A DNA stretch of 64,000 nucleotides. It comes from Desulforapulum autotrophicum (GTDB taxonomy: Bacteria; Desulfobacterota; Desulfobacteria; Desulfobacterales; Desulfolunaceae). The notes under the pieces are model-generated. The model saw nothing but the letters and a program-made list of their open reading frames with translations. It ran no database searches and had not been told where the DNA came from. Of the stretch, positions 1 through 64,000 are shown piece by piece (positions within the stretch are counted from its first letter, which is position 1; each line of letters opens with the position of its first letter). A program made the translations under genes and the position numbers. Location of the stretch: positions 1 to 64,000 of the forward strand of contig DYJE01000021.1 of assembly GCA_020723285.1 (NCBI GenBank), in the 5' to 3' direction.

Positions 1-58
1 AATTTAACACGCTGTTAATATTGCTTTATTAAAATTTGACTGTTCAACTTCAGTTGAA

Positions 59-448
59 ATGAGTTACGACAGCCCTGTGCTTGAGTTTCAAACCATGGAC
101 TGGGGAGCATACACCACGGAAGGTTCCCAGACCGTCACCGATGACGGAACCGGCAATATCATGTTTGAGTCTGAAACCATGGCGGGCGGTCAGCCGGAGG
201 ATATTCTTCTGGGGACTCTGATCTTTAACGCAGGGTTGGAGGGCGAGTGTTGGTTTGTGTTCGGTTTCACCGCTTTTTTTGCCGATGGAGACAGCGTTCC
301 GCTTTCCCTTGACGCGATCGGAACCGATGTGGTTGACGTTACAGGCGGTGCCCCGGTAAATCCTCCGGTCCCCGAACCGGCCACCATGGTTTTACTGGGT
401 ACGGGCCTTGCGGGGCTTTTTGTTTCAAGGAAAAAAAGAAAATCATGA
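59..448 (+). CDS. PEP-CTERM sorted protein, 5' end missing or disrupted
   Basis: The 129-residue product ends in a PEP-CTERM tripartite signal: a VPEPAT motif, a hydrophobic stretch (MVLLGTGLAGLFV) and a basic tail (SRKKRKS). Proteins with this tail are normally secreted and processed by an exosortase, so a signal peptide is expected, but none is visible. Translation in the same frame stays open from base 8 and meets TAA at 5-7, and there is no ribosome-binding site before the ATG at 59. I infer that the true N-terminus lies further upstream, behind a frameshift or nonsense change, or beyond the window. The remaining body is a beta-rich acidic segment without a recognised catalytic motif. No exosortase gene is in the window. 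Confidence 0.6.
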   Translation: MSYDSPVLEFQTMDWGAYTTEGSQTVTDDGTGNIMFESETMAGGQPEDILLGTLIFNAGLEGECWFVFGFTAFFADGDSVPLSLDAIGTDVVDVTGGAPVNPPVPEPATMVLLGTGLAGLFVSRKKRKS

Positions 449-462
449 TTTGACAACACATT

Positions 463-496
463 TCGACACGGGCCTGGTCAGACAGTCCCGTGTCGA
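463..496. terminator. Inverted repeat between convergent genes
   Basis: Two 10-base arms (463-472 and 487-496; TCGACACGGG and its complement) are separated by 14 bases. It lies between the PEP-CTERM gene and the convergent PTS gene, so a bidirectional terminator is likely. There is no clear T-tract. Confidence 0.45.
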
Positions 497-502
497 TGGC
501 TG

Positions 503-910
503 TCAATGGGTGCCATTTAGAATTCCGCTGGCCAGGGAAATGCTCTGTTTGCCTGATGCCACAAGGGTTTTGGCCGCTTTGTTCAGGTCTGTTTCACGCT
601 GGAGACCCACGGCGCGGATGAGCATGGGAAGATTGACCCCTGAAATCACTTCGACTTTTCCGTCATCGAGAAAAGAGTAACTGATGTTCGACGGTGTTCC
701 GCCGAACATGTCGGTGAGAAGCAGAATGCCTTGTTTTTTATCTACTTTTTTGATGGCACTGGATATTTTTGCATGAAATTCGTCCACATTTTCCTTCACG
801 TTGATGGAAACGGGAATGACGCCGTCGGGTTTTGTGCCCAAGATGAATTCAGCCGTTTCAATCAGTGACGCTGCCAGGGTACCGTGGGTGACAAGGACGA
901 TGCCGATCAT
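503..910 (-). CDS. PTS mannose-family EIIA domain protein
   Basis: A 135-residue stand-alone EIIA of the mannose/fructose (EIIA-Man) family. It starts MIGIVLVTHGTLA, where His9 matches the phospho-accepting histidine of the family. The start at 910 is chosen because AGGAG lies just upstream; a longer in-frame extension to 997 has no such site. No EIIB, EIIC, HPr or enzyme I is in the window, so a regulatory role, or a phosphate sink for PtsN, is more likely than sugar uptake. It is the last gene of the lptB-rpoN-hpf-ptsN group, about 100 bases after ptsN. In many Proteobacteria rapZ and HPr occupy this position; here neither is present. Confidence 0.85.
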   Translation of the reverse strand: MIGIVLVTHGTLAASLIETAEFILGTKPDGVIPVSINVKENVDEFHAKISSAIKKVDKKQGILLLTDMFGGTPSNISYSFLDDGKVEVISGVNLPMLIRAVGLQRETDLNKAAKTLVASGKQSISLASGILNGTH

Positions 911-1009
911 AAGACTCCTATTTCTAATATTTCTTTTTCCTGCGCCATGCAGGGATTTTTCTTGAAAACATGCGGCTTTGCATGGGCATGCCGACACAAT
1001 CCGCCAAAA

Positions 1010-1468
1010 CTAAAAGTCATCGTCTTCACTCTGTATGAGGGTCATGATGTCTTCGGCCCGTGATGCTTTCATCAATTGCCTTTTGAAACCCTCGTTTTTT
1101 AGCAATCGTGAGATTCGGGCGAGGAATTTCAGATGGAGGCCGGTGGACTGGTCCGGTGTGATCAGCGTGAAGAACAGATGGGTGGGCCTGCCGTCGATTG
1201 AATCGAAATCAACGCCCCGTTTGCTCAGGCCAAAACCGATGATCATGGAGGTGAGTCCGGGGATTTTACCGTGGGGTATGCCGATGCCTCCCCCGATTCC
1301 GGTGCTCCCCAGTCCTTCTCTCTCCATGAGAACACTGAAAAGTGCTTGGGGGTCGAGCTGCGAAGCCTTGGCGATAACAGCGGAAAGCTCTTCCAGAACA
1401 CCTTTTTTGTCATGGGATTTCAGGTCGGGTATGATGGTGTCAAGGTGCAGAACATCAAGGATTTTCAT
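1010..1468 (-). CDS. ptsN: Nitrogen-regulatory PTS EIIA (PtsN)
   Basis: A 152-residue EIIA-Ntr/fructose-type domain. The motif GGGIGIPHGK places the phosphorylatable histidine at about residue 66. PtsN-type proteins take phosphate from NPr/HPr and regulate potassium transport, nitrogen and envelope stress responses rather than moving sugar. The start MKILDVLHL at 1468 follows a GGTGGA site; the longer in-frame reading to 1561 carries an atypical leader and is rejected. The gene follows hpf by about 190 bases, separated by a hairpin, in the classic rpoN-hpf-ptsN order. Confidence 0.9.
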   Translation of the reverse strand: MKILDVLHLDTIIPDLKSHDKKGVLEELSAVIAKASQLDPQALFSVLMEREGLGSTGIGGGIGIPHGKIPGLTSMIIGFGLSKRGVDFDSIDGRPTHLFFTLITPDQSTGLHLKFLARISRLLKNEGFKRQLMKASRAEDIMTLIQSEDDDF

Positions 1469-1596
1469 TGTTCCACCCGTGGATTGGATCTCGCTCGCAT
1501 TGTAAGGCTTTTTTCCTCTCCCAAATTTCAAACAGGTTATACATATCAGCAGGCTTATCAAGATTCAAGGTAAATTACGTCGGTGCAACAACAGGA

Positions 1597-1622
1597 AAGG
1601 GCGCTTCGCCGGAAGCGCCCTT
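1597..1622. terminator. Strong GC hairpin between hpf and ptsN
   Basis: Perfect 11-base arms (1597-1607 and 1612-1622; AAGGGCGCTTC and its complement) enclose a 4-base loop. It sits downstream of hpf on the minus strand. The following T-tract is weak, so it may attenuate rather than stop transcription into ptsN, or stabilise the hpf mRNA end. Confidence 0.6.
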
Positions 1623-1660
1623 GTTGTCATTTCAGGATTCTGCACACATCAGGCACGGGA

Positions 1661-2074
1661 TTATAAACGGTCCTCGCCGGAATATTCCGAAACGGCATCC
1701 GGTTCCTCATCGAAGTCATCCATGTCATCCACGGCATCTTCGGCGGTATCTCCATGGCCGTTTTTAATGCTGTCCCGGCTGCTGGTGGCCCGTTTATTGA
1801 TTTTATCCAGAGTTTTGGTCAGTTGTTTTTTCAGTTTGTCCACCACGGTATCGATGGAGGAATACATGTTTTCGCTTTCATCCTTGGCGTAAAGGGTCAG
1901 GCGGTCGCTGGCCAGATTGATTTCCGCCGTGTGACGGATTTTTTCCACGGAAAAGACCACATTGGCTTCTGCAGGGTTGTCAAGGAGTTTATCAAAACGA
2001 TCAAGTTTCTTCTGAACGTATGATCGAAGTGCATCTGAAGATTCGAGATTCTTAAAGGTTACAGATACGTGCAT
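1661..2074 (-). CDS. hpf: Ribosome hibernation promoting factor
   Basis: A 137-residue HPF/RaiA-family protein (MHVSVTFKNLESSDAL with the usual beta-alpha fold sequence through residue 100). Members bind the decoding centre of the 30S subunit and inactivate ribosomes in stationary phase. The length exceeds that of short HPF (about 95 residues) because of an acidic tail rich in Asp and Glu; the dimerisation domain of long HPF is absent. It sits 10 bases after rpoN, as in most Proteobacteria, and is probably co-transcribed with it. Confidence 0.93.
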   Translation of the reverse strand: MHVSVTFKNLESSDALRSYVQKKLDRFDKLLDNPAEANVVFSVEKIRHTAEINLASDRLTLYAKDESENMYSSIDTVVDKLKKQLTKTLDKINKRATSSRDSIKNGHGDTAEDAVDDMDDFDEEPDAVSEYSGEDRL

Positions 2075-2084
2075 AATGACCTCC

Positions 2085-3530
2085 CTAAAATTGTTTGCGT
2101 TTACTTGAAGGCAGGATACGTAACGCCTCCCTGTACTTTGCTACCGTTCTGCGAGCGATATCGATGTTGTTTTCCTCCTTTAGGATGCTTGCGATTTTGT
2201 CATCGCTGTACGGTTTTTTCGGGTTCTCTTTGGCGATGAGCTGCTTGATCTTGTCGTGAACGCTGATGGACGCCACAGCAGAGCCGCCGTGAACCCTGTT
2301 GATGGAGCTGTTGAAGAAATATTTCAGTTCAAAAATCCCCTGGGGCGTGAAGACGTACTTGTTCGTGGTCACGCGGCTGATGGTGGATTCATGCATATTG
2401 ATGTCCTGAGCCACATCCCTTAAAACCATGGGCTTCAGGTAGGCGATCCCTTTTTCGAAAAATTCCGACTGGTATTTCAGAATGCTTTCCATCACGTTGT
2501 ATATGGTTTTCTGACGTTGATGGATGCTTTTGATCAGCCAGGCGGCGGACCGCATTTTTTCCTGGAGATAGTCTTTCGTTTCGCCTGTCATATCCTTGCC
2601 CTGGCTGATGGCTTTCCGGTAATAGGGGTTCACCCTCAGCTTGGGCATGCCGTCGTCGTTCAGGACGATAACGAATTCGCCTTCCTCTTTGTAAACGAAA
2701 ATATCTGGAATGATATAATGGGGCTCCTCGTCACTGAAAATCCTGCCGGGCTTGGACTCGAAACCCTGGATGACGTTGACGGCGGCCACCACGGTGTTGA
2801 CGGAAATTTTAAGGGCCCGTGATATGGCTTTGTAATTTTTGTTTTCAAGATCCTTGATGTGATCCGTGATGATCCGGGTCAGAATGGGATCGTCGATTTT
2901 GAGCTGTCTGGCCTGAATCAGCAGACATTCGCTGAGGGACCGGGCGCAGACTCCGGGAGGGTCGAAGGTCTGAAGCGTTTCAAGGACGTCTTCCACGTTA
3001 TCCACGGGCTGATTGCACATGGCGGCCATTTCCTCAACCGTGGCGGTGAGGTAGCCATCGTTGTCCAGGTTGCCGATGATCAGGCAGCCGATTTCCTTTT
3101 CATAATCGGCTGGAAGAAACATCAGGAGCTGCCAGAGCATATGGTCGTTGAGGGAAGTTTTCCCGGACACAAAGGATTCGTAACTCGGTGTTTCACGGTG
3201 CTCCGCCTCGAAATGGGTACGGCCTGCGGAATTGTATTCCTCGATGTAGTTGTCCCAGTCTATTTCGGTGTTGAGTTTTTCCTCGATTTTGATTTCCGTT
3301 TCACTGGCCGGCTGGGAAAGCTTGTCCTCCATATCCGGAGGTTCGTCACCTGGATCTTTGATGTTGTGTTCCATCAGTTCTTCAAGTGCCGGATTTTCCT
3401 CGATCTCCTGATTGATGGCGTCCACCAGTTCCAGGCGCGAGAGTTGAAGCAGTTTGATGGCCTGCTGCAACTGCGGCGTCATGACGAGCTGCTGGGTTAA
3501 TTTGAGTGTTTGTCTGAGTTCTAATGCCAT
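2085..3530 (-). CDS. rpoN: RNA polymerase sigma-54 factor
   Basis: A 481-residue RpoN. Region I is at the N-terminus (LKLTQQLVMTPQLQQAI), an acidic region II spans about residues 50-115, and the core-binding domain and HTH follow. The RpoN box (ARRTVAKYR, about residues 459-467) recognises the -24 element. Sigma-54 needs AAA+ activators; two with GAFTGA-type loops are encoded here (13787-15184 and 47085-48452). The start lies 6 bases after lptB, so translation and transcription are coupled to lptB. Confidence 0.97.
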   Translation of the reverse strand: MALELRQTLKLTQQLVMTPQLQQAIKLLQLSRLELVDAINQEIEENPALEELMEHNIKDPGDEPPDMEDKLSQPASETEIKIEEKLNTEIDWDNYIEEYNSAGRTHFEAEHRETPSYESFVSGKTSLNDHMLWQLLMFLPADYEKEIGCLIIGNLDNDGYLTATVEEMAAMCNQPVDNVEDVLETLQTFDPPGVCARSLSECLLIQARQLKIDDPILTRIITDHIKDLENKNYKAISRALKISVNTVVAAVNVIQGFESKPGRIFSDEEPHYIIPDIFVYKEEGEFVIVLNDDGMPKLRVNPYYRKAISQGKDMTGETKDYLQEKMRSAAWLIKSIHQRQKTIYNVMESILKYQSEFFEKGIAYLKPMVLRDVAQDINMHESTISRVTTNKYVFTPQGIFELKYFFNSSINRVHGGSAVASISVHDKIKQLIAKENPKKPYSDDKIASILKEENNIDIARRTVAKYREALRILPSSKRKQF

Positions 3531-3536
3531 ATGAAT

Positions 3537-4259
3537 TTATAACCTGAATTCTTCACCTAAATAAAAACGCCTCGCAATTTCACTTGAGGCAATCTTATCC
3601 GGGGGGCCCGATTCGATGACCGAGCCGTTGTTCATAATGTAAGCGTCGTGAACAACCCCCAGGGTTTCCCTGACATTGTGATCTGAAATCAGAACACCGA
3701 TATTTTTCTGAGTCAGAAAACCGATGATCTTTTGAATGTCGATCACCGCAAGGGGGTCGACTCCGGCAAACGGTTCGTCAAGCAGAATGAACGCGGGGTC
3801 GGTAGCTAAAACCCTTGTGATTTCGAGCCTTCTTCGTTCGCCTCCCGAGAGGACTGCCGCTTTTTGGTCCGAAAGGTGTCTGATTCTCAGTTCATCCAGC
3901 AGTTCATCCGCCCGACGTTTCTGCTCGGCCTTTGTCATGGCAAGAAGTTCCAGAATGACAAGGACATTTTCCCTGACCGTCAGTGTCTTGAATATCGATG
4001 ACTCCTGAGGGAGATAGCCCAGGCCGTTTCGTGCCCTGATGTACATGGGGTCCTGGGAAATATCGTTCCCGTCGATGAGCACGGAACCCGAATCGGGCCG
4101 GATGATTCCCACAGCCATGTAGAACGTGGTGGTCTTGCCTGCTCCGTTAGGGCCCAGAAGGCCCGTGACTTCACCGCTCCGGACTTCGAGGGTGACGTCG
4201 TTGACCACTTTCCGCCCGCCGTATGTTTTCACCAGATGGTTCAGATTCAATATCGCCAT
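3537..4259 (-). CDS. lptB: LPS export ABC transporter ATPase LptB
   Basis: A 240-residue ABC ATPase with Walker A GPNGAGKTT (about residues 36-44), signature LSGGERRR and Walker B FILLDEP. LptB with LptF/LptG extracts lipopolysaccharide from the inner membrane and pushes it along LptC and LptA. LptF/G are not in the window. It heads the rpoN-hpf-ptsN group, but unlike the usual arrangement it is separated from lptA by 729 bases of non-coding DNA that contain promoter-like and palindromic sequence. Confidence 0.96.
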   Translation of the reverse strand: MAILNLNHLVKTYGGRKVVNDVTLEVRSGEVTGLLGPNGAGKTTTFYMAVGIIRPDSGSVLIDGNDISQDPMYIRARNGLGYLPQESSIFKTLTVRENVLVILELLAMTKAEQKRRADELLDELRIRHLSDQKAAVLSGGERRRLEITRVLATDPAFILLDEPFAGVDPLAVIDIQKIIGFLTQKNIGVLISDHNVRETLGVVHDAYIMNNGSVIESGPPDKIASSEIARRFYLGEEFRL

Positions 4260-4394
4260 AAACAGTTACAGATGCTTCTGATGATGATTCGTCGATGTTA
4301 ACGATCAAGTGTCCCGGGACTTTTCATCCACGTTCATTGATGAGGCAGCACGAACCCGGTTCAATTATTTGCAAACTCACATGAATTTAAGGCA

Positions 4395-4470
4395 AGTATA
4401 ACACAGGCACCTTGAAAAATAAGCTAAAAATTCAAAAAAAATGTCGGACAGACTATATCAAAGTATTATA
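4395..4470 (-). promoter_or_regulatory. Candidate promoter(s) for lptB-rpoN
   Basis: Read on the minus strand, two -10-like hexamers occur upstream of lptB: TATAAT (4465-4470) and TATACT (4395-4400). The matching -35 sequences are poor. A promoter is expected here because the distance from lptA is large. Confidence 0.35.
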
Positions 4471-4580
4471 GGCACTTGTTTTGCAAACAACAGCGGTTTG
4501 GCGGCTGAAGTCGGAGGGGAAGGGCTCTGCCATGCCTTGCTCTCCGTCCTTGTCATTTACGGGCGGGGGCTTTTTCCCGA

Positions 4581-4640
4581 CCCGGAATCCATGCCTGTTT
4601 TTTATGCAACCTCTGTCTTCATAACACCATGGATTCCGGG
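4581..4640. repeat. 13-bp inverted repeat
   Basis: CCCGGAATCCATG at 4581-4593 is repeated in inverse complement at 4628-4640, with a 34-base loop. It is non-coding and its function is unknown. Confidence 0.6.
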
Positions 4641-4844
4641 GCGGCTTGCTTTTCGACCTGAAAGGCCCGGCAGCGTTTATTCACGGCGCAAACATCGTCT
4701 CTCCAACACCAGCCGCCCGGAATGACAAAAACGAGACTATTTAGCCCTGCAAAAATTTATTGGGTATAAGCAGGGCTCTGATTCCAGGTTCAATCTTTCA
4801 AGGATGCAATCAAGATGATGCCGACGGGTCGGGGGACGGAGCAG

Positions 4845-4886
4845 TCGGGCTCTCGCCCGACACATGACGGCGGGCGTAAGCCCGCC
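4845..4886. repeat. Pair of REP-like GC palindromes
   Basis: Two adjacent palindromes are seen: TCGGGC-TCTC-GCCCGA (4845-4860) and GGCGGGC-GTAA-GCCCGCC (4869-4886). They resemble extragenic REP-type elements; similar GTCGGG-type hairpins appear downstream of clpB. Confidence 0.6.
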
Positions 4887-4988
4887 CTACAGTGTTGACG
4901 GAACGGCAGATATCATCGAGGATGCACCGTGAAGGAACAATGATCGACCCGACCCAGTCATTCTTCGCATGGCGGATTAAAATCGAGC

Positions 4989-5651
4989 TTATTTCTTCAG
5001 GTCGGGATCGTTGGTAAAGATGTTCATCTCCACACGTTTCCCGGGTTTCCCTGACGGCTGTGTAGATCCGGGCACGGCATTGACGAACACTTCTTCTGTT
5101 TTTCTGTTTACACGGATGGTTTCCCCGGTAAGATAGTTTTTGCCGCTGAATATGCGGGGGTTGCCTCCGGACAGGAGGATGGAGTCGTCATTTTTGGTGT
5201 ATACAGCTTTGTCGGCCCAGGCTGTTTTGTCTTCCATTTTGATCTTGACGTTGCCTGTGGCGACGATTTTGTCTATGGCCCCTTGACTGTTCGGGTTTTT
5301 CGCTGTTTTTTTCTTCGTTGGATCCTGGATGTAAAATATTTTCAGACGGTCACTGAACATGGTGGACCCTTTCTGAGTGGTCACCACATTGCCCTGAAAT
5401 TCCGCGTAATTGGCATTGCGGTCGGACACAAGGGCGTCGGCGCTGACGTGGATCTGGTCCTCATCGGCGCTTCCCGGCTTGGCTTTTGGCTTTGCGGCTG
5501 CTTTCTTGGACGCCGCCGGTTTGGCGGATCCTGATCCGGTCGGGGTATCCGCGGTGGCGTATACGGAAAAAAACGCGAGAATCATAAGAATTCCAAGGGA
5601 GTGCCGGAGGATTTTGCTGAGATATGTTTGCTTTTTCATTGGGTAGTCCAT
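4989..5651 (-). CDS. lptA: LPS transport periplasmic protein LptA (OstA family)
   Basis: A 220-residue secreted protein. It has a basic start and a hydrophobic signal segment (about residues 15-34), then an Ala/Lys/Pro-rich linker, then an OstA-like domain with the typical alternating segments (ISADALVSDRNANYAEFQGNV, IVATGNVKI, ADKAVYTK). LptA forms the periplasmic beta-jellyroll bridge that carries LPS from LptC to LptD. The Lys/Pro/Ala linker is longer than in enterobacterial LptA. Alternative start: the second Met (residue 5). It follows lptC by 11 bases. Confidence 0.9.
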   Translation of the reverse strand: MDYPMKKQTYLSKILRHSLGILMILAFFSVYATADTPTGSGSAKPAASKKAAAKPKAKPGSADEDQIHVSADALVSDRNANYAEFQGNVVTTQKGSTMFSDRLKIFYIQDPTKKKTAKNPNSQGAIDKIVATGNVKIKMEDKTAWADKAVYTKNDDSILLSGGNPRIFSGKNYLTGETIRVNRKTEEVFVNAVPGSTQPSGKPGKRVEMNIFTNDPDLKK

Positions 5652-5662
5652 GGTGTTATTGA

Positions 5663-6241
5663 TTATGGGTTGTCGCTGAAGGTCCCTTTGACATGGCCCT
5701 TCATCCGTGTGATGTTCGTGTTCAGATCCATGCTCATGGAATCCGCCGTGATGGTGGAATCTTTCCGGTATAGTTTAACAGGGACTTTAGACCGGATGAT
5801 CCGGTCGTTGTGTTTGAAATCAAGGGTTGCTGATTCCAGGGTGAAGTCATCGCGAACGACTTTCACATGGCCAGTGGCGGTGATGTCGTTGGTCCCTGTG
5901 TCGAGATGGCCCTTATCGGCCGTGAGTACAGCGCCGGGCTCGCCTTTGTCGAAAAACACCACGTTGATGTCTTTGAAAAGAGCTTCTTTGTTGTTCTGGA
6001 AATAGTTTACCGAGTCGGCCTTGAGACTCCATTCCTTGGCACCGTCTTTGGTGGCGGTGTGCTGGACCTTGGCCATGGAAACCGAGGCATGGTCCTTGAT
6101 GACGTTGATGAATTCCTCCTGGTCCGAGAGGAATCTGTATTTGACGAACACCGCCGCCACGGCAAAAAGGATGATGAAGATGAGGGCGTAGAAGAAGAAC
6201 TTCAGTTTTTCCGGGTTGCGTCTTTTATACTGTGCGTTCAT
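5663..6241 (-). CDS. lptC: LPS export protein LptC
   Basis: A 192-residue bitopic membrane protein: a basic N-terminus, one membrane segment (about residues 15-30, FFYALIFIILFAVAAVFV) and a periplasmic OstA/LptC fold containing VLTADKGHLDTGTNDITATGHVKV. LptC links the LptBFG transporter to LptA. It overlaps the end of kdsC by 4 bases, which indicates translational coupling in kdsA-kdsC-lptC-lptA. Confidence 0.93.
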   Translation of the reverse strand: MNAQYKRRNPEKLKFFFYALIFIILFAVAAVFVKYRFLSDQEEFINVIKDHASVSMAKVQHTATKDGAKEWSLKADSVNYFQNNKEALFKDINVVFFDKGEPGAVLTADKGHLDTGTNDITATGHVKVVRDDFTLESATLDFKHNDRIIRSKVPVKLYRKDSTITADSMSMDLNTNITRMKGHVKGTFSDNP

Positions 6242-6768
6242 AGAAACCGTTCCACCGTTTGTTCCCAGAGGTTTTTGGCAATAAGGATCAGTTCGCAGAT
6301 TTCACGGACAGCACCGTTCCCGCCGGATGCTTCGGTGACGTAACGCGCGGCTTCTTTGACCAGCGGGTCTGCATTGGCCACGGCAAAGGGGAAACCCACA
6401 GTCTTCATGAGTTTAATGTCGGGGAGGTCGTCACCGGCAAAGGCCAGGGACTGCGCCGAAAGCCCAGTGTCTTGAAGCCATTGTTCGATGAGTTTTTTCT
6501 TGTCCGTAACCCCGTCGAAAATCAGGTCGATGCCCAGATTGCGGCAGCGGCTGAGCAGGGCACCGGATCTGCGCCCCGTGACAATGCCCACCGTGAGTCC
6601 TGCGTCCATCAGGAGCCGTATGCCCAGCCCGTCCCGGACACTGAAGGTTTTGATTTCATCACCCTGATCCGAATATACGATGCTGCCGTCGGTGAGAACC
6701 CCGTCCACATCGAGGAGCAGGGTGGTTACGGGAGCCAGTCCTTCCTTGATTTCCGTTGTCAGGGTCAT
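6238..6768 (-). CDS. kdsC: 3-deoxy-D-manno-octulosonate 8-phosphate phosphatase
   Basis: A 176-residue HAD-superfamily phosphatase without a cap domain. The nucleophile motif is LLLDVDGVLTDG (Asp20 and Asp22), followed by GIVTGRRSGAL and the distal FAGDDLPD motif. It removes phosphate from Kdo-8-P to give Kdo for the LPS inner core. It overlaps both neighbours (kdsA upstream and lptC downstream) by 4 bases, the typical Kdo/Lpt operon arrangement. Confidence 0.96.
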   Translation of the reverse strand: MTLTTEIKEGLAPVTTLLLDVDGVLTDGSIVYSDQGDEIKTFSVRDGLGIRLLMDAGLTVGIVTGRRSGALLSRCRNLGIDLIFDGVTDKKKLIEQWLQDTGLSAQSLAFAGDDLPDIKLMKTVGFPFAVANADPLVKEAARYVTEASGGNGAVREICELILIAKNLWEQTVERFL

Positions 6769-7580
6769 GCGATGTTCCTGATGGCCTTGAGCTGGGGCAA
6801 AAGGGCCTCGATCATGGGGAAGTTCAGGGAATTGGGGCCATCACACAAGGCTTTGTCGGGATTTTCATGGACTTCAAGAAACACCCCGTCGGCCCCAGCG
6901 GCAACCGCAGCCCGTGCAAGAACCGGAGCGTATTCCCGTTGTCCCCCTGAGCTCTCTCCCTGGCCGCCCGGCAGCTGGACGCTGTGGGTGGCGTCGAAAA
7001 TCACGGGGCAGCCGGTCTGCTGCATGATGGGAATGCCCCTGAAATCCACCACCAGGTTGTTGTAGCCGAATGACGAACCCCGTTCGGTGAGAAAGATGTT
7101 TTTAGCCCCCACGGAGTTCGCTTTTTTGACGATGTTTCCCATGTCCCAGGGGGCGAGAAACTGGCCTTTTTTGATGTTCAGGGGTTTCATGGATCTTGCC
7201 GCTTCGAGGATGAGGTCTGTCTGTCGGCAGAGAAAAGCCGGAATTTGAATGACATCCAGTACCTCCGCCGCCTTTTCAACCTCCTGGGGCCAGTGGACGT
7301 CGGAAATCACGGGGATCCCCAGTTCATCTTTTATGCTCTTCAGAATGGCCAGGCCTTCCTGGGCTCCGGGACCCCGGTAGGACGAGACCGACGTTCTGTT
7401 GGCCTTGTCGTAGGACGCCTTGAAGATGAACGGGATGCCGTGCCGGGTTGTCAGGTCTTTAAGAAACGAGGCGATGGCGAAGCTGACAGGGTAGTCTTCA
7501 ATGACGCAGGGTCCGGCGATGAGGACCAGCGGCTGGTTTTCTCCGGCTTTGACAGGACCGGCCTGGGCGATTCGGGTCAT
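6765..7580 (-). CDS. kdsA: 3-deoxy-8-phosphooctulonate synthase
   Basis: A 271-residue TIM-barrel enzyme condensing phosphoenolpyruvate with arabinose 5-phosphate. Visible motifs are IAGPCVIED near the N-terminus, the SVSSYRGPG loop, TERGSSFGYNNLVVD and FDATHSVQLPGG. The Cys at about residue 25 (GPC) corresponds to the metal-ligand Cys of Aquifex-type, metal-dependent KdsA; the E. coli enzyme has Asn there. I therefore infer the metal-dependent class. It is the first gene of the Kdo/Lpt operon. Confidence 0.96.
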   Translation of the reverse strand: MTRIAQAGPVKAGENQPLVLIAGPCVIEDYPVSFAIASFLKDLTTRHGIPFIFKASYDKANRTSVSSYRGPGAQEGLAILKSIKDELGIPVISDVHWPQEVEKAAEVLDVIQIPAFLCRQTDLILEAARSMKPLNIKKGQFLAPWDMGNIVKKANSVGAKNIFLTERGSSFGYNNLVVDFRGIPIMQQTGCPVIFDATHSVQLPGGQGESSGGQREYAPVLARAAVAAGADGVFLEVHENPDKALCDGPNSLNFPMIEALLPQLKAIRNIA

Positions 7581-7768
7581 ACGTTTTCCTGTTGTTTTTT
7601 TGGCAATTCTTATATAAGAAACGTCCTTGATGATATCTCAGAATGAATCAAGACAAAGTCATGGAAACGTTCTGGATGTACCGTGGGATCGTTGAAAAGT
7701 CAAGATGTTCAAACATATGACCGGGGGCTGTTTTTTTACCCACACTCTTTTTTACGTTTTTTTAAACA

Positions 7769-9166
7769 ATGCCGGGTGGTTTTCTACCGTTGAACAGCAC
7801 ATTGAAAAACAAAGCGTCATTTCTGGCAGGTCTGGCCGCCTTTTCGGGGCTTCTGGCCGTGTTGTATCTTATCGTCACTCATTTTGAAATGGAGGATCCG
7901 GTCGTCGAACTCGGGCTTCCTTTCAAGGCTTTTGGCGCTCAGGGGCATGTTTCGGGCAAGGTTCATGACCGGAAAAGCGGGATCCGGGAAATCTGGATCG
8001 CCTTGTCCGTGGGCGGTAAAGACACGGTGATTTACGATAAACGTTATCCTGTTCCTGTCTTTTCCAAAAAGAACAGGGTGTTCGATGCCGACGTCGACGC
8101 TTCCGCCGATCTTGTCAAACTGGGGCTTGTGGACGGCCCGGCAACGCTTAGGATCAGGGTCAGCGATGGTTCTCTCTGGGGATGGTTTTCAGGAAACGTC
8201 ACGTACATCGAAAAAGACATCATGCTGGACACCCGGTATCCGGAAATCGATCTGATCAGCCGGAGTCACAACCTGGTTCCCGGGGGTGCAGGGCTTGCTG
8301 TATATAAGGTATCGGAGCCGGATTGCAAATCAGGGGTCCGCGTGGGGGATAATTTTTTTCCCGGCCACAGCGGGTATGCCAAAGATCCGAAAATCATGCT
8401 GGCTTTTTTTGCGCTCAATCACCTACAGGGAGCGGGAACACGGCTGTTTATCGAGGCCACGGACAGCGCGGGCAATCTGACACTTACCGGGTTCACCCAT
8501 TACATTGGTAAAAAGTCATTCAAAAACGACATCATCCCCATCACCGACGACTATCTGGATGCCAACATGCCCACGGTGCGCATTGACGGCCTGGAGGGTT
8601 TTCACGGAAGTAACCTTGAGAAATTTCTCAAGATCAACGGAGAACTCCGGGTGAAAAATGAGCGGAAAATTCTGGGGCCGGGACCGTTTACCGAGAAAAC
8701 CCTTTTCTGGAGCGGAGCGTTTCTGAGACTGCCCGGATCGGCGACCCGCGCGACATTCGCCGATCACAGAACTTATCAGTATCAGGGCAAAACCGTGGAC
8801 GACCAGTATCACCTGGGTTATGACCTGGCTTCACTGGAGCAGTCCAAGGTTCCGGCGGCCAACGGGGGCAAGGTCGTCCTTGTGGATACCATCGGCATCT
8901 ACGGCAAAACAGTGGTTCTGGATCACGGTTTCGGCCTGTTTACAAGCTATTCCCACCTGAGCCGGGTGGATGTGGAGCCGGGCAAGGTGGTGGCCAAAGG
9001 GGATGTTCTGGGAACCACGGGAATCACCGGGCTTGCGGCGGGCGACCATCTTCATTTCGGGATTTACATTCACAACGTGTTCGTCGATCCATTGCAGTGG
9101 TGGGACGCTTCATGGATCAGGAACAACATCACATCGAAACTTGAGGGCGTTGAAAGGGCTGAGTAG
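7769..9166 (+). CDS. Membrane-anchored M23 family metallopeptidase
   Basis: A 465-residue protein with an N-terminal membrane anchor (about residues 16-36), a long beta-rich extracytoplasmic region and a C-terminal LytM/peptidase M23 domain. The zinc motifs are present: HLGYD (HxxxD) and the HLHFG (HxH) motif, with the intervening YSHLS segment. M23 enzymes cut peptidoglycan cross-links or act as septal or envelope-morphogenesis factors. The start is uncertain: ATG at 7769 has no ribosome-binding site, while an in-frame TTG at 7790 follows GGGTGG. It is monocistronic or first in the plus-strand group leading to lepB. Confidence 0.9.
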   Translation: MPGGFLPLNSTLKNKASFLAGLAAFSGLLAVLYLIVTHFEMEDPVVELGLPFKAFGAQGHVSGKVHDRKSGIREIWIALSVGGKDTVIYDKRYPVPVFSKKNRVFDADVDASADLVKLGLVDGPATLRIRVSDGSLWGWFSGNVTYIEKDIMLDTRYPEIDLISRSHNLVPGGAGLAVYKVSEPDCKSGVRVGDNFFPGHSGYAKDPKIMLAFFALNHLQGAGTRLFIEATDSAGNLTLTGFTHYIGKKSFKNDIIPITDDYLDANMPTVRIDGLEGFHGSNLEKFLKINGELRVKNERKILGPGPFTEKTLFWSGAFLRLPGSATRATFADHRTYQYQGKTVDDQYHLGYDLASLEQSKVPAANGGKVVLVDTIGIYGKTVVLDHGFGLFTSYSHLSRVDVEPGKVVAKGDVLGTTGITGLAAGDHLHFGIYIHNVFVDPLQWWDASWIRNNITSKLEGVERAE

Positions 9167-9215
9167 GGCCGGCTCTTCATCATTCGAACACACAGCATCA
9201 GGCGAGGGTTTCATT

Positions 9216-10385
9216 TTGGCCAAAAAATTCAAGATCAATAAAACCTACAAAGAGATCAACCAGAAAATCAAGCGGGGCGACGTGGTGGTGGTCACCGCTG
9301 AAGAGATCATTGATATCGTCAAAGAAGAAGGGCCGGTTGAGGCGGCCCGCCGTGTGGATGTGGTGACCACGGGGACCTTCGCCCCCATGTGCTCATCCGG
9401 AGTTTTTTTCAACATCGGGCAGTCCCGGCCTCTGATCCGGACCACCAAGACCTACTTCAACAATGTGGAAGCCTATTCGGGGGTGGCGGCCATCGATTGC
9501 TACATCGGAGCCACGGCGGTGTGTGAGGACGACCCGCTGAACAAGGTCTACCCCGGTGAATTCAATTACGGCGGCGGCCATGTGATCGAAGATTTCGTGG
9601 CCGGGAAGACCGTGCACATCTACGCCACCAGCTACGGCACGGACTGTTACCCCAACCGGGAAATCGAAAGGGACATGACCCTGGCCGACATGCCCATGGC
9701 CACGCTGTGCAACCCCCGGAACGCCTACCAGAACTACAATGCGGGTATCAACCTCTCCAATAAAACCGTGTACACCTACATGGGCACCCTGAAACCCCAG
9801 GGCGGCAACATCAATTACTGCAATGCAGGCCAGCTCAGCCCCCTTCTGAACGATCCCTATTACAAGACCATCGGGGTTGGAACGCGGATTTTCATTGGAG
9901 GTGCCCAAGGGTATGTGGCCGGGCACGGGACCCAGCACAACCCCAGGAACGAACGGACCGAAAAGGGGATTCCCGTAAGACCCTCGGGAACGATCTGGAC
10001 CATGGGCAACCTGAAGGAAATGAAAAGGGACTGGGTGAAAGGTGTGAGCATCAGGGGCTACGGCTGTTCATTGTCCCTGGGGATCGGCATTCCCATTCCC
10101 ATTCTGAACGAGGAAATGGCGGCCTATACAGCCATTTCCGATGAAGAGATTTTTACCCAGGTTCTGGATTTCGGTCAGAATTATCCCAATGGTAATTTTG
10201 AGAGCCTGGCCCAGGTCAGCTATGCCGAACTGAAAAGCGGGTCCGTGAGACTGAACGGTTCCGATATCCAGACCGTGCCGCTGTCGAGTATGGTCAAGGC
10301 CCGGCAGATTGCCGACATCCTCAAACAATGGATCACGGCCGGCGAGTTTTTTCTGGGAGAACCCCAGGCGACGCTGCCCTTGTGA
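9216..10385 (+). CDS. HcyBio-family protein (homocysteine biosynthesis, DUF39)
   Basis: About 389 residues matching the HcyBio/DUF39 family (KTYKEINQKIKRGDVVVVTAEE; VVTTGTFAPMCSSGVFFNIG; GGGHVIEDFVAGK). In methanogens and sulfate reducers the family has been implicated in making homocysteine from aspartate semialdehyde with a sulfide source. The archaeal proteins often carry CBS or ferredoxin domains, and none is seen here. The start is TTG at 9216, preceded by GAGG at 9204-9207; the reading frame is open further upstream to 8970, but that part overlaps the peptidase gene and looks non-coding. The conserved Cys in MCSSG is present. Confidence 0.88.
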   Translation: MAKKFKINKTYKEINQKIKRGDVVVVTAEEIIDIVKEEGPVEAARRVDVVTTGTFAPMCSSGVFFNIGQSRPLIRTTKTYFNNVEAYSGVAAIDCYIGATAVCEDDPLNKVYPGEFNYGGGHVIEDFVAGKTVHIYATSYGTDCYPNREIERDMTLADMPMATLCNPRNAYQNYNAGINLSNKTVYTYMGTLKPQGGNINYCNAGQLSPLLNDPYYKTIGVGTRIFIGGAQGYVAGHGTQHNPRNERTEKGIPVRPSGTIWTMGNLKEMKRDWVKGVSIRGYGCSLSLGIGIPIPILNEEMAAYTAISDEEIFTQVLDFGQNYPNGNFESLAQVSYAELKSGSVRLNGSDIQTVPLSSMVKARQIADILKQWITAGEFFLGEPQATLPL

Positions 10386-10420
10386 TGGCGGCAATATTTT
10401 AATGAAAGGTCAGTGACGAA

Positions 10421-11146
10421 TTGAGCAACGAATCCACAGAACAGAGCGCGGTGAAAATAGAGACCAAAAAGAAAAGTTCCTTGCGGGAAAATATCGAAGC
10501 CCTTGCCGTGGCGTTTCTTCTCGCGATATTCATCCGCACCTTTGTCGTTCAGGCATTTAAAATTCCGTCGGGCTCCATGCTGGAAACGCTTCAGATCGGG
10601 GACCACATACTTGTGAACAAATTCATCTACGGGGTGAAAATCCCGTTTGTCCGATCAACATTGATTCCTGTGGGCAATCCTAAAAGAGGGGATATCGTGG
10701 TGTTCATCTATCCCATCGACCAGCGGGACTTCATCAAACGGGTCATCGCCGTAGGCGGAGACACGGTGGAAATCAAAGACAAGAAAGTCTACGTGAACGG
10801 TAAGTGGACGGGGGACAAGCCTTATGAAAAATTCGAATCCGAGGATGTCATCGCCCCCATGATTCCGAGGGATAATTTTGAATCTCTGTGGCTCGATCAG
10901 CTTAAACGCTACGGCCAGATTCAGGGTATGGATGCACGGTTCGTGAAAGACAATTTCGGTCCGGTCACCGTTCCCGAAGGCAAGATCTTCGTCATGGGCG
11001 ACAACAGGGACAACAGCCATGACAGCCGTTTCTGGGGGTTTGTGCCCCTTTCGGACGTCAAGGGCAAAGCCTTTATTATCTACTGGTCCTGGGACAGCGA
11101 TAAATTTGGTGTAAGGTGGAGCAGGCTCGGCGATCTGCTGGAGTGA
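10421..11146 (+). CDS. lepB: Signal peptidase I
   Basis: A 241-residue type I leader peptidase with one N-terminal membrane segment (about residues 26-45). Catalytic Ser52 lies in IPSGSM, and the general-base Lys (about 106) lies in DFIKRVIAVGGD. Box E is GDNRDNSHDSRFWG. It removes signal peptides from exported proteins on the outer face of the inner membrane. The start is TTG at 10421 with a weak AAGGT site. The protein has a middle insertion of roughly 40 residues (about 130-170), common in deltaproteobacterial LepB. Confidence 0.95.
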   Translation: MSNESTEQSAVKIETKKKSSLRENIEALAVAFLLAIFIRTFVVQAFKIPSGSMLETLQIGDHILVNKFIYGVKIPFVRSTLIPVGNPKRGDIVVFIYPIDQRDFIKRVIAVGGDTVEIKDKKVYVNGKWTGDKPYEKFESEDVIAPMIPRDNFESLWLDQLKRYGQIQGMDARFVKDNFGPVTVPEGKIFVMGDNRDNSHDSRFWGFVPLSDVKGKAFIIYWSWDSDKFGVRWSRLGDLLE

Positions 11147-11196
11147 TCATTATTATAGTCTGGTTATAACTGGAATCGTGATACAGGCAGGAGAAC

Positions 11197-12135
11197 ATGC
11201 AGCTTAAAAAAAAAGATATTCTGGACATTGAGAGTCTCTCCGTTGAGGAAATCAATCTGATCCTGGATACGGCCGAGGGGATGAAGGAAATATCCGAACG
11301 GCCCATCAAGAAAGTCCCCACATTAAGGGGCAAAACCATTGTACTGTTTTTTCATGAGCCCAGCACACGGACCAAAGTGTCCTTCGACATTGCGGCCAAA
11401 CGGCTGAGTGCCGATTCCATTTCCATTTCCGCAAGCTCCAGCAGCATGGTCAAAGGGGAAACCCTCATCGACACGGCGAAAAACCTGGAAGCCATGAACC
11501 CTGACATCATCGTCATGCGCCACTCCGAAGGCGGGGCGGCCCAGCTTATGGCGAAAAACGTCAGGGCATCGGTGATCAACGGCGGAGACGGCCGTCACGC
11601 CCATCCCACCCAGGCCCTTCTGGACATGATGAGCGCCCGTCAGAAACTGGGGACCCTTCAGGGAAAAAAGATCGCCATCATCGGCGACATCGCCCACAGC
11701 CGGGTGGCCCGGTCCAATGCGGTGGGCTTTTCCAAAATGGGTGCCAACGTTGTCCTTGCCGGACCGCCCACCATGATTCCCAAAGGCGTTGAAACCTACG
11801 GCGCGGACGTGACCTGGGACATGGATGAGGCGGTGTCAGACGCCGACATCATCATGATGCTGAGGATCCAGAAGGAGCGTCAGGAAAATTTTCTGTTTTC
11901 CACGGTGAGGGAGTATTCCAGGTATTACGGCCTCACGGAAAAGCGTGTGAAACGGGCGAAAAAGGACGTGCTCATCATGCATCCCGGCCCCATGAACCGG
12001 GGCGTGGAAATATCGGACGAGGTGGCGGACGGACCTTATTCCATCATTCTCGAACAGGTGACCAACGGGGTGGCTGTTCGCATGGCGTTGTTTTATCTTC
12101 TTGCAGGAGGATCGCGGGATGGCGATACGGATTAG
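11197..12135 (+). CDS. pyrB: Aspartate carbamoyltransferase catalytic chain
   Basis: A 312-residue ATCase catalytic subunit with the carbamoyl-phosphate loop EPSTRTK (residues 54-60) and the HPTQALLD motif. It catalyses the first committed step of pyrimidine synthesis. AGGAG precedes the ATG. No pyrI is adjacent, so this is likely the unregulated or dihydroorotase-associated type. The 3' end overlaps pyrC by 17 bases, giving a coupled pyrBC pair. Confidence 0.97.
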
Positions 12136-13396
12136 CGGCGGGACGGTTCTGGATCCCGGACGGATTTCAGGACAATACGATCTTCTCATCGATCAGGGTG
12201 TGATCCTTAAGATTCTCGAACCCGGTGCGCCGTTTGAGGGCGTTGAGATCGAGAAAACCATCGACGCCAAAGGCATGCTGGTGACGCCCGGTTTGATCGA
12301 CATGCACGTGCATCTCAGGGAGCCGGGATTCGAATACAAGGAAACCATCGAAACAGGATGCAGGGCGGCGGTCCGCGGCGGATTCACCGCTGTGTGCTCC
12401 ATGCCCAACACCAGGCCCGTGAACGACAACCGGCAGGTCACCGAATACATCATTCAGAAAGCTAAGGATGCGGGGTTCGCTCGTGTTTACCCGGCGGCGG
12501 CCATCAGCACCCTTTCCAAGGGCCAGGCCCTGTGTGAATACGGTGATCTGAAAGATGCAGGTGCCGTGGCCTTAACCGACGACGGCCTTCCTGTGGCAAA
12601 CGGCCAGCTGATGCGCCGGGCCCTGGAATACGCCAAAGGATTCGGGCTGCCCATCATCAGCCACTGCGAAGACATGGAACTGGCCGCAGGCGGCTGCATG
12701 AACGAAGGCCCGGTGGCCACCCGGCTGGGACTTCCCGGCATTCCCAATATATCGGAAAGCCTCATGGTCCAGCGGGATATCGGGCTTGCGGAACTCACAG
12801 GCGGCAGGATTCATATCGCCCATGTGAGCACCCGGGAATCGGTTGCCGCCATCCGGGATGCCAAAAAAAGAGGGGTAAACGTCACCGCGGAAACAGCCCC
12901 CCATTACTTCACCCTGACGGACGAACGGGTGATGGATTACGACACAAGCGCCAAGATGAACCCCCCTTTGCGTTCAGAAGACGACCGGCAGGCCATAAGG
13001 GACGGCCTTGCAGACGGAACGCTCGATGTTATCGCCACGGATCACGCGCCCCATTCGCCCCTTGAAAAAAACGTGGAGTTCAGTCAGGCCGCCAACGGCA
13101 TCGTCGGTCTTGAAACATCATTCCCGCTTTCTTTGAGACTGGTGGCAGAAAACGTGCTGACCCTCGAAGACCTGATCCGGAAAATGAGTGTCAATCCTGC
13201 GGTTGTTTTAGGTGTTCCCTGCGGGATTTTTGAAGGGGCTGTGGCGGATATCGCCATCCTCGACCTCGAAACCGAATATGTTCTGGATGGTAACGATTTG
13301 TGGTCAAAAAGCAAAAACACACCCTTTGGCGGCATGACCCTGAAAGGGCGCGCCGTGGCCACCCTGGTGGGCGGCCATGTGGTTTATGAAATTTAA
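12119..13396 (+). CDS. pyrC: Dihydroorotase, class I
   Basis: A 425-residue amidohydrolase ([14 protein letters not shown]) with metal motif HVHLREPG (His63 and His65), ISHCED, and the IATDHAPHS motif with its Asp. It converts carbamoyl aspartate to dihydroorotate. The start at 12119 has a strong GCAGGAGG site 8 bases upstream, inside the end of pyrB. The length and LREPG motif fit the type I enzymes that often associate with PyrB. Confidence 0.97.
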
Positions 13397-13423
13397 GTTT
13401 AAGTGTATATAATGAATCACAAA

Positions 13424-13751
13424 GCCTCCGGCGGCCCTGCCGGGCCATGTTGTTGGTTTAAGCATGTTTGTTTCTGATGGGCACGCTGACGCTTTGCCCA
13501 TCCTACATGATTAGGGCCTGTAGCCCGTAGGATGGGCAAAGGCGAAGCCGTGCCCATCTCTTAAACCAACAGCATTGGCTCTGCCGGGGTCCAAACCCCT
13601 CTCTGCGCCGGGGTAGGCATTTTGAAAAGTTTGACAAACAGGTGGTGGAAGAGTTTCGTAACGGCCCAGCCCCAAAACCAATTTGTCCAGATTTTTAAAT
13701 CTTGTCCCAGCGAAGAGAGGGATCTGGTCCCCCGGAAGGGCCGCCGGAGGC
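13424..13751. repeat. Nested imperfect palindromic element between pyrC and pilR
   Basis: No gene fits here. An outer pair of 21-base arms (13424-13444 and 13731-13751) matches at 20 of 21 positions as an inverted repeat. Inside are a second inverted repeat of about 30 bases (13584-13613 with 13706-13735) and a separate imperfect palindrome (13451-13571). The last has 11-base perfect ends (TGTTGGTTTAA) and inner arms of about 31 bases (13476-13506 with 13527-13558). The structure resembles a MITE/REP-type non-autonomous element. It fills most of the 390 bases between pyrC and the regulator gene. Confidence 0.7.
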
Positions 13752-13786
13752 AAGGATTCAACCTAATATCTGAACGGAAACCGGTT

Positions 13787-15184
13787 ATGCCCGAAAAACA
13801 GAACAAAGCCTCCATTCTTGTGGTCGACGACGAACTCAGCATGCGAGAATTCCTGGAACTGATGCTGATGAAAGCCGGCTATGAGGTGGATTGCGCCGAG
13901 AGCGGCAAGGAGGCAGTGTCAAAAATCGGCAACCGTATTTACGATCTGGTGCTTACCGACATCCGTTTGGGAGACCTGAGCGGGCTGGATGTTCTGCGGG
14001 CGGCCAAAAAACGTCACAGCGAAACCGTGGTCATTCTGATATCGGCCTATGCCACCACGGAAACCGCTGTGGAAGCCATGAATGACGGGGCATACGATTA
14101 CGTACCCAAACCTTTTGACAACAGTGAGCTTAAAGCCACCATCGCCAGGGCTCTTTCACTCCGCACCACGGAACGTGAAAAGGAAGACCTGACCGAGGAG
14201 ACGAAAACCCATCTTCACTTCGGAAGCATGATCGGTGACAGCCCGGCCATGCGGCGCATCTACACCCTGATCGAGCAGGTGGCCAAAGCAAGGACCAACG
14301 TGCTGATCACCGGTGAAAGCGGAACGGGCAAAGAACTGATCGCAAGTTCCATCCACAACCTGAGTGACCGGAAAAACAAGGCCTTTGTCACGGTGAACTG
14401 CGGGGGCATCCCGGAAAACCTCATGGAAAGCGAGCTGTTCGGCCATAAGAAAGGCTCGTTTACCGGAGCCACCCATGACAAAAAAGGGCTGTTCGAAGAA
14501 GCCCACGGCGGCACCATTTTCCTGGACGAAATCGGCGAACTGTCCATGCCCCTTCAGGTGAAGCTCCTCCGCGCCGTGCAGCAGCGCTCTTTCAAGCCCG
14601 TGGGCGACACCAAGGATATCGATGTGGACATCCGCATCATCAGCGCCACCAATAAAACACTTGAAGAAGAGGTGATGGCGGGCCGCTTCCGCGAAGACCT
14701 GTTTTACCGTCTGAACGTCATCGAAATCAAGGTTCCGGCCCTCCGCGAACGGAAAAGCGACCTCAAGCTTCTGGCCCAGTTCTTTTTAGACAAATACTCC
14801 CGCGAGATGGGCAAGGACATCACGAAAATATCCTCCTATGCAGTGGAACTTCTGACCAAATACGATTTCCCCGGCAACGTCCGCGAACTCGAAAACCTCA
14901 TCGAACGCAGCGTGGCCCTGTCCACCACCAACATCATCCTCCCTGAAAGTCTGTCCCTGTCCTCGTTCAAGCGACGCTGGATCGAAGGCGTGCCCAACCG
15001 CCGATTCAACCTCCAGGACGTGGAACACGGCGTCCAGCTCGACGACATCATGAGCTCCATCGAAAAAGCCTACGTCCAGAAAGCCCTCGAATTCTGCGGT
15101 GGCCGCAAAGGCAAAGCCGCCAAACTCCTCGACATCACCTTCCGCTCCATGCGCTACCGGTGTGATAAGCTGGGGATTGAATAG
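13787..15184 (+). CDS. pilR: PilR-like sigma-54-dependent response regulator
   Basis: A 465-residue NtrC-family activator. It has a receiver domain (acidic pocket VVDDE and phospho-acceptor Asp58 in LVLTDIR), an AAA+ domain (GESGTGKE, a GSFTGA variant of the sigma-54-contacting GAFTGA loop, and an R-finger region), and a Fis-type HTH ending FRSMRYRCDKLGIE, which resembles PilR more than NtrC. The start at 13787 (MPEKQNK) is chosen because the receiver fold begins there. No PilS sensor kinase is adjacent. It is the likely activator of pilA, 518 bases downstream. Confidence 0.88.
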   Translation: MPEKQNKASILVVDDELSMREFLELMLMKAGYEVDCAESGKEAVSKIGNRIYDLVLTDIRLGDLSGLDVLRAAKKRHSETVVILISAYATTETAVEAMNDGAYDYVPKPFDNSELKATIARALSLRTTEREKEDLTEETKTHLHFGSMIGDSPAMRRIYTLIEQVAKARTNVLITGESGTGKELIASSIHNLSDRKNKAFVTVNCGGIPENLMESELFGHKKGSFTGATHDKKGLFEEAHGGTIFLDEIGELSMPLQVKLLRAVQQRSFKPVGDTKDIDVDIRIISATNKTLEEEVMAGRFREDLFYRLNVIEIKVPALRERKSDLKLLAQFFLDKYSREMGKDITKISSYAVELLTKYDFPGNVRELENLIERSVALSTTNIILPESLSLSSFKRRWIEGVPNRRFNLQDVEHGVQLDDIMSSIEKAYVQKALEFCGGRKGKAAKLLDITFRSMRYRCDKLGIE

Positions 15185-15702
15185 GCAAGTCTGACCCGAT
15201 CCTTAATAATGACAAGCCAGTTTTCGATGAGCATTGGGGAATCCTCGTGTGTATTGCTCCAATAAGGTGACGTTTTTTGGCAAAATATGCGCAAAAATGC
15301 GGTAGCTTGGCAAAGAATTGATCGGGGCTGAGTCGTGGTTCTGGGTGAATATAAGGGTTATATTGATATAAAAAACAGTGGGATAAGACTAAAAATCAAA
15401 AATTGTCACAACCTGGCATTTCTTTTGAATTATAGTGTGCCGTACGAAGGATGAGATTCGTGCAAGATGACTGACAGACAAGGTCGTCACGCGGATAGGC
15501 TCTGTTGAAAAATGTGTTGCTAAAAACAGGTTTCTTGGTTATCATAACTGAACTGCAATAGAGTATTTATCACGTGTTGAACGTTTTCCCGATTAAAGAC
15601 AGAAGTGCATGGCGCAAAAAAAGTCATGGTGTTTTATCATCGGGAATCTTGTCTACGCGGTGATACAACGCTCATAAACCAAACCAAACGAGGAGGAAAC
15701 AC
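15185..15702. other. 518-bp regulatory region before pilA
   Basis: No gene is supported here. The region is AT-rich with a sigma-54-like site at 15414-15429 and several TGGCA-type half sites (for example 15278 onward). The long leader would resemble the long pilA leader described in Geobacter. Confidence 0.5.
15414..15429 (+). promoter_or_regulatory. Candidate sigma-54 promoter of pilA
   Basis: TGGCATTTCTTTTGAA matches the -24 box TGGCA and the TTG of the -12 box with correct 10-base GG-to-GC spacing; the -12 C is replaced by A. It lies about 275 bases before pilA and downstream of a PilR-like activator gene. Confidence 0.4.
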
Positions 15703-15921
15703 ATGCTTAAGAGATTGATAACAAAAAAGGATGAAAAGGGCTTCACCCTGATCGAGCTGATGATCGTTATCGCCATCATCGGTATTCTGGCCGCCATCGC
15801 CATACCCCAGTTTGCAGCCTACAGAGCCAAAGGATACAACACGTCAGCCATCGGGGATATTCGGAACCTGAGAACCGAGCTTGAGACTTACTATGCAGAA
15901 TGGAGTCAATATCCGAACTAG
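15703..15921 (+). CDS. pilA: Short type IV pilin, PilA-N (Geobacter-like)
   Basis: A 72-residue prepilin. The leader is cleaved after Gly13 (KG before FTLIE), giving a mature protein of 59 residues with Glu5 and the N-terminal hydrophobic helix but no globular domain. Aromatic residues of the mature chain are F1, F24, Y27, Y32, Y50, Y51, W54 and Y57. Positions 24, 27, 32, 51 and 57 coincide with the aromatics of Geobacter sulfurreducens PilA. A strong AGGAGG-type site precedes the ATG. The protein is truncated relative to canonical pilins and is followed by a separate gene for a likely partner, as in Geobacter. Confidence 0.93.
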
Positions 15922-15988
15922 GCTGTCCTGGATTCGTATTGTAAGAGTTCAACAGAATAGTGATTATAAAAACCAAAGGAGAATAATA

Positions 15989-16339
15989 ATGAAGAATATT
16001 GGGATGATAATGATGGCCTGCTTGATGCTTGTTGCAACGTCAAATGCCTTTGCTTCCTCTGACGTTACCACTACTGCCGGTGAGGCTGTTATAGTAGACG
16101 ATACTTCTGCAGCAAACAATGATTTGACGTTTACCCCTTCACCAACGAGTCTGATGGGTTATATTACAACCGCTAATGCGTTTACCCTTGTTTCCTGGAG
16201 TCTGAATAATCAGGGAAATGAGAATGGAATGGCCTACTGTACCTCGTCCAACGGCAACAACATCTTCAAACAATCGATTGAGAACTACACTCCGACAACA
16301 CCAACAGCTGCGGGAACAACTGAATCTGGCTTTGAATGA
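15989..16339 (+). CDS. Secreted pilin partner, PilA-C/Spc-like
   Basis: A 116-residue exported protein with a signal peptide (about residues 1-23, ending NAFA) and a small beta-rich domain containing LTFTPSPTSLMGYITTANAF. The TFSPSP-like sequence and the position right after a truncated pilin recall Geobacter GSU1497 (Spc, PilA-C). That protein supplies the missing globular part and stabilises PilA. AAAGGAG lies 7 bases before the ATG at 15989. A terminator hairpin follows, so pilA and this gene form one short transcript. Confidence 0.75.
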   Translation: MKNIGMIMMACLMLVATSNAFASSDVTTTAGEAVIVDDTSAANNDLTFTPSPTSLMGYITTANAFTLVSWSLNNQGNENGMAYCTSSNGNNIFKQSIENYTPTTPTAAGTTESGFE

Positions 16340-16365
16340 TCGATAATCGTTTTTTAGGTTTGTGA

Positions 16366-16401
16366 AAATACCAGTTTTTTTTGAAAAAACTGGTATTTTT
16401 A
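16366..16401 (+). terminator. Rho-independent terminator after pilA-partner
   Basis: AAATACCAGTTTTTT pairs with AAAAAACTGGTATTT across a 3-base loop, and the second arm ends in a T-run. It separates the pilin pair from the ABC transporter genes. Confidence 0.8.
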
Positions 16402-16465
16402 TATTATGGCTGTTCAATAACTAAACTTCGGATTTATTATATCTGTCTAATAAGGCCATTACTGC

Positions 16466-17200
16466 ATGTTGCTGATCACCATAGAATCCCTGAGTAAGAC
16501 ATATACCTCTGGTATGATGCGAAAAAAAAAGAATGCAGTCTCTGATGTGACGCTTTCCATTGAATCCGGCACTGTTTTCGGAATTATCGGTGTCAACGGA
16601 GCCGGGAAAAGTTCCATTCTCAAGATGATTCTGGGTTTTATCCGGCCTGATGCGGGCGGAACCATTCGAATAGCCGGAAAGAAACCCGAGGATCCTGCTT
16701 CTCGGCAATACATTGGATATCTTCCCGAAAATCCTTATTTTTATGATCACCTGACTGCTGAAGAGCTTTTAACGTTCAGTGCCGCCTCATCCCGTACCCC
16801 TTTGATTACAATGAGAGAAAATATCGATGAACTGCTGAAGCAAACTGGACTTTACGAGGTGAGGAAAAACAAACTTCGCACTTACTCCAAAGGAATGACC
16901 CAACGTGCGGGCATCTGTTTTGCCCTGGTCCATGATCCTGACATTGTCATACTGGATGAGCCCATGTCCGGGCTTGATCCTTTGGGGCGAAAGATGGTGA
17001 TTGACTTGATTGGAGACCTGAAAAAAAAGGGAAAAACCATTCTTTTCTGTTCCCATATTTTAAATGATGTTGAACGTGTGTGTGATCAGATTGCAATTAT
17101 GCATCAAGGGCAACTGAAAGGATTATTTAAAAAAGATCAGATTCAATCCGGTATTGAAGACTTGTTTTTAAAGACCATAGGCCACGCTCATGCTGAATAG
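16466..17200 (+). CDS. ABC transporter ATPase, PilH-like
   Basis: A 244-residue ABC ATPase with Walker A GVNGAGKSS (residues 42-50), signature YSKGM and Walker B IVILDEPMSGLDP. With the following permease it forms an ABC-2 exporter. Myxococcus xanthus has an ABC transporter, PilH/PilI, next to pilA that is needed for pilus assembly, and Geobacter has a similar ABC pair after its pilin genes. I infer the same role here. The 3' end overlaps the permease gene by 11 bases. Confidence 0.85.
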   Translation: MLLITIESLSKTYTSGMMRKKKNAVSDVTLSIESGTVFGIIGVNGAGKSSILKMILGFIRPDAGGTIRIAGKKPEDPASRQYIGYLPENPYFYDHLTAEELLTFSAASSRTPLITMRENIDELLKQTGLYEVRKNKLRTYSKGMTQRAGICFALVHDPDIVILDEPMSGLDPLGRKMVIDLIGDLKKKGKTILFCSHILNDVERVCDQIAIMHQGQLKGLFKKDQIQSGIEDLFLKTIGHAHAE

Positions 17201-17999
17201 ATTGACTGCGTTGATGATATTGACTTTCAAGGAAGGGGTAAGAGATAGAGCCCTTGTGGGAATCGGCTTGTTCTCACTGATGCTGATGGGAGCGTCGCTG
17301 GTTGTGATTTCTCTGTTTATGAGGGAACTCAACAAGGTGGCCGTGGATGTCAACCTTTCCGCCATTACCTTTGCCGGATTGATGATGACATTTTTTGTAT
17401 CCATCAATCTTATGGCCAAAGATATGGACAAGCACACGATTTATTGTGTACTTTCCAAACCTATATCACGCAGTGAATATATCTGGGGGAAATTTCTGGG
17501 TATCATGCTGTTGATTCTTGCAGCATTCGTTATTTTGACAGGGTGCAGCACCCTGATACTTTTGATTACCAAGACATTTTACAGCCAATGGTTCGTTGCA
17601 TTTGAGTGGCTCCCTTTCTATAAGGCCGTTTATACTGAACTTTTGATGTTTGCAGTGCTCAACGCCATGGTGATTTTTTTCAGCACGATAACGACCAGTT
17701 CTTTTATAACCCTTCTATTCAGTCTGTCAATTTATATCGCAGGTCAGACCATTGAAGAAGTGGTTCTTTATCTTAAAACACAGCCGAATATTGCTCTATC
17801 GGGTTTCGTAGAAACGATGATCGATATCTGCCAATACATTCTTCCAAATCTTGCGGTGTTTGATATGAAAATCAATGCGGCTCACGCATTGCCGATTTCT
17901 TGGACTTACTTAGCCTGTGTGACGGCCTATGGCCTTATCTACAGTTCAATTTTACTGGTTTCGGCTTCACTTATTTTCAGAAAAAGGGAATTGATGTGA
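17190..17999 (+). CDS. ABC-2 type permease, PilI-like
   Basis: A 269-residue integral membrane protein with about six hydrophobic segments and an ABC-2 arrangement (MILTFKEGVRDRALVGIG at the start, then a long loop and paired helices). It is the partner of the ATPase encoded immediately upstream. Position after pilA and before a TPR membrane protein suggests a Myxococcus PilI-like function in pilus biogenesis. The substrate is not evident from sequence. Confidence 0.82.
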   Translation: MLNRLTALMILTFKEGVRDRALVGIGLFSLMLMGASLVVISLFMRELNKVAVDVNLSAITFAGLMMTFFVSINLMAKDMDKHTIYCVLSKPISRSEYIWGKFLGIMLLILAAFVILTGCSTLILLITKTFYSQWFVAFEWLPFYKAVYTELLMFAVLNAMVIFFSTITTSSFITLLFSLSIYIAGQTIEEVVLYLKTQPNIALSGFVETMIDICQYILPNLAVFDMKINAAHALPISWTYLACVTAYGLIYSSILLVSASLIFRKRELM

Positions 18000-18877
18000 T
18001 AGGGTTTATTAAAAAAAACAACCATCTGGTTTGTTTGTTTTTTTTACTGATTTTGTTTGGTTTTCTATGGCCTTTACTCAGTCAGTTTAGAAAGAAATTC
18101 AGTGATATCAGCTATATTCCCTATACAACGCCCTCTGCGATATCCAAAGTAATCAGCCTTGAATTCAAAGGTATAGTTTCCGATTTTTTTTTCCTGAAAA
18201 TGATTACATCCATTGGAGATAAAGTCGGTAAACATGAAAATCTGAGCAAACGTCATGCCGACTACATTTACCAGTCTTCAGACATCATAACAGATCTTGA
18301 CCCTTATTTTTGGGATGCCTATGTTCTTGGAGATATGACCCTTTCATGGGGGTTTAGTGACATTGAGAGAGCCAATGCTCTTCTTATTAAGGCCGGAAAA
18401 AACAGGCCCGATGATTTCAGAATTCCATACTATATTGGATTCAACTATTTTTATTTTTTGAAAGACAATGTGAGTGGTGCCAAATATCTGATGAAAGCTT
18501 CAAGGCTTCCAGGCTGCCCCTCGTTTATCCCCTCGCTTGCCGCCAGACTTTTTGCCAAGGCCCATGAAATCCGCGCTGCTATCGTCTTTTTGGATGAAAT
18601 GCTGAAAAAAACCCAGAACCAGCAAATCGCCAAGCAGTTGAGCACACGTCTTAAGGCCCTTGTCATTGTGGATTTTCTTGAAAGTAAAATCGTAGAATAT
18701 AACACGCGATTTGGTAAGCAGCCCCGCAATTTACTTGAACTTGTCGAGAGGAAGATCATTAAGGGGATCCCGGAGGATCCTTATGGGGGGCAATTCTATA
18801 TTGCATCGGATGGGAAAAGGGTATTCACGACCAGCAGGTTGAGGCACGTGGGCGACAATCAAAATACGGGGATGTGA
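17996..18877 (+). CDS. Membrane-anchored TPR-like protein, possibly PilG-like
   Basis: About 293 residues starting from a GTG at 17996 that overlaps the permease stop in a GTGA junction, with AAGGGA upstream. One membrane segment (about residues 10-30, LVCLFFLLILFGFLWPLL) precedes a helical region that looks like degenerate tetratricopeptide repeats, then a C-terminal segment containing EDPYGGQFYI. That last piece resembles the C-terminal GG-DPWG-type motif of pseudopilin-like or TPR pilus proteins. In Myxococcus the third ABC-associated pilus protein, PilG, also has one N-terminal membrane segment. Homology is not established by sequence alone. Confidence 0.65.
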   Translation: MIGFIKKNNHLVCLFFLLILFGFLWPLLSQFRKKFSDISYIPYTTPSAISKVISLEFKGIVSDFFFLKMITSIGDKVGKHENLSKRHADYIYQSSDIITDLDPYFWDAYVLGDMTLSWGFSDIERANALLIKAGKNRPDDFRIPYYIGFNYFYFLKDNVSGAKYLMKASRLPGCPSFIPSLAARLFAKAHEIRAAIVFLDEMLKKTQNQQIAKQLSTRLKALVIVDFLESKIVEYNTRFGKQPRNLLELVERKIIKGIPEDPYGGQFYIASDGKRVFTTSRLRHVGDNQNTGM

Positions 18878-20754
18878 TCGATTTTATGACTTTTTCCATT
18901 CGGAATCGTTATTTTTTTCTGACCATCCTGACGGTTATGGCCGTTTACCTCCCCTCATCATTCATCGGTGTGATGGGTATGGATGATTTTGAGCTGCTGG
19001 ATCGCCTTGAAAGCATGAGTGCCAACACCAATTATTGGGGGCTTTTCTTCAGGAGCAAATCGACGGTCTATTACCGACCCCTTCTTGCTGTGATCAATCT
19101 GATGGATTATAGAATCTGGGAAAGCAGTCTGGTCGGCTATCATCTGACGAATTTTTTTTTTCATATTATCAACGCGATTTTGGTTTTCAACATATCCTCC
19201 CGGTTGTTTGATCATGATTCATCACCCCATATTCCAGCTTCCATTGCGACGCTTGTTTTTGCCTTAAACCCCTTGACATGTGAGTCTGTAGCATGGATTT
19301 CAGGACGTTCAGATATTTTTGGGGCGTTTTTTTCCCTTCTTGCAGTCAGAAGTTTTTTACTAAACAAGGGTTGGCGGTATATTCTTACCCCATTATTTAT
19401 TTTATTGGGAATTAGCTGTAAAGAAAATGCCTTTGGTATTATTCCTGTTCTTTTATGTCTTCAATTCGTTCTTTATTTCAATGGATTAAAGCCTGATGAA
19501 CACAGGGCGGTCAATCGTCATGAGGTTATTATCGGTTTTAAGCGTTTGCTACCCTGGTTCATTGTTTTATCGATTCCTATTTTGCTTTATATTCTTGTCC
19601 GAACCTCCGGCGGCAGCAGTTTTGAGGTCGATACCCATCGAATTACCCGAGCGGCTGGACGTGCAACAAACTATTTTGGATTTAATATTTCTGGTTATAC
19701 ACGGGTTTTTCCTGCCATTGCATTTTATCTGAAGAAAATCATATTCCCATATCCGTTGAATTTTTCTATTTCATCTATACATTACAATGTATATACGGTG
19801 CTGTTCATCGGTCTGATGTGCGTGAATGTGTTTCTTTGTTTTAGGAAATATTATGTCTTATCCATGGTTATTGTTTCTTTGACCATTTCATTTCTCCCTG
19901 CATTGCCCATCGCCATTGGCGGAGTCGCTTGGACCCCCTTTGCTGAACGATACCTGTACCTTTCACTGTGTGTATGGGGAGTGATCGTCGCTTATCTGTT
20001 CAATAGTTTTCATCAATTGTCTGGTGAAAATGGGCAACTGAAACGGATTGTCGTAAAAGTTCTTCTGGGTATACTTATAATAAGCAGCGCAATAGGGACC
20101 CTTTCACGGCAGATGGATTGGCAGAACAATAAGACAATTATGGCTGACACAGTTAAAAAGACGTCGCCTGACAATTACAGAGCTATGCTGAATTACGCCC
20201 TTTCCTATGATGGAAAGGACCGGATTGTGTACTTGCGAAAAGCTGAAAAGTCAGCGACGGACAGCAGGGATAAACAATGGAAAGCTAAACTCTATATGGC
20301 CATTGCAGGTTATTATGCCCGGTATGACCATAAACCAATCCAGCTATCGGGATTTGGTATCGAGTCTAATGCAGCGGAAAACGACATTCCGTTGACGACG
20401 CTATCAGAAAAGGAAATTGTTTCAGAAGTGATCACCTATATTGAGAAAGGATTGGAACAATCTCAGCGTTTTGCCATTTTGGATCTGGCTGTCACGGCTA
20501 TCACGAATCTGGAGCCCAGAGATAAAACATTACAGAAGGTCGTGATAGAAAGGACGATTATTTATTATTCAAAAATGCATAAACTTAAACCCAAAGGGTT
20601 TTATCTGTATCGAATAGGTGGACTGGAAGAGCGTTTGAATCATCATGCGGCCGCTGTAGAGGCATACAGATCAGTGATAGGCAGCTTTCCTGATTCACAG
20701 TACGCCGTGTTTGCAGGGAAACGGCTTAACAAATTGAATGAAGACATCAAATAG
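18874..20754 (+). CDS. GT-C family membrane glycosyltransferase with C-terminal TPR region
   Basis: A 626-residue polytopic protein. The first periplasmic loop carries MGMDDFELLDRL followed by YYRPLL, the acidic and aromatic pattern of GT-C enzymes of the TMTC/PMT type. About ten membrane helices follow, then a soluble C-terminal part (about 430-626) with TPR-like helices. GT-C enzymes use polyprenyl-phosphate sugars as donors outside the inner membrane. Its place right after the pilin/ABC genes and before a polyprenyl-phosphate phosphoribosyltransferase-like gene suggests pilin or surface glycosylation. The start is GTG at 18874, overlapping the previous stop. Confidence 0.72.
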   Translation: MIDFMTFSIRNRYFFLTILTVMAVYLPSSFIGVMGMDDFELLDRLESMSANTNYWGLFFRSKSTVYYRPLLAVINLMDYRIWESSLVGYHLTNFFFHIINAILVFNISSRLFDHDSSPHIPASIATLVFALNPLTCESVAWISGRSDIFGAFFSLLAVRSFLLNKGWRYILTPLFILLGISCKENAFGIIPVLLCLQFVLYFNGLKPDEHRAVNRHEVIIGFKRLLPWFIVLSIPILLYILVRTSGGSSFEVDTHRITRAAGRATNYFGFNISGYTRVFPAIAFYLKKIIFPYPLNFSISSIHYNVYTVLFIGLMCVNVFLCFRKYYVLSMVIVSLTISFLPALPIAIGGVAWTPFAERYLYLSLCVWGVIVAYLFNSFHQLSGENGQLKRIVVKVLLGILIISSAIGTLSRQMDWQNNKTIMADTVKKTSPDNYRAMLNYALSYDGKDRIVYLRKAEKSATDSRDKQWKAKLYMAIAGYYARYDHKPIQLSGFGIESNAAENDIPLTTLSEKEIVSEVITYIEKGLEQSQRFAILDLAVTAITNLEPRDKTLQKVVIERTIIYYSKMHKLKPKGFYLYRIGGLEERLNHHAAAVEAYRSVIGSFPDSQYAVFAGKRLNKLNEDIK

Positions 20755-20771
20755 AATACGGAGTCGTTGAA

Positions 20772-21638
20772 TTGAACTGCTCTGGTTATATACAGCTCAT
20801 CAGGCCGTATCAGTGGATTAAAAATCTTCTGCTGTTTTCACCCCTATTTTTTTCAGGCCGAATGGATGTTCAGTTGTTCGTACCTGTCTTGTTGGGTACA
20901 GTGTGCTTCTGTCTGATGTCCAGTCTGGGTTATGTTCTGAATGATTGGGTGGACCGTCATCGGGATCGCTTTCATCATGAAAAAAAAAATCGGCCATTCA
21001 GTTCAGGAAAAATCAATGGATTTGAGGGTGGAATACTGGCTGTTCTGCTGACTGTTTCGGTTGTGATGATTTGTTTTTTTTCAAAGTTTGAACATGGGTT
21101 TCTTTTTTTTCTTCTTCTTTATTTCCTTCTTTCTGTAACATACAGCTTATACACCAAGCATATTGTTATTCTGGAGCTCTTTTCCGTCTCTTTGTGTTTT
21201 GTGTTGCGCGTTCTCGCCGGTGGAGCCGTCAGCGGGATCGTTATTTCAAGCTGGCTTTTTTTAACGGTTTTTTTTATATCCATGCTGATATCTGTTGCCA
21301 AGCGTCTGTCTGAGTATGGCATACTTGGCGAAGAACAGGCGGTCTTGCACCGTCAAAGCCAGGCAGGTTATACCCGATCCTATCTTCAGAATGTCTTGTG
21401 GGTTTGTGGAGGAATAACCCTGGTGGTTTATTCACTGTATGCGGTGAGCCATGGCAGATTAATTGTTTATTCTGTTCTACCCGCTTCTTATGGCATTTTT
21501 CGGTTTATCTATTTGACGGAGCAGGGGAGAGGCAGTGATCCTATTAAAGCGCTTTTTTCTGATCGACAGTTATTGTTGACTTCGGTACTGTTTTTTATAT
21601 TTTTAACTATGGTGATTTATTTAAAATTTAGATTATAA
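20772..21638 (+). CDS. UbiA-family prenyltransferase, DPPR-synthase-like
   Basis: A 288-residue polytopic UbiA-superfamily enzyme. It begins LIRPYQWIKNLLLFSPLFFSG, a pattern typical of decaprenyl-phosphate phosphoribosyltransferases (Mycobacterium Rv3806c family). The metal/diphosphate motif is NDWVDRHRD (Asn57, Asp61, Asp65), followed by KNRPFSSG. These enzymes join PRPP to a polyprenyl phosphate, giving a lipid-linked ribose that can become D-arabinofuranose. The start is TTG at 20772. The neighbouring GT-C enzyme is the expected type of consumer. Confidence 0.8.
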   Translation: MNCSGYIQLIRPYQWIKNLLLFSPLFFSGRMDVQLFVPVLLGTVCFCLMSSLGYVLNDWVDRHRDRFHHEKKNRPFSSGKINGFEGGILAVLLTVSVVMICFFSKFEHGFLFFLLLYFLLSVTYSLYTKHIVILELFSVSLCFVLRVLAGGAVSGIVISSWLFLTVFFISMLISVAKRLSEYGILGEEQAVLHRQSQAGYTRSYLQNVLWVCGGITLVVYSLYAVSHGRLIVYSVLPASYGIFRFIYLTEQGRGSDPIKALFSDRQLLLTSVLFFIFLTMVIYLKFRL

Positions 21639-21639
21639 C

Positions 21640-22731
21640 TTGAAGCGAAAACTATCCCAGCCGATGAAGAATCGTATTTGGATCATAAAAAAAATTGATG
21701 GATTGATCGGCCCTCTGTTATTTAGGTTCATCCCCCCCAGAAAAAAAAAACAATTACAGAAACCCATACGTCGGCTTCTTGTGATTCGGCCTGGTGGAAT
21801 GGGTGATGCAGCGCTTCTTTTGCCTGTGTTTAAAGAAATAAAAAGAATAATTAATGATTTAGCTATAGATGTTTTGTGTGAACAAAGAAATAGGGGTGTT
21901 TTCACAGCTGTACCGTATGTTGATTGCATATACTGTTATGACAACCCTCGTCATGTGTACCGTCTTTTTATGAATAAATACGACGTTATCGTGGATACGG
22001 AGCAGTTTTATCGTCTGTCCGCATTTTTAGCTTTTTTTTTACGTGGATCAGTAAAAATCGGATTTAAGACAAATGAACGTTCAAAGGCTTTCCATCAAGC
22101 CGTCGAATATGACCAGGCAGCTTATGAGGTGGATTGTTTCAGAGATCTTTTTAAAACAATATTTCCTCTAAGTAATATTCGGCGCATGGATGATTATCCT
22201 TATTTTAAACGCGCATTGACCCGTTGCTCTTGGGACCTTGGAGCAATCTGTGTTTTTCCAGGCGCAACCAAAAAAGAATGCTTCTGGCCATATGAAAGAT
22301 GGAGTCGTTTAATCGACAATATTGGTAAAAAAGGTTACCCTGTTGTGTTGTTGGGGGGGAAGCTCGAAAAAAACATAGCGGAAAAAATTGTCAGCAATTG
22401 TGAAAACCGACACGTGACAAATTATGTTGGGAAATTATCACTGCTTGAAACAACGCAACTGTTTAACAGCGCAAAATTGCTGATCAGCACTGATTCAGGG
22501 ATTCTTCACCTGGGGGTCTTGTGCGGTATACCTACAGTTTCCCTGTTTGGCTCCGGGAATACCCACAAGTGGGGGCCTAAAGGTCACCAACATTCAATCG
22601 TGACAAAAAATGTATCATGCAGCCCATGCGCTCTTTTTGGTAGTGTTCCTCCCTGCAAGAATGATGTTGAATGCATGACATCGATCTCAGTCAACGAAGT
22701 TTTTGGCACTGTGCTAAAGCAACTCGAATAG
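21640..22731 (+). CDS. Glycosyltransferase family 9 (heptosyltransferase-like)
   Basis: A 363-residue GT-B enzyme. The N-terminal motif is LLVIRPGGMGDAALLLPV, and the C-terminal nucleotide-sugar site is FPGATKKECFWPYERW...STDSGILHLGVLCGIPTVSLFG. GT9 enzymes transfer heptose or related sugars in LPS-core or O-chain synthesis. The start is TTG at 21640, one base after the upstream stop; a Met at 21664 is an alternative. It is the last gene of the plus-strand block and converges with the CDP-alcohol phosphotransferase gene. Confidence 0.85.
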   Translation: MKRKLSQPMKNRIWIIKKIDGLIGPLLFRFIPPRKKKQLQKPIRRLLVIRPGGMGDAALLLPVFKEIKRIINDLAIDVLCEQRNRGVFTAVPYVDCIYCYDNPRHVYRLFMNKYDVIVDTEQFYRLSAFLAFFLRGSVKIGFKTNERSKAFHQAVEYDQAAYEVDCFRDLFKTIFPLSNIRRMDDYPYFKRALTRCSWDLGAICVFPGATKKECFWPYERWSRLIDNIGKKGYPVVLLGGKLEKNIAEKIVSNCENRHVTNYVGKLSLLETTQLFNSAKLLISTDSGILHLGVLCGIPTVSLFGSGNTHKWGPKGHQHSIVTKNVSCSPCALFGSVPPCKNDVECMTSISVNEVFGTVLKQLE

Positions 22732-22739
22732 ATTTGATA

Positions 22740-23456
22740 TCAAGGAAACGACTTTATACCACTGTGAATGGAAGCAAATGTGGACAGAACGGTATAAAGT
22801 GTTGTTGTGATCACGATCCAGAAACCTATATATAGGCCTGCTCCAGGAAAACCTAATAGTGGGGCAAGGATGAAAATAAAAGCCGCATAATCGGGAAACG
22901 AAAAAAAAGATTTCATATTTCGCGAAAACCACCAATTGCGATACCGATTGAACCGGACGAACAGTACAGGAGAGGTCTGAGCTGTTACTGTGGTTTTGTC
23001 AATGGCGAAACCGGATAGGTAACTGATGTAACATTCAGCAATATGGATGAAAATCATGGCGATGATCATGTTCGAGAATAACATATGCTGACTTTGGGCG
23101 AGGCATGCGAGGATAAAAATATCGCCGATGAGGTCCGAAAGATGATCAAGATACCGCCCCATTTCAGAAGACTGTTGCGTTAGGCGAGCTAAAGGACCAT
23201 CCACACAATCAAGGGTATACGCCACGTAGAATGATGCGGCTCCCACGAAAAAAGCTCCCTTGAGAAAGAAAATCCCAGAGGCAATTCTAAATAAAGCGGC
23301 TGACAGGGTGATAGAGTTTGGCGTTATGCGCGTGAAATTGGCAAAGAATATGGCAAGGCGATTTGCAATGGGAAGGACCGCGATAAGGGCCCACCAGGAT
23401 TTGAGCTGGAGTAGAGACTCTAAATCTATTAATTTGAAATCATGATATTTCTTCAT
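22740..23456 (-). CDS. CDP-alcohol phosphatidyltransferase family protein
   Basis: A 238-residue membrane enzyme with a perfect family signature at residues 83-108 (Asp83, Asp86-Gly87, Ala90-Arg91, Gly100, Asp104, Asp108). Members displace CMP from a CDP-alcohol with another alcohol. The next gene upstream in transcription makes CDP-ribitol or a similar CDP-alcohol, so transfer of ribitol phosphate to a lipid or sugar acceptor is a reasonable inference. A housekeeping phospholipid role is less likely in this cluster. AT-rich like its neighbours. Confidence 0.85.
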   Translation of the reverse strand: MKKYHDFKLIDLESLLQLKSWWALIAVLPIANRLAIFFANFTRITPNSITLSAALFRIASGIFFLKGAFFVGAASFYVAYTLDCVDGPLARLTQQSSEMGRYLDHLSDLIGDIFILACLAQSQHMLFSNMIIAMIFIHIAECYISYLSGFAIDKTTVTAQTSPVLFVRFNRYRNWWFSRNMKSFFSFPDYAAFIFILAPLLGFPGAGLYIGFWIVITTTLYTVLSTFASIHSGIKSFP

Positions 23457-23470
23457 TATATTGCTCGCGT

Positions 23471-24829
23471 TTAGTTGATTTCAAAAATACTTCCGGTGGT
23501 TTCATGGAGCATGGCAAGAACAGTTTTTTCAGCCACAGTGTCTGGATTCAACAATGTTGATGGGTCCTCATTGCCAAAGTTTCTGAAACGAAGAGGAGTG
23601 TTTACACGGCTGGGACTTATGATATTGACTCTGATATTGTTTGGGGCCAGTTCTTCGGCGAGAGATTGACAAAAATTGACGAGAGCCGCTTTAGAACTGC
23701 AATACGCAGCATAACCACTCCGGCCCCGTGTGTATGAACTTGATCCCACGAACATGATATTTCCTGAATGTTGTTTTTTTAAATAGGGTATGATGGATTT
23801 GGCAATGAGAAAATTTCCTTTTACATTGACATCATATATATAATCCCATTCATCAATTGACGTAAACTCGACATTTTTTCTAATCAAGTCTCCGGCGCAG
23901 TTGATTAAATAGTCAATGTGTCCTTCACGAGAGTAAATCGTTTGAAGTACATGCTCAATGGAATCAGAATCAGTAATGTCGATGGCCGGTGCTGTTGATC
24001 TGCCTAAAGCGTACACGGAACGAGCATGAGGCTTTAGGATTTCGGCTAAGGATTTGCCGATGCCGCTTGTGCCACCAATGATCAAGAAAACTTTATCGGA
24101 GAACTGTTTTAACATGTCATCTGTCAGTCTTTCATCGCTTACATGACATTTGAGCTGAAACAATTTGTCGGCAATATGAAGATCAATGGGGTAGGTGACT
24201 TTGATATTCTGCTCATCACCCATAACTGTGTAAACCGAATGCCCCAGTTTCATGACTAATGCACAATCATCTGTCGAGTTTGAGATGTCGTTTTCCGATG
24301 CAAGTTTGTGCGCTTGCTGAATAAGATTATAAGAAAACGCCTGGGGGGTCTGGCCTCGCTTTAAGAACGTTCTGTCAGGTATAGATTCAATATAATTATT
24401 TTTGTCGACAACAACAATGGTGTCAGCAGAGGGGATTACGGTGTCAATCGCTTTGAATTTTTTTACCGCGCTGATAACATTGCTGATAATTATTTCTGAT
24501 AACAGGGGTCTGACTCCATCATGGATTAAAACATATTCTGTTTCGGGAGCACAGCATTCTATGCCAATGCGTGAAGACTCTTGACGTGTTGCACCGCCTA
24601 CAACAACCTTACACACTTTATTTAATTCGTATGTGTTTGCATATCCCCAAACCTGATTAATATATTCAAAACCTGTAACAACGATTATTTTGTCAATTAA
24701 TGAATGGGACTGGAATGTTTTGAGTGTATGAACGAGAACAGGCAAACCGGCCAACTTTATAAACTGTTTCGGTGTATCACCTTGGAATCTTATCCCCGTC
24801 CCCGATGCAAGGATTATCGCAGTATTCAC
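23471..24829 (-). CDS. bcs1: Bifunctional cytidylyltransferase-SDR, Bcs1-type CDP-ribitol synthase
   Basis: A 452-residue fusion. Residues 1 to about 225 form an IspD/TarI-like cytidylyltransferase (AIILASGTGIRF, PKQF, LIHDGVRPL, GQTPQAF). Residues about 228-452 form a short-chain dehydrogenase with nucleotide motif GGTSGIG, NCAG and active site YCSSK. This is the architecture of Haemophilus influenzae Bcs1, which reduces ribulose 5-phosphate and makes CDP-ribitol. GTG start at 24829 with GAGG upstream. The adjacent polymerase and exporter genes support a polyol-phosphate polymer pathway rather than isoprenoid synthesis. Confidence 0.87.
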   Translation of the reverse strand: MNTAIILASGTGIRFQGDTPKQFIKLAGLPVLVHTLKTFQSHSLIDKIIVVTGFEYINQVWGYANTYELNKVCKVVVGGATRQESSRIGIECCAPETEYVLIHDGVRPLLSEIIISNVISAVKKFKAIDTVIPSADTIVVVDKNNYIESIPDRTFLKRGQTPQAFSYNLIQQAHKLASENDISNSTDDCALVMKLGHSVYTVMGDEQNIKVTYPIDLHIADKLFQLKCHVSDERLTDDMLKQFSDKVFLIIGGTSGIGKSLAEILKPHARSVYALGRSTAPAIDITDSDSIEHVLQTIYSREGHIDYLINCAGDLIRKNVEFTSIDEWDYIYDVNVKGNFLIAKSIIPYLKKQHSGNIMFVGSSSYTRGRSGYAAYCSSKAALVNFCQSLAEELAPNNIRVNIISPSRVNTPLRFRNFGNEDPSTLLNPDTVAEKTVLAMLHETTGSIFEIN

Positions 24830-24909
24830 TTTAACCTCACTAAAAAAGTATTATTGATTATGCCGAACTTAAAGCAAATAAATGATTTGATGTACTATAG
24901 TGATTGTAC

Positions 24910-26151
24910 TTATTTTGAAAGTTCTAAAATCTTATTTAAAACTCGTATTGAGTTCATTCCATCAAAATCAGGCTGAAATTTATCTCTGAAACTTTTGATT
25001 TTTTTACCCCATAAATCTGAATCATAATGTGTTATTTGATATTGTAATGCGTCAAGCGTTGTGCAAATAGGGCCTGGAATAAATAACTGTAAATTATAAT
25101 AAAAACCTCTGGAGTCAATATAATTATCAATATCAGGCATATAAAAAATGATTGGTTTTTTTAATAAGGCAAAGTCAAAAATAATTGATGAATAATCGGT
25201 TATCAAGATATCCGTGACGCTTAATACTTTTTCAACATCCGCCTCATAAGATAAATTGAGTATGTCAGAATCAATACTGATTTTATCTAATAAGGATGGG
25301 TGGAGGCGGACACCCAGAAGGAAGTTGTCTGGAAGATTGTGGACTAAATAATTAACTGCATGATTGAATAGACAAGAATCGCTATTTGTATCCCTGAATG
25401 TAGGCGCATATAATATAAATACTTTATTTTGTTTAAACCCTAATTCTTGCCGTATTTGGGTTTTATGAGGTAAATATTGAAATAACAAATCATTTCTTGG
25501 TAAACCTGAGGTTATTATCTTGTTTTTTGGGAATTGAAAGAATGCTTGTGAGTAAATATCGATAATTTCCTCAGAAGAACATAACAACAGATCCCATCTG
25601 GATGAATCTTTTTTCCTTATTTTTTGTAGCCGACCATTTCTTTTCAGGTTCGCACCGAATTTTTTGAATGCACCGGCTGCATGCCAAAGTTGAACAACAA
25701 ATGTCTCTTTTCTTGGTCGAATACCTGGAGAGTTTAGATCTGTTTCTTTGATCCAATATTTTGCGGTAGACAAATGATAAAACGTTTGAATATTATGAAC
25801 GTTGCAGGCTGTTGTGTTTGATAGATTCAAATTATTGATTATCTGCATTTGATCTTGATTTTTAACCAGCCAAATATGTTTATAACCTTTTTGCTTTGTC
25901 CATTCAAGATATAGTGCCTTCACATTTCCTTCATACCTGAATGTTTTTGACCAGTAAATCACTTTACGAGTTCTGGTCGGATACAGTCTAAATAAAACAA
26001 CGATGATATTGGCCAGCATAAAAATAAAGCTGGTTAAAAATGATATTTTAAGTAAGTCAGATTTGTCAGAGCTTATTTTGTTTTTATGAAGTTTAAATTT
26101 TTCTTTAAAAACCTGTTTCCATTCATTCAATAACTTAAATAAATAAATCAT
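24910..26151 (-). CDS. CDP-glycerol/ribitol glycerophosphotransferase (TagB/TagF family)
   Basis: A 413-residue protein with an N-terminal hydrophobic membrane-association segment (about residues 33-55) and a GT-B-like polymerase domain. The active-site region reads VQLWHAAGAFKKFG, followed by GLPRNDLL and TDYSSIIFDFALLKKPIIFYMPD, the family hallmark. Members polymerise glycerol- or ribitol-phosphate for wall teichoic acids or capsules. The Bcs1-type gene downstream points to ribitol phosphate as substrate. The gene is distinctly AT-rich, suggesting transfer. Confidence 0.88.
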   Translation of the reverse strand: MIYLFKLLNEWKQVFKEKFKLHKNKISSDKSDLLKISFLTSFIFMLANIIVVLFRLYPTRTRKVIYWSKTFRYEGNVKALYLEWTKQKGYKHIWLVKNQDQMQIINNLNLSNTTACNVHNIQTFYHLSTAKYWIKETDLNSPGIRPRKETFVVQLWHAAGAFKKFGANLKRNGRLQKIRKKDSSRWDLLLCSSEEIIDIYSQAFFQFPKNKIITSGLPRNDLLFQYLPHKTQIRQELGFKQNKVFILYAPTFRDTNSDSCLFNHAVNYLVHNLPDNFLLGVRLHPSLLDKISIDSDILNLSYEADVEKVLSVTDILITDYSSIIFDFALLKKPIIFYMPDIDNYIDSRGFYYNLQLFIPGPICTTLDALQYQITHYDSDLWGKKIKSFRDKFQPDFDGMNSIRVLNKILELSK

Positions 26152-26865
26152 TTAATTCTGAATAATTCCTTTTTTAAGATATATTATGTTATCAACGAAT
26201 TGAGATAAATTATCCAAATCGTGTGAAACAACGATGAGCGTTTTATTGTTTTTTAAAATGTTTTTAATCGAATTGAATGATTTTTCTTTAAATTCCTCAT
26301 CTCCTACAGCTAGAATTTCATCAAAAAGAAAAATATCGGCTTCACTATGAATGGCCACGGAAAAGCCCAACCTCAACTTCATTCCCGACGAATATTTTTT
26401 TACCGGAGTTGCGATAAAATCTTGAAGACCTGAATATTCGATTATTTGATCCATTTTTTTTTTAATCTCACCAATGGTCATTCCAAGAATGGCACCGTTC
26501 ATATAAATATTTTCAAAACCATTCAAGTCTGGATGGAATCCCGCACCTAATTCTATAAGTGGCGCGATCTGGCCGTTGATTTCAATGGAGCCTGAAGTTG
26601 GTGATATGACATTGGCGATCAATTTTAAAAGCGTACTTTTTCCGGAACCATTGGGACCGTATAAACCTATGCATGCACCATGTTTTATTTCAAATGAAAC
26701 ATCTTTAAGTGCAAAAAACTCATTTTTGTGCAGTAGATCTTGTGATCGCTTTCGTCTAAAAAGGGTTACAATATCATCACGGAGTGTTCCAAATTGATTT
26801 TGACTTTTTGAAAATTTTTTTCGTACATGATCGAATTGAATTGCATAGTCAGATAACATCGGCAA
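26152..26865 (-). CDS. Polysaccharide/teichoic acid exporter ATPase (TagH/KpsT-like)
   Basis: A 237-residue ABC ATPase with Walker A GPNGSGKST, signature YSSGMKLRLGF and Walker B DIFLFDEILAVGD. The signature and short length match KpsT/TagH/Wzt ATPases that lack a C-terminal glycan-binding domain. It overlaps the permease gene by 17 bases. With the permease it should export the finished polyol-phosphate or glycan chain across the inner membrane. Confidence 0.9.
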   Translation of the reverse strand: MPMLSDYAIQFDHVRKKFSKSQNQFGTLRDDIVTLFRRKRSQDLLHKNEFFALKDVSFEIKHGACIGLYGPNGSGKSTLLKLIANVISPTSGSIEINGQIAPLIELGAGFHPDLNGFENIYMNGAILGMTIGEIKKKMDQIIEYSGLQDFIATPVKKYSSGMKLRLGFSVAIHSEADIFLFDEILAVGDEEFKEKSFNSIKNILKNNKTLIVVSHDLDNLSQFVDNIIYLKKGIIQN

Positions 26866-27634
26866 AAGACCTTTCGAGCTCAGTAAAGACCTTATAAACT
26901 ATGATAAAAAAAATAATTGATACAGTCATAGCAAATCCAAATTGCCATAAGATAATGGTTCTGTCTTGTATTAAGACTCTTCTGAAATTCTCAATGATAA
27001 AAGTTAGAGGGTTTAAAAAAAGAAGTATTTTATATTTTATTGAAATAGTATCGACAGAATAAAATACAGGGGTTCCAAAAAACCAGAATCGCAGCAGAAA
27101 TTCAGAAGCCAACTTTACGTCTCTGTAGTAAACATTGAGTGTTCCTAGTAAAAGACTGATTGTTGCTGTGTTAATAATTAAGATGAAACTTAGTGGAATG
27201 ATCCATAATGTGTTATATGAGAATTTGATATGGTAGAAATAAATCATGATAAAAAGCAGAATTATTGAAATTAGAAAATCAGCAAAAAAAACTGCAATTT
27301 TTGAAAAAATGATCAGTTCGCGAGGAAAGTATATCTTTGTGATTAACTCCCGATGATCGGTGAGAGCCCTTATTGATGATGCGACCGAAGCTGAGAGAAA
27401 GGTCCAAGGGACAAGGCCGGAAAAATAAAATAACGGTTTTGGACATTTACCTGTTTCAATTTGCAATACCATACCAAAAACCAATACAAAAAGAAGCATC
27501 ATGCTCAAGGGTTGAAGAATAGCCCAAAGGACGCCTATCGTTGTTTGCTTGTATCGTATGAGTAGTTCGCGCCAAATGAGAATTGCAAATAAGTCTTTAT
27601 ATTGAATTAGTCTTTTATATATGGAGGTGTTCAT
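26849..27634 (-). CDS. ABC-2 polysaccharide exporter permease (TagG/KpsM-like)
   Basis: A 261-residue polytopic permease (ILIWRELLIRYKQTTIGVLWAILQP, a hallmark of the TagG/Wzm/KpsM family) with about six membrane segments. It is the first gene of the minus-strand polymer locus and is presumably driven from the AT-rich 174-base gap upstream. Confidence 0.9.
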   Translation of the reverse strand: MNTSIYKRLIQYKDLFAILIWRELLIRYKQTTIGVLWAILQPLSMMLLFVLVFGMVLQIETGKCPKPLFYFSGLVPWTFLSASVASSIRALTDHRELITKIYFPRELIIFSKIAVFFADFLISIILLFIMIYFYHIKFSYNTLWIIPLSFILIINTATISLLLGTLNVYYRDVKLASEFLLRFWFFGTPVFYSVDTISIKYKILLFLNPLTFIIENFRRVLIQDRTIILWQFGFAMTVSIIFFIIVYKVFTELERSFADVI

Positions 27635-27808
27635 AAAACCTGTTGAATAAGTATATTATTTTCTGTGAGGAATGAACTTTTAATCAGTTATGGATATAAC
27701 ATAAAAATATGCACCAACAAACGAATAATCAGTTAATGTTAAATTATTGTGGTATGTCATGAGGTCTCACCATGATGGTAAACTGTTTTTTTATCGAAAT
27801 CCAAATAC

Positions 27809-29371
27809 CTAAAAATACCCCACCCGCACAATCGTCACATCCTTATAATAATGCTTCAATATCGCATCACAGGCAAGGCCGGAAAGGGCCATGCGCTGAG
27901 CTCCGTGCTGGCTCATGCCGACGCCGTGGCCGTAGCCGATGCCTTTGAGGGTGATGCCTGTGCTGTCGGCGGTCATATCGCAGACGGTGCTTTTCATGCT
28001 GACGGGGCCGACAGCGAGACGAAATGAGTTGCCGGAGAGTTTGACCTGTTTCTCATCGGTTGTGAGAAGAACATTCATGATACGGCCTGACGGTGACTTG
28101 TCGAGGACAATGACCTGCTTGACGGATTTTCCACCAAGGGATTTGCAGAATATCCGGGTGAGGTCTTTGTATGATACAGCGAATTCCCAGGGCGTGTCGG
28201 TTTGTTCGATGCTGTAACTGTCTTCTTTGCTGACAAGGTAGGGCAGGTCCACGCTCCAGACATTTAAGGAACTTTCGGTCTGGCCTCCGCTACTGGCGTG
28301 GAAATAGGAGATAATCAACTTGCCGTTATAGGTGAGAACCATACCGCGGCTTGCGTCAACGGCGGCACGGGCCGATTCTTTTTCCGCGTCGAAACCGCCG
28401 TACACCTGGGAGGAGGTGGTGGCTTCCACATCGTAGAGTTTGTCAGCGGTGGCGTGCTTGTCACGGATGTACAGCGCGAAGGTCCGGGATGCGATGGCTT
28501 GGGCCATCAGGGCCTGGGGCTCCCATAGGGGCGACATTTCCTTTGGAACCACACCGTAAAGATAAGATTCCACGTCCAGATGATTGACAGCCATGAGCCC
28601 CGTGGATTTCAGGTGGATGGAAACATCGCCTCTGTATTTTTTTCCGGCCGCTGCGATCCATTCGCCGTGATGCATGACCCGGCAGTTGACGGCATCGACA
28701 GGTTTGCCGTTGATCAGCAGTTTTTTACCCGAACGTTTGAAAATCAAAGGACCGGAACCCTGGAATAGCGTCTGGGCGTTATCCATGTTTTGAACACTGA
28801 GGGCCGTGGAACCTTCGACCTTCAGGGTTTCCGTTTTCCGGGTTAAAAGCACACGGATTCCGGACGTCATGGTGGTGGGGGCTGTGGTTTTCTCTATGAC
28901 CGGGGTTTTTCTGGATTTTCGCTCGGCGCTTTCGGCCCAGGATTTCACAGAGGCTTTCCGTGAGCCTGAAGGATATCGGTCCATGTAGTCGTCAAAGGCT
29001 TTGAGGGCGTCCCGGTAGCGCTCATGGTTGTAATAAATCCGGCCGATGTTGAAAAGGGCGTCAGGAGCCGATGGGCTTTCGGGGTACATTAGGATCAGGT
29101 CCTTGTAGCAGTCGACGGCGTTTTCAGGGAGATCCAGATCGTTTTCGTATATTGAACCAATAGTGAACAGGGCAGCGGCCCTTATGTCATCGCTGGTTGA
29201 AGACTGGGAAATCTCGCGGAACACGGAGATGGCTTCAGGGTAATTTCCACGGCTGACCAGATCCTGACCTGCGGCGAATTCGGGACGGTTCGAAAAAACG
29301 TCTTGAGCCCATACGCTATTCACGGTCAGAACGGTTGCACATAAAAAAATGAAAACTCGTTGGCGAAGCAG
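27809..29371 (-). CDS. SpoIID/LytB-domain protein with N-terminal TPR region
   Basis: A secreted protein with tetratricopeptide-like repeats (ALFTIGSIYEN, DALFNIGRIYYN; first ~130 residues) and a C-terminal SpoIID/LytB domain (DVESYLYGVVPKEMSPLWEPQAL, AIASRTFAL, GYGHGVGMSQHGAQ). SpoIID enzymes are lytic transglycosylases acting on denuded peptidoglycan. The first GTG/ATG-type start (29323) cuts a signal peptide in half: upstream codons in the same frame encode RQRVFIFLCATVLT, completing it. CTG at 29371, after AAGGGGG, is the best start; an alternative is an ATG in another frame plus a frameshift in a T7 run. Domain calls are firm, the start is not. Confidence 0.85.
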   Translation of the reverse strand: MLRQRVFIFLCATVLTVNSVWAQDVFSNRPEFAAGQDLVSRGNYPEAISVFREISQSSTSDDIRAAALFTIGSIYENDLDLPENAVDCYKDLILMYPESPSAPDALFNIGRIYYNHERYRDALKAFDDYMDRYPSGSRKASVKSWAESAERKSRKTPVIEKTTAPTTMTSGIRVLLTRKTETLKVEGSTALSVQNMDNAQTLFQGSGPLIFKRSGKKLLINGKPVDAVNCRVMHHGEWIAAAGKKYRGDVSIHLKSTGLMAVNHLDVESYLYGVVPKEMSPLWEPQALMAQAIASRTFALYIRDKHATADKLYDVEATTSSQVYGGFDAEKESARAAVDASRGMVLTYNGKLIISYFHASSGGQTESSLNVWSVDLPYLVSKEDSYSIEQTDTPWEFAVSYKDLTRIFCKSLGGKSVKQVIVLDKSPSGRIMNVLLTTDEKQVKLSGNSFRLAVGPVSMKSTVCDMTADSTGITLKGIGYGHGVGMSQHGAQRMALSGLACDAILKHYYKDVTIVRVGYF

Positions 29372-29490
29372 GAGAACCCCCTTGCATGGCAGTGAATGGG
29401 TAAAACCCTCAGCGTGTGATCGGTCCGTTTAAAGAATGGTTTTTAAATACCGTTTTTAGGGGGGATGGGGCAATAAAAAAAACAAAAAAA

Positions 29491-29512
29491 GGGGACCGTT
29501 TGACCGGTCCCC
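29491..29512 (-). terminator. Rho-independent terminator of the symporter operon
   Basis: GGGGACCG and CGGTCCCC pair around a 6-base loop. On the minus strand the stem is followed by a long T-rich tract (29476-29490). Confidence 0.85.
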
Positions 29513-29538
29513 TTCATGTCAATCACACAACGATCACA

Positions 29539-31446
29539 TTACGCTTCTTTCTTCTGGGTGAGGAGTGAAACGATGATCAGGGTGAGGAAACTCAGCGGAA
29601 TGGCCACGATGCCGGGGTTGTCCAGGGGAATCGGGGCTTTGGCTGTGGTTTTGTAAAGATCGAGGTATGTGGAGGGTGACAACAGGATGATTGCCAGCGA
29701 GGTCACGATACCTACGAAAATGGAACAGATGATACCCTGGGCCGTGGTTTTCTTCCAGAACAGCATCATGAGGATCGACGGCAGGTTGGCCGCAGAAGCC
29801 ACCGCAAAGGCCAGACCCACGAGGAAGGACACGTTGATGCCTTTGAAGATGATGCCGAGGATCATGGCAAGGATGCCGATGCACACCGCGGCCACTTTCC
29901 CGGCGGTGACCTGACCTTTATCGGTCATCTGGAGGCCCATGTAGTTGGTCAGAAGATCGTGGGCCACAGCTCCGGAAGCCGCCACGATGAGGCCGGATAC
30001 AGTACCGAGAACCGTGGAGAAGGCGATGGCCGAAATGCATGAGAAAATGAAAATCCCGAAGAATTTGGCCAGAAGCGGAGCGGACATGTTGCTGCTGTTG
30101 AGGTCGATGACGCCGTTGATCATGGCACCGAGACCCATGAACACGGTGAGGACGTAAAAGAAACCGATGGATGCGATAGCCACGATGGTGGATTTACGGG
30201 CATCCTTGGGGCTTGGAACGGTGTAGTAACGGATCAGGATGTGGGGAAGAGCCGCCGTACCGAAGAAAAGGGCCAGCATCAGGGACACGAAGTTCAGCTT
30301 GGACATGAAGGTGGAACCTTTATCCACTTTGAACTTGAGGCCCGGTCTCATGATGTCGCTTCCCTGTGTGGGGTTCTGGGAATAAACCGTGACTTTGTCC
30401 GTGCCATCTTCCAGAAGGGTTTTAGAGAAACGAACCATTTCACTTTCCTGAACAGTGGCAAGGAATTTGAAGGGACCGATGGGGCCTGTTTTTTCAACTT
30501 CCTGTCCGTCCATGATGATTTTGGCGGCATGGCCGACCTGATAGAAACGTTTGTCCGCTTTGGGTGCGCCGTTGTAAAGTTCTTTCTTGTCAGCGGTCTT
30601 GGTCACGGAAAGGGCTTCTTTGAGAACGGTGGCACCGTCTTTTTCAGCAATACTCCACCAGGTGTTGATGCCGTCTTGCTGGAGTTTGGCGAATTTCTTT
30701 TCAGGTTTTTTCGGGTCAGCCAGAACAGCGGCGACAGTGTATGTGGGATCATCCACAGCGGTTACATTGCCGTCGGTGACGGTGGCGGTGAGGGTTTTGA
30801 AGTTGTGGTATTCTTCGTAAGGAATCTTGTTGATTCCGTTCATGAAGATGGCGATGGACAGGATGGTGGAGAACACCACGAGAAGTCCGCCCTTGATGAA
30901 CTGGACGTAGGTGGTGGAGGTCATACCGGCGGTGGCCACGATGTAGATAACGATGATACCGACGATGATGACACCCCAGTGATGCTGAAGACCGAGAAGC
31001 GGAGTGACGAGGTCGCCGGCACCCACCATCTGGGGAATCAGGTAACAGAGAGACACGATCAGTGTGCTGATGGCGGAAGCCAGTTCGATGCCTTTGGAGT
31101 TGAACTTGTAGTTCAGGGCGTCGGTGAAGGTGTATTTTCCGAACCGTTTCATGGGTTCGGCCACGAGGAACAGGGCCACGACCCAGCCCGCGAGGTAACC
31201 GATGGAGTATAAAAATCCATCGTAGCCGTCAAAGGCGATCATGCCGCAGATCCCGAGGAACGATGCCGCCGAGAGGTAGTCACCGGCGAAAGCGATGCCG
31301 TTAACAGCCCAGTGAATGCTGCCGCCTGCCGCGTAGTAGCCGCTGGCGGATTGCGTTTTGCGTGCGAAGAATGAAGACATGCCCAGTACACCCAGTACAA
31401 AGGCGACAAAAATCCCGATAGCTAGTGGTGAAGCAACGTAAATCAA
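29539..31446 (-). CDS. Cation/acetate-type sodium:solute symporter (ActP-like)
   Basis: A 635-residue SSS-family symporter with about 13 membrane helices (GYYAAGGSIHWAVNGIAFAGDYLSAASFLG at the start). ActP-like proteins take up acetate or other short carboxylates. It is longer than typical ActP (about 550) because residues 205-380 form a hydrophilic extracytoplasmic insert between two membrane helices, ending in the conserved PGLKFK segment. It lies 12 bases after a DUF485 gene, the usual small partner. Confidence 0.9.
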   Translation of the reverse strand: MIYVASPLAIGIFVAFVLGVLGMSSFFARKTQSASGYYAAGGSIHWAVNGIAFAGDYLSAASFLGICGMIAFDGYDGFLYSIGYLAGWVVALFLVAEPMKRFGKYTFTDALNYKFNSKGIELASAISTLIVSLCYLIPQMVGAGDLVTPLLGLQHHWGVIIVGIIVIYIVATAGMTSTTYVQFIKGGLLVVFSTILSIAIFMNGINKIPYEEYHNFKTLTATVTDGNVTAVDDPTYTVAAVLADPKKPEKKFAKLQQDGINTWWSIAEKDGATVLKEALSVTKTADKKELYNGAPKADKRFYQVGHAAKIIMDGQEVEKTGPIGPFKFLATVQESEMVRFSKTLLEDGTDKVTVYSQNPTQGSDIMRPGLKFKVDKGSTFMSKLNFVSLMLALFFGTAALPHILIRYYTVPSPKDARKSTIVAIASIGFFYVLTVFMGLGAMINGVIDLNSSNMSAPLLAKFFGIFIFSCISAIAFSTVLGTVSGLIVAASGAVAHDLLTNYMGLQMTDKGQVTAGKVAAVCIGILAMILGIIFKGINVSFLVGLAFAVASAANLPSILMMLFWKKTTAQGIICSIFVGIVTSLAIILLSPSTYLDLYKTTAKAPIPLDNPGIVAIPLSFLTLIIVSLLTQKKEA

Positions 31447-31458
31447 TTTCCAAATCTC

Positions 31459-31731
31459 CTATTTGTTCAGTTCATCTTCTTTTTTGGTGCAGAGATGATT
31501 GTAAATCATGCCCATGATGATCGCCAGTACGATGAGTCCGAAGCCGTAAACGATGGCGAGGTTGAGGCCTGCAAAGACCACCACGCCCATGGTTTTCGGA
31601 CTGATCACGTTGATCGCGATGAACCCGGCGTATACAAGTACGTAAATGATAAACATGTAAACGCCCAATTTGGATTTGTAATCGGAGGCGTTATCGACGC
31701 CCCACTCGGTTGCTGGTCCGTGTCCACCCAT
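31459..31731 (-). CDS. DUF485-family membrane protein, symporter partner
   Basis: A 90-residue protein with two membrane segments (about residues 24-44 and 55-80) and the DUF485 pattern (YKSKLGVYMFIIYVLVYAGFIAIN). It is paired with ActP-type symporters in many bacteria. Its start at 31731 is set by a perfect AGGAGG site 8 bases upstream; the frame stays open further but without a site. Confidence 0.87.
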   Translation of the reverse strand: MGGHGPATEWGVDNASDYKSKLGVYMFIIYVLVYAGFIAINVISPKTMGVVVFAGLNLAIVYGFGLIVLAIIMGMIYNHLCTKKEDELNK

Positions 31732-31961
31732 AAATCTCCTCCTAAATCGTTGTAAATAAACATAAAACGTTAAAAAAATTAAACTCTTTGATTCGGAAAA
31801 CGAAAGACTGACAATCACAAAGGGATGCGCATTCCTTGATCGAAAATGGTTGCAGAGCAATTTTCGGCAGAGAGTGGTAAGGTCTACGCAAGCATTTATG
31901 GCTCAGTTCATTTCATGGATCTTTCCGAACCCCCCGTATGGCCAGCATGATGTTGTCAAAA

Positions 31962-31997
31962 GATAAACCATCGCAGATTGGTTTATCGCTTTTTTTA
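31962..31997 (+). terminator. Terminator-like hairpin, plus strand
   Basis: GATAAACC and GGTTTATC (31962-31969 and 31980-31987) pair around a 10-base loop and are followed by a T7 run. Its loop and closing pairs read CCATCGCAGATTGG, nearly identical to the next hairpin. Confidence 0.6.
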
Positions 31998-32005
31998 TGC
32001 TTTAT

Positions 32006-32025
32006 CCGCCATCGCAGTTTGGCGG
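32006..32025. repeat. Second hairpin with shared core
   Basis: CCGCCA and TGGCGG enclose TCGCAGTT; the core CCATCGCAGTTTGG differs at one base from that of the hairpin at 31962. Confidence 0.6.
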
Positions 32026-32032
32026 TCCGGCA

Positions 32033-32075
32033 TAAAAAAAACTGCGGGTTGAAGATTTGGATTCAACCCGCAGTT
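32033..32075 (-). terminator. Strong minus-strand terminator upstream of the symporter pair
   Basis: A 14-base perfect stem (32040-32053 with 32062-32075; AACTGCGGGTTGAA) is preceded on the plus strand by an A-run, which is a T-run at the end of a minus-strand transcript. No protein gene lies upstream of it on that strand for several kilobases, so it may end a small RNA or act as a leader attenuator for the symporter operon. Confidence 0.65.
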
Positions 32076-32385
32076 CGGCTTCACATCCTGATCATACAAC
32101 TAAAAACGTAAAAATTTACATACCGGACAACTGAAAAAACGATCGTCCGATGAAGAGGGCGTTTATCACCCTCTTGATTAACTAAAAAAAATTAGTGGGA
32201 GTCCATTTAACATTATGGAAAAAAATAATCAAGCAATTTGAAACATGGTTTAGATCATAAAACAATCTCCAGCAGCTGTGAACCTGACATTCAAATGATC
32301 CATGCGCTGAACAAGGCGGAAGGAACTCCGGGAAGGTTCATGGCCGTGAATCCGGCTTTACAATATTTCATGGCTTCTGGTATGG

Positions 32386-33588
32386 ATGGTTATGAGATCT
32401 CAAACCGTACATTTCATCCATTTGTTTATAGGAAGCCTCATTTTTGGCATGGGTTACCTGTATGTGCGATTTGTCTGTGTTGTCACGGTGAGCCGATGGA
32501 AACGCCTGATGGTAAGCGGGGCTCTTTTTTCTTCCGTCGCGGCAGTTTTCATGTTTTTTGTTCTGAAGTTCAAAGGGCAGGCTGGTTTTGCCTTCGATCT
32601 TCTGGCCTGGTACGCCTATCTTGGACTCGGTTTTCTGTCTTTTCTTCTGCCTCTTGTGATCATGCGTGATGTCTGGATTCTTGCTGTTTTCATGGTCCGC
32701 AGGATCGTGCGCCGAAAAAAACAGATCGCTCCGGGTATGCTTCACCCTGAAGACCGCCGGCTTTTTCTCAAACAGGGTGTAAGCCGAGCCCTTGCCGGAG
32801 CCTCCATGGTATTGTCGGGTGCCGGAATCGTCCAGGCCCATACCATACCCGGCGTCAGGGAAGTCATGATTCCCGTGGCCCATTTGCCTGAGGACCTCTC
32901 AGGATTTTCCGTGGTTCAGATTACGGACATTCACCTGGGGCCGACCCTCAAGCGATCGTTTCTTGAGGATGTTGTCAGATCAGTGAACGGGCTCTATCCC
33001 GATATCATCGCTTTGACCGGTGATCTGGTGGACGGACGTGTCGAGGAACTGAAACAGGATGTCCAGCCCCTGGGGGGGCTGCGGTCCCGGCACGGAAATT
33101 TTTTTGTCACCGGTAACCATGAATATTATTCCAACGGGCCTGCCTGGATCGATGCGGTAAACGATCTGGGTTTCACAACCCTTGTGAACAGTCACAGGAT
33201 CGTTGCGCAGGGAGAAGGCCGGGTTCTCGTCGCCGGGGTCCCTGATCTGAAGGCCGAACGGTTTGTCCGGGAGCACCGGCCGGATGCGTTTGCGGCCCTT
33301 GAAAACGCCCCGCCGGTTCATGTGAAAATCCTGCTGGCGCATCAGCCGAAAGCCGTATACCAGGCGGCGGCCGCAGGGTTCGATATTCAGATTTCCGGGC
33401 ATACCCATGGCGGCCAGATGTTTCCGTGGAATATGATTGTCGGGCTCAATCAGCCTTATCTTGCGGGGCTTTATACGGTTGATGGTGTTAAACTTTATGT
33501 GAGCAGAGGAACGGGTTACTGGGGACCGCCCATGCGGCTTTTCGCCCCGTCGGAAATCACCCGGCTGATTCTTGTTCCCGCCGTCTAA
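32386..33588 (+). CDS. Membrane metallophosphoesterase (YkuE-like)
   Basis: A 400-residue protein with about four N-terminal membrane segments (residues 10-110) and a C-terminal calcineurin-like phosphoesterase domain carrying the complete metal set: ITDIHLG, TGDLVDG, GNHEYY and the GHTHGGQMFPW motif. Relatives (YkuE, YaeI-like) act on phospholipid-like or UDP-diacylglucosamine-type substrates at the membrane. The gene is alone, with the hybrid kinase gene 134 bases downstream. The start at 32386 gives a hydrophobic N-terminus; an RBS is not obvious. Confidence 0.85.
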   Translation: MVMRSQTVHFIHLFIGSLIFGMGYLYVRFVCVVTVSRWKRLMVSGALFSSVAAVFMFFVLKFKGQAGFAFDLLAWYAYLGLGFLSFLLPLVIMRDVWILAVFMVRRIVRRKKQIAPGMLHPEDRRLFLKQGVSRALAGASMVLSGAGIVQAHTIPGVREVMIPVAHLPEDLSGFSVVQITDIHLGPTLKRSFLEDVVRSVNGLYPDIIALTGDLVDGRVEELKQDVQPLGGLRSRHGNFFVTGNHEYYSNGPAWIDAVNDLGFTTLVNSHRIVAQGEGRVLVAGVPDLKAERFVREHRPDAFAALENAPPVHVKILLAHQPKAVYQAAAAGFDIQISGHTHGGQMFPWNMIVGLNQPYLAGLYTVDGVKLYVSRGTGYWGPPMRLFAPSEITRLILVPAV

Positions 33589-33722
33589 GCTTTTCTTTGA
33601 CTTGAGGTGGCTTTCATTGTAAATTGTCTTAAAAAACAGCCTGTCACAACCCATTCAACCTGACAGACTTTTTTCGGCATTGCCGGTTACCAGGCTGACA
33701 CAGTTCTCACAGCGAAAATCAT

Positions 33723-35243
33723 ATGGACATTATCAGGGAACAAGGACTGACTTTGATGAGCATGTCGCCTCAGGACTCCATCATCATGATGGATGCCTCA
33801 GGATGCATTTCGTACTGGAACGCCGCAGCGGAAGCGATGTTCGGATGGTGTGCTGACGAAGTTCTGGGGCGTGACCTGCACAGTCTGATTGTGCCGGAAA
33901 GATTCAGGAAAGACTACGAAACGGGCCTCAAACTTTTTTTTCAAAGCGGGAAGGGTAACGCCATTGATAAAACCCTTGAGCTTTCAGGTTGCCACAAAGA
34001 CGGGCACGAGTTTCCCATCGAGCTGACGCTGGGGGCGGTCAGTATCCGTGGAGAATGGCATTCCATAGGTGTGGTCCGGGATGTGGCAGGAAAACGGAAA
34101 CTGGAATTTCAGCTGCTTCATGCTGAAAAAATGGAATCTGTAGCCACTCTTGCAGGCGGGATCGCCCATGATTTCAATAATATTCTTTCGTCTATCATCG
34201 GTTTTACGGAGCTTGCACTGGACGACGCGGATGAGGGGACACTTTTATACAGCAACCTTCAGGAAGTGATGGTGGCAGGCAACCGGGCCAAAGATCTTGT
34301 ACGTCAGATCATGAAGTTCAGCCGCCAGACCGACAGTGTCACCGAACCGGTTCAAGTGAAATCCGTGGTGGAAGAAACGGTCAAACTGATTCGGGCTTCA
34401 TTTCCATCGACCATTGAAATCGTCACGGATCTTAAGAGTCGTGCGTTTGTCCTGGCGGATCCTTCGCATATCCATCAGATCATACTGAACCTGTGTACCA
34501 ACGCAGAGCACGCCATGGAAGACAGTAAAGGGGTTTTATCCATCAGCCTTTCGGATGTGACGGCTGAGGAGGTTCGGGAACATATCCGAAGTGACGTGAA
34601 GCCAGGATCTTACATCAGACTGAAGATTGGCGATACGGGAAAGGGCATGACCACTGAGATTCTGAGCAAGGCGTTCAGTCCGTTTTTTACCACCAAGAAA
34701 CAGGGCGAAGGAACGGGCATGGGGCTTCCCATCGTCCACGGCATCGTGTCAAGCCTCAACGGTTTCATTCACCCCCACAGTGAGCCGGGCCGGGGTTCTT
34801 CGTTCGACATATTTCTTCCGGTCATGGAAGAACGAATACCCAAACCGTTAAGAACGAAAGCCTCCTCATCTCAAGGTGGGCATCTTATGTTTGTGGATGA
34901 CGAGGCTTCCGTGGTGAAAATCGGAAAGATCCTACTGGAACGGCTGGGATATACGGTGGAAACAGCCGGTGGCGGGTGTGAGGCCCTGGAGCTTTTCAAA
35001 GCATCTCCATCCAAATACAGCCTGGTGATCACCGACCTCACCATGCCCCAGATGACAGGCATCGACCTTGCGAAAGAAATGATTCGGGTGCGGGAGGATA
35101 TTCCCATCATTCTTTGCACAGGATACGAAAAAAATCATTCCATCACTCAAGCGACGGAGGCGGGGATTATGGCTGTGGTCAGCAAGCCGATCCTGTCCGA
35201 CGAAATCGCGGAAACCATTGGACGGGTCCTGAACCCGGTCTGA
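33723..35243 (+). CDS. PAS hybrid histidine kinase with receiver domain
   Basis: A 506-residue cytoplasmic sensor. A PAS domain (about residues 12-125, with SYWNAAAEAMFGW) is followed by a HisKA H-box GGIAHDFNNILSSIIGF, an HATPase (NLCTNAEHAM, GDTGKGM, GTGMGLPIVHG) and a C-terminal receiver (MFVDDEASVVKIG, phospho-acceptor in LVITDLTMPQMTG). No membrane segment is seen, so the signal is cytosolic. A single-domain response regulator follows 14 bases later. Confidence 0.92.
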   Translation: MDIIREQGLTLMSMSPQDSIIMMDASGCISYWNAAAEAMFGWCADEVLGRDLHSLIVPERFRKDYETGLKLFFQSGKGNAIDKTLELSGCHKDGHEFPIELTLGAVSIRGEWHSIGVVRDVAGKRKLEFQLLHAEKMESVATLAGGIAHDFNNILSSIIGFTELALDDADEGTLLYSNLQEVMVAGNRAKDLVRQIMKFSRQTDSVTEPVQVKSVVEETVKLIRASFPSTIEIVTDLKSRAFVLADPSHIHQIILNLCTNAEHAMEDSKGVLSISLSDVTAEEVREHIRSDVKPGSYIRLKIGDTGKGMTTEILSKAFSPFFTTKKQGEGTGMGLPIVHGIVSSLNGFIHPHSEPGRGSSFDIFLPVMEERIPKPLRTKASSSQGGHLMFVDDEASVVKIGKILLERLGYTVETAGGGCEALELFKASPSKYSLVITDLTMPQMTGIDLAKEMIRVREDIPIILCTGYEKNHSITQATEAGIMAVVSKPILSDEIAETIGRVLNPV

Positions 35244-35257
35244 AAGAGAGACAGATC

Positions 35258-35623
35258 ATGGCGGACATCCTCATCATCGACGACGACATTCAGCTGAGTT
35301 CCATGCTCAAACAGCTTCTCGAACGCAACGGATATTCTGTCATCACCGCGCCTGACGGTGCCAAAGGCATCGATCTTTATCACAGCGAAGGTGCCCGGCT
35401 GATTATCACCGACCTGATCATGCCGGTGAAGGAGGGTATCGAAACCATCGCCGAACTGGTCAAGGATGATCCGAACGTGAAAATCATCGCCATTTCAGGT
35501 GGGGGGCGTTTGAAACCGGACAGTTATCTGAATCTTGCTGAAACCTTCGGCGCGTTGCGGACACTTACCAAACCCATTGACCGCCAGGCGCTTCTTGAGG
35601 CCGTGGCGGAATTGCTGGCTTGA
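35258..35623 (+). CDS. Single-domain response regulator
   Basis: A 121-residue receiver (MADILIIDDDIQLSSML, phospho-acceptor Asp in LIITDLIMPVKEG, Lys in TKPID). No output domain, so it acts through a partner or as a phosphate shuttle for the upstream hybrid kinase. The start at 35258 is where the receiver fold begins; an AGAGAG site precedes it. Confidence 0.88.
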   Translation: MADILIIDDDIQLSSMLKQLLERNGYSVITAPDGAKGIDLYHSEGARLIITDLIMPVKEGIETIAELVKDDPNVKIIAISGGGRLKPDSYLNLAETFGALRTLTKPIDRQALLEAVAELLA

Positions 35624-35633
35624 TGTTTACCAT

Positions 35634-35996
35634 TCACACAAACCCGCGTTTCATCTCCACCACCGAAACCTGGCCGCTGCCCAGCGCTGATTCAAGAACG
35701 GACACGGCATCAAGGGGCGACAGATCGCTTCCGCAGGTGAAAATGTCCACGGCGGCGTAGCCTTTTTCAGGCCAGGTGTGGATGGTGAGGTGGCTTTCGG
35801 CGATGATCACCACCCCGGAGATGCCCTGGGGGCTGAAACGGTGGACGTGGGTGGAAACCACCGTGGCCCGGGCTTTATGTGCGGCAGCTTCCATGGCGGC
35901 CCGGATCAGGTCTACGTCGTCCAGGGCCGCCGGTTCGCAGCGGTAAAACTCCACAAGGACATGGCGACCCAGCGGGGATCGGTTGCTTTCTGGCAT
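35634..35996 (-). CDS. speD: S-adenosylmethionine decarboxylase proenzyme (SpeD/SpeH type)
   Basis: A 120-residue class 1B AdoMetDC. Motif AESHLTIHTWPEKGYAAVD contains the self-cleavage site between Glu67 and Ser68, which becomes the pyruvoyl group; His73 and Cys88 (FTCG) are the other processing and catalytic residues. It makes decarboxylated SAM, the aminopropyl donor for polyamines. AAGGAC lies 8 bases before the ATG. It is the last gene of a seven-gene minus-strand cluster that also encodes a membrane-embedded spermidine synthase-like enzyme. Confidence 0.95.
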   Translation of the reverse strand: MPESNRSPLGRHVLVEFYRCEPAALDDVDLIRAAMEAAAHKARATVVSTHVHRFSPQGISGVVIIAESHLTIHTWPEKGYAAVDIFTCGSDLSPLDAVSVLESALGSGQVSVVEMKRGFV

Positions 35997-36000
35997 GGTA

Positions 36001-36606
36001 TCAGTCCTTAGCCGTTCCTGTGGCCAGATACACCACGGACCGGGGATCGATGTCCATTCCCGTGGACACGTCGAAGGAGCCGTCGTCCCATTTTTCCACG
36101 CTGATCAGCCGCTTTCCTTTTTTTTCGGAAAAATCCCAGTAATAAAAGGGGATTTCTTCTCCGTCCGCCCCTTTTTTCCAGATGGCCTTGTCGCTTTCCT
36201 CGTAAACAAACGTGGCATTGTCAAACACAAAAGACCCTTCCTCATCATCGTCGAACGCATCGAGCTTTTTTGCGCTGAGGCCGAGCTTTGAAAGATCGAG
36301 GTCGCCGGTGGTCCACACCGCCGCTTCCAGGCGGTCGTCCTGTTCGTATTCGAGAAAAAGCTGAGAACCGGTGACAAGGTCGAGAAGATGGAGTTCATGC
36401 CATTTCCATCGTCCTTCGCGGTATTCGCTTTTTTCTTCCAATAGATACACGATGCCATTCAGGCGGATGTAGTCACCTTTGGCCAGGGCGGTGAGATTTT
36501 TGTTCGTTTTGGGGCCGCCGGGAGCGATTACCGGCATGTTCCGGACAAGCCTGAGCTGTTCCCGCAAAGGAAGAATATAATCCGGTTCCGTGTAGGTGCT
36601 TGGCAT
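36001..36606 (-). CDS. DUF4178-family protein
   Basis: A 201-residue soluble protein with the DUF4178 pattern: LAKGDYIRLNGIVYLLEEKSEYREGRWKWHELHLLD, then a beta-rich region. No catalytic residues are known. DUF4178 genes occur with DUF350 and polyamine enzymes in many bacteria; E. coli YjfK (DUF2491) may be a distant counterpart. The start at 36606 has AAGGAG at 8 bases; 4 bases separate it from speD. Confidence 0.82.
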   Translation of the reverse strand: MPSTYTEPDYILPLREQLRLVRNMPVIAPGGPKTNKNLTALAKGDYIRLNGIVYLLEEKSEYREGRWKWHELHLLDLVTGSQLFLEYEQDDRLEAAVWTTGDLDLSKLGLSAKKLDAFDDDEEGSFVFDNATFVYEESDKAIWKKGADGEEIPFYYWDFSEKKGKRLISVEKWDDGSFDVSTGMDIDPRSVVYLATGTAKD

Positions 36607-36618
36607 ATCCGTATCTCC

Positions 36619-37776
36619 TTAGGCTTCGATGGATGAGGTTTTCGGAACATCGGCCTTGACCGTTTCTCCGCTTATGAGTCCCGCTTTTTTAGCAAGGCCC
36701 TGGCTCATGTTCGAAAGCTGGGCCATGCCCTGTTTCGCCGTTTCGATGCCCTGACGTTTCACCTTTTCAACCTCGTCCATGGCGGCCATGAGGTCGTCGT
36801 AACTTTTCTGGACTTTTTCAAGGGCGAGAACCGGGTTGTTGTACATCTGGGCGATGTCCGAGGTCTGCTGACGGATGGCCGCGGCGTTGCTGGCAAGGAT
36901 CTGGCCCGCGTATTCCTGGGTGGCTTTGGTGGCTTCCATGGTTCGTTTCTGGTTGGCCAGGGCCGCCGCGATGGCAAGACCCACGGTGATGACGTTGGTG
37001 GTGACGGTGAGGGTCCGGTCCACGGCCTGGGCCAGGAGATGGTTGTTGTTGGTGGTGAGGTCGATGCTCACGAAGAACTGCATGTTCACCTGCTCCATGG
37101 TCCTCAAATCCTGGACCCGCATGGCGATGGCGTGAAGGGCCATTTCCATTTTCTGTTTCAGCACGGGGTCTACGGCGGCGGCGACTCTTTTTTCAAGCTC
37201 AGCAATGATCAGTTCCCCCAGATAGGCGTTTTTCTGGACCGCCAGCTGCTGGGATTTCACATCGTCGTACAGCTGTTCCAGGGAAATGTTGTCCCGGATC
37301 AGGGTGTCCCGGCCTTCCCTGATGTTGTTCACGATGACGTCGATCTGGGTCTGGACCGACTCATAGCGCACGGCGATTTCTTTCAAGCGGTCGCCCACGC
37401 CGGGAACCTTGCCCAGAAGCTTGCTGAAAAACCCTTTTTTCTCGATTCTGTGCGGATTGATCTTGTCCAGCATCATGCGGAGTTCCACCAGGTCCTTGGG
37501 GATTTTCGCGCCTTCACCGTCCAGGTCGTTCAAGAGGGTTCCCACTTTGGTTTTCAGAAGCTCCAGCTTCCGGGAGGCGTTCTGCTGGGCTTCAGATCCC
37601 AGGTTCATCAGGCCGTTCATGAATTCCCGGTCCTGGCTTTTGGTTTCAAAATCGCCGGAAAGGGCGCTCGCCTTGCTCTGTATGTCTGAAAGCGCCTCGG
37701 GCGGAAGAGCCGGAGGAACGGGAACAGGAACCATGGCCTGGGGTGTGGCGGTCATTGTATCCGTCGTGGTGTTCAT
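36619..37776 (-). CDS. TelA/KlaA-family toxic anion resistance protein
   Basis: A 385-residue, mostly helical protein with the TelA signature (LDKINPHRIEKKGFFSKLLGKVPG; LYDDVKSQQLAVQKNAYLGELIIAELE). TelA-family proteins are associated with tellurite and lantibiotic resistance and envelope stress; the biochemical activity is unknown. AAGGAG precedes the ATG. A 264-base gap with inverted GAACATCGAAC-type repeats separates it from the XpaC-like gene upstream. Confidence 0.88.
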   Translation of the reverse strand: MNTTTDTMTATPQAMVPVPVPPALPPEALSDIQSKASALSGDFETKSQDREFMNGLMNLGSEAQQNASRKLELLKTKVGTLLNDLDGEGAKIPKDLVELRMMLDKINPHRIEKKGFFSKLLGKVPGVGDRLKEIAVRYESVQTQIDVIVNNIREGRDTLIRDNISLEQLYDDVKSQQLAVQKNAYLGELIIAELEKRVAAAVDPVLKQKMEMALHAIAMRVQDLRTMEQVNMQFFVSIDLTTNNNHLLAQAVDRTLTVTTNVITVGLAIAAALANQKRTMEATKATQEYAGQILASNAAAIRQQTSDIAQMYNNPVLALEKVQKSYDDLMAAMDEVEKVKRQGIETAKQGMAQLSNMSQGLAKKAGLISGETVKADVPKTSSIEA

Positions 37777-37848
37777 GGGTGTGCTCCTTGGTTTATTATT
37801 GTTGTTTTAGATTGGGTGTCATCTATTCGTTATAAATGAAAAAAATGC

Positions 37849-37997
37849 GAACGTCGAACATCGAACGCCCAACATCCAACATCGAATAAAGGATAACACC
37901 ATTTTTATTTTTCTTGAATTTTCATCACATGAACAATTCATACGGAGATGTCGATTCTGCAAAACATTCACCATTCGATGTTCTGTGTTCGATGTTC
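37849..37997. repeat. Inverted array of GAACATCGAAC-type repeats
   Basis: Bases 37849-37886 are built from copies of GAACATCGAA and AACATC(C/G)AA. Bases 37974-37997 carry the inverse complement, TTCGATGTTC twice. They bound a 149-base interval between the TelA and XpaC-like genes, and no gene fits there. Confidence 0.7.
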
Positions 37998-38041
37998 AAA
38001 AAACATTGCACCATATAAAAATGACTATGCTGACAATCACC

Positions 38042-38677
38042 TCACGCTTCCACCGTCTCACCGAAAAATTTGGTGCTGATGAATTTGGCGTGGGTCTTGA
38101 ACTCTCCGGTCATCTGGTCGTCCACGATTTTGATGATTTCAAGGACTTCGTCGTTGAGGCCGCCAAGAACCCGTTTCAGTTCATCTTTCTGGCTGGTCCG
38201 GGCGTCGGCGGACAGTCCCAGGTAGGTGCCGGTGATCTGGTTCAGGTATTCCCCGGCGATTTTATTGACCACGAAAGCCAGTTCCGATCCCCGGTGTTCC
38301 TGGTTCAGCCGGGGCAGAATGTCGAACAGCCGGTCCACCAGTTGCTCCAGGTTTATCAGAAGGTCCTCGTCCATGCCCGATTCACGGGCCTTGAGGTTCA
38401 GGCGGACCAGGTTTTCCAAGCCTTCTCTGGCTTTTTGCGTGAGAGCCGACACGTGATCGGCCGGTTCCTCCTTCGGGGTAGCTTCTTTTGAGTTTACACC
38501 GCCAAGGGGTTTCACCACCGCCAGGAGGGCTGCGGCAAGAAAGGCGATGACCCCAAGGCCGATCACCGCCCAGACGATTTTCGGAACGATGCCCGCACCG
38601 AGAAGCACCGCGAACACCAGTACCAATCCGGCGAAATAAGCCATAAAACTTTTCAGGAAACTGCCATTGTTGTCCAT
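38042..38677 (-). CDS. Two-helix membrane protein, possibly XpaC-like partner of TelA
   Basis: 211 residues from the Met at 38677 (AAAGGA 8 bases upstream); an earlier Met at 38698 is possible. Two membrane segments (about residues 10-30 and 35-55) are followed by a Lys/Glu linker and a long helical cytoplasmic region. Bacillus XpaC, which also pairs with a TelA gene, has the same plan, so an XpaC-like role is inferred from context. Clear sequence homology cannot be shown here. Confidence 0.65.
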   Translation of the reverse strand: MDNNGSFLKSFMAYFAGLVLVFAVLLGAGIVPKIVWAVIGLGVIAFLAAALLAVVKPLGGVNSKEATPKEEPADHVSALTQKAREGLENLVRLNLKARESGMDEDLLINLEQLVDRLFDILPRLNQEHRGSELAFVVNKIAGEYLNQITGTYLGLSADARTSQKDELKRVLGGLNDEVLEIIKIVDDQMTGEFKTHAKFISTKFFGETVEA

Positions 38678-38690
38678 AGAGAAAATCCTT

Positions 38691-40433
38691 TCATTCAATT
38701 TTCCAGCCCTCCCGTGTGTACAGATCGAGAAGCACCGGCCTCATCAGCGTGTTGATCTCGCGGTGTTTACTTTCAAGCCGCCCTTTGCCGAAAACCATGG
38801 CGCTTCGGAATACATCAGGAGTCAGGTAGCGGGTGCCGTTTCCCGTGTCCAGGGTGTCGATCCTGTGTTCCAGGGCATCGCCGGTCATGGAAGAGGTTTT
38901 CCAGATCAGCAGCCAGCCCCAGTCCCCGAACGAAGGCACATTGTCGTGGTAAGGTATCACAGAGAACCCGGCCGAGGCAACGGTCCGTTTCACGCAGAGG
39001 AAAGCCTCCCTGGCGTGGTAGGGGGAGGTGGACTGGATGACGGCCATGCCCCGGTCTGCGAGAACGTGTTTCAGTTTTAAGTAGAATTCCCGGCTGTAAA
39101 GCTTGGACAGCTCGATGGAACTTGGATCGGGGAAATCCACGATGATCACGTTGTATTTCCCCCGGACGGTTTCGATGAATTTGTCTGCATCCAGATGGAG
39201 GATGTGAACAGTGGCGGTTTTCACTGTTTCGGGCCGGGTGGTGCCATCTTCATTCCGCAGTGTTTCGCCTGTTTCCTGGTACACATGCCTTAATCCGTCA
39301 GCTCTCACGCCTTCGGCAGGGAGAACCGAGACCCTGGCGTCCCTGAATGCATGGTTGTTGAGCCGGGTCATCACCGGATGGGTCCGGGCAAAAGCCACCA
39401 TGTCCGGATCGATGTCCACCAGGGTCACCTGGCGGACATCGGGGTACTGAAGAACCTCGCGAAGGGCCATGCCGTCACCGCCGCCCAGGATCAGGACCCT
39501 GGCATGATCAGGAACGAGGCCCATCACCGGCCGGACAAGCTGTTCGTGATAGATGGCCTCGTCCTCGCTGGAGAACTGGAGATTGCCGTTGATGTAGAGC
39601 CTGTATTCGTCCGATGCCGCCCGGTAAGTCATGACGAGCTGCTGGTACCGGGTCAAGATGGAGCTGATGATTTTGTCGTCGTACAGACGCTGTTCAAGCA
39701 CCGTGTTCCAGAGCCTGTTGTGTTTGAAGCCGTAAGCCAGTGCCGCGAAAGTGAGGACGATAAGTACGAGGATCGACCCTTTTTTTTTCACGAGGCCCAG
39801 GCTGATGAAATATAGGAAGGTGATGGTGGCCACGAACAGGTTCACGGCGGCCATGATGAAGCTGATCTCGGTGATGGGGAAGTTCCGGAGAAGATAGTAC
39901 ACCCAGATCACTGCGCCCACGAACGCGCCGATGTAGTCCGGGCCGTAGACGTTGGCCACGTTGATCCCAAGAGACCTTGAATATTCCTGGTTGATCCTGA
40001 GGACCACCGGAATTTCAAGGCCGATCAGAAGGCCCATGGAACAGATGAACAGGTACTGGACCAGAATGAAATGGTGGTCGAGAAAACCGAAGGCCGCATA
40101 CATGGCAAGGGGCGCGTAACCGCCGATGACAGCGATGGCCAGTTCGATGCGGATGAATGTTTCGACGAGGTTTCTTTTGAACACGACCTGGATGTAGGAC
40201 CCTGCCGCCATCATCAGCATCATCACCGCGATGGTCATGCACATCTGCTCGATGCTGTTGCCCAGAATGTACGAGGACACGGCTCCCAGGGCGTATTCCG
40301 AAACCAGGCCGCAGGCCCCGGTGAAAAACATGGTAACCGAAAGCAGGGCTGTGGCGAGACGACGCCGCCCTTTGGAAAGACTCGGCATTCCTGCCGATCC
40401 GTCTGGCACGGCGTCGGTTACGGCGTCAGACAA
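38691..40433 (-). CDS. Membrane-embedded spermidine synthase-like protein
   Basis: A 580-residue protein with about seven N-terminal membrane segments (residues 25-240) and a C-terminal Rossmann spermidine-synthase domain: YQQLVMTY, GDGMALREVLQYPDVRQVTLVDIDP and IIVDFPDPSSIELSKLYS. Such fusions transfer an aminopropyl group from decarboxylated SAM, presumably made by speD in the same cluster. The acceptor may be putrescine or something else. TTG start at 40433, overlapping the DUF350 stop by 8 bases. Confidence 0.9.
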   Translation of the reverse strand: MSDAVTDAVPDGSAGMPSLSKGRRRLATALLSVTMFFTGACGLVSEYALGAVSSYILGNSIEQMCMTIAVMMLMMAAGSYIQVVFKRNLVETFIRIELAIAVIGGYAPLAMYAAFGFLDHHFILVQYLFICSMGLLIGLEIPVVLRINQEYSRSLGINVANVYGPDYIGAFVGAVIWVYYLLRNFPITEISFIMAAVNLFVATITFLYFISLGLVKKKGSILVLIVLTFAALAYGFKHNRLWNTVLEQRLYDDKIISSILTRYQQLVMTYRAASDEYRLYINGNLQFSSEDEAIYHEQLVRPVMGLVPDHARVLILGGGDGMALREVLQYPDVRQVTLVDIDPDMVAFARTHPVMTRLNNHAFRDARVSVLPAEGVRADGLRHVYQETGETLRNEDGTTRPETVKTATVHILHLDADKFIETVRGKYNVIIVDFPDPSSIELSKLYSREFYLKLKHVLADRGMAVIQSTSPYHAREAFLCVKRTVASAGFSVIPYHDNVPSFGDWGWLLIWKTSSMTGDALEHRIDTLDTGNGTRYLTPDVFRSAMVFGKGRLESKHREINTLMRPVLLDLYTREGWKIE

Positions 40434-41268
40434 GAGCCCCCACGATGATGGAAAGGCCGGTCTGGATACCCGCGATGATCAGGGCGGCGGCGCTGTTTTT
40501 CTTTTCCGCGATCTGTTCTTTTTCCCTGGATCTTGGAAGGAAAAGAAGGTCGGCGATGTACTGGAAGATCACCAGGAACACGATGCCGGTAACGGCCGAA
40601 AGACCGAAGGAGATCAGATCCTGGGTCCAGCCGGTGAAGGCTCCGGCAACACTGGTACGCATGATGAAACCTAAGGAGATGAAATTTCCGGCAAGGATGA
40701 TGCCTGCCGATGTGTTTCCTGCGGCGATTTCATCGATGAGGTGGTAGGATTTCACGGCGGAAAACAGTTTGACGGCGGCGATGAACACCACCTGGCCCAG
40801 GAGAAAGAACACCACGCCGGAGAGAAGGTCCCCTTCGCCGGTGAACGCACCGTTCATGACAAGGCCCGTACCCACCAGCATGCCGCATTCGGAGATGCCC
40901 ACCGCCATGTTGCCGTTTTCAATGGCAGTGTCGTTAGAGACCGAAGGGATGACGAGCCTGTCGCAGATCAGCCGTGAAGCCTGGAACAGAACCACGATCA
41001 GTGCCCCGTCCACAGCCAGAAGGGTGAGGTCTCCCGTAAAGGTGTGGGTTCCGTTGTCGTTTCCGGTCAACGCCGCCAGCATGCCCACGGCAATGCCGAT
41101 GTACTGGCCCGCACGCATGAGGGCCATGGACACATTGCCTTTATTTTCGATGTGTTCATCGTCGTCGGCCCGTGTCGTCCGGTCGGTGATGATTTTGCTG
41201 ATGTACCAGAACAGAACCACCATCAAGGCGTATGCGGCGCTCTGGCTCACTGAAATGATAAAATTCAT
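40426..41268 (-). CDS. Tandem DUF350 (YjfL-like) membrane protein
   Basis: A 280-residue polytopic protein starting at 41268 after a perfect AGGAGG; the in-frame sequence before it is not protein-like. Two DUF350 units of about 130 residues are visible, each with four helices and a similar GxxxG-containing segment (GISECGMLVGTGLVMNG; GIILAGNFISLGFIM). E. coli YjfL has a single unit. The DUF350 role is unknown; it co-occurs with polyamine/ATP-grasp and TelA-type genes. Confidence 0.85.
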   Translation of the reverse strand: MNFIISVSQSAAYALMVVLFWYISKIITDRTTRADDDEHIENKGNVSMALMRAGQYIGIAVGMLAALTGNDNGTHTFTGDLTLLAVDGALIVVLFQASRLICDRLVIPSVSNDTAIENGNMAVGISECGMLVGTGLVMNGAFTGEGDLLSGVVFFLLGQVVFIAAVKLFSAVKSYHLIDEIAAGNTSAGIILAGNFISLGFIMRTSVAGAFTGWTQDLISFGLSAVTGIVFLVIFQYIADLLFLPRSREKEQIAEKKNSAAALIIAGIQTGLSIIVGALV

Positions 41269-41309
41269 GGTGCCTCCTGAAAAGATGCATGAATATTCAT
41301 GAAAAAAGT

Positions 41310-42935
41310 CTACTTTCCTCCGCCTCCGGGGCCACGACCTCTGGAACCGGCTCCGGCGCCCCTCACCGAGTCTTCCATGCGCCTGAAACCGCCGGACCGG
41401 GAGTAATAGCTCCCGGCGTAGCGCGTCCGGGTGAACACCCCGCCGGAACCGTAGCGGTCCTCGTCTTTTTCCCGGCCGTAATAAGGCCTTTTTCCCCGGT
41501 AGTCCCTGTACCACATGTCGTAATCGGGCCTGCTGTAACGCATGCCGATGAGGTTGTTCATAAGGCTGTACATCCCGTAGAATTCCCAGAAGGAAAGACC
41601 GTCCCTGCCGGTGACCCAGCGCCCGTAACGGGGGTTGCCCACATAGGCCATGCCCTGGGGGGTGGCGGTTTTAACGGCTTCCTCTTCGAAATATCCGTAA
41701 GGCTTCACCATGAGATCCATGCCCAGGTTTTGTTCGTTGTCGTAGAAAAAGTCTTCACTCACCGCCACCCAGCCGGTTTCGGTCATTTTTCCGTCTTCCA
41801 GGATCCTGTACTTGTGGAACAGGCGGGAGGGGGTCTCTTTGACGAAATATTCGGCGGTGTTGTCGGAAGAGGGCCAGCCGGCCATGGGGTCAAGGTTCAG
41901 TCTGGCCCACATGGCCTTGTCGACCTCGGGGGAAAAACTCATGCCGAAAAAACCCGACACTTTGCCCACGTTGTCCTCGTCCGGCCATTCCGAAAAATAT
42001 TCAAAGGTTTCGTCGTCCACCTGGGCCGGGGGATACGTGTACTCCGTCTCCGGCGGGTATTCCACGTATTCGCTTTCCTGCCAGGAAATCCGGCCGATCT
42101 GGACGTAGTATTCGGCGGTCATGTCGATGAGGGTCTTGGAATAGCTCCGGTCCAGTTCCCCAAGTTTGGCGTAAACAAGGGGTTGTTCTTTTTCGATAAA
42201 CGTCAGGTTCTGGTTGATGGCGGTGCAGGCGTCGGCGAAATAGGCGTAGTCCGGTGACGTGGAAGTTGTTTCCCGCTGGATGACGGTCATGGATTCCATG
42301 GATTTTTTGTAGCGGGTTTCGATCGGGGTCATTTTGGCGGTGATGGCCTCGTTTTTGTTCGGATGGTTTTTTCGGGCCTTTTCCGCCTGAGGGACCAGCT
42401 CGGTCATCAACAGCCGCTGCCGAGCCAGATCGGCCACGGCCTTTTCTTTCATGGCTGCTGCGTTTTTCTCCGCGTGGTCGATGAGTTGCATGCGGTTTGC
42501 AGGGAGAACGGAGAGGCTTTGGGCTTCCACCTTGAGATCGTTGATGGTGTTGAGCAGGTTGTCAAGGGCCTGTTGATCTTTCCGGCTGTTCTTTTTGATC
42601 AGGGCAGCGGCGTTGACGGAAAGGATGTTTTGCCCTTCACCGAGTTTCAGGCGCGCCTTGTCGAAACTGCCACCCCAGTTTTCACGGTCGGCACATGTTT
42701 TATAGCGACTTATAAATGGCCCGGTTTTTTCAAGTTCTTCATAGGTTTTTGCCCGTTTGTCGATGGCCGCTGAAAGGCTGCTTAGCTCATTTTTCATGGC
42801 TTCGGCACGTTTTTTCAATGCGTCCGGCAGGCCGCAACCGGCAAGGAATCCGACGTGAAGAAAAAGGAGCACGGTCAGAAAAAGAGCCGGGAAGCCTGTC
42901 CGCAATTTTGCGTGGCACGTCACATGGCTGTGCAT
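41310..42935 (-). CDS. Large lipoprotein with Gly/Arg-rich C-terminal tail
   Basis: A 541-residue exported lipoprotein with lipobox LAGC at about residues 31-34. A long helical region with coiled-coil character (about 40-260) is followed by an acidic, Tyr/Glu-rich region. The next part is an aromatic domain (WVTGRDGLSFWEFYGMYSLMNNLIGMRYSRPDYDMWYRDYRG), and the tail is rich in Arg, Ser, Tyr and Gly, ending GRGPGGGGK. I do not recognise a family. The lipid anchor puts it in the periplasm or at the outer membrane, the only such component of the cluster, and it opens the operon. Confidence 0.8.
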   Translation of the reverse strand: MHSHVTCHAKLRTGFPALFLTVLLFLHVGFLAGCGLPDALKKRAEAMKNELSSLSAAIDKRAKTYEELEKTGPFISRYKTCADRENWGGSFDKARLKLGEGQNILSVNAAALIKKNSRKDQQALDNLLNTINDLKVEAQSLSVLPANRMQLIDHAEKNAAAMKEKAVADLARQRLLMTELVPQAEKARKNHPNKNEAITAKMTPIETRYKKSMESMTVIQRETTSTSPDYAYFADACTAINQNLTFIEKEQPLVYAKLGELDRSYSKTLIDMTAEYYVQIGRISWQESEYVEYPPETEYTYPPAQVDDETFEYFSEWPDEDNVGKVSGFFGMSFSPEVDKAMWARLNLDPMAGWPSSDNTAEYFVKETPSRLFHKYRILEDGKMTETGWVAVSEDFFYDNEQNLGMDLMVKPYGYFEEEAVKTATPQGMAYVGNPRYGRWVTGRDGLSFWEFYGMYSLMNNLIGMRYSRPDYDMWYRDYRGKRPYYGREKDEDRYGSGGVFTRTRYAGSYYSRSGGFRRMEDSVRGAGAGSRGRGPGGGGK

Positions 42936-43003
42936 TGTCCGTTTTGCCTCCGGTTTTTTAGGTGTTTTTCTTGTGCGGTTTAAAGGCCCCTCACCGAGGC
43001 CTG

Positions 43004-43216
43004 TCAGTTCAGGCGAACGGGGATCAGTTCGCCGGTTGTGATATCTTCCATGAATTCCATCTGGAAATGACGGTTCTTTTCAATGATGCATCTCAGGCAG
43101 AGAGCACAGTGTTTCCGGCACACCGGATCGGACATGTCGAAAGCGCCGAAGCAGTCCAGGTGTTTTGCAAGATGCCGTTCAAGGGTCATGGCCAATGTTT
43201 CTTTGGATACATTCAT
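43004..43216 (-). CDS. Cysteine-rich small protein
   Basis: A 70-residue protein with a Cys cluster in its middle (C-x10-C-x3-C-x2-C-x2-C, PVCRKHCALCLRC). The pattern suggests metal or Fe-S binding. No family is recognised. It lies 6 bases after suhB and may be its co-transcribed neighbour. The ribosome-binding site is weak, so the start is uncertain. Confidence 0.55.
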   Translation of the reverse strand: MNVSKETLAMTLERHLAKHLDCFGAFDMSDPVCRKHCALCLRCIIEKNRHFQMEFMEDITTGELIPVRLN

Positions 43217-43222
43217 ATGTCT

Positions 43223-43999
43223 TTACACCGTCAGTAAAGCAAGGAGTTCATGATGAATTGCCGGATTGGAAGCGGCGATTTCCAGCATAAAGGGGTCAAA
43301 GGAACGGCCGCTGAAATCCGTGACCGCCGCTCCGGCTTCCCTGGCGATGAGCTGGCCCGCCGCTGTATCCCAGGGTTTGAGGTTCTGTTCCCAGTATCCG
43401 TCGAAACGGCCGCAGGCCACATAACACAGGTCGAGGGCCGCCGAACCTAAGCGTCTCACACCCTGGGCCGCGTCAAGGCAGCGGCCGAACCGGCGCATGA
43501 TGTCCGTGACATGGTCTTTGAAATTGTAGGCGAACCCCGTGACCAGCAGGCAGTCGGTCATCTCGGTCTTGTCCGATACGCTGACGGGTTTCCCGTTGAG
43601 AAAGGCCCCTTCGCCGTGAACGGCGGTGAACAGTTCGCCCGTCACCGGGTTCAGGACCACCCCCACCACCACCCGGCCGTTCAGGGCAAAGGCGATGGAT
43701 GTGGAGAACAGCGGAAGACCGTGGGCGAAATTGGTGGTTCCGTCCAGAGGATCTATGATCCACTGGCATTCGCTGTTTCCGGGATGATGCCCGCTTTCTT
43801 CGGTTAGAAGGGTGTGGTCGGGAAAACAGGATCTTATGATTGTGATGATGGCGTTTTCCGACTCGGTGTCCGCTTCGGTCACCAGGTCGATGCGGCCTTT
43901 TTTGGCAATGGAAGAGACATGGCCGAATCTTGATCGTAAAATCCGTCCACTTTCGAATGCGGCGGCGATGCCTGTGTGTTTGATTTTATCCATGTCCAT
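43223..43999 (-). CDS. suhB: Inositol monophosphatase family protein
   Basis: A 258-residue enzyme from the Met at 43999 (a second Met at 43993 is equally plausible). Motifs include VTEADTESENAI, LTEESG, IIDPLDGTTNF and PWDTAAGQLIAREAG, with the metal-binding Glu and Asp residues. It hydrolyses inositol 1-phosphate or related sugar phosphates; SuhB also binds ribosome assembly complexes in E. coli. No strong RBS is seen. Divergent from clpB. Confidence 0.92.
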   Translation of the reverse strand: MDMDKIKHTGIAAAFESGRILRSRFGHVSSIAKKGRIDLVTEADTESENAIITIIRSCFPDHTLLTEESGHHPGNSECQWIIDPLDGTTNFAHGLPLFSTSIAFALNGRVVVGVVLNPVTGELFTAVHGEGAFLNGKPVSVSDKTEMTDCLLVTGFAYNFKDHVTDIMRRFGRCLDAAQGVRRLGSAALDLCYVACGRFDGYWEQNLKPWDTAAGQLIAREAGAAVTDFSGRSFDPFMLEIAASNPAIHHELLALLTV

Positions 44000-44080
44000 T
44001 GGGGAATTTGTATATTGTTTCACGGTGTGAGTCAATACTCTCAGCCATATCCGCCGGATAAAATGGAAACCGCCGGCCTG

Positions 44081-44108
44081 TTGACAAGACTCCATCCCGT
44101 CATATTAT
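44081..44108 (+). promoter_or_regulatory. Promoter of clpB
   Basis: TTGACA (44081-44086), a 16-base spacer and TATTAT (44103-44108), 46 bases before the clpB start. CCCGTCATAT between them also resembles a heat-shock -10, so sigma-32 control is possible. Confidence 0.6.
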
Positions 44109-44153
44109 TTGTTGGAATGACAATTGCAAAGCGGCCAAACAACGGAGGACATC

Positions 44154-46748
44154 ATGCGATTCGACAGATTCACCCTTAAATCACAGGAACTCATAGAACG
44201 GGCCCATGCCCTTGCAACGGGCAACGGGAACCCCCAGATCGAGGCGGACCATGTGCTGTCCGCCATGCTGGACGACCGGGAAGGCATCGCCGTTTCCATA
44301 TTAAGAAAGCTGGGGGTGTCGCCGGACGTGGTGAAGGACGAGATCGGGAAGCTCATCGAACGCCAGCCCAGAGTCAGCGGCGGCGATCCCAATGTCTACA
44401 TTTCGCCCCAGCTGAAGAAGGTGTTCGACAAGGCCTTTGCCGAAGCCGAAGCCATGAAGGACCAGTATGTCAGCGTGGAACACATCCTTCTCGCCGTTCT
44501 GTCCGAAGGGAAAAGCGAACTTTCATCGGTGCTTGCCCGGTTCGGCATCAGCCGGGACTCGATTCTCAAAGTGCTCATGGACATCCGGGGCAATCAGCGT
44601 GTCACGGACCAGAACCCGGAAGAGAAATACCAGGCTCTTGAAAAATTCAGCCGGGATCTGACCCAGCTGGCCCGTCTGGGCAAACTGGACCCGGTGATCG
44701 GCAGGGATGAAGAAATAAGGCGGGTCATCCAGGTCCTTTCCCGGCGAAGAAAAAACAACCCGGTGCTCATCGGTGAGCCCGGTGTGGGCAAAACCGCCAT
44801 CGTGGAAGGTCTGGCCCAGCGGATCGTGGAAGGTGACGTGCCTGAAATTCTGAAGAAACGGCGGCTGGCGGCCCTGGACATGGGAGCCATGATCGCCGGG
44901 GCCAAATACCGGGGTGAGTTCGAGGACCGGCTCAAGGCGGTTCTGAAGGAAGTGGAGGGCGCAGAAGGGGAGATCATCCTTTTCATCGACGAGCTTCACA
45001 CCGTGGTGGGAGCCGGGGCTTCCGAAGGGGCCATGGACGCCTCCAACATGCTGAAGCCGGCCCTTGCGCGGGGAACCCTCCGCTGCGTCGGGGCCACCAC
45101 CTTGAACGAATACAGAAAATACATTGAAAAAGACGCGGCCCTTGAGCGCCGTTTCCAGCCGGTGTTCACCTCGGAACCTTCGGTATCCGACACCATTTCC
45201 ATTTTAAGGGGGCTCAAGGAGAAATACGAAGTGCACCACGGGGTGCGCATCAAGGATTCGGCCATCGTGGCGGCGGCGACCTTGTCCAACCGCTACATCA
45301 CTGACCGGTTTCTGCCGGACAAGGCCATCGATCTTATTGACGAATGCGCGTCACGGTTACGAATCGAAATCGACAGCATGCCTGCTGAAATCGATGAGGT
45401 CCAGCGCAAGATCACCCAGATGGAAATCGAAAGGGAAGCCCTTAAAAAGGAATCGGATCCCGGTGCCAAAGACCGCCTGGCCGCCCTTGAGAAAAACCTT
45501 GGCGCGTTGAAAGAAAGTATTCACGGAATGAAAGCCCACTGGATGAACGAAAAGGACACCATCCAGAGCATCCGGAGCATCAAGGAGGCGATGGAGCAGC
45601 TGGGGGTCGAGGAACAGATGGCGGAGAGGCGCGGCGATCTGGCCAAGGTGGCGGAGATCCGTTACGGAAAAACCCAGGAGCTGAAAAACCGGCTGGAAGA
45701 GGCCAACCGGAAACTGGCCGAACTTCAGAGCCAGAGCCGCATGCTGAAAGAGGAAGTGGATGACGAGGACGTGGCAGCGGTGATCTCAAGGTGGACGGGC
45801 ATTCCCATCCGAAAGATGCTGGAAGGGGAGATGGAGCGTCTGGTGAAAATGGAAGAGCGCATTCAGGCTCGGGTCATCGGTCAGAGGCGGGCGGTTTCCG
45901 CCATTTCAGACGCGGTGAGAAGGGCAAGATCCGGGCTTCAGGATCCCAATCGTCCCATCGGGTCGTTCATTTTCATGGGCCCCACCGGCGTGGGTAAAAC
46001 CGAGCTGGCCAAGGCCCTGGCCGAATTTATCTTTGACAGTGAAAAGGCCATGGTACGCATCGACATGAGCGAGTATATGGAAAAACACGCGGTGTCCCGC
46101 CTGATCGGGGCCCCTCCGGGTTATGTGGGCTACGACGAAGGCGGATACCTCACCGAGGCAGTGCGGCGGCGGCCCTATTCGGTGATTCTTTTCGACGAGA
46201 TCGAAAAAGCCCATCCCGATGTGTTCAACGTGCTGCTTCAGATTTTAGACGACGGACGGATGACCGACGGACAGGGGCGCACCGTGGATTTCAAGAACAC
46301 CCTGGTGATCATGACCTCCAACCTTGGAAGTCACATTATCCAGGAATACGGGGAGAAGGACCGGGACACCATGGAGGAAAGGGTTTCGGATCTTTTGCGG
46401 AAAAGCTTCAAACCCGAGTTTCTGAACCGGATCGACGAAACCATCATCTTCGACAACCTCTCCGAAGGTGAAATCGGCGAAATCGTGAACATCCAGATGG
46501 AACGGCTGAAACGGAGGCTGGAAGAACGCAGGATCACCCTCGAACTTACGGACGCAGCCCGGCATTTCATCGTTATCAAAGGATACGATCCGGCATACGG
46601 CGCAAGACCTCTGAAACGGGCCATCCAGAAATACATCGAAAACCCCCTGGCCATGGACATCCTGAAAGGGGTGTTTCCCGAAAACAGCCGGGTGGTGGTG
46701 GATGTGGAGGGTGAGGGGCTGGTGTTCCGGTCATCGGATGTCGAATAA
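44154..46748 (+). CDS. clpB: ATP-dependent disaggregase ClpB
   Basis: An 864-residue Hsp100 with an N-domain, AAA-1 ([19 protein letters not shown]), the middle coiled-coil (about 400-520), AAA-2 (GPTGVGKT) and the C-terminal domain. It solubilises aggregated proteins together with DnaK. The start at 44154 has GGAGG 6 bases upstream; the longer frame lacks an RBS. The middle domain and lack of a ClpP-binding IGF loop support ClpB over ClpA/C. The stop lies inside a 102-base repeat that recurs 227 bases further on. Confidence 0.97.
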
Positions 46749-46837
46749 TGAGGATGTGGCCATTGGCGGCTTTCGTGCTGAAAAGTCGACCTGCGATGGA
46801 TTGCTGGTTGTTTTGAGGCCGATGTGAATCGGTACGA
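46736..46837. repeat. 102-bp direct repeat, copy 1 (overlaps clpB stop)
   Basis: This stretch is repeated at 46963-47064 with the same length and no indels. It begins GGATGTCGAA, covers the end of clpB, and includes an imperfect hairpin (GTCGGCTTTCG / CGAAAAGCCGAC in the second copy). Confidence 0.8.
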
Positions 46838-46851
46838 CGACACAACCGTAG

Positions 46852-46872
46852 GTCGGGTTCTACAAACCCGAC
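46852..46872. repeat. GTCGGGTT hairpin between the repeat copies
   Basis: GTCGGGTT (46852-46859) pairs with AACCCGAC (46865-46872) across 5 bases. REP-like; it may also end the clpB transcript. Confidence 0.6.
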
Positions 46873-46962
46873 AAATGACCCGATCCATGCAATAATCGGT
46901 TGGTTATAAGAATATCGATGTCGGGGTTGGCAGAACCCTTCGTTGCTGTTTGATGAATTTGA

Positions 46963-47064
46963 GGATGTCGAATTATGAGGATGGGGCCATTGTCGGCTTT
47001 CGTGCCGAAAAGCCGACCTACGATGGATCGCAGGTGGTTTTGCGACCGATGTGAATCGGTACGA
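46963..47064. repeat. 102-bp direct repeat, copy 2
   Basis: Same sequence as 46736-46837 with scattered substitutions, offset 227 bases. It lies in the non-coding gap between clpB and the convergent regulator gene. The whole 336-base gap (46749-47084) is repeat sequence with no gene. Confidence 0.8.
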
Positions 47065-47084
47065 AAAGACAGCGGGTCTGCTCC

Positions 47085-48452
47085 TTACAAACCGCCCATG
47101 GAATCGGCGCTCAGTTTACGCATCAAGGTGGAGCGCGAGATACCGAGAAGCTTCGCGGCCTTGGTGTAATTGCCGGAAACATGGGACAGGGCCCGCCGGA
47201 TGTGGTGCTGTTCCATTTCACGGAGTGTTTCGATGTGTTTCCTGATTTCGAGGTTTCGAATATCCGCGGAAGGCCCTGTTTCCATGTCCCATGCCGATGC
47301 TTTCATCAGGGCGGAGGGGTGAATGGCGTGGCCGCTGCGAAGGATCACCGCCCGTTCGATGATGTTGCTGAGTTCGCGGATATTTCCGGGCCAGCTGTAA
47401 TCCTGGAGTTTTTGGATTTCAGTGTCGGCGATGGAAAGGGGCGTTTTTCCGCCGAACCGGTCCATGAAATGGGCCGTGAGAAGGGGGATATCCGACCGTC
47501 TTTCCCTCAGCGACGGTATGTGGACAGGGATGATGGAAAGCCGGTAGAACAGGTCTTTCCGCAGTGTTTTTTCTTTTAAGGCTTTGTCCACATCCACATT
47601 GGTCGCCGCGATGACCCGGACATCCACGTCCAGAAAGGTTTCCCCGCCGACCTTCCTGTATTTCCGTTCATCAAGAACGCCCAGAAGCTTGCTCTGGAGG
47701 GCAGGCGGCATTTCTCCAACTTCGTCCAGAAGGAGGGTTCCGCCTTCGGCCAGTTCGAACAGGCCTTTTTTGGTTTTGTCCGCTCCGGTAAACGCCCCTT
47801 TTTCCACACCAAACAACTCGGCCTCGATGAGGTTTTCAGGCAGCGCTGCGCAGTTGACCGTGAGAAAAGGCTTGGCCGCGTTGGGGCCGGTGTAGTGAAT
47901 CGCCTTGGCCAGACGGTTTTTCCCAGTTCCGGTTTCGCCGGTGATGAACACCGGGGAAAGGCTCCGTGCCGCCCGGTCGATCAGGTTTCTGAGCTGGTTG
48001 ACCACGGGACTTTCTCCCACCAGAAAGGCCTCCGATGTTTCCTTGCTCCGGGTGTATTCCTGAACCATGGCTGTCTGTTCAAGATTGAGGGTTTCTATGA
48101 TCCGGGCGATGGTCATGGAAAGTTCCAGGGGCTCGAAAGGCTTGGTGATGTAATCGTGAATTCCGTCTTTGAGGGCGTTTACCGCGTTTTTCAGATCGGG
48201 GTAGGCGGTGACGAAAATGATTTTGGCCTTGTCGTATGTGGCGAGGATTTTTTTGTAAAGATCCGTGCCGTGGATGTCCGGAAGTTTCTGATCCAGAAGG
48301 ACGATGTCCATTTTCATGGCGGAACACAGGGCCAGGGCCTGCTTTCCCGATTCGGCCAGGTGTACCGAAACAGGAAGTCCCGAGAGGTATTCCCGGGCGG
48401 AGTGACGGAACAGGCCGTCGTCATCGATGATCAGCAAACGTCTTGTCTTCAT
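47085..48452 (-). CDS. Sigma-54-dependent NtrC-family response regulator
   Basis: A 455-residue protein: receiver (LLIIDDDG, Asp in IVLLDQKLPDIHG), AAA+ domain (GETGTGKN, GAFTGADKTKKG) and Fis-type HTH (YTKAAKLLGISRSTLMRKL). It activates sigma-54 promoters when phosphorylated. Its start overlaps the end of the hybrid kinase gene by 32 bases, so the two form a sensor-regulator pair. The P-loop Lys is followed by Asn, where most family members have Glu. Confidence 0.93.
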   Translation of the reverse strand: MKTRRLLIIDDDGLFRHSAREYLSGLPVSVHLAESGKQALALCSAMKMDIVLLDQKLPDIHGTDLYKKILATYDKAKIIFVTAYPDLKNAVNALKDGIHDYITKPFEPLELSMTIARIIETLNLEQTAMVQEYTRSKETSEAFLVGESPVVNQLRNLIDRAARSLSPVFITGETGTGKNRLAKAIHYTGPNAAKPFLTVNCAALPENLIEAELFGVEKGAFTGADKTKKGLFELAEGGTLLLDEVGEMPPALQSKLLGVLDERKYRKVGGETFLDVDVRVIAATNVDVDKALKEKTLRKDLFYRLSIIPVHIPSLRERRSDIPLLTAHFMDRFGGKTPLSIADTEIQKLQDYSWPGNIRELSNIIERAVILRSGHAIHPSALMKASAWDMETGPSADIRNLEIRKHIETLREMEQHHIRRALSHVSGNYTKAAKLLGISRSTLMRKLSADSMGGL

Positions 48453-50280
48453 GACAGATCCTTTCTTCCGGGATGAAAATCATCACATGCGTCCCTTTGT
48501 TTTTTTCACTTTCGACCTTGATGGTGCATTTCATGGTGGACAGCATTTTTTTGACGATGACAAGACCCAGTCCAGTGCCGTGGCGTTTTGACGTGTGGAA
48601 TGGTTTGAACAGGTTTAACCGTTCTTCCTTGGTCATGCCGCAGCCGTTGTCGGTGACGTGGATGATGGCGAGTTTCGCTTTTTTTTCCAGGCGGATGGCG
48701 ATGGAAGGCGACGATGTCCGGGTGAGGGCGTCCGCCGCGTTGGTCACCAGATTGAGAAGGACCTGGTGCAGGGCTCTGGGATCGGCGCAGGCGGAAACTG
48801 TCTCCGGCGGGAGATGGAGCCCGATGGCGATGTTTTTTTCTTTGAAATCATCACGGATCAGGCTTGTGAAATGGGTCAGGCATTCGCCGATGTCGATGTT
48901 GAGGATATCCAGGTTTTCGTACATGCTGAAATTCTTGAGTGCTTTGAGCAGGTATTCCACCCTGAGCACTTCTTCAAGGGAACGCTCGGTGAATTCCTTG
49001 ATCATGGCGATGGAATAGGATTCGATGTTATTGTTCAAAACGGTCAGGGCCATCTTGATGGAATTGATGGGGTTGCCGATTTCATGGCGGATGCCCGAAA
49101 AAATATAGCCGATGTTGGTCATGAGGTTGGCAGCTTCGGCGATGGATTCCAGTCTTTTTTTCGAGGTGATGTCCCTGGAGGTTGACACGAAGTTGACGAT
49201 GGTTCCGCTTTCGTTTTTCACCGGGGATATCACCACCTCTTCTTCGTATAGCGTGTCGTCTTTCTTTTTGCTGATGAGGATGCCACTCCAGCTTTTTCCA
49301 AAGGTCAGTTCGGCGCGAATGCGGTTGAAAAAATCACGGGTGTGCTTTTGACTTAAAAGCATGACGTATGCTTTCCCCACCAGTTCCGTCCGCACATAAC
49401 CTGACATTCGTTCAAATGCCGGATTGACATAGAGAATGGTTTCATCGGTGTCCATAATCAGGATACTGTCCGAGGACTGCTCAACCACCTTGCTCAGCTG
49501 GCGGGATTCCCGCTTGGAGTTTTCCTTTTCGCTGATGTCGAGGAGGTAAATGATGACCTGACTGACCAGGCCTCCGGCATCGAAAACCGGGAAGGCGTGG
49601 ATTTCATGGGTTTTTATTTCTCCGGTCTCACAGGTGTAGGGATGGATCATCATGACGGGCTTTTTTGTTTCACTGACAGCGGCAACCGGACAGGGATAGC
49701 CATTGCAGAGGTAGGGCCGGCAGGTTTTTCCAGCATTCTCCCTGCAACAGACGCCTTCTTTGAACCAGCCGTTTTTCGCGGCGGAATTGGCCATGGTGAT
49801 GGTGTTGTCGCTGGGATTCACCACAAGGAAAGGGTGGGTCAGGGATTCCAGGATGGACATTAGAAAGTCGTTCTGGGATTTGACATGCAGGGCGGCCAGC
49901 TGACGTTCGATGGCGTACCGGATGGAACGCTCAAGCTGATGCCGATCGATTTTCCCTTTGATCAGGTAGTCCTGGGCTCCCGATTTCAGGGCGATGACCG
50001 CAGATTCTTCATCGTCCTGGGATGTGAGAACGATGACGGGAATCGATGGGGCAAGATTCCTTACGGGCGAAAGGGTGGCGATGCCCCGGCTGTCCGGGAG
50101 GTTGAGGTCGAGCAGAAGAACATCGAACGTGGTTTTTCCAAGGCTTTCAAGTCCTGCGGCCAGCGTTCCGGCCCATTCGATCACATAGCCGGCGCTGCTT
50201 CCTGAAAGCAGCCTACTGGCTATCTTGAAATCGAATGGGTTGTCTTCAATGATCAATACGCTGCATGGATCGTTTTTCAT
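48421..50280 (-). CDS. Receiver-PAS-PAS histidine kinase
   Basis: A 619-residue cytoplasmic kinase. The N-terminal receiver (VLIIEDNPFDFKIA, Asp in LLLDLNLPDSRG) comes first. A first PAS carries an unusual Cys-rich insertion (CCRENAGKTCRPYLCNGYPC), then a second PAS (VNPAFERMSGY), a HisKA H-box (GIRHEIGNPINSIK) and an HATPase (NLVTNAADAL, DNGCGMTKE, GTGLGLVIVKKM). It pairs with the NtrC-type regulator. The Cys cluster could bind a metal or Fe-S centre, or sense redox state. Confidence 0.9.
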   Translation of the reverse strand: MKNDPCSVLIIEDNPFDFKIASRLLSGSSAGYVIEWAGTLAAGLESLGKTTFDVLLLDLNLPDSRGIATLSPVRNLAPSIPVIVLTSQDDEESAVIALKSGAQDYLIKGKIDRHQLERSIRYAIERQLAALHVKSQNDFLMSILESLTHPFLVVNPSDNTITMANSAAKNGWFKEGVCCRENAGKTCRPYLCNGYPCPVAAVSETKKPVMMIHPYTCETGEIKTHEIHAFPVFDAGGLVSQVIIYLLDISEKENSKRESRQLSKVVEQSSDSILIMDTDETILYVNPAFERMSGYVRTELVGKAYVMLLSQKHTRDFFNRIRAELTFGKSWSGILISKKKDDTLYEEEVVISPVKNESGTIVNFVSTSRDITSKKRLESIAEAANLMTNIGYIFSGIRHEIGNPINSIKMALTVLNNNIESYSIAMIKEFTERSLEEVLRVEYLLKALKNFSMYENLDILNIDIGECLTHFTSLIRDDFKEKNIAIGLHLPPETVSACADPRALHQVLLNLVTNAADALTRTSSPSIAIRLEKKAKLAIIHVTDNGCGMTKEERLNLFKPFHTSKRHGTGLGLVIVKKMLSTMKCTIKVESEKNKGTHVMIFIPEERICHEDKTFADHR

Positions 50281-50471
50281 GGTTTTTCAGGGGTCCGTCA
50301 CGGTGTGGAACGTTTGGGTGCGTGATGATAATCGTTGTTTATAAAGTGACCGATATGACTTTTATTCTGAGATCATTTTTGAGCTTTCGGGTATTGTAAT
50401 CCATTGACGCTGCGGTGACAAGGACGATCTTGGTTCTTGGCGGTCAGGGAGGGCCAGGGACGTCCGGTGTA

Positions 50472-52832
50472 TCAGGTAAAAGTCAGGAACCCGAAGTGTT
50501 CCGGCAGATGAAACTTGGGGGTGGGGTAATCGATGGGTGCCCAGGTCAGCCAGTGGGGGCGGGATGTTTTGTCGGCACATTTGTGGAAATTCCCGCGCCA
50601 GGATACACCGGGCGAAGGCTGGGTGACAGCCGTGAACGGTTCAAGGACATGGTAAGGTATTCGGCAGGCCACCGTCCATGTGACCGGTTCCGTGATTTCC
50701 TGGGTAATGGGGCCGGAAAGGGATGCGGAAACGGTGATGTCGTGGAATGAGGCTTCAGGTATCCGGATGAATCCGGCCTCACCTGGAGGATGGAACTCGA
50801 ATAGGGCTGTGCCGCAGCAGTTGATTTCAAGATTGAAGTAACCCTTGTCACAGGCAGGCCCGGGCGAAAAGAAAAATTCGACACAGCTGTCCTGGTACAC
50901 ACGCCCCTGGTAACCTTCGGCCACGGCTTTGACATAACGGTCTTCCACGTGGAAAATCACGTGGACCGCATGGGTATCGTATGCGATTTTAAAAAAAGTC
51001 ATGGGTCGATGCGCCGGTTCTTCTCCCATATGGTGGGTCAGCATGATGGCTTGTTCCTGTTTCCAGGCGTCGGCATTGAAGTCGCAGAAAACCTGGGAAC
51101 CGCATGCATAAGGTCTCACCGTTAACGAGGGGTTTAAGTCTTTTGAATGTTTCGTATCGTCCGAGTTAAGAACCATTCTGACATTTTCAGACAATGAACG
51201 GCTGGAAAAGGGTTTTTGCAGATAGTGAACATCCGGGTCAAGAATGCCGCGTTTTGATATGGCATTTCTCGAATACCCCGACATGAAAAGAACTTTGATG
51301 GCGGGTCGTCGCTCAAGAATACGCTTGGACAGCTCCATGCCGTTCATTTCGGGCATGATCACATCGGTGATCAGAAGATCTATGGTTTCTCGGACGGAGC
51401 CGGCCAAGGCAATGGCCGCATGGGCGGTGGGAACGGCGAGCACACGGTATCCCAGTTTTTCGAGCATGGTCTGGCCAATTTTAAGAATGGACGGTTCGTC
51501 TTCCACCAGCAGAATGGTTTCACTGCCCTGTTCGATGGAATCAGGATCGGCAGCAGGGTTTGCAGGTTTCTGTAAAGGAGAAATGTCTTCGAGTCTTGGA
51601 AGATAGATCCTGAAGGTCGATCCTCGCTGCGGTTCGCTGCAAACGTTGATGAAACCCTGGTTCTGTCTGACGATTCCATAGACCATGGAGAGCCCAAGCC
51701 CCGTCCCTTTGCCCACATCCTTGGTGGTGTAAAAGGGTTCGAATATATGGTTCATCACGTTTTTATCCATGCCGCAGCCATTGTCGCTGACGGACAGAAG
51801 CACGTAATCCCCGGGCTCTACACCCCGGCTTGTCCAAAGAGCCTCATCACTCGTGCAGTTCGCTGTTTCGATGGTGATGATTCCGAAACCCGTCATGGCG
51901 TCGCGGGCGTTGATGCACAGATTGGACAGGATCTGCTGGATCTGGCCCGGATCGATTTTCACAGGCCACAAATCATGACCGGGCTGAAAGGCCAGCGTCA
52001 CGTCTTCGCCGATCATCCGCTGGAGCATTTTCAGTATCTCTGACACTGTTTCATTGATGTCCATAACCCGCGGGGCTATGGTTTGTTTCCTGGCAAAAGC
52101 CAGAAGCTGGCGTGTCAGATCCGCCGACCGGTTGGCTGCGGCAAGGATTTCCTGGAGGTTTGCATGCACGGGATTGTCCGGGTGGACCATGCCCATGGCA
52201 ATTTCAGCGTGGCCGATGATCACGCTGAGCATGTTGTTGAAATCGTGGGCCACGCCGCCGGCAAGTTTTCCGATGGATTCGATTTTCTGGGCCTGGATCA
52301 GTTGTGATTTCAGTTTTTCACTTTCAGCCTCTTGACGCTTTTCCTCACTGACATCAAATTCGATGCCGTCCCACAAAAGGCATCCGTCCGAATCGAAACG
52401 AGGGGTCGAAACAAAACGCCGCCAGCTTCGTTTCCCCGGTGGATAATCAACCTGTACATCGATTTTGAACGTGCTCATACAGCTTACGGCTTCAGCCTCT
52501 TTTTCAGCCAGCAGGGTCTGGTACTCCGGTGAAACCTGGTTATAGATCCGCAAAGGTTCTCTTATGGCTTCATCGGGTGTAATCCCGTGCATGCGAATCA
52601 CTGCGCTGCTGATGTAGGTGAAACGCCGGTCTGATCCGTCAGAGCCAGTGTTGATCTGGTAAACCATGCCGTTTCCGATGTTTTCGTTAAGGGCTCGGAG
52701 CTGGGCTTCACTCTTTCTCAGGGCATCTTCCGTTTTTTGGGGGTCTGTTTGTATATTTTTAGAGGAAATCCGGTCTGTTGCGTTGGACATTCGGGTGTTG
52801 TCGTTCGGCATGCTCCCCCTTCCGGAATACAT
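50472..52832 (-). CDS. PAS-histidine kinase-receiver fused to a CBM9/DOMON-like domain
   Basis: A single 786-residue chain: PAS (about residues 40-165), HisKA H-box (GGVAHDFNNMLSVIIGHAEIAM), HATPase (NLCINARDAM, DNGCGMDKN, GTGLGLSMVYG) and receiver (ETILLVEDEPSILKIG, Asp in LLITDVIMPEMNG). Residues about 563-786 have a different character: a CBM9-like/DOMON beta-sandwich (FFKIAYDTHAVHVIFHVEDRYV, YQDSCVEFFFSP, FNLEINCCGTALFEFH, WRGNFHKCAD). No signal peptide or membrane segment is seen, so this domain would be cytosolic. It is open in one frame with no stop between receiver and tail. Confidence 0.85.
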   Translation of the reverse strand: MYSGRGSMPNDNTRMSNATDRISSKNIQTDPQKTEDALRKSEAQLRALNENIGNGMVYQINTGSDGSDRRFTYISSAVIRMHGITPDEAIREPLRIYNQVSPEYQTLLAEKEAEAVSCMSTFKIDVQVDYPPGKRSWRRFVSTPRFDSDGCLLWDGIEFDVSEEKRQEAESEKLKSQLIQAQKIESIGKLAGGVAHDFNNMLSVIIGHAEIAMGMVHPDNPVHANLQEILAAANRSADLTRQLLAFARKQTIAPRVMDINETVSEILKMLQRMIGEDVTLAFQPGHDLWPVKIDPGQIQQILSNLCINARDAMTGFGIITIETANCTSDEALWTSRGVEPGDYVLLSVSDNGCGMDKNVMNHIFEPFYTTKDVGKGTGLGLSMVYGIVRQNQGFINVCSEPQRGSTFRIYLPRLEDISPLQKPANPAADPDSIEQGSETILLVEDEPSILKIGQTMLEKLGYRVLAVPTAHAAIALAGSVRETIDLLITDVIMPEMNGMELSKRILERRPAIKVLFMSGYSRNAISKRGILDPDVHYLQKPFSSRSLSENVRMVLNSDDTKHSKDLNPSLTVRPYACGSQVFCDFNADAWKQEQAIMLTHHMGEEPAHRPMTFFKIAYDTHAVHVIFHVEDRYVKAVAEGYQGRVYQDSCVEFFFSPGPACDKGYFNLEINCCGTALFEFHPPGEAGFIRIPEASFHDITVSASLSGPITQEITEPVTWTVACRIPYHVLEPFTAVTQPSPGVSWRGNFHKCADKTSRPHWLTWAPIDYPTPKFHLPEHFGFLTFT

Positions 52833-53013
52833 CGTGACGATCTGAATCAGGGTTATGGGATATCGGGTGAAACACGAGCGGAGGGATTCGGTTGAATCCC
52901 AAATCGATACTTATCGTGAACTGGGTAAACTGTAGCGCAATGCGGACAAAAAATCCATCCCCATGACGAGACGGGGGGGATAATGTTATCGGACCGTCTG
53001 TCGGAAAAAAAAG

Positions 53014-53050
53014 AAAAGGATCCAGTTTTGAATCAAACCTGATCCTTTTT
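53014..53050 (-). terminator. Terminator after flgM
   Basis: On the minus strand GGATC and GATCC arms with partial inner pairing are followed by a T-rich run (53005-53018). Confidence 0.7.
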
Positions 53051-53088
53051 CAGTTAAAAATGATGTTGGCAACGGGGTGCTAAAAAAA

Positions 53089-53403
53089 TCAGATCAGTTC
53101 ATCAATGTTGTAACCGACCATTTTATCCGCGATTTTTTCCGCATTGACCTGGTATGTCCCGTTGTCCACGTTTGCTTTGATTTCATAGACTTTTTCCTGG
53201 CGGACATCCGGGGCCGCGGCCACAGCCTCGCTGGCGATTTTCATGTCTTTTGCGCTGGACGACAGGCTGACCTTGTCTTCAGGAATTTCCTTTTTCTTCT
53301 CGGCCTGCTGGTTTTTTGTCATTTCCTGGGGCGGGGGCGTGTTTTCAACCTCCCTGGCGTAGGCCTGGCGACCGAAAGTGACATTGGTTTCATTGATTTT
53401 CAT
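53089..53403 (-). CDS. flgM: Anti-sigma-28 factor FlgM
   Basis: A 104-residue protein whose C-terminal half fits FlgM: KVSLSSSAKDMKIASEAVAAAPDVRQEKV...DNGTYQVNAEKIADKMVG. It binds FliA and holds back late flagellar genes until the hook is done. It sits 14 bases after a 142-residue gene, on the minus strand. No other flagellar genes are in view, so this is a detached pair as in Desulfovibrio. Confidence 0.92.
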   Translation of the reverse strand: MKINETNVTFGRQAYAREVENTPPPQEMTKNQQAEKKKEIPEDKVSLSSSAKDMKIASEAVAAAPDVRQEKVYEIKANVDNGTYQVNAEKIADKMVGYNIDELI

Positions 53404-53417
53404 ACATGACCTCCGGG

Positions 53418-53846
53418 TTATGATTCCATATTTTTATCTATGGTTTCCTTTACGAGCTGTTCGAGTTTTCGACTTACGATTTTCGAGTCTTCCACGGAAA
53501 GGGTGCTTGTGACTTTTTCATTGTTGTCACCAATAAAATTGAACACAAACTGGCTTTCCTTTTTATTGTAACCCTGGAACTTGCCTTTGAGCTCCTGGTT
53601 CAGTTTATCAACGATGTCCCGGTCCGCCTCGTCTTTGGGGCCATACGTGGTAATCCGTTCGAGGATATCCGCCGACACCTTGTCGATGATGGTCTGACGC
53701 TTGCCTTCTTCGGAAATGGAGATGCTGTCACTGCTTTTCTGGGATTCCATGCCCAGGCTTTTCTGCTTCTCCGCGATCCGGTTCTGGCTGATCTGCTTGC
53801 TGTAGACCTTGATCACATTATTTATCTGATAAGACGGTATGTGCAT
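53418..53846 (-). CDS. Conserved protein next to flgM
   Basis: A 142-residue, mostly helical protein with no signal peptide or membrane segment (SKQISQNRIAEKQKSLGMESQKSSDSISISEEGKRQTIIDKV). Genes like this precede flgM in Desulfovibrio and relatives. The SDSISIS segment resembles the FlgM kind of Ser-rich linker. Probably flagellar; function unknown. Confidence 0.7.
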   Translation of the reverse strand: MHIPSYQINNVIKVYSKQISQNRIAEKQKSLGMESQKSSDSISISEEGKRQTIIDKVSADILERITTYGPKDEADRDIVDKLNQELKGKFQGYNKKESQFVFNFIGDNNEKVTSTLSVEDSKIVSRKLEQLVKETIDKNMES

Positions 53847-53973
53847 AAAATACTCCTTGCACTACCCATCGGCAATGGAATTTAGAAACTTTATAATTTT
53901 TTTGGGTTGTTTTTTTGTTTTTCAAATCCCTGGCGCAGACTGGCAAAAACATTTTTTGTGTGGGTGAATCCGG

Positions 53974-54477
53974 TCATTGGGTATAGGTGCTGTAATAATG
54001 GCGAATGAAATGACGGTGACTTCGGAACGCGATATCCGGGAGCTGGTTGTGCTGGAAAAATGCCGCTTCCGAGACGTCGTCACCCGCTGAAAGCAGGCCC
54101 GAATAGTTCAGAACCAGGTAGGCTGTGATAAGAACCGTGTCGTAGTCGGGATGGGGGTCGGTGGCCACGGCCAGAAGGCTGTGAATCCGGCCGTTCAGGC
54201 CCGTTTCTTCTTCAAGTTCTCTCAGGGCCGCCCGATCGGGGCTTTCACCCAGTTCGATAAAACCGCCGGGAAGACACCAGAGGCCTTTGCCGGGTTCAAC
54301 GTTCCGCCGCGTGAGCAGAAGCCGTCTTTGGTCATCGACAAGAATGACGCAGGAGGCTGGTACAGGGTTTTCATAATGGGTGATGCCGCAGGACGGGCAG
54401 TTTTTTCGTTCCCGGCCCTCAATGTGTCTGACCGTGAGGGAGGCGGAACAGTAAGCGCAGAATTTTTTTTCAATCAT
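53974..54477 (-). CDS. Nudix hydrolase with zinc ribbon
   Basis: A 167-residue protein: a four-Cys zinc ribbon at residues about 7-31 (CAYC...CPSC) followed by a Nudix domain. The Nudix box GGFIELGESPDRAALRELEEETG is complete. Zinc-ribbon Nudix enzymes resemble NAD pyrophosphatase (NudC) or ADP-ribose pyrophosphatases. The ligand cannot be told from the box alone. Confidence 0.9.
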   Translation of the reverse strand: MIEKKFCAYCSASLTVRHIEGRERKNCPSCGITHYENPVPASCVILVDDQRRLLLTRRNVEPGKGLWCLPGGFIELGESPDRAALRELEEETGLNGRIHSLLAVATDPHPDYDTVLITAYLVLNYSGLLSAGDDVSEAAFFQHNQLPDIAFRSHRHFIRHYYSTYTQ

Positions 54478-54496
54478 GAAGAAAACCGTATGAAAA

Positions 54497-54536
54497 ACCG
54501 GCTGCCGCAGGGGTGTGATCCCCAGGGCCAGCCGGT
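54497..54536 (-). terminator. Terminator after the class II aldolase gene
   Basis: On the minus strand ACCGGCTG pairs with CAGCCGGT, with a second CCCTGGGG-type inner stem, and is followed by a short T-run (54493-54497). Confidence 0.7.
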
Positions 54537-54549
54537 GTTGTGAAAGACA

Positions 54550-55845
54550 TCAGTCGTCAAAATCCCCGTCAGGGCCTTTGTCGGTTGCGAGAAGAGCGGC
54601 TTTTTGGATGATCGCGGCTTCCGTCCATTCTTCCGCAGGCTCCATGACATGGGATTTGACACCCGCGTGGTGACTGCCTTTTTTCACTATTTCAGCGATG
54701 GCGATGTCCGCCGTGCCCTGGGCGTTGAACACATCCACCAGCAGCCGGTACGTGAAATCTTCCACCCGTTTGGCCATGCGTTCACGGACGTCTCGGCTCT
54801 GGCAGAGGATCTTGTTTTCAAACGGGAGGTTGATCTTTTTGAAGTCCCCCCCCTTGATGCCTTTCTGGTTGGCGTAATCCAGCATTTTGGCCCAGAGTTC
54901 CTCGGTGACACCTTCACCTTTGATTTTGATGAAATTTTTGTCCGCGTCTTGAATGGCGTTGCCGTAATCGTTCACTTCAAGGCCCCAGGCGATCATCTGA
55001 AGGGCGGTGGCCACGTTGGCTTTGGTGGTGTGTGTGCTCCGGGCGATGGTTTTAAGCCGGTCCGAGCTGTTGCCGGATGTGCCGTGCTGGGCTCCGGACA
55101 CGTTGAATTTTTCGATGGCCTTGTGAATTTTAAGGGTCAGGTCCGTGTCGATGCCCTGGGCGCTGGCTTCGATGCCGTGGGTGGTGCCGTTGTTCAGGGC
55201 GATCCAGTCCGGGAAAATGCCGTGGGCGTTGAGGCCCTTGATGAGAAACACGGCTTCATCGGGTGATGAAAGACCTTCTTTCCCTTTGATTTCGCCAATT
55301 TCCGTCTCAAGACCCGCCCATTCAGGGATATAGGGCTTCATGGCGATATTGGTCAGGAGGTTCTGGTCGTCAGGCTGGTGCGAGGCGTCGATGGCGATGG
55401 AGGTGATGCCGGCGTCGAAAATGGACGGAACCTCGATCTTGGCCTGTTCGAAATCCGCTTTGTTTTTGAGGCCGTAATGATCGGCATGAACGGCAATGGG
55501 AACCGTGACGCCCAGCTCGTTGGCGATGGCGTCCACACAGCGGGCGATGTTCCAGTAACTTACCGCGCAGTAGGCATCCATGCCTCCTTCCGATTTGGCG
55601 ATTTCGATGATCACGGCGGCCCTGGCTCTCTGGGCTGCTGCAAGAACGCCCCGGATGACGATTTCACTTCTTCCGTTGGCGGCGATGGTCATGGCCTGTC
55701 CTTTGGCGATCATGGCCTGGTCTATGTATTTGCCGCTGACGATGAGCGCCCGCGAATGTGGGAACAGTTTTTTGATGTTGGGAGGTCTTCCCACGGATAG
55801 CGCCTCGTTGAAACCTTCGGGATCACGTTCGTGTCCGTTTGCCAT
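54550..55845 (-). CDS. fba: Class II fructose-bisphosphate aldolase
   Basis: A 431-residue class II aldolase of the long type. Motifs include VHADHYGLKNKADF (zinc His), the catalytic-Asp region and VSGAQHGTSGNSSDR with a zinc His, plus NNGTTHG. It cleaves fructose 1,6-bisphosphate in glycolysis and gluconeogenesis. The 3' end is followed by a terminator, and the next gene upstream is a small hypothetical one, so it is monocistronic. Confidence 0.93.
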   Translation of the reverse strand: MANGHERDPEGFNEALSVGRPPNIKKLFPHSRALIVSGKYIDQAMIAKGQAMTIAANGRSEIVIRGVLAAAQRARAAVIIEIAKSEGGMDAYCAVSYWNIARCVDAIANELGVTVPIAVHADHYGLKNKADFEQAKIEVPSIFDAGITSIAIDASHQPDDQNLLTNIAMKPYIPEWAGLETEIGEIKGKEGLSSPDEAVFLIKGLNAHGIFPDWIALNNGTTHGIEASAQGIDTDLTLKIHKAIEKFNVSGAQHGTSGNSSDRLKTIARSTHTTKANVATALQMIAWGLEVNDYGNAIQDADKNFIKIKGEGVTEELWAKMLDYANQKGIKGGDFKKINLPFENKILCQSRDVRERMAKRVEDFTYRLLVDVFNAQGTADIAIAEIVKKGSHHAGVKSHVMEPAEEWTEAAIIQKAALLATDKGPDGDFDD

Positions 55846-55948
55846 CTTCTCGTCTCCTGTATGAGTGTTTGGTTTAGAAACCTGAAGTGTTTTATATAAT
55901 GATGCTGTCTTTTTTAGATCAATTTAACGGAATTTGGAAGGCAATTTT

Positions 55949-56215
55949 TCAGGCATAGACATCCACAAGGCTTCCCAGTGTGTGGTGGTAAAGAGTTTCC
56001 ACGGTTCTGGCCCGGGTGTAAAGCCGGTCATCCTGGGTTTTCAGAACGTAGTATTTGTAGGAGGCGCGGTTCCGGGAGGTGATATCCTGGCTGTCTGTTG
56101 AGCTGACACTTTTCCGTGTTGTCACGGGGAAATAGGTTGCGGGCTTAACCGCGTCCCGGCTTGCGGTGTAATCGGGCAACATGTCGTATGTCATGGAAAT
56201 GTTCATAACATGCAT
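55949..56215 (-). CDS. Small protein of unknown function
   Basis: An 88-residue soluble protein (YKYYVLKTQDDRLYTRARTVETLYHHTLGSLVDVY at its end). No family is recognised. The start is uncertain because several Met codons lie within the first 12 residues, and no strong RBS is visible. Coding status is likely but not certain. Confidence 0.5.
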   Translation of the reverse strand: MHVMNISMTYDMLPDYTASRDAVKPATYFPVTTRKSVSSTDSQDITSRNRASYKYYVLKTQDDRLYTRARTVETLYHHTLGSLVDVYA

Positions 56216-56412
56216 CCAGTCTGCCCGGAAATCGGAACGTCGTCACTTGTGGGGAAATGGGCAATCCAAATTGATTCAATGAAATATTATACGTGAAAAT
56301 GTTACGGAAAATCAACAGGTTTGTTCGATGATCAGATCCTTCTGTTGACTTCACCCGGAATGTCCCGTACAGAATGGGGCGAGCCATTTTCGTGGAAACA
56401 AGGAGGAATATC

Positions 56413-58095
56413 ATGGCCTTTCCGTACATACATCGGGTTTTCAGGTTTGTGTTGTGTGTCGCTCTATTTTTTTTTATCGGGGTTTGCGCTTCTTCAGCCG
56501 ATCCGGTTAAAAAACCTGAAAATAAAGCGAAAATAACCAATCTGGCCCGGCTGCTGAAATCCATGGACAGTTTGACGGCTGCCATGGAAGACAAGAACCG
56601 TCGTCTTGTGGGTCCCGAAGGTCAGGGACGGGAACAGACGATCCGAGCTGAGATCAGCGAGCTTCAGAAAAAATACGAGGCCCTTGAAAAAAATTTCAAC
56701 GATCTTGCGTCGGAAGTGAACTACGACGCCATCGTCAATCCTGAAAAATCGAAGGGTTTCAACTGGAACGAAGAGTTGAGGGAAATACTTGGCCCCCTCA
56801 TTCGTGAAGTCCAGAGGGCCACCTCCAAACCCCGTGAAATCGAAAAACACCGGAGCGACATCGAGGCCTACGATTTTCAGCTCCAGAATATCGAACGCGC
56901 CATGGGGCATGTCATGAGCCTCATGGATACCAGTGCGTCACAGCCCCGGCTCAAGGAAAAGCTCACCGAGTCTCTGGCCATGTGGGAAAGCCGGCGAAAC
57001 GATGTGGAAACCCTGAAAAGCATATCCAATCTCCAGCTTGAAAAAATCAGGCAGGAAACCGAGTCCCTGGCCCAGGCGGTGCAGAAAATTCCAAGTCTGT
57101 TTTTCAAAAGCCATGGTCGAAATCTTTTGTTGTCTCTTCTGGCTCTGGGTTTCGCTGTTTACGGTTTTTACCGGCTTTTCCATCTGATCCGCCGCCACAG
57201 CCCGTTTCATAAAGATGAAAAATCCTTGTATTCCAGAGCTTTTGACCTGGGGTACACGGTTATTTCCTGTCTATTGAGTCTCATCGTCGTCCTGGCTGTA
57301 TTGTATTTTTGCAGCGACTGGGTTCTTCTTTCCATCGCCATCCTTTTTCTTTTCGGAATTGCATGGACCTCCAAAGAATCGGTTCCGAGGATCTGGAATC
57401 AGGCTCGGTTGATTCTGAACCTCGGACCTGTGAGAGAGGGTGAGCTGGTGGTCTACAACGGAATCCCTTACAAGGTGGCGTCCATCAACATGTACACCTT
57501 ATTATATAATCCGGCCATTCCCAGTGCCAGAATCCGACTGCCCATCACCGATCTTGAAACCATGCGTTCGAGGCCGGTGGATGTGAATGAGCCCTGGTTC
57601 CCGTCAAGGGTGGGCGATTTCGTCCTCATTGAAGGTGACATGGAAAGGGTCGGACGGGTCGTGGCCCAGACTCCTGAGACCGTTCTCATTGAATTCGCGG
57701 GCGGTGCGAAACTGTCAACCAGTACGGCGAATTATCTGGCTGCTCCACCGCTGAATCTCTCTTCAGGTTTCAGGATTCGTCAGCTGTTCAATTTCGATTA
57801 CGCTGACCAGAGCCGGGTGACCCGGGATATTCCCCCAGCCGTGAAAACGGCAGTGGAAGATGTTCTTTCCCTCGAAGGGTTTGCAGAAAGACTGCTGGGG
57901 CTTCGCGTGGATTTCAAACAGGCGGCGAGTTCATCACTTGATATTGAAATTTCAGCGGATTTTGTCGGAGATGCCGCAATGGAATACATCCATATCAAAC
58001 GGGTGATTCAGCGTGCCTGTGTGGAAGTCTGCTCGCTCAATAACTGGAATATCCCATTTAACCAGCTGACCGTTCATATGTCTGGCAAGCATTAG
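56413..58095 (+). CDS. MscS-family mechanosensitive channel-like protein
   Basis: A 560-residue protein starting at 56413 with AAGGAGGA 6 bases upstream. A signal peptide (about 1-30) is followed by a long periplasmic coiled-coil region, three or so membrane segments (about 235-330) and an MscS-like soluble C-terminal domain (LVVYNGIPYKVASINMYTLLYNP; VGDFVLIEGDMERVGRVVAQTPETVLIEF). The coiled-coil prefix makes it resemble the larger MscK/YbdG-type members. It should release solutes in hypo-osmotic shock. Confidence 0.8.
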   Translation: MAFPYIHRVFRFVLCVALFFFIGVCASSADPVKKPENKAKITNLARLLKSMDSLTAAMEDKNRRLVGPEGQGREQTIRAEISELQKKYEALEKNFNDLASEVNYDAIVNPEKSKGFNWNEELREILGPLIREVQRATSKPREIEKHRSDIEAYDFQLQNIERAMGHVMSLMDTSASQPRLKEKLTESLAMWESRRNDVETLKSISNLQLEKIRQETESLAQAVQKIPSLFFKSHGRNLLLSLLALGFAVYGFYRLFHLIRRHSPFHKDEKSLYSRAFDLGYTVISCLLSLIVVLAVLYFCSDWVLLSIAILFLFGIAWTSKESVPRIWNQARLILNLGPVREGELVVYNGIPYKVASINMYTLLYNPAIPSARIRLPITDLETMRSRPVDVNEPWFPSRVGDFVLIEGDMERVGRVVAQTPETVLIEFAGGAKLSTSTANYLAAPPLNLSSGFRIRQLFNFDYADQSRVTRDIPPAVKTAVEDVLSLEGFAERLLGLRVDFKQAASSSLDIEISADFVGDAAMEYIHIKRVIQRACVEVCSLNNWNIPFNQLTVHMSGKH

Positions 58096-58230
58096 TGATT
58101 CATTTGGAAAAAAAGGCCGCGAATCGCCATTTATCGAAGCGCTTCCGGTGGGTCACGAGGTGATAAAATTCATTGTTGTCTATATCTAATTGATATTTAA
58201 TAAAATAACATTGGTAACTGTTTTTTGGAC

Positions 58231-58260
58231 TTGACACCTGACGATGGGGTTTGCTATTCG
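58231..58260 (+). promoter_or_regulatory. Promoter of the TetR gene
   Basis: TTGACA (58231-58236), an 18-base spacer and TATTCG (58255-58260). The expected start of transcription (about 58267) falls just before the operator-like site at 58269 and argues against any translation start before it. Confidence 0.55.
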
Positions 58261-58268
58261 TACCTGGA

Positions 58269-58287
58269 ATGAATGAGTATTCATACC
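58269..58287 (+). promoter_or_regulatory. FadR/YsiA-like operator
   Basis: A 6-4-6 palindrome, ATGAAT-GAGT-ATTCAT, lies at 58269-58284. The window 58270-58287 matches the Bacillus FadR (YsiA) consensus TGAATGAMTANTCATTCA, as I recall it, at 14 to 15 of 18 positions. It sits at the expected transcription start of a TetR gene, consistent with autorepression. Confidence 0.55.
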
Positions 58288-58316
58288 TAACCCTTGAAAC
58301 GACAGGCCCGGCGGAA

Positions 58317-58907
58317 ATGAAGTCCGAAAAATATCATATTATCCTCGACGCTGCCATCAAAGTGTTTGCCGAACACGGTTATTTCCAGAGCACGGTTGCC
58401 CAGATCGCGAGAAAAGCGGGGGTGGCGGACGGCACCATCTATCTGTATTTCGAAAACAAGGAAGATATCCTGCTTCAGTTTTTTTCGTATAAGACGCGCC
58501 AGATATTCGATCAGTTCCAGAAAGAGGTCGACAAGGTCGACAGCGCTGAAGACAAGCTCAGGAATCTTGTGAGAAGCCATCTCAAGGAATTCCAGGGGAA
58601 TATGGACATGGCCATTGTTTTTCAGGCTGAAACACGGCAGATCCAGCAGGCCGAGGCCATCAAGACCCATATCCGGGATATTTCACGGAAATACAGGGAG
58701 CTTGTGGGCGAAATCGTGGAAGAGGGCCAGCGGGAAGGCTGCATGCGAAAGGATCTGTACATCGGTCTCGTGAAAACATACATCACCGGAGCGGTGGAGG
58801 AAGTGATCAATTCCTGGGTTCAGGCGGGCGGAAAATACGATCTGGTGTCCATGGCAGATCCCCTGGTGGATCTGTATCTGAAAGGCATTGGTATTCAGAC
58901 AGTTTAA
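58317..58907 (+). CDS. TetR-family regulator (FadR/YsiA-like)
   Basis: A 196-residue repressor starting at 58317. The HTH is ITQA-like: VFAEHGYFQSTVAQIARKAGVADGTIYLYFENKEDILL. The ligand domain is typical of acyl-CoA-sensing TetR regulators (YTR, YsiA, FadR of Bacillus). It lies next to acyl-CoA dehydrogenase and ETF genes. The alternative start at 58251 would lie upstream of the predicted transcription start, so it is rejected. Confidence 0.88.
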   Translation: MKSEKYHIILDAAIKVFAEHGYFQSTVAQIARKAGVADGTIYLYFENKEDILLQFFSYKTRQIFDQFQKEVDKVDSAEDKLRNLVRSHLKEFQGNMDMAIVFQAETRQIQQAEAIKTHIRDISRKYRELVGEIVEEGQREGCMRKDLYIGLVKTYITGAVEEVINSWVQAGGKYDLVSMADPLVDLYLKGIGIQTV

Positions 58908-59030
58908 CCGAAGAATGTTCAGGTCTTTCCTGAGGTTATCTCACATTGACCTAACTTCATCGCGGTTCAATGGATAAAAACGCAATAAAAAAACAATAAC
59001 GGGGTTACTGACAAGCAAGGAGAGAAAATC

Positions 59031-60833
59031 ATGGCACAACTCATCGCGGACAGAAGGGACATCGATTTTGTTCTTCATGAACAACTGAACGTTGAAGAAC
59101 TCAGCAAAAATGAGAAATTCGAAGCGTTCAACAGAAAAACAGTGGACATGGTGGTTTCTGAAGCACGAAACCTCGCCGTCAAAGAAATGCTTCCCACCTG
59201 GAAAGAAGGCGATGAAGTGGGCTGCACCTTCAATGCGGGTCAGGTGATCATTCCGGAATCCTTTAAAAGACTGTTCGGCCTTTTCAACGATGGTGAATGG
59301 CTGGCCATGAACGAAGACCCTGAATGGGGTGGGCAGGGCATGCCGCGCTCTGTTTCTTCCGCAGCGTCCGAATACTTCAACGGCGCAAACTATCCGTTCA
59401 TGATGTATCCCGGCCTGACCCACGGGGCCGGAAAACTTGTGGAAGAATTCGGTACAGACGAGCAGAAACATCTGTTCCTGAAAAACCTTTACACCGGCAA
59501 GTGGACCGGAACCATGCTTCTCACCGAACCCTGCGCCGGTTCCGACGTGGGAGCCCTTGAAACCACCGCGACGAAAAATGCCGACGGCACATACTCCATC
59601 AGCGGTTCAAAAATTTTCATCTCCGGCGGCGAGCACGAAATGGCGGAGAACATCATCCATCCGGTTCTCGCACGAATTGAAGGTGCCCCCGCAGGAACCA
59701 AAGGCATCTCCCTTTTTCTTGTTCCTAAATACCGAGTGAACGCCGATGGAAGTCTTGGGGCGTTCAACGATGTGGTCTGCACCGGAATCGAGCATAAAAT
59801 GGGGATTCACGGCAACGCCACCTGTTCTCTGACCCTGGGCGGAAAAGGCGAATGCGTCGGAACCCTGCTCGGTGAAGAGAACAAAGGCATGAAAGCCATG
59901 TTCGTCATGATGAACGAAGCCCGTCTTCTCGTCGGCATGCAGGGTTTTTCCTGTGCAACCACCGCCTACATGTATGCCGTGAACTACGCCAAGGAGAGAA
60001 TCCAGGGGCCGAACCTGACGAAACCCGCCGGAGGCGGAGTTCCCATCATTCAGCATCCCGATGTCCGCCGCCAGCTTTTGATTATGAAATCCTATGTTGA
60101 AGCCATGAGAAGCCTTCTCTATTTCATCGGTTACTGCAACGACGTCATTGCTATTACAGAGGATGCCGCGATCAAGGATAAATACCAGGGATTCATTGAA
60201 ATTCTTACTCCTGTTGCCAAAGGGTACGTGACGGACAGGTCCTTTGAAGTCTGCAACCATGCCATTCAGGTTTACGGCGGGTATGGATTTGTCGAAGAGT
60301 ACCCCGTGGCCCAGCTGATGAGAGACTGCCGTATCACCATGATCTACGAAGGCACCAACGGCATACAGGCCATGGACCTTCTGGGTCGCAAACTGGGGAT
60401 GAACAAAGGCAAAGTGTTTATGGATCTCATGGTGGAAATCCAGAAAGTCATCAAGGAATCCAAAGCCCACGAATCCCTCGCTCCGTTTACCGCCAATGTG
60501 GAAGCAGCCCTGAACAAACTCGGTGAAACAGCCATGCACATGGGCAAAACAGCCATGAGCGACAAAGTGATGAACGCCTTTGCTTTCGCCCATCCGTTCC
60601 TCGAAGTCACCGGCGATGTGGTCATGGCCTGGATGCTTCTCTGGAGGGGGACCATCGCAGCGTCGAAACTTTCAGACGCCAAGAAAAAAGACCTTCCCTT
60701 CTATGAAGGCCAGCTCAAGAGCCTCGAATACTTTACATGCAACGTACTGCCCGTAACTCTTGGGAAAATGGATGTGATCAAGGCCACCAACGGTGCTGTG
60801 GTTGATATTTCTGAAGATTCATTCATAGGATGA
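59031..60833 (+). CDS. Acyl-CoA dehydrogenase
   Basis: A 600-residue long-type acyl-CoA dehydrogenase. Hallmarks are TEPCAGSDVGA (flavin/substrate), the middle beta domain, NEARLLVGMQG and the RDCRITMIYEGTNGIQAMDLLGRKL segment with its catalytic-Glu region. An extra C-terminal domain of about 150 residues follows, as in deltaproteobacterial and syntrophic enzymes. It oxidises acyl-CoA and passes electrons to ETF. AGGAGAG precedes the start. Confidence 0.93.
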   Translation: MAQLIADRRDIDFVLHEQLNVEELSKNEKFEAFNRKTVDMVVSEARNLAVKEMLPTWKEGDEVGCTFNAGQVIIPESFKRLFGLFNDGEWLAMNEDPEWGGQGMPRSVSSAASEYFNGANYPFMMYPGLTHGAGKLVEEFGTDEQKHLFLKNLYTGKWTGTMLLTEPCAGSDVGALETTATKNADGTYSISGSKIFISGGEHEMAENIIHPVLARIEGAPAGTKGISLFLVPKYRVNADGSLGAFNDVVCTGIEHKMGIHGNATCSLTLGGKGECVGTLLGEENKGMKAMFVMMNEARLLVGMQGFSCATTAYMYAVNYAKERIQGPNLTKPAGGGVPIIQHPDVRRQLLIMKSYVEAMRSLLYFIGYCNDVIAITEDAAIKDKYQGFIEILTPVAKGYVTDRSFEVCNHAIQVYGGYGFVEEYPVAQLMRDCRITMIYEGTNGIQAMDLLGRKLGMNKGKVFMDLMVEIQKVIKESKAHESLAPFTANVEAALNKLGETAMHMGKTAMSDKVMNAFAFAHPFLEVTGDVVMAWMLLWRGTIAASKLSDAKKKDLPFYEGQLKSLEYFTCNVLPVTLGKMDVIKATNGAVVDISEDSFIG

Positions 60834-60843
60834 TTTCTTCTGA

Positions 60844-60870
60844 AAAGGGGGGCGAAAGCCTCCCTTTTTT
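60844..60870 (+). terminator. Terminator after acyl-CoA dehydrogenase
   Basis: AAAGGGGGGC-GAAA-GCCTCCCTTT hairpin followed by a T6 run. Confidence 0.85.
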
Positions 60871-60936
60871 ATTTAAAAACAGTGTGTTTTGCTGCGTCGC
60901 GATATTTTGACGGATGTAAAATCACGGAATTTTTTC

Positions 60937-60965
60937 TTGACGAATCTCATGTTGTCATTTAAATA
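60937..60965 (+). promoter_or_regulatory. Promoter of the Fe-S oxidoreductase-etf operon
   Basis: TTGACG (60937-60942), a 17-base spacer and TAAATA (60960-60965). Confidence 0.55.
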
Positions 60966-60983
60966 TGAGGGATTATTCATTTC
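60966..60983 (+). promoter_or_regulatory. Second FadR-like half-conserved operator
   Basis: TGAGGGATTATTCATTTC matches the same consensus as the site at 58270 at about 13 of 18 positions. It lies directly after the -10 box, as the TetR-gene site does after its own. Confidence 0.45.
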
Positions 60984-61056
60984 AGGTGATGGAGAAAAGT
61001 AGCGCTTGTTTGCGTGCTATGTATTAATAATCTAAATGGGAGAGGTAAATCGAATC

Positions 61057-63120
61057 ATGGAACATCTAATTTCACCGGCTCATTACAAATTTCTGGGATT
61101 CTTCCCAGGGGCAATCCTGTCGTTTTTGTATGTGATTGTCGGCGTGGGTCTTTTCGCTTACATCATGGCAAAACGCGTTGCGCCGCTTGTTCTGGCCAAA
61201 CCTGACAACAGCCGTTTCAGCGATATTCCCGCACGCCTCATGAACCTTCTGACCATCTGGCTGGGCCAGATCCGTCAACCCCGGTACATGACGGCCGGCG
61301 TCCTTCACATCGTGATCTTTTTCGGCTTCCTGACCCTGGGTATCCGGACCTGTTCCCTTGTGGTGATCGGTATCTTCCCTGACTTCGCCCTTCCGGGTCT
61401 GGCCATGGATCAGCCTCTCGGTTTTCTGTACAACATCGCCAAAGACATCATGGCCACCGCCGTGTTCATTGCCTGCGCCATCGCCGCTTACAGACGCGGC
61501 ATCGTTCGCCCGGCTCGTTATGCGGTTCCTGAAAAATACGGCCATGACCATACTGCCGAAGCCGTTTTCGTTCTTGCCATCATCATGGGCCTCATGGTTA
61601 CCGAAAGCCTTTTCGAAGCAGCCGCAGTGGCAGCCGGCGAACCCGCTTTCCTCATGCCGCTGACTCTGGTCTGGATTTTCGCTAAAATCCTTCCCAGCAG
61701 CGCCCATGGTTTTCTCCAGTTCCTTCATATCTTCTCATATTATGCCCATAACACACTGTTCTTCTTCTTCCTGAACTTCCTGCCCATGGGCAAACACTTC
61801 CACGTCATCACCAGTTTCTTCAACGTCCTCTTCATGAGGGTCAGACGTGGAAACATCAAACCTGTTGTTTACGGCATCACCGCCGAAGGCCTCGACGAGT
61901 TGGAGTCCATCGGTGTCAAGCGTCTGGAAGATTTCACCTGGAAACACATGCTGGACTTCTACTCCTGCGCCGACTGCGGCCGTTGCTCCGATCAGTGTCC
62001 CGCAAACCTGGTGAAACGTCCTCTTTCTCCCCGCTTTATCACCATCAAGGCCCGTGACCTGATGTTCAAGAAATACTCCTGGAGAAACGACTTCCAGTTC
62101 GGTCGTGAACCCCTGGTGGGCTCCATTTACGAAGCCGATGAAATCTGGTCATGCACCACTTGCGGTGCCTGTGAGCAGGAATGCCCCATCGGAATCGAAT
62201 ACATCGACAAGATCGTTGACCTGAGACGCGGTCTGGTTGACGAGGGCGAAGTGCCCCAGACTCTCCAGAAACCCCTCCAGGCCCTCAGCAAACGCGGTAA
62301 CCCCTGGGGTAAAGTTGAGAAAAAACGTGCGGACTGGGCCCGTGACAAGGAATTCGCAGCGGAATGCGAAGTCAAGATCATGGAAAACGGCGACACCGCT
62401 GAAACCCTGTACTTCGTCGACAGTATCACCTCATACGATGACCGCATGGTGAGCATCGCCAAGTCCACCGCCAAGATCCTTGACGCCTGTGGCGAAGATT
62501 TCTTCGTTATCGGTAAAGATGAAAAAGACAGTGGTAACGAAGTGGTCCGTTTCGGTGAAGAAATGCTGTACCAGGAACTCAAGAACCACAACATGGAAAT
62601 CATCAAGGAATCCGGCGCGAAACGCATTGTGACCTCTGACCCCCATGCGTACAACGCTTTAAAGAATGATTATCAGGTTGACGTTCCCGTTGAGCACATC
62701 AGCGAAACCATCATGAAGAACATCAAGGCCGGCAAGATCAAGCTGAAACCCATCGAGGATCCCAGCAAGGTCTACACGTATCATGACCCCTGCTATCTTG
62801 GACGTCACAATGCGGTTTACGATGATCCCCGTGACGCCATCAAAGCCATCCCCGGCATCCAGACCGTGGAAATGGTCAAAAACCGTGACCGGTCCCTGTG
62901 CTGCAGCGGCGGTGGTCTGATGCTGTTCTACGAACCGCACGAAGAAGAAAGAATGGCCGTTATCCGTGTTAAAATGGCTGCGGAAGCCGGTGCCAATGTC
63001 ATCGTATGCGCCTGTCCGTTCTGTATGGTCAACATGGAAGACGCCATCAAGGTTGCCGGTCTCGACGGTCAGCTCGAAGCCATCGAACTGACCGAACTGA
63101 TCACCCAGCATCTTGAATAA
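61057..63120 (+). CDS. Membrane Fe-S oxidoreductase, ETF:menaquinone oxidoreductase-like (EMO)
   Basis: About 687 residues. The N-terminal part has five or six membrane segments (NarI-like, probably haem b). A 4Fe-4S dicluster region (CADCGRCSDQCP and CTTCGACEQECP) and a heterodisulfide-reductase-type CCG domain (YHDPCYLGRHN...CCSGGG) follow. Such proteins next to etf genes are the EMO enzymes that pass ETF electrons to menaquinone in syntrophs and relatives. The start at 61057 has GGGAGAGG upstream; the Met at 61036 has none. etfB follows after 115 bases. Confidence 0.87.
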   Translation: MEHLISPAHYKFLGFFPGAILSFLYVIVGVGLFAYIMAKRVAPLVLAKPDNSRFSDIPARLMNLLTIWLGQIRQPRYMTAGVLHIVIFFGFLTLGIRTCSLVVIGIFPDFALPGLAMDQPLGFLYNIAKDIMATAVFIACAIAAYRRGIVRPARYAVPEKYGHDHTAEAVFVLAIIMGLMVTESLFEAAAVAAGEPAFLMPLTLVWIFAKILPSSAHGFLQFLHIFSYYAHNTLFFFFLNFLPMGKHFHVITSFFNVLFMRVRRGNIKPVVYGITAEGLDELESIGVKRLEDFTWKHMLDFYSCADCGRCSDQCPANLVKRPLSPRFITIKARDLMFKKYSWRNDFQFGREPLVGSIYEADEIWSCTTCGACEQECPIGIEYIDKIVDLRRGLVDEGEVPQTLQKPLQALSKRGNPWGKVEKKRADWARDKEFAAECEVKIMENGDTAETLYFVDSITSYDDRMVSIAKSTAKILDACGEDFFVIGKDEKDSGNEVVRFGEEMLYQELKNHNMEIIKESGAKRIVTSDPHAYNALKNDYQVDVPVEHISETIMKNIKAGKIKLKPIEDPSKVYTYHDPCYLGRHNAVYDDPRDAIKAIPGIQTVEMVKNRDRSLCCSGGGLMLFYEPHEEERMAVIRVKMAAEAGANVIVCACPFCMVNMEDAIKVAGLDGQLEAIELTELITQHLE

Positions 63121-63235
63121 TAAATTGGATTTTTGCGGCCGGGAGCGTCCACTTCCGGCCCATACTTACGGTTATTGCATGATCGGATAACCCGTCATGT
63201 CAATTCGGATTTAATAACTTATTGGGAGGAATATC

Positions 63236-64000
63236 ATGGAAATCTTGGTATGCGTTAAAAGAGTTCCCGACTCCGCTGAAAACGAAATCGTGATGAACAG
63301 CGCAGGGAACGACATCGAACGTGATGATCTCGTTTATTCAGTAAACGAGTGGGACAACTACGCGGTAGAAGAAGCCATCCAGATCGTTGAAAAAGTCGGC
63401 GGTACGGTAACGGTTGTCACCGTTGGCGATGCGGACGCGGATGAAATTCTCAGACGTGAAATGGCCATGGGCGCTGAAAAAGGTCTTCTTCTTCAGGATG
63501 ACGCCTTTGAAGGTTCTGACTGCAAAGGCATTGCAACCGCCCTTAAAGGCGCTGTTGAAAAAGGCAAATACGACCTGATCTTCACCGGTGCACAGGCTGA
63601 CGAAGGCGCAGGCGCTGTGGGTGGTATGCTCGCAGCCATGCTCGACCTTCCCTACGCTTCTCTCGTCAACAAAATCGAACTCGGCGACGGCAAACTCACC
63701 ATCGGTCGTGAAATCGAAGGCGGAAACAGAGAAATGAACGAAATTTCCATGCCTTGCGTTCTGTCCATCCAGACCGGTATCAACGAACCCCGTTATGTGG
63801 GTATCCGTGGTATCCGTAAAGTTTCCGGTGTTGAAATCCCCGTGATGTCAGCCGGTGATCTTGGCGTGGATGCAGGTTCTGTGGGTGCAGCTGGTGCAAA
63901 AGTCAAGAAAATCGATTACTTCGTACCTGAAAAAGGCGAAGGCGCTGAAATGCTTGAAGGAAGCACTGAAGAAATCATTGATAAACTCATTGAAATCCTT
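63236..64000 (+). CDS. etfB: Electron transfer flavoprotein beta subunit (partial)
   Basis: The first 255 codons, open at the window end. EtfB hallmarks are MEILVCVKRVPDSAENE, the VNEWDNYAVEEAIQI segment and GADEGAGAVGGMLAAMLDLPY-like sequence (AQADEGAGAVGGMLA). The protein holds AMP and, with EtfA and FAD, carries electrons from acyl-CoA dehydrogenases to the membrane. A GGGAGGA site is 6 bases before the ATG. etfA is expected right after the window. Confidence 0.96.
   Translation, partial: MEILVCVKRVPDSAENEIVMNSAGNDIERDDLVYSVNEWDNYAVEEAIQIVEKVGGTVTVVTVGDADADEILRREMAMGAEKGLLLQDDAFEGSDCKGIATALKGAVEKGKYDLIFTGAQADEGAGAVGGMLAAMLDLPYASLVNKIELGDGKLTIGREIEGGNREMNEISMPCVLSIQTGINEPRYVGIRGIRKVSGVEIPVMSAGDLGVDAGSVGAAGAKVKKIDYFVPEKGEGAEMLEGSTEEIIDKLIEIL

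Follow-up and report, generated by a model that had tools for sequence, protein, structure and literature searches.

What is a carbohydrate-binding type of domain doing at the end of a histidine kinase, and do the two really belong to one protein? In the 64,000-nucleotide stretch of the Desulforapulum autotrophicum genome analysed here (the window), one frame had been predicted to encode a complete PAS-HisKA-HATPase-receiver kinase followed by a CBM9/DOMON-like tail. Positions 50472-52832 (-) form a single open frame with zero internal stops, of 786 aa when counted from ATG 52832, where our residue numbering starts. A second ATG at 52811 (residue 8), with a Shine-Dalgarno pairing of -10.1 kcal/mol vs 0.4 at ATG 52832, is the likelier start and would yield a product of 779 aa. 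The fusion frame is confirmed as real, with the boundary between receiver and tail near residues 552-563, and third-position G+C is nearly equal across its two halves (0.60 and 0.61).

Table 1. Features of the fusion gene and its neighbours, in positions of the window; residues are those of the fusion protein.
Feature	Position	Strand	Basis
Fusion gene	50472..52811	(-)	Open frame with strong Shine-Dalgarno; 786 aa if begun at 52832
PAS-like region (weak), residues ~44-153	52374..52703	(-)	PAS_8 E 0.0026 and PAS_4 E 0.018, both below Pfam cut-offs
HisKA, residues 188-250	52083..52271	(-)	PF00512 barely over cut-off; presumed phospho-acceptor His196 within GGVAHDFNN
HATPase_c, residues 294-413	51594..51953	(-)	PF02518 E 4.1e-22; N, G1, F, G2 motifs at 304, 350, 364, 376
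Receiver (Response_reg), residues 440-551	51180..51515	(-)	PF00072 E 1.1e-19; Asp490, Asp445, Ser518, Lys540
Linker, residues 552-562	51147..51179	(-)	Approximately where related hybrid kinases terminate
CBM9_2 domain, residues 563-786	50475..51146	(-)	PF16011 E 1e-38; pLDDT 94; 4jpq Z 30.8; conservation
REC-PAS-HisKA-HATPase kinase, 619 aa, possible partner	48421..50280	(-)	Adjoins fusion gene
NtrC-type sigma-54 response regulator	47085..48452	(-)	32-base overlap with 619-aa kinase gene

Domains of the two halves

Judged by its domains, the first half is a hybrid histidine kinase, in which HisKA (27.5 bits vs a cut-off of 26.9), HATPase_c and receiver are joined and a candidate phospho-His and phospho-Asp are both present; His196, the nucleotide-binding motifs and receiver residues Asp445, Asp490, Ser518 and Lys540 are all in place. 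The predicted kinase thus stands in its HisKA, HATPase and receiver portions, all over their cut-offs and with motifs intact, whereas the PAS domain is weak, its best Pfam match (PAS_8, 18.0 bits) falling short of the cut-off of 21.8. NCBIfam model PRK13557 aligns over residues 66-558 with an E-value of 5e-110, yet reaches 368 bits vs its own cut-off of 631, and CckA proper was not recovered at the NCBIfam equivalog cut-off of 1000 (409.2 and 331.1 bits). The fusion protein has the kinase-then-receiver order and the motifs of CckA/PRK13557-type PAS hybrid kinases but scores under the cut-offs of their models, and it continues where 30 kinase relatives stop at the receiver.

The tail is assigned to CBM9_2 (PF16011), and its predicted model has the CBM9 beta-sandwich fold. 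The Pfam match spans residues 606-785 and profile positions 25-199 of 199, at 133.6 bits vs a curated cut-off of 25, with CBM9_1 as a secondary, weak match; a profile search of the tail, proposed along with the original prediction, accordingly returned CBM9_2 and no kinase-associated domain. Structure prediction, likewise proposed, gave an AlphaFold2 model with a pLDDT of 94.1, for which Foldseek and VIA-align (matches of Z <7.7, mostly antibody chains, set aside) placed 4jpq first at Z 30.8, with the CBM9 modules 7nwn (20.5), 1i82 (19.9) and 7nwo at Z 19.8-20.5. The first of these, BACUNI_03838 of Bacteroides uniformis, is a solved member of PF16011 that resembles the tail in sequence (E 8.8e-28) as well as fold, but it is a separate 220-residue chain, whereas in the fusion protein PF16011 forms the C-terminal domain of a kinase. 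TmCBM9-2 (1i82) and CBM9.3 of Caldicellulosiruptor kristjanssonii (7nwn) have the fold in common with the tail; they differ in being xylanase modules with 13-16% identity to it, and where TmCBM9-2 has Trp175 the tail would, by a weak alignment, have Phe.

Conservation extends over the whole domain: 27 free-standing relatives align with the tail over nearly its entire length at 31-50% identity. When the tail was held out, it agreed with 120 relatives at 34/34 columns that are ≥95% conserved among them and at 37/38 of the 90% columns, the exception being tail residue 26 (Phe, where 109/120 have Trp). Seven polar positions are invariant in all 121 rows: Asp648, Ser649, Glu652, Glu669, Asn748, Lys751 and His775 (tail numbering Asp89, Ser90, Glu93, Glu110, Asn189, Lys192 and His216).

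Relatives and rarity of the fusion

The host genome is rich in kinases: a first look with the kinase query gave 273 candidates, and each of the 24 that were scored (fusion included) matched at E ≤1e-80. All 30 related hybrid kinases that were read end 0-13 residues past the receiver match: 19/19 paralogues in the host genome, read out of the 23 others scored there, and 11/11 from other genomes. An apparent 21-residue overhang in one kinase (L014) consists of letters beyond a stop inside the match. Because none of these relatives has the tail, it is probably a derived addition. The tail itself is the only PF16011 copy in the genome, and in a quick tree of 121 rows it pairs with the lone copy of a same-family genome (G001; SH-aLRT 84, branch unstarred), a placement that is compatible with, though short of proof for, vertical descent of the CBM9_2 domain. 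Since this nearest relative of the tail (L023) is a lone gene that no kinase adjoins, the simplest history would be relocation and fusion in the host lineage.

PF16011 was scanned for in 1,571 genome draws, overlapping in part, and in 80 named loci. It occurs in 42/389 genomes of the class sample and 11/395 of the phylum sample, in 38/395 from the phylum of L112 (Chryseolinea) and in 55/392 from that of L095 (Planctomycetota), and across scans and named loci it is found mostly as lone proteins. Beyond the fusion, the sole frame of >330 residues in the class and phylum samples was a DUF362 protein of 659 residues, which PF16011 matches in part. The named-genome scan yielded at least 588 confirmed relatives, with frames read for the best 80, among which L110 and L111 begin at a DNA edge. 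Frames of ≥400 residues were compared with six references taken from the window and from locus L028 (two kinases, two NtrC regulators, a chemoreceptor and the tail) at 16 + 36 + 4 loci, the first 16 including five named loci with such frames and five with <400 residues, and genome G1294 being represented twice. No second kinase-CBM9_2 frame emerged, there being no match to a signalling reference in the 16 loci (E to 10) or in the 36 + 4 (E to 1); as a positive control the references recover the fusion protein, although a very divergent kinase might escape them. Frames of lesser length have no room for both this kinase core and the tail.

The combination is one of two known domains newly joined, encountered once across the genomes searched. 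No such fusion was known to the original prediction; none comparable turned up among genome draws, named loci and compared frames, and no kinase-CBM9_2 fusion appeared in searches of the open-licence literature. Novel domain combinations are frequent among histidine kinases. Other partners fused to PF16011 are ApbE, GH123, HEAT, amidohydrolase, TPR and DUF362: an ApbE-family domain with a C-terminal CBM9_2 and a hydrophobic N-terminus in Planctomycetota bacterium RS_9_9 (L108:2358-4094), a GH123-like region with CBM9_2 at the C-terminus in Anaerohalosphaeraceae bacterium SMBSF06 (L084:3196-6606), and, in genome G1477 (L228:707-3255), a HEAT-repeat-matching protein with CBM9_2 at its end, whose gene lies immediately ahead of one for a lone CBM9_2. 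Further long frames among the first 16 loci (L079, L086, L100, L233, L234 and L237) look like chance open frames ahead of a lone gene.

Compartment, candidate ligand site and neighbourhood

The fusion protein was correctly predicted to have no membrane segment, its highest 19-residue Kyte-Doolittle mean being 1.25. A cytoplasmic encounter with the ligand had been regarded as an oddity of the fusion, a view that the relatives do not bear out. By a 12-residue hydropathy rule, distinct from a signal-peptide predictor, a hydrophobic stretch upstream of CBM9_2 is present in 0/49 lone relatives from Desulfobacterota and in 37/71 other relatives (120 distinct relatives in total), where the 49 comprise 45 from the class and phylum genome samples and the named loci L063, L071, L091 and L136, of which L091 is labelled just "Proteobacteria" and L071 "Deltaproteobacteria". 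Leaderless CBM9_2 proteins are, by this rule, normal for Desulfobacterota, and a cytoplasmic location of the tail is therefore not odd per se: the name "carbohydrate-binding module" need not imply an accessory of a secreted enzyme. LadS (PMC4866733) is a hybrid kinase whose DISMED2 sensor domain is periplasmic and adjoins a membrane region of 7 helices. As described there, it combines a kinase with a predicted carbohydrate-binding-module-like domain, as the fusion protein does, but its domain is periplasmic and accompanied by a membrane region, whereas that of the fusion protein is C-terminal in a protein where a membrane segment is absent.

Does the tail retain a site for sugars? According to PMC8280721, sugar is clamped between Trp71 and Trp175 in TmCBM9-2 and between Tyr89 and Trp191 in CBM9.3, whose crystals are nearly unchanged upon binding. 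Weak alignments (1i82, E 0.17; local hhalign probability 35%) place Tyr646 (tail 87) at Trp71, so that by sequence the tail has Tyr there as sugar-binding CBM9.3 does at Tyr89, and a forced global alignment (probability 22%) places Phe774 (tail 215) at Trp175. Position 215 is Phe in 121/121 rows, and position 87 is Trp in 36, Tyr in 31, Cys in 30, Ser in 13 and Phe in 11. With Cys or Ser in 43/121 rows at the latter position, many PF16011 members would be without this clamp; the aromatic residues permit a putative sugar clamp in the fusion tail, and a uniform clamp across the family appears disfavoured. Because several polar residues are invariant, PF16011 may recognise a target more specific than a sugar ring. 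A described ligand or function for PF16011 was not found in searches of the open-licence literature.

Downstream of the fusion gene, a 191-base gap precedes the gene pair for the 619-aa kinase and the NtrC-type regulator, which lie on the same strand and are plausible signalling partners of the fusion protein. The gap contains a promoter-like match without proven meaning, such matches numbering 5 in the region vs 2.7 expected. Just upstream (53089-53846, -) are a FlgM-type anti-sigma-28 gene and a gene for 142 residues that is below all family cut-offs, and 56374-58095 (+) encodes a protein of 573 residues that has hydrophobic segments but matches nothing in Pfam at E 0.001. Elsewhere in Desulfobacterota, 5/47 loci with a lone CBM9_2 (5/89 neighbours) have an immediate neighbour that encodes a kinase, NtrC or chemoreceptor, and as lone genes thus have no general signalling link, neighbourhood was dropped as a clue to the ligand. 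Two of the five loci, from two species of one genus of the host family, have the identical arrangement, in which lone CBM9_2 is followed first by an NtrC-type regulator and next by a gene resembling chemoreceptors (L028:1375-6181 in G004 and L029:4883-10066 in G002).

Possible roles of the tail

A genuine fusion, in which a once free-standing cytoplasmic CBM9_2 protein became the C-terminus of one host hybrid kinase, is the best explanation of the locus, given the open frame, the conserved residues in both halves, the 30 kinases without a tail and the fact that the tail is the sole CBM9_2 of the genome. As to its role, our main reading, to which we give a probability of roughly 45%, is that the tail serves as a ligand-binding module coupled to kinase or receiver. 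The putative ligand would be a small molecule of the cytoplasm, in the simplest case a sugar or a derivative of one, held by Tyr646 and Phe774 on either side; its binding would change the receiver or the kinase and hence the flow of phosphate, which might be passed on to the adjacent pair of REC-PAS kinase and NtrC-type sigma-54 regulator. Taken as a whole, a soluble hybrid kinase whose C-terminal CBM9-type module detects a sugar, or a metabolite derived from one, inside the cell and whose own receiver relays to a sigma-54 pathway is an unlikely picture. The barely altered structure of CBM9.3 upon binding makes that module a poor precedent for a sensor role.

The tail could instead be an effector whose binding or action is governed by the phosphorylated receiver. 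Effector domains are usually found following a receiver, which is where the tail sits; the PAS-like region is already available as an input, and the invariant polar residues outside the clamp (121/121 rows) could signify more than plain binding. However, PF16011 has no known activity and any contact between receiver and tail is putative, and we regard such an output role as somewhat improbable. It is also conceivable, if rather doubtful, that the tail retains a former, unrelated cytoplasmic task for which the kinase is just the carrier: the genome has no other CBM9_2, the tail is well conserved, lone copies have no common neighbourhood, and the presence of the family is patchy, as in the class sample.

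An assembly or sequencing error that erased a stop between two neighbouring genes would account for a joined form known from one genome only, and several linker codons are a single change away from a stop. However, the receiver/tail join is inside an 88-kb contig, and the lone gene of the nearest relative has no kinase beside it. Nor does the tail appear to have a convincing start of its own: in-frame codons 553 and 572 are without Shine-Dalgarno (0.4 and 1.2 kcal/mol), and codon 597 (-4.3 kcal/mol), which falls inside the CBM9_2 domain, pairs no better than background, whose 5% and 25% quantiles (-6.4 and -3.8) enclose its value, all of which leaves an error very unlikely. Least credible is that the tail senses redox state through bound haem, as a member of the broader DOMON-like fold group. 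The tail model does match the haem-carrying 2ivf_C (ethylbenzene dehydrogenase, Z 14.1) and, weakly, DOMON-type cellobiose dehydrogenase cytochrome 1d7c (Z 7.9), besides 7b04_C (nitrite oxidoreductase, Z 12.8), but it scores much higher with CBM9 modules. DOMON is absent among the Pfam matches of the fusion protein; the predicted fold was correct, and the family is CBM9_2.

Should the tail prove to be a receptor for sugars inside the cell, a carbohydrate-binding module would be serving in intracellular signalling, which would raise the interest of the fusion. PF16011 is widespread, and its fusion to a kinase offers a measurable readout with which ligands may be screened.
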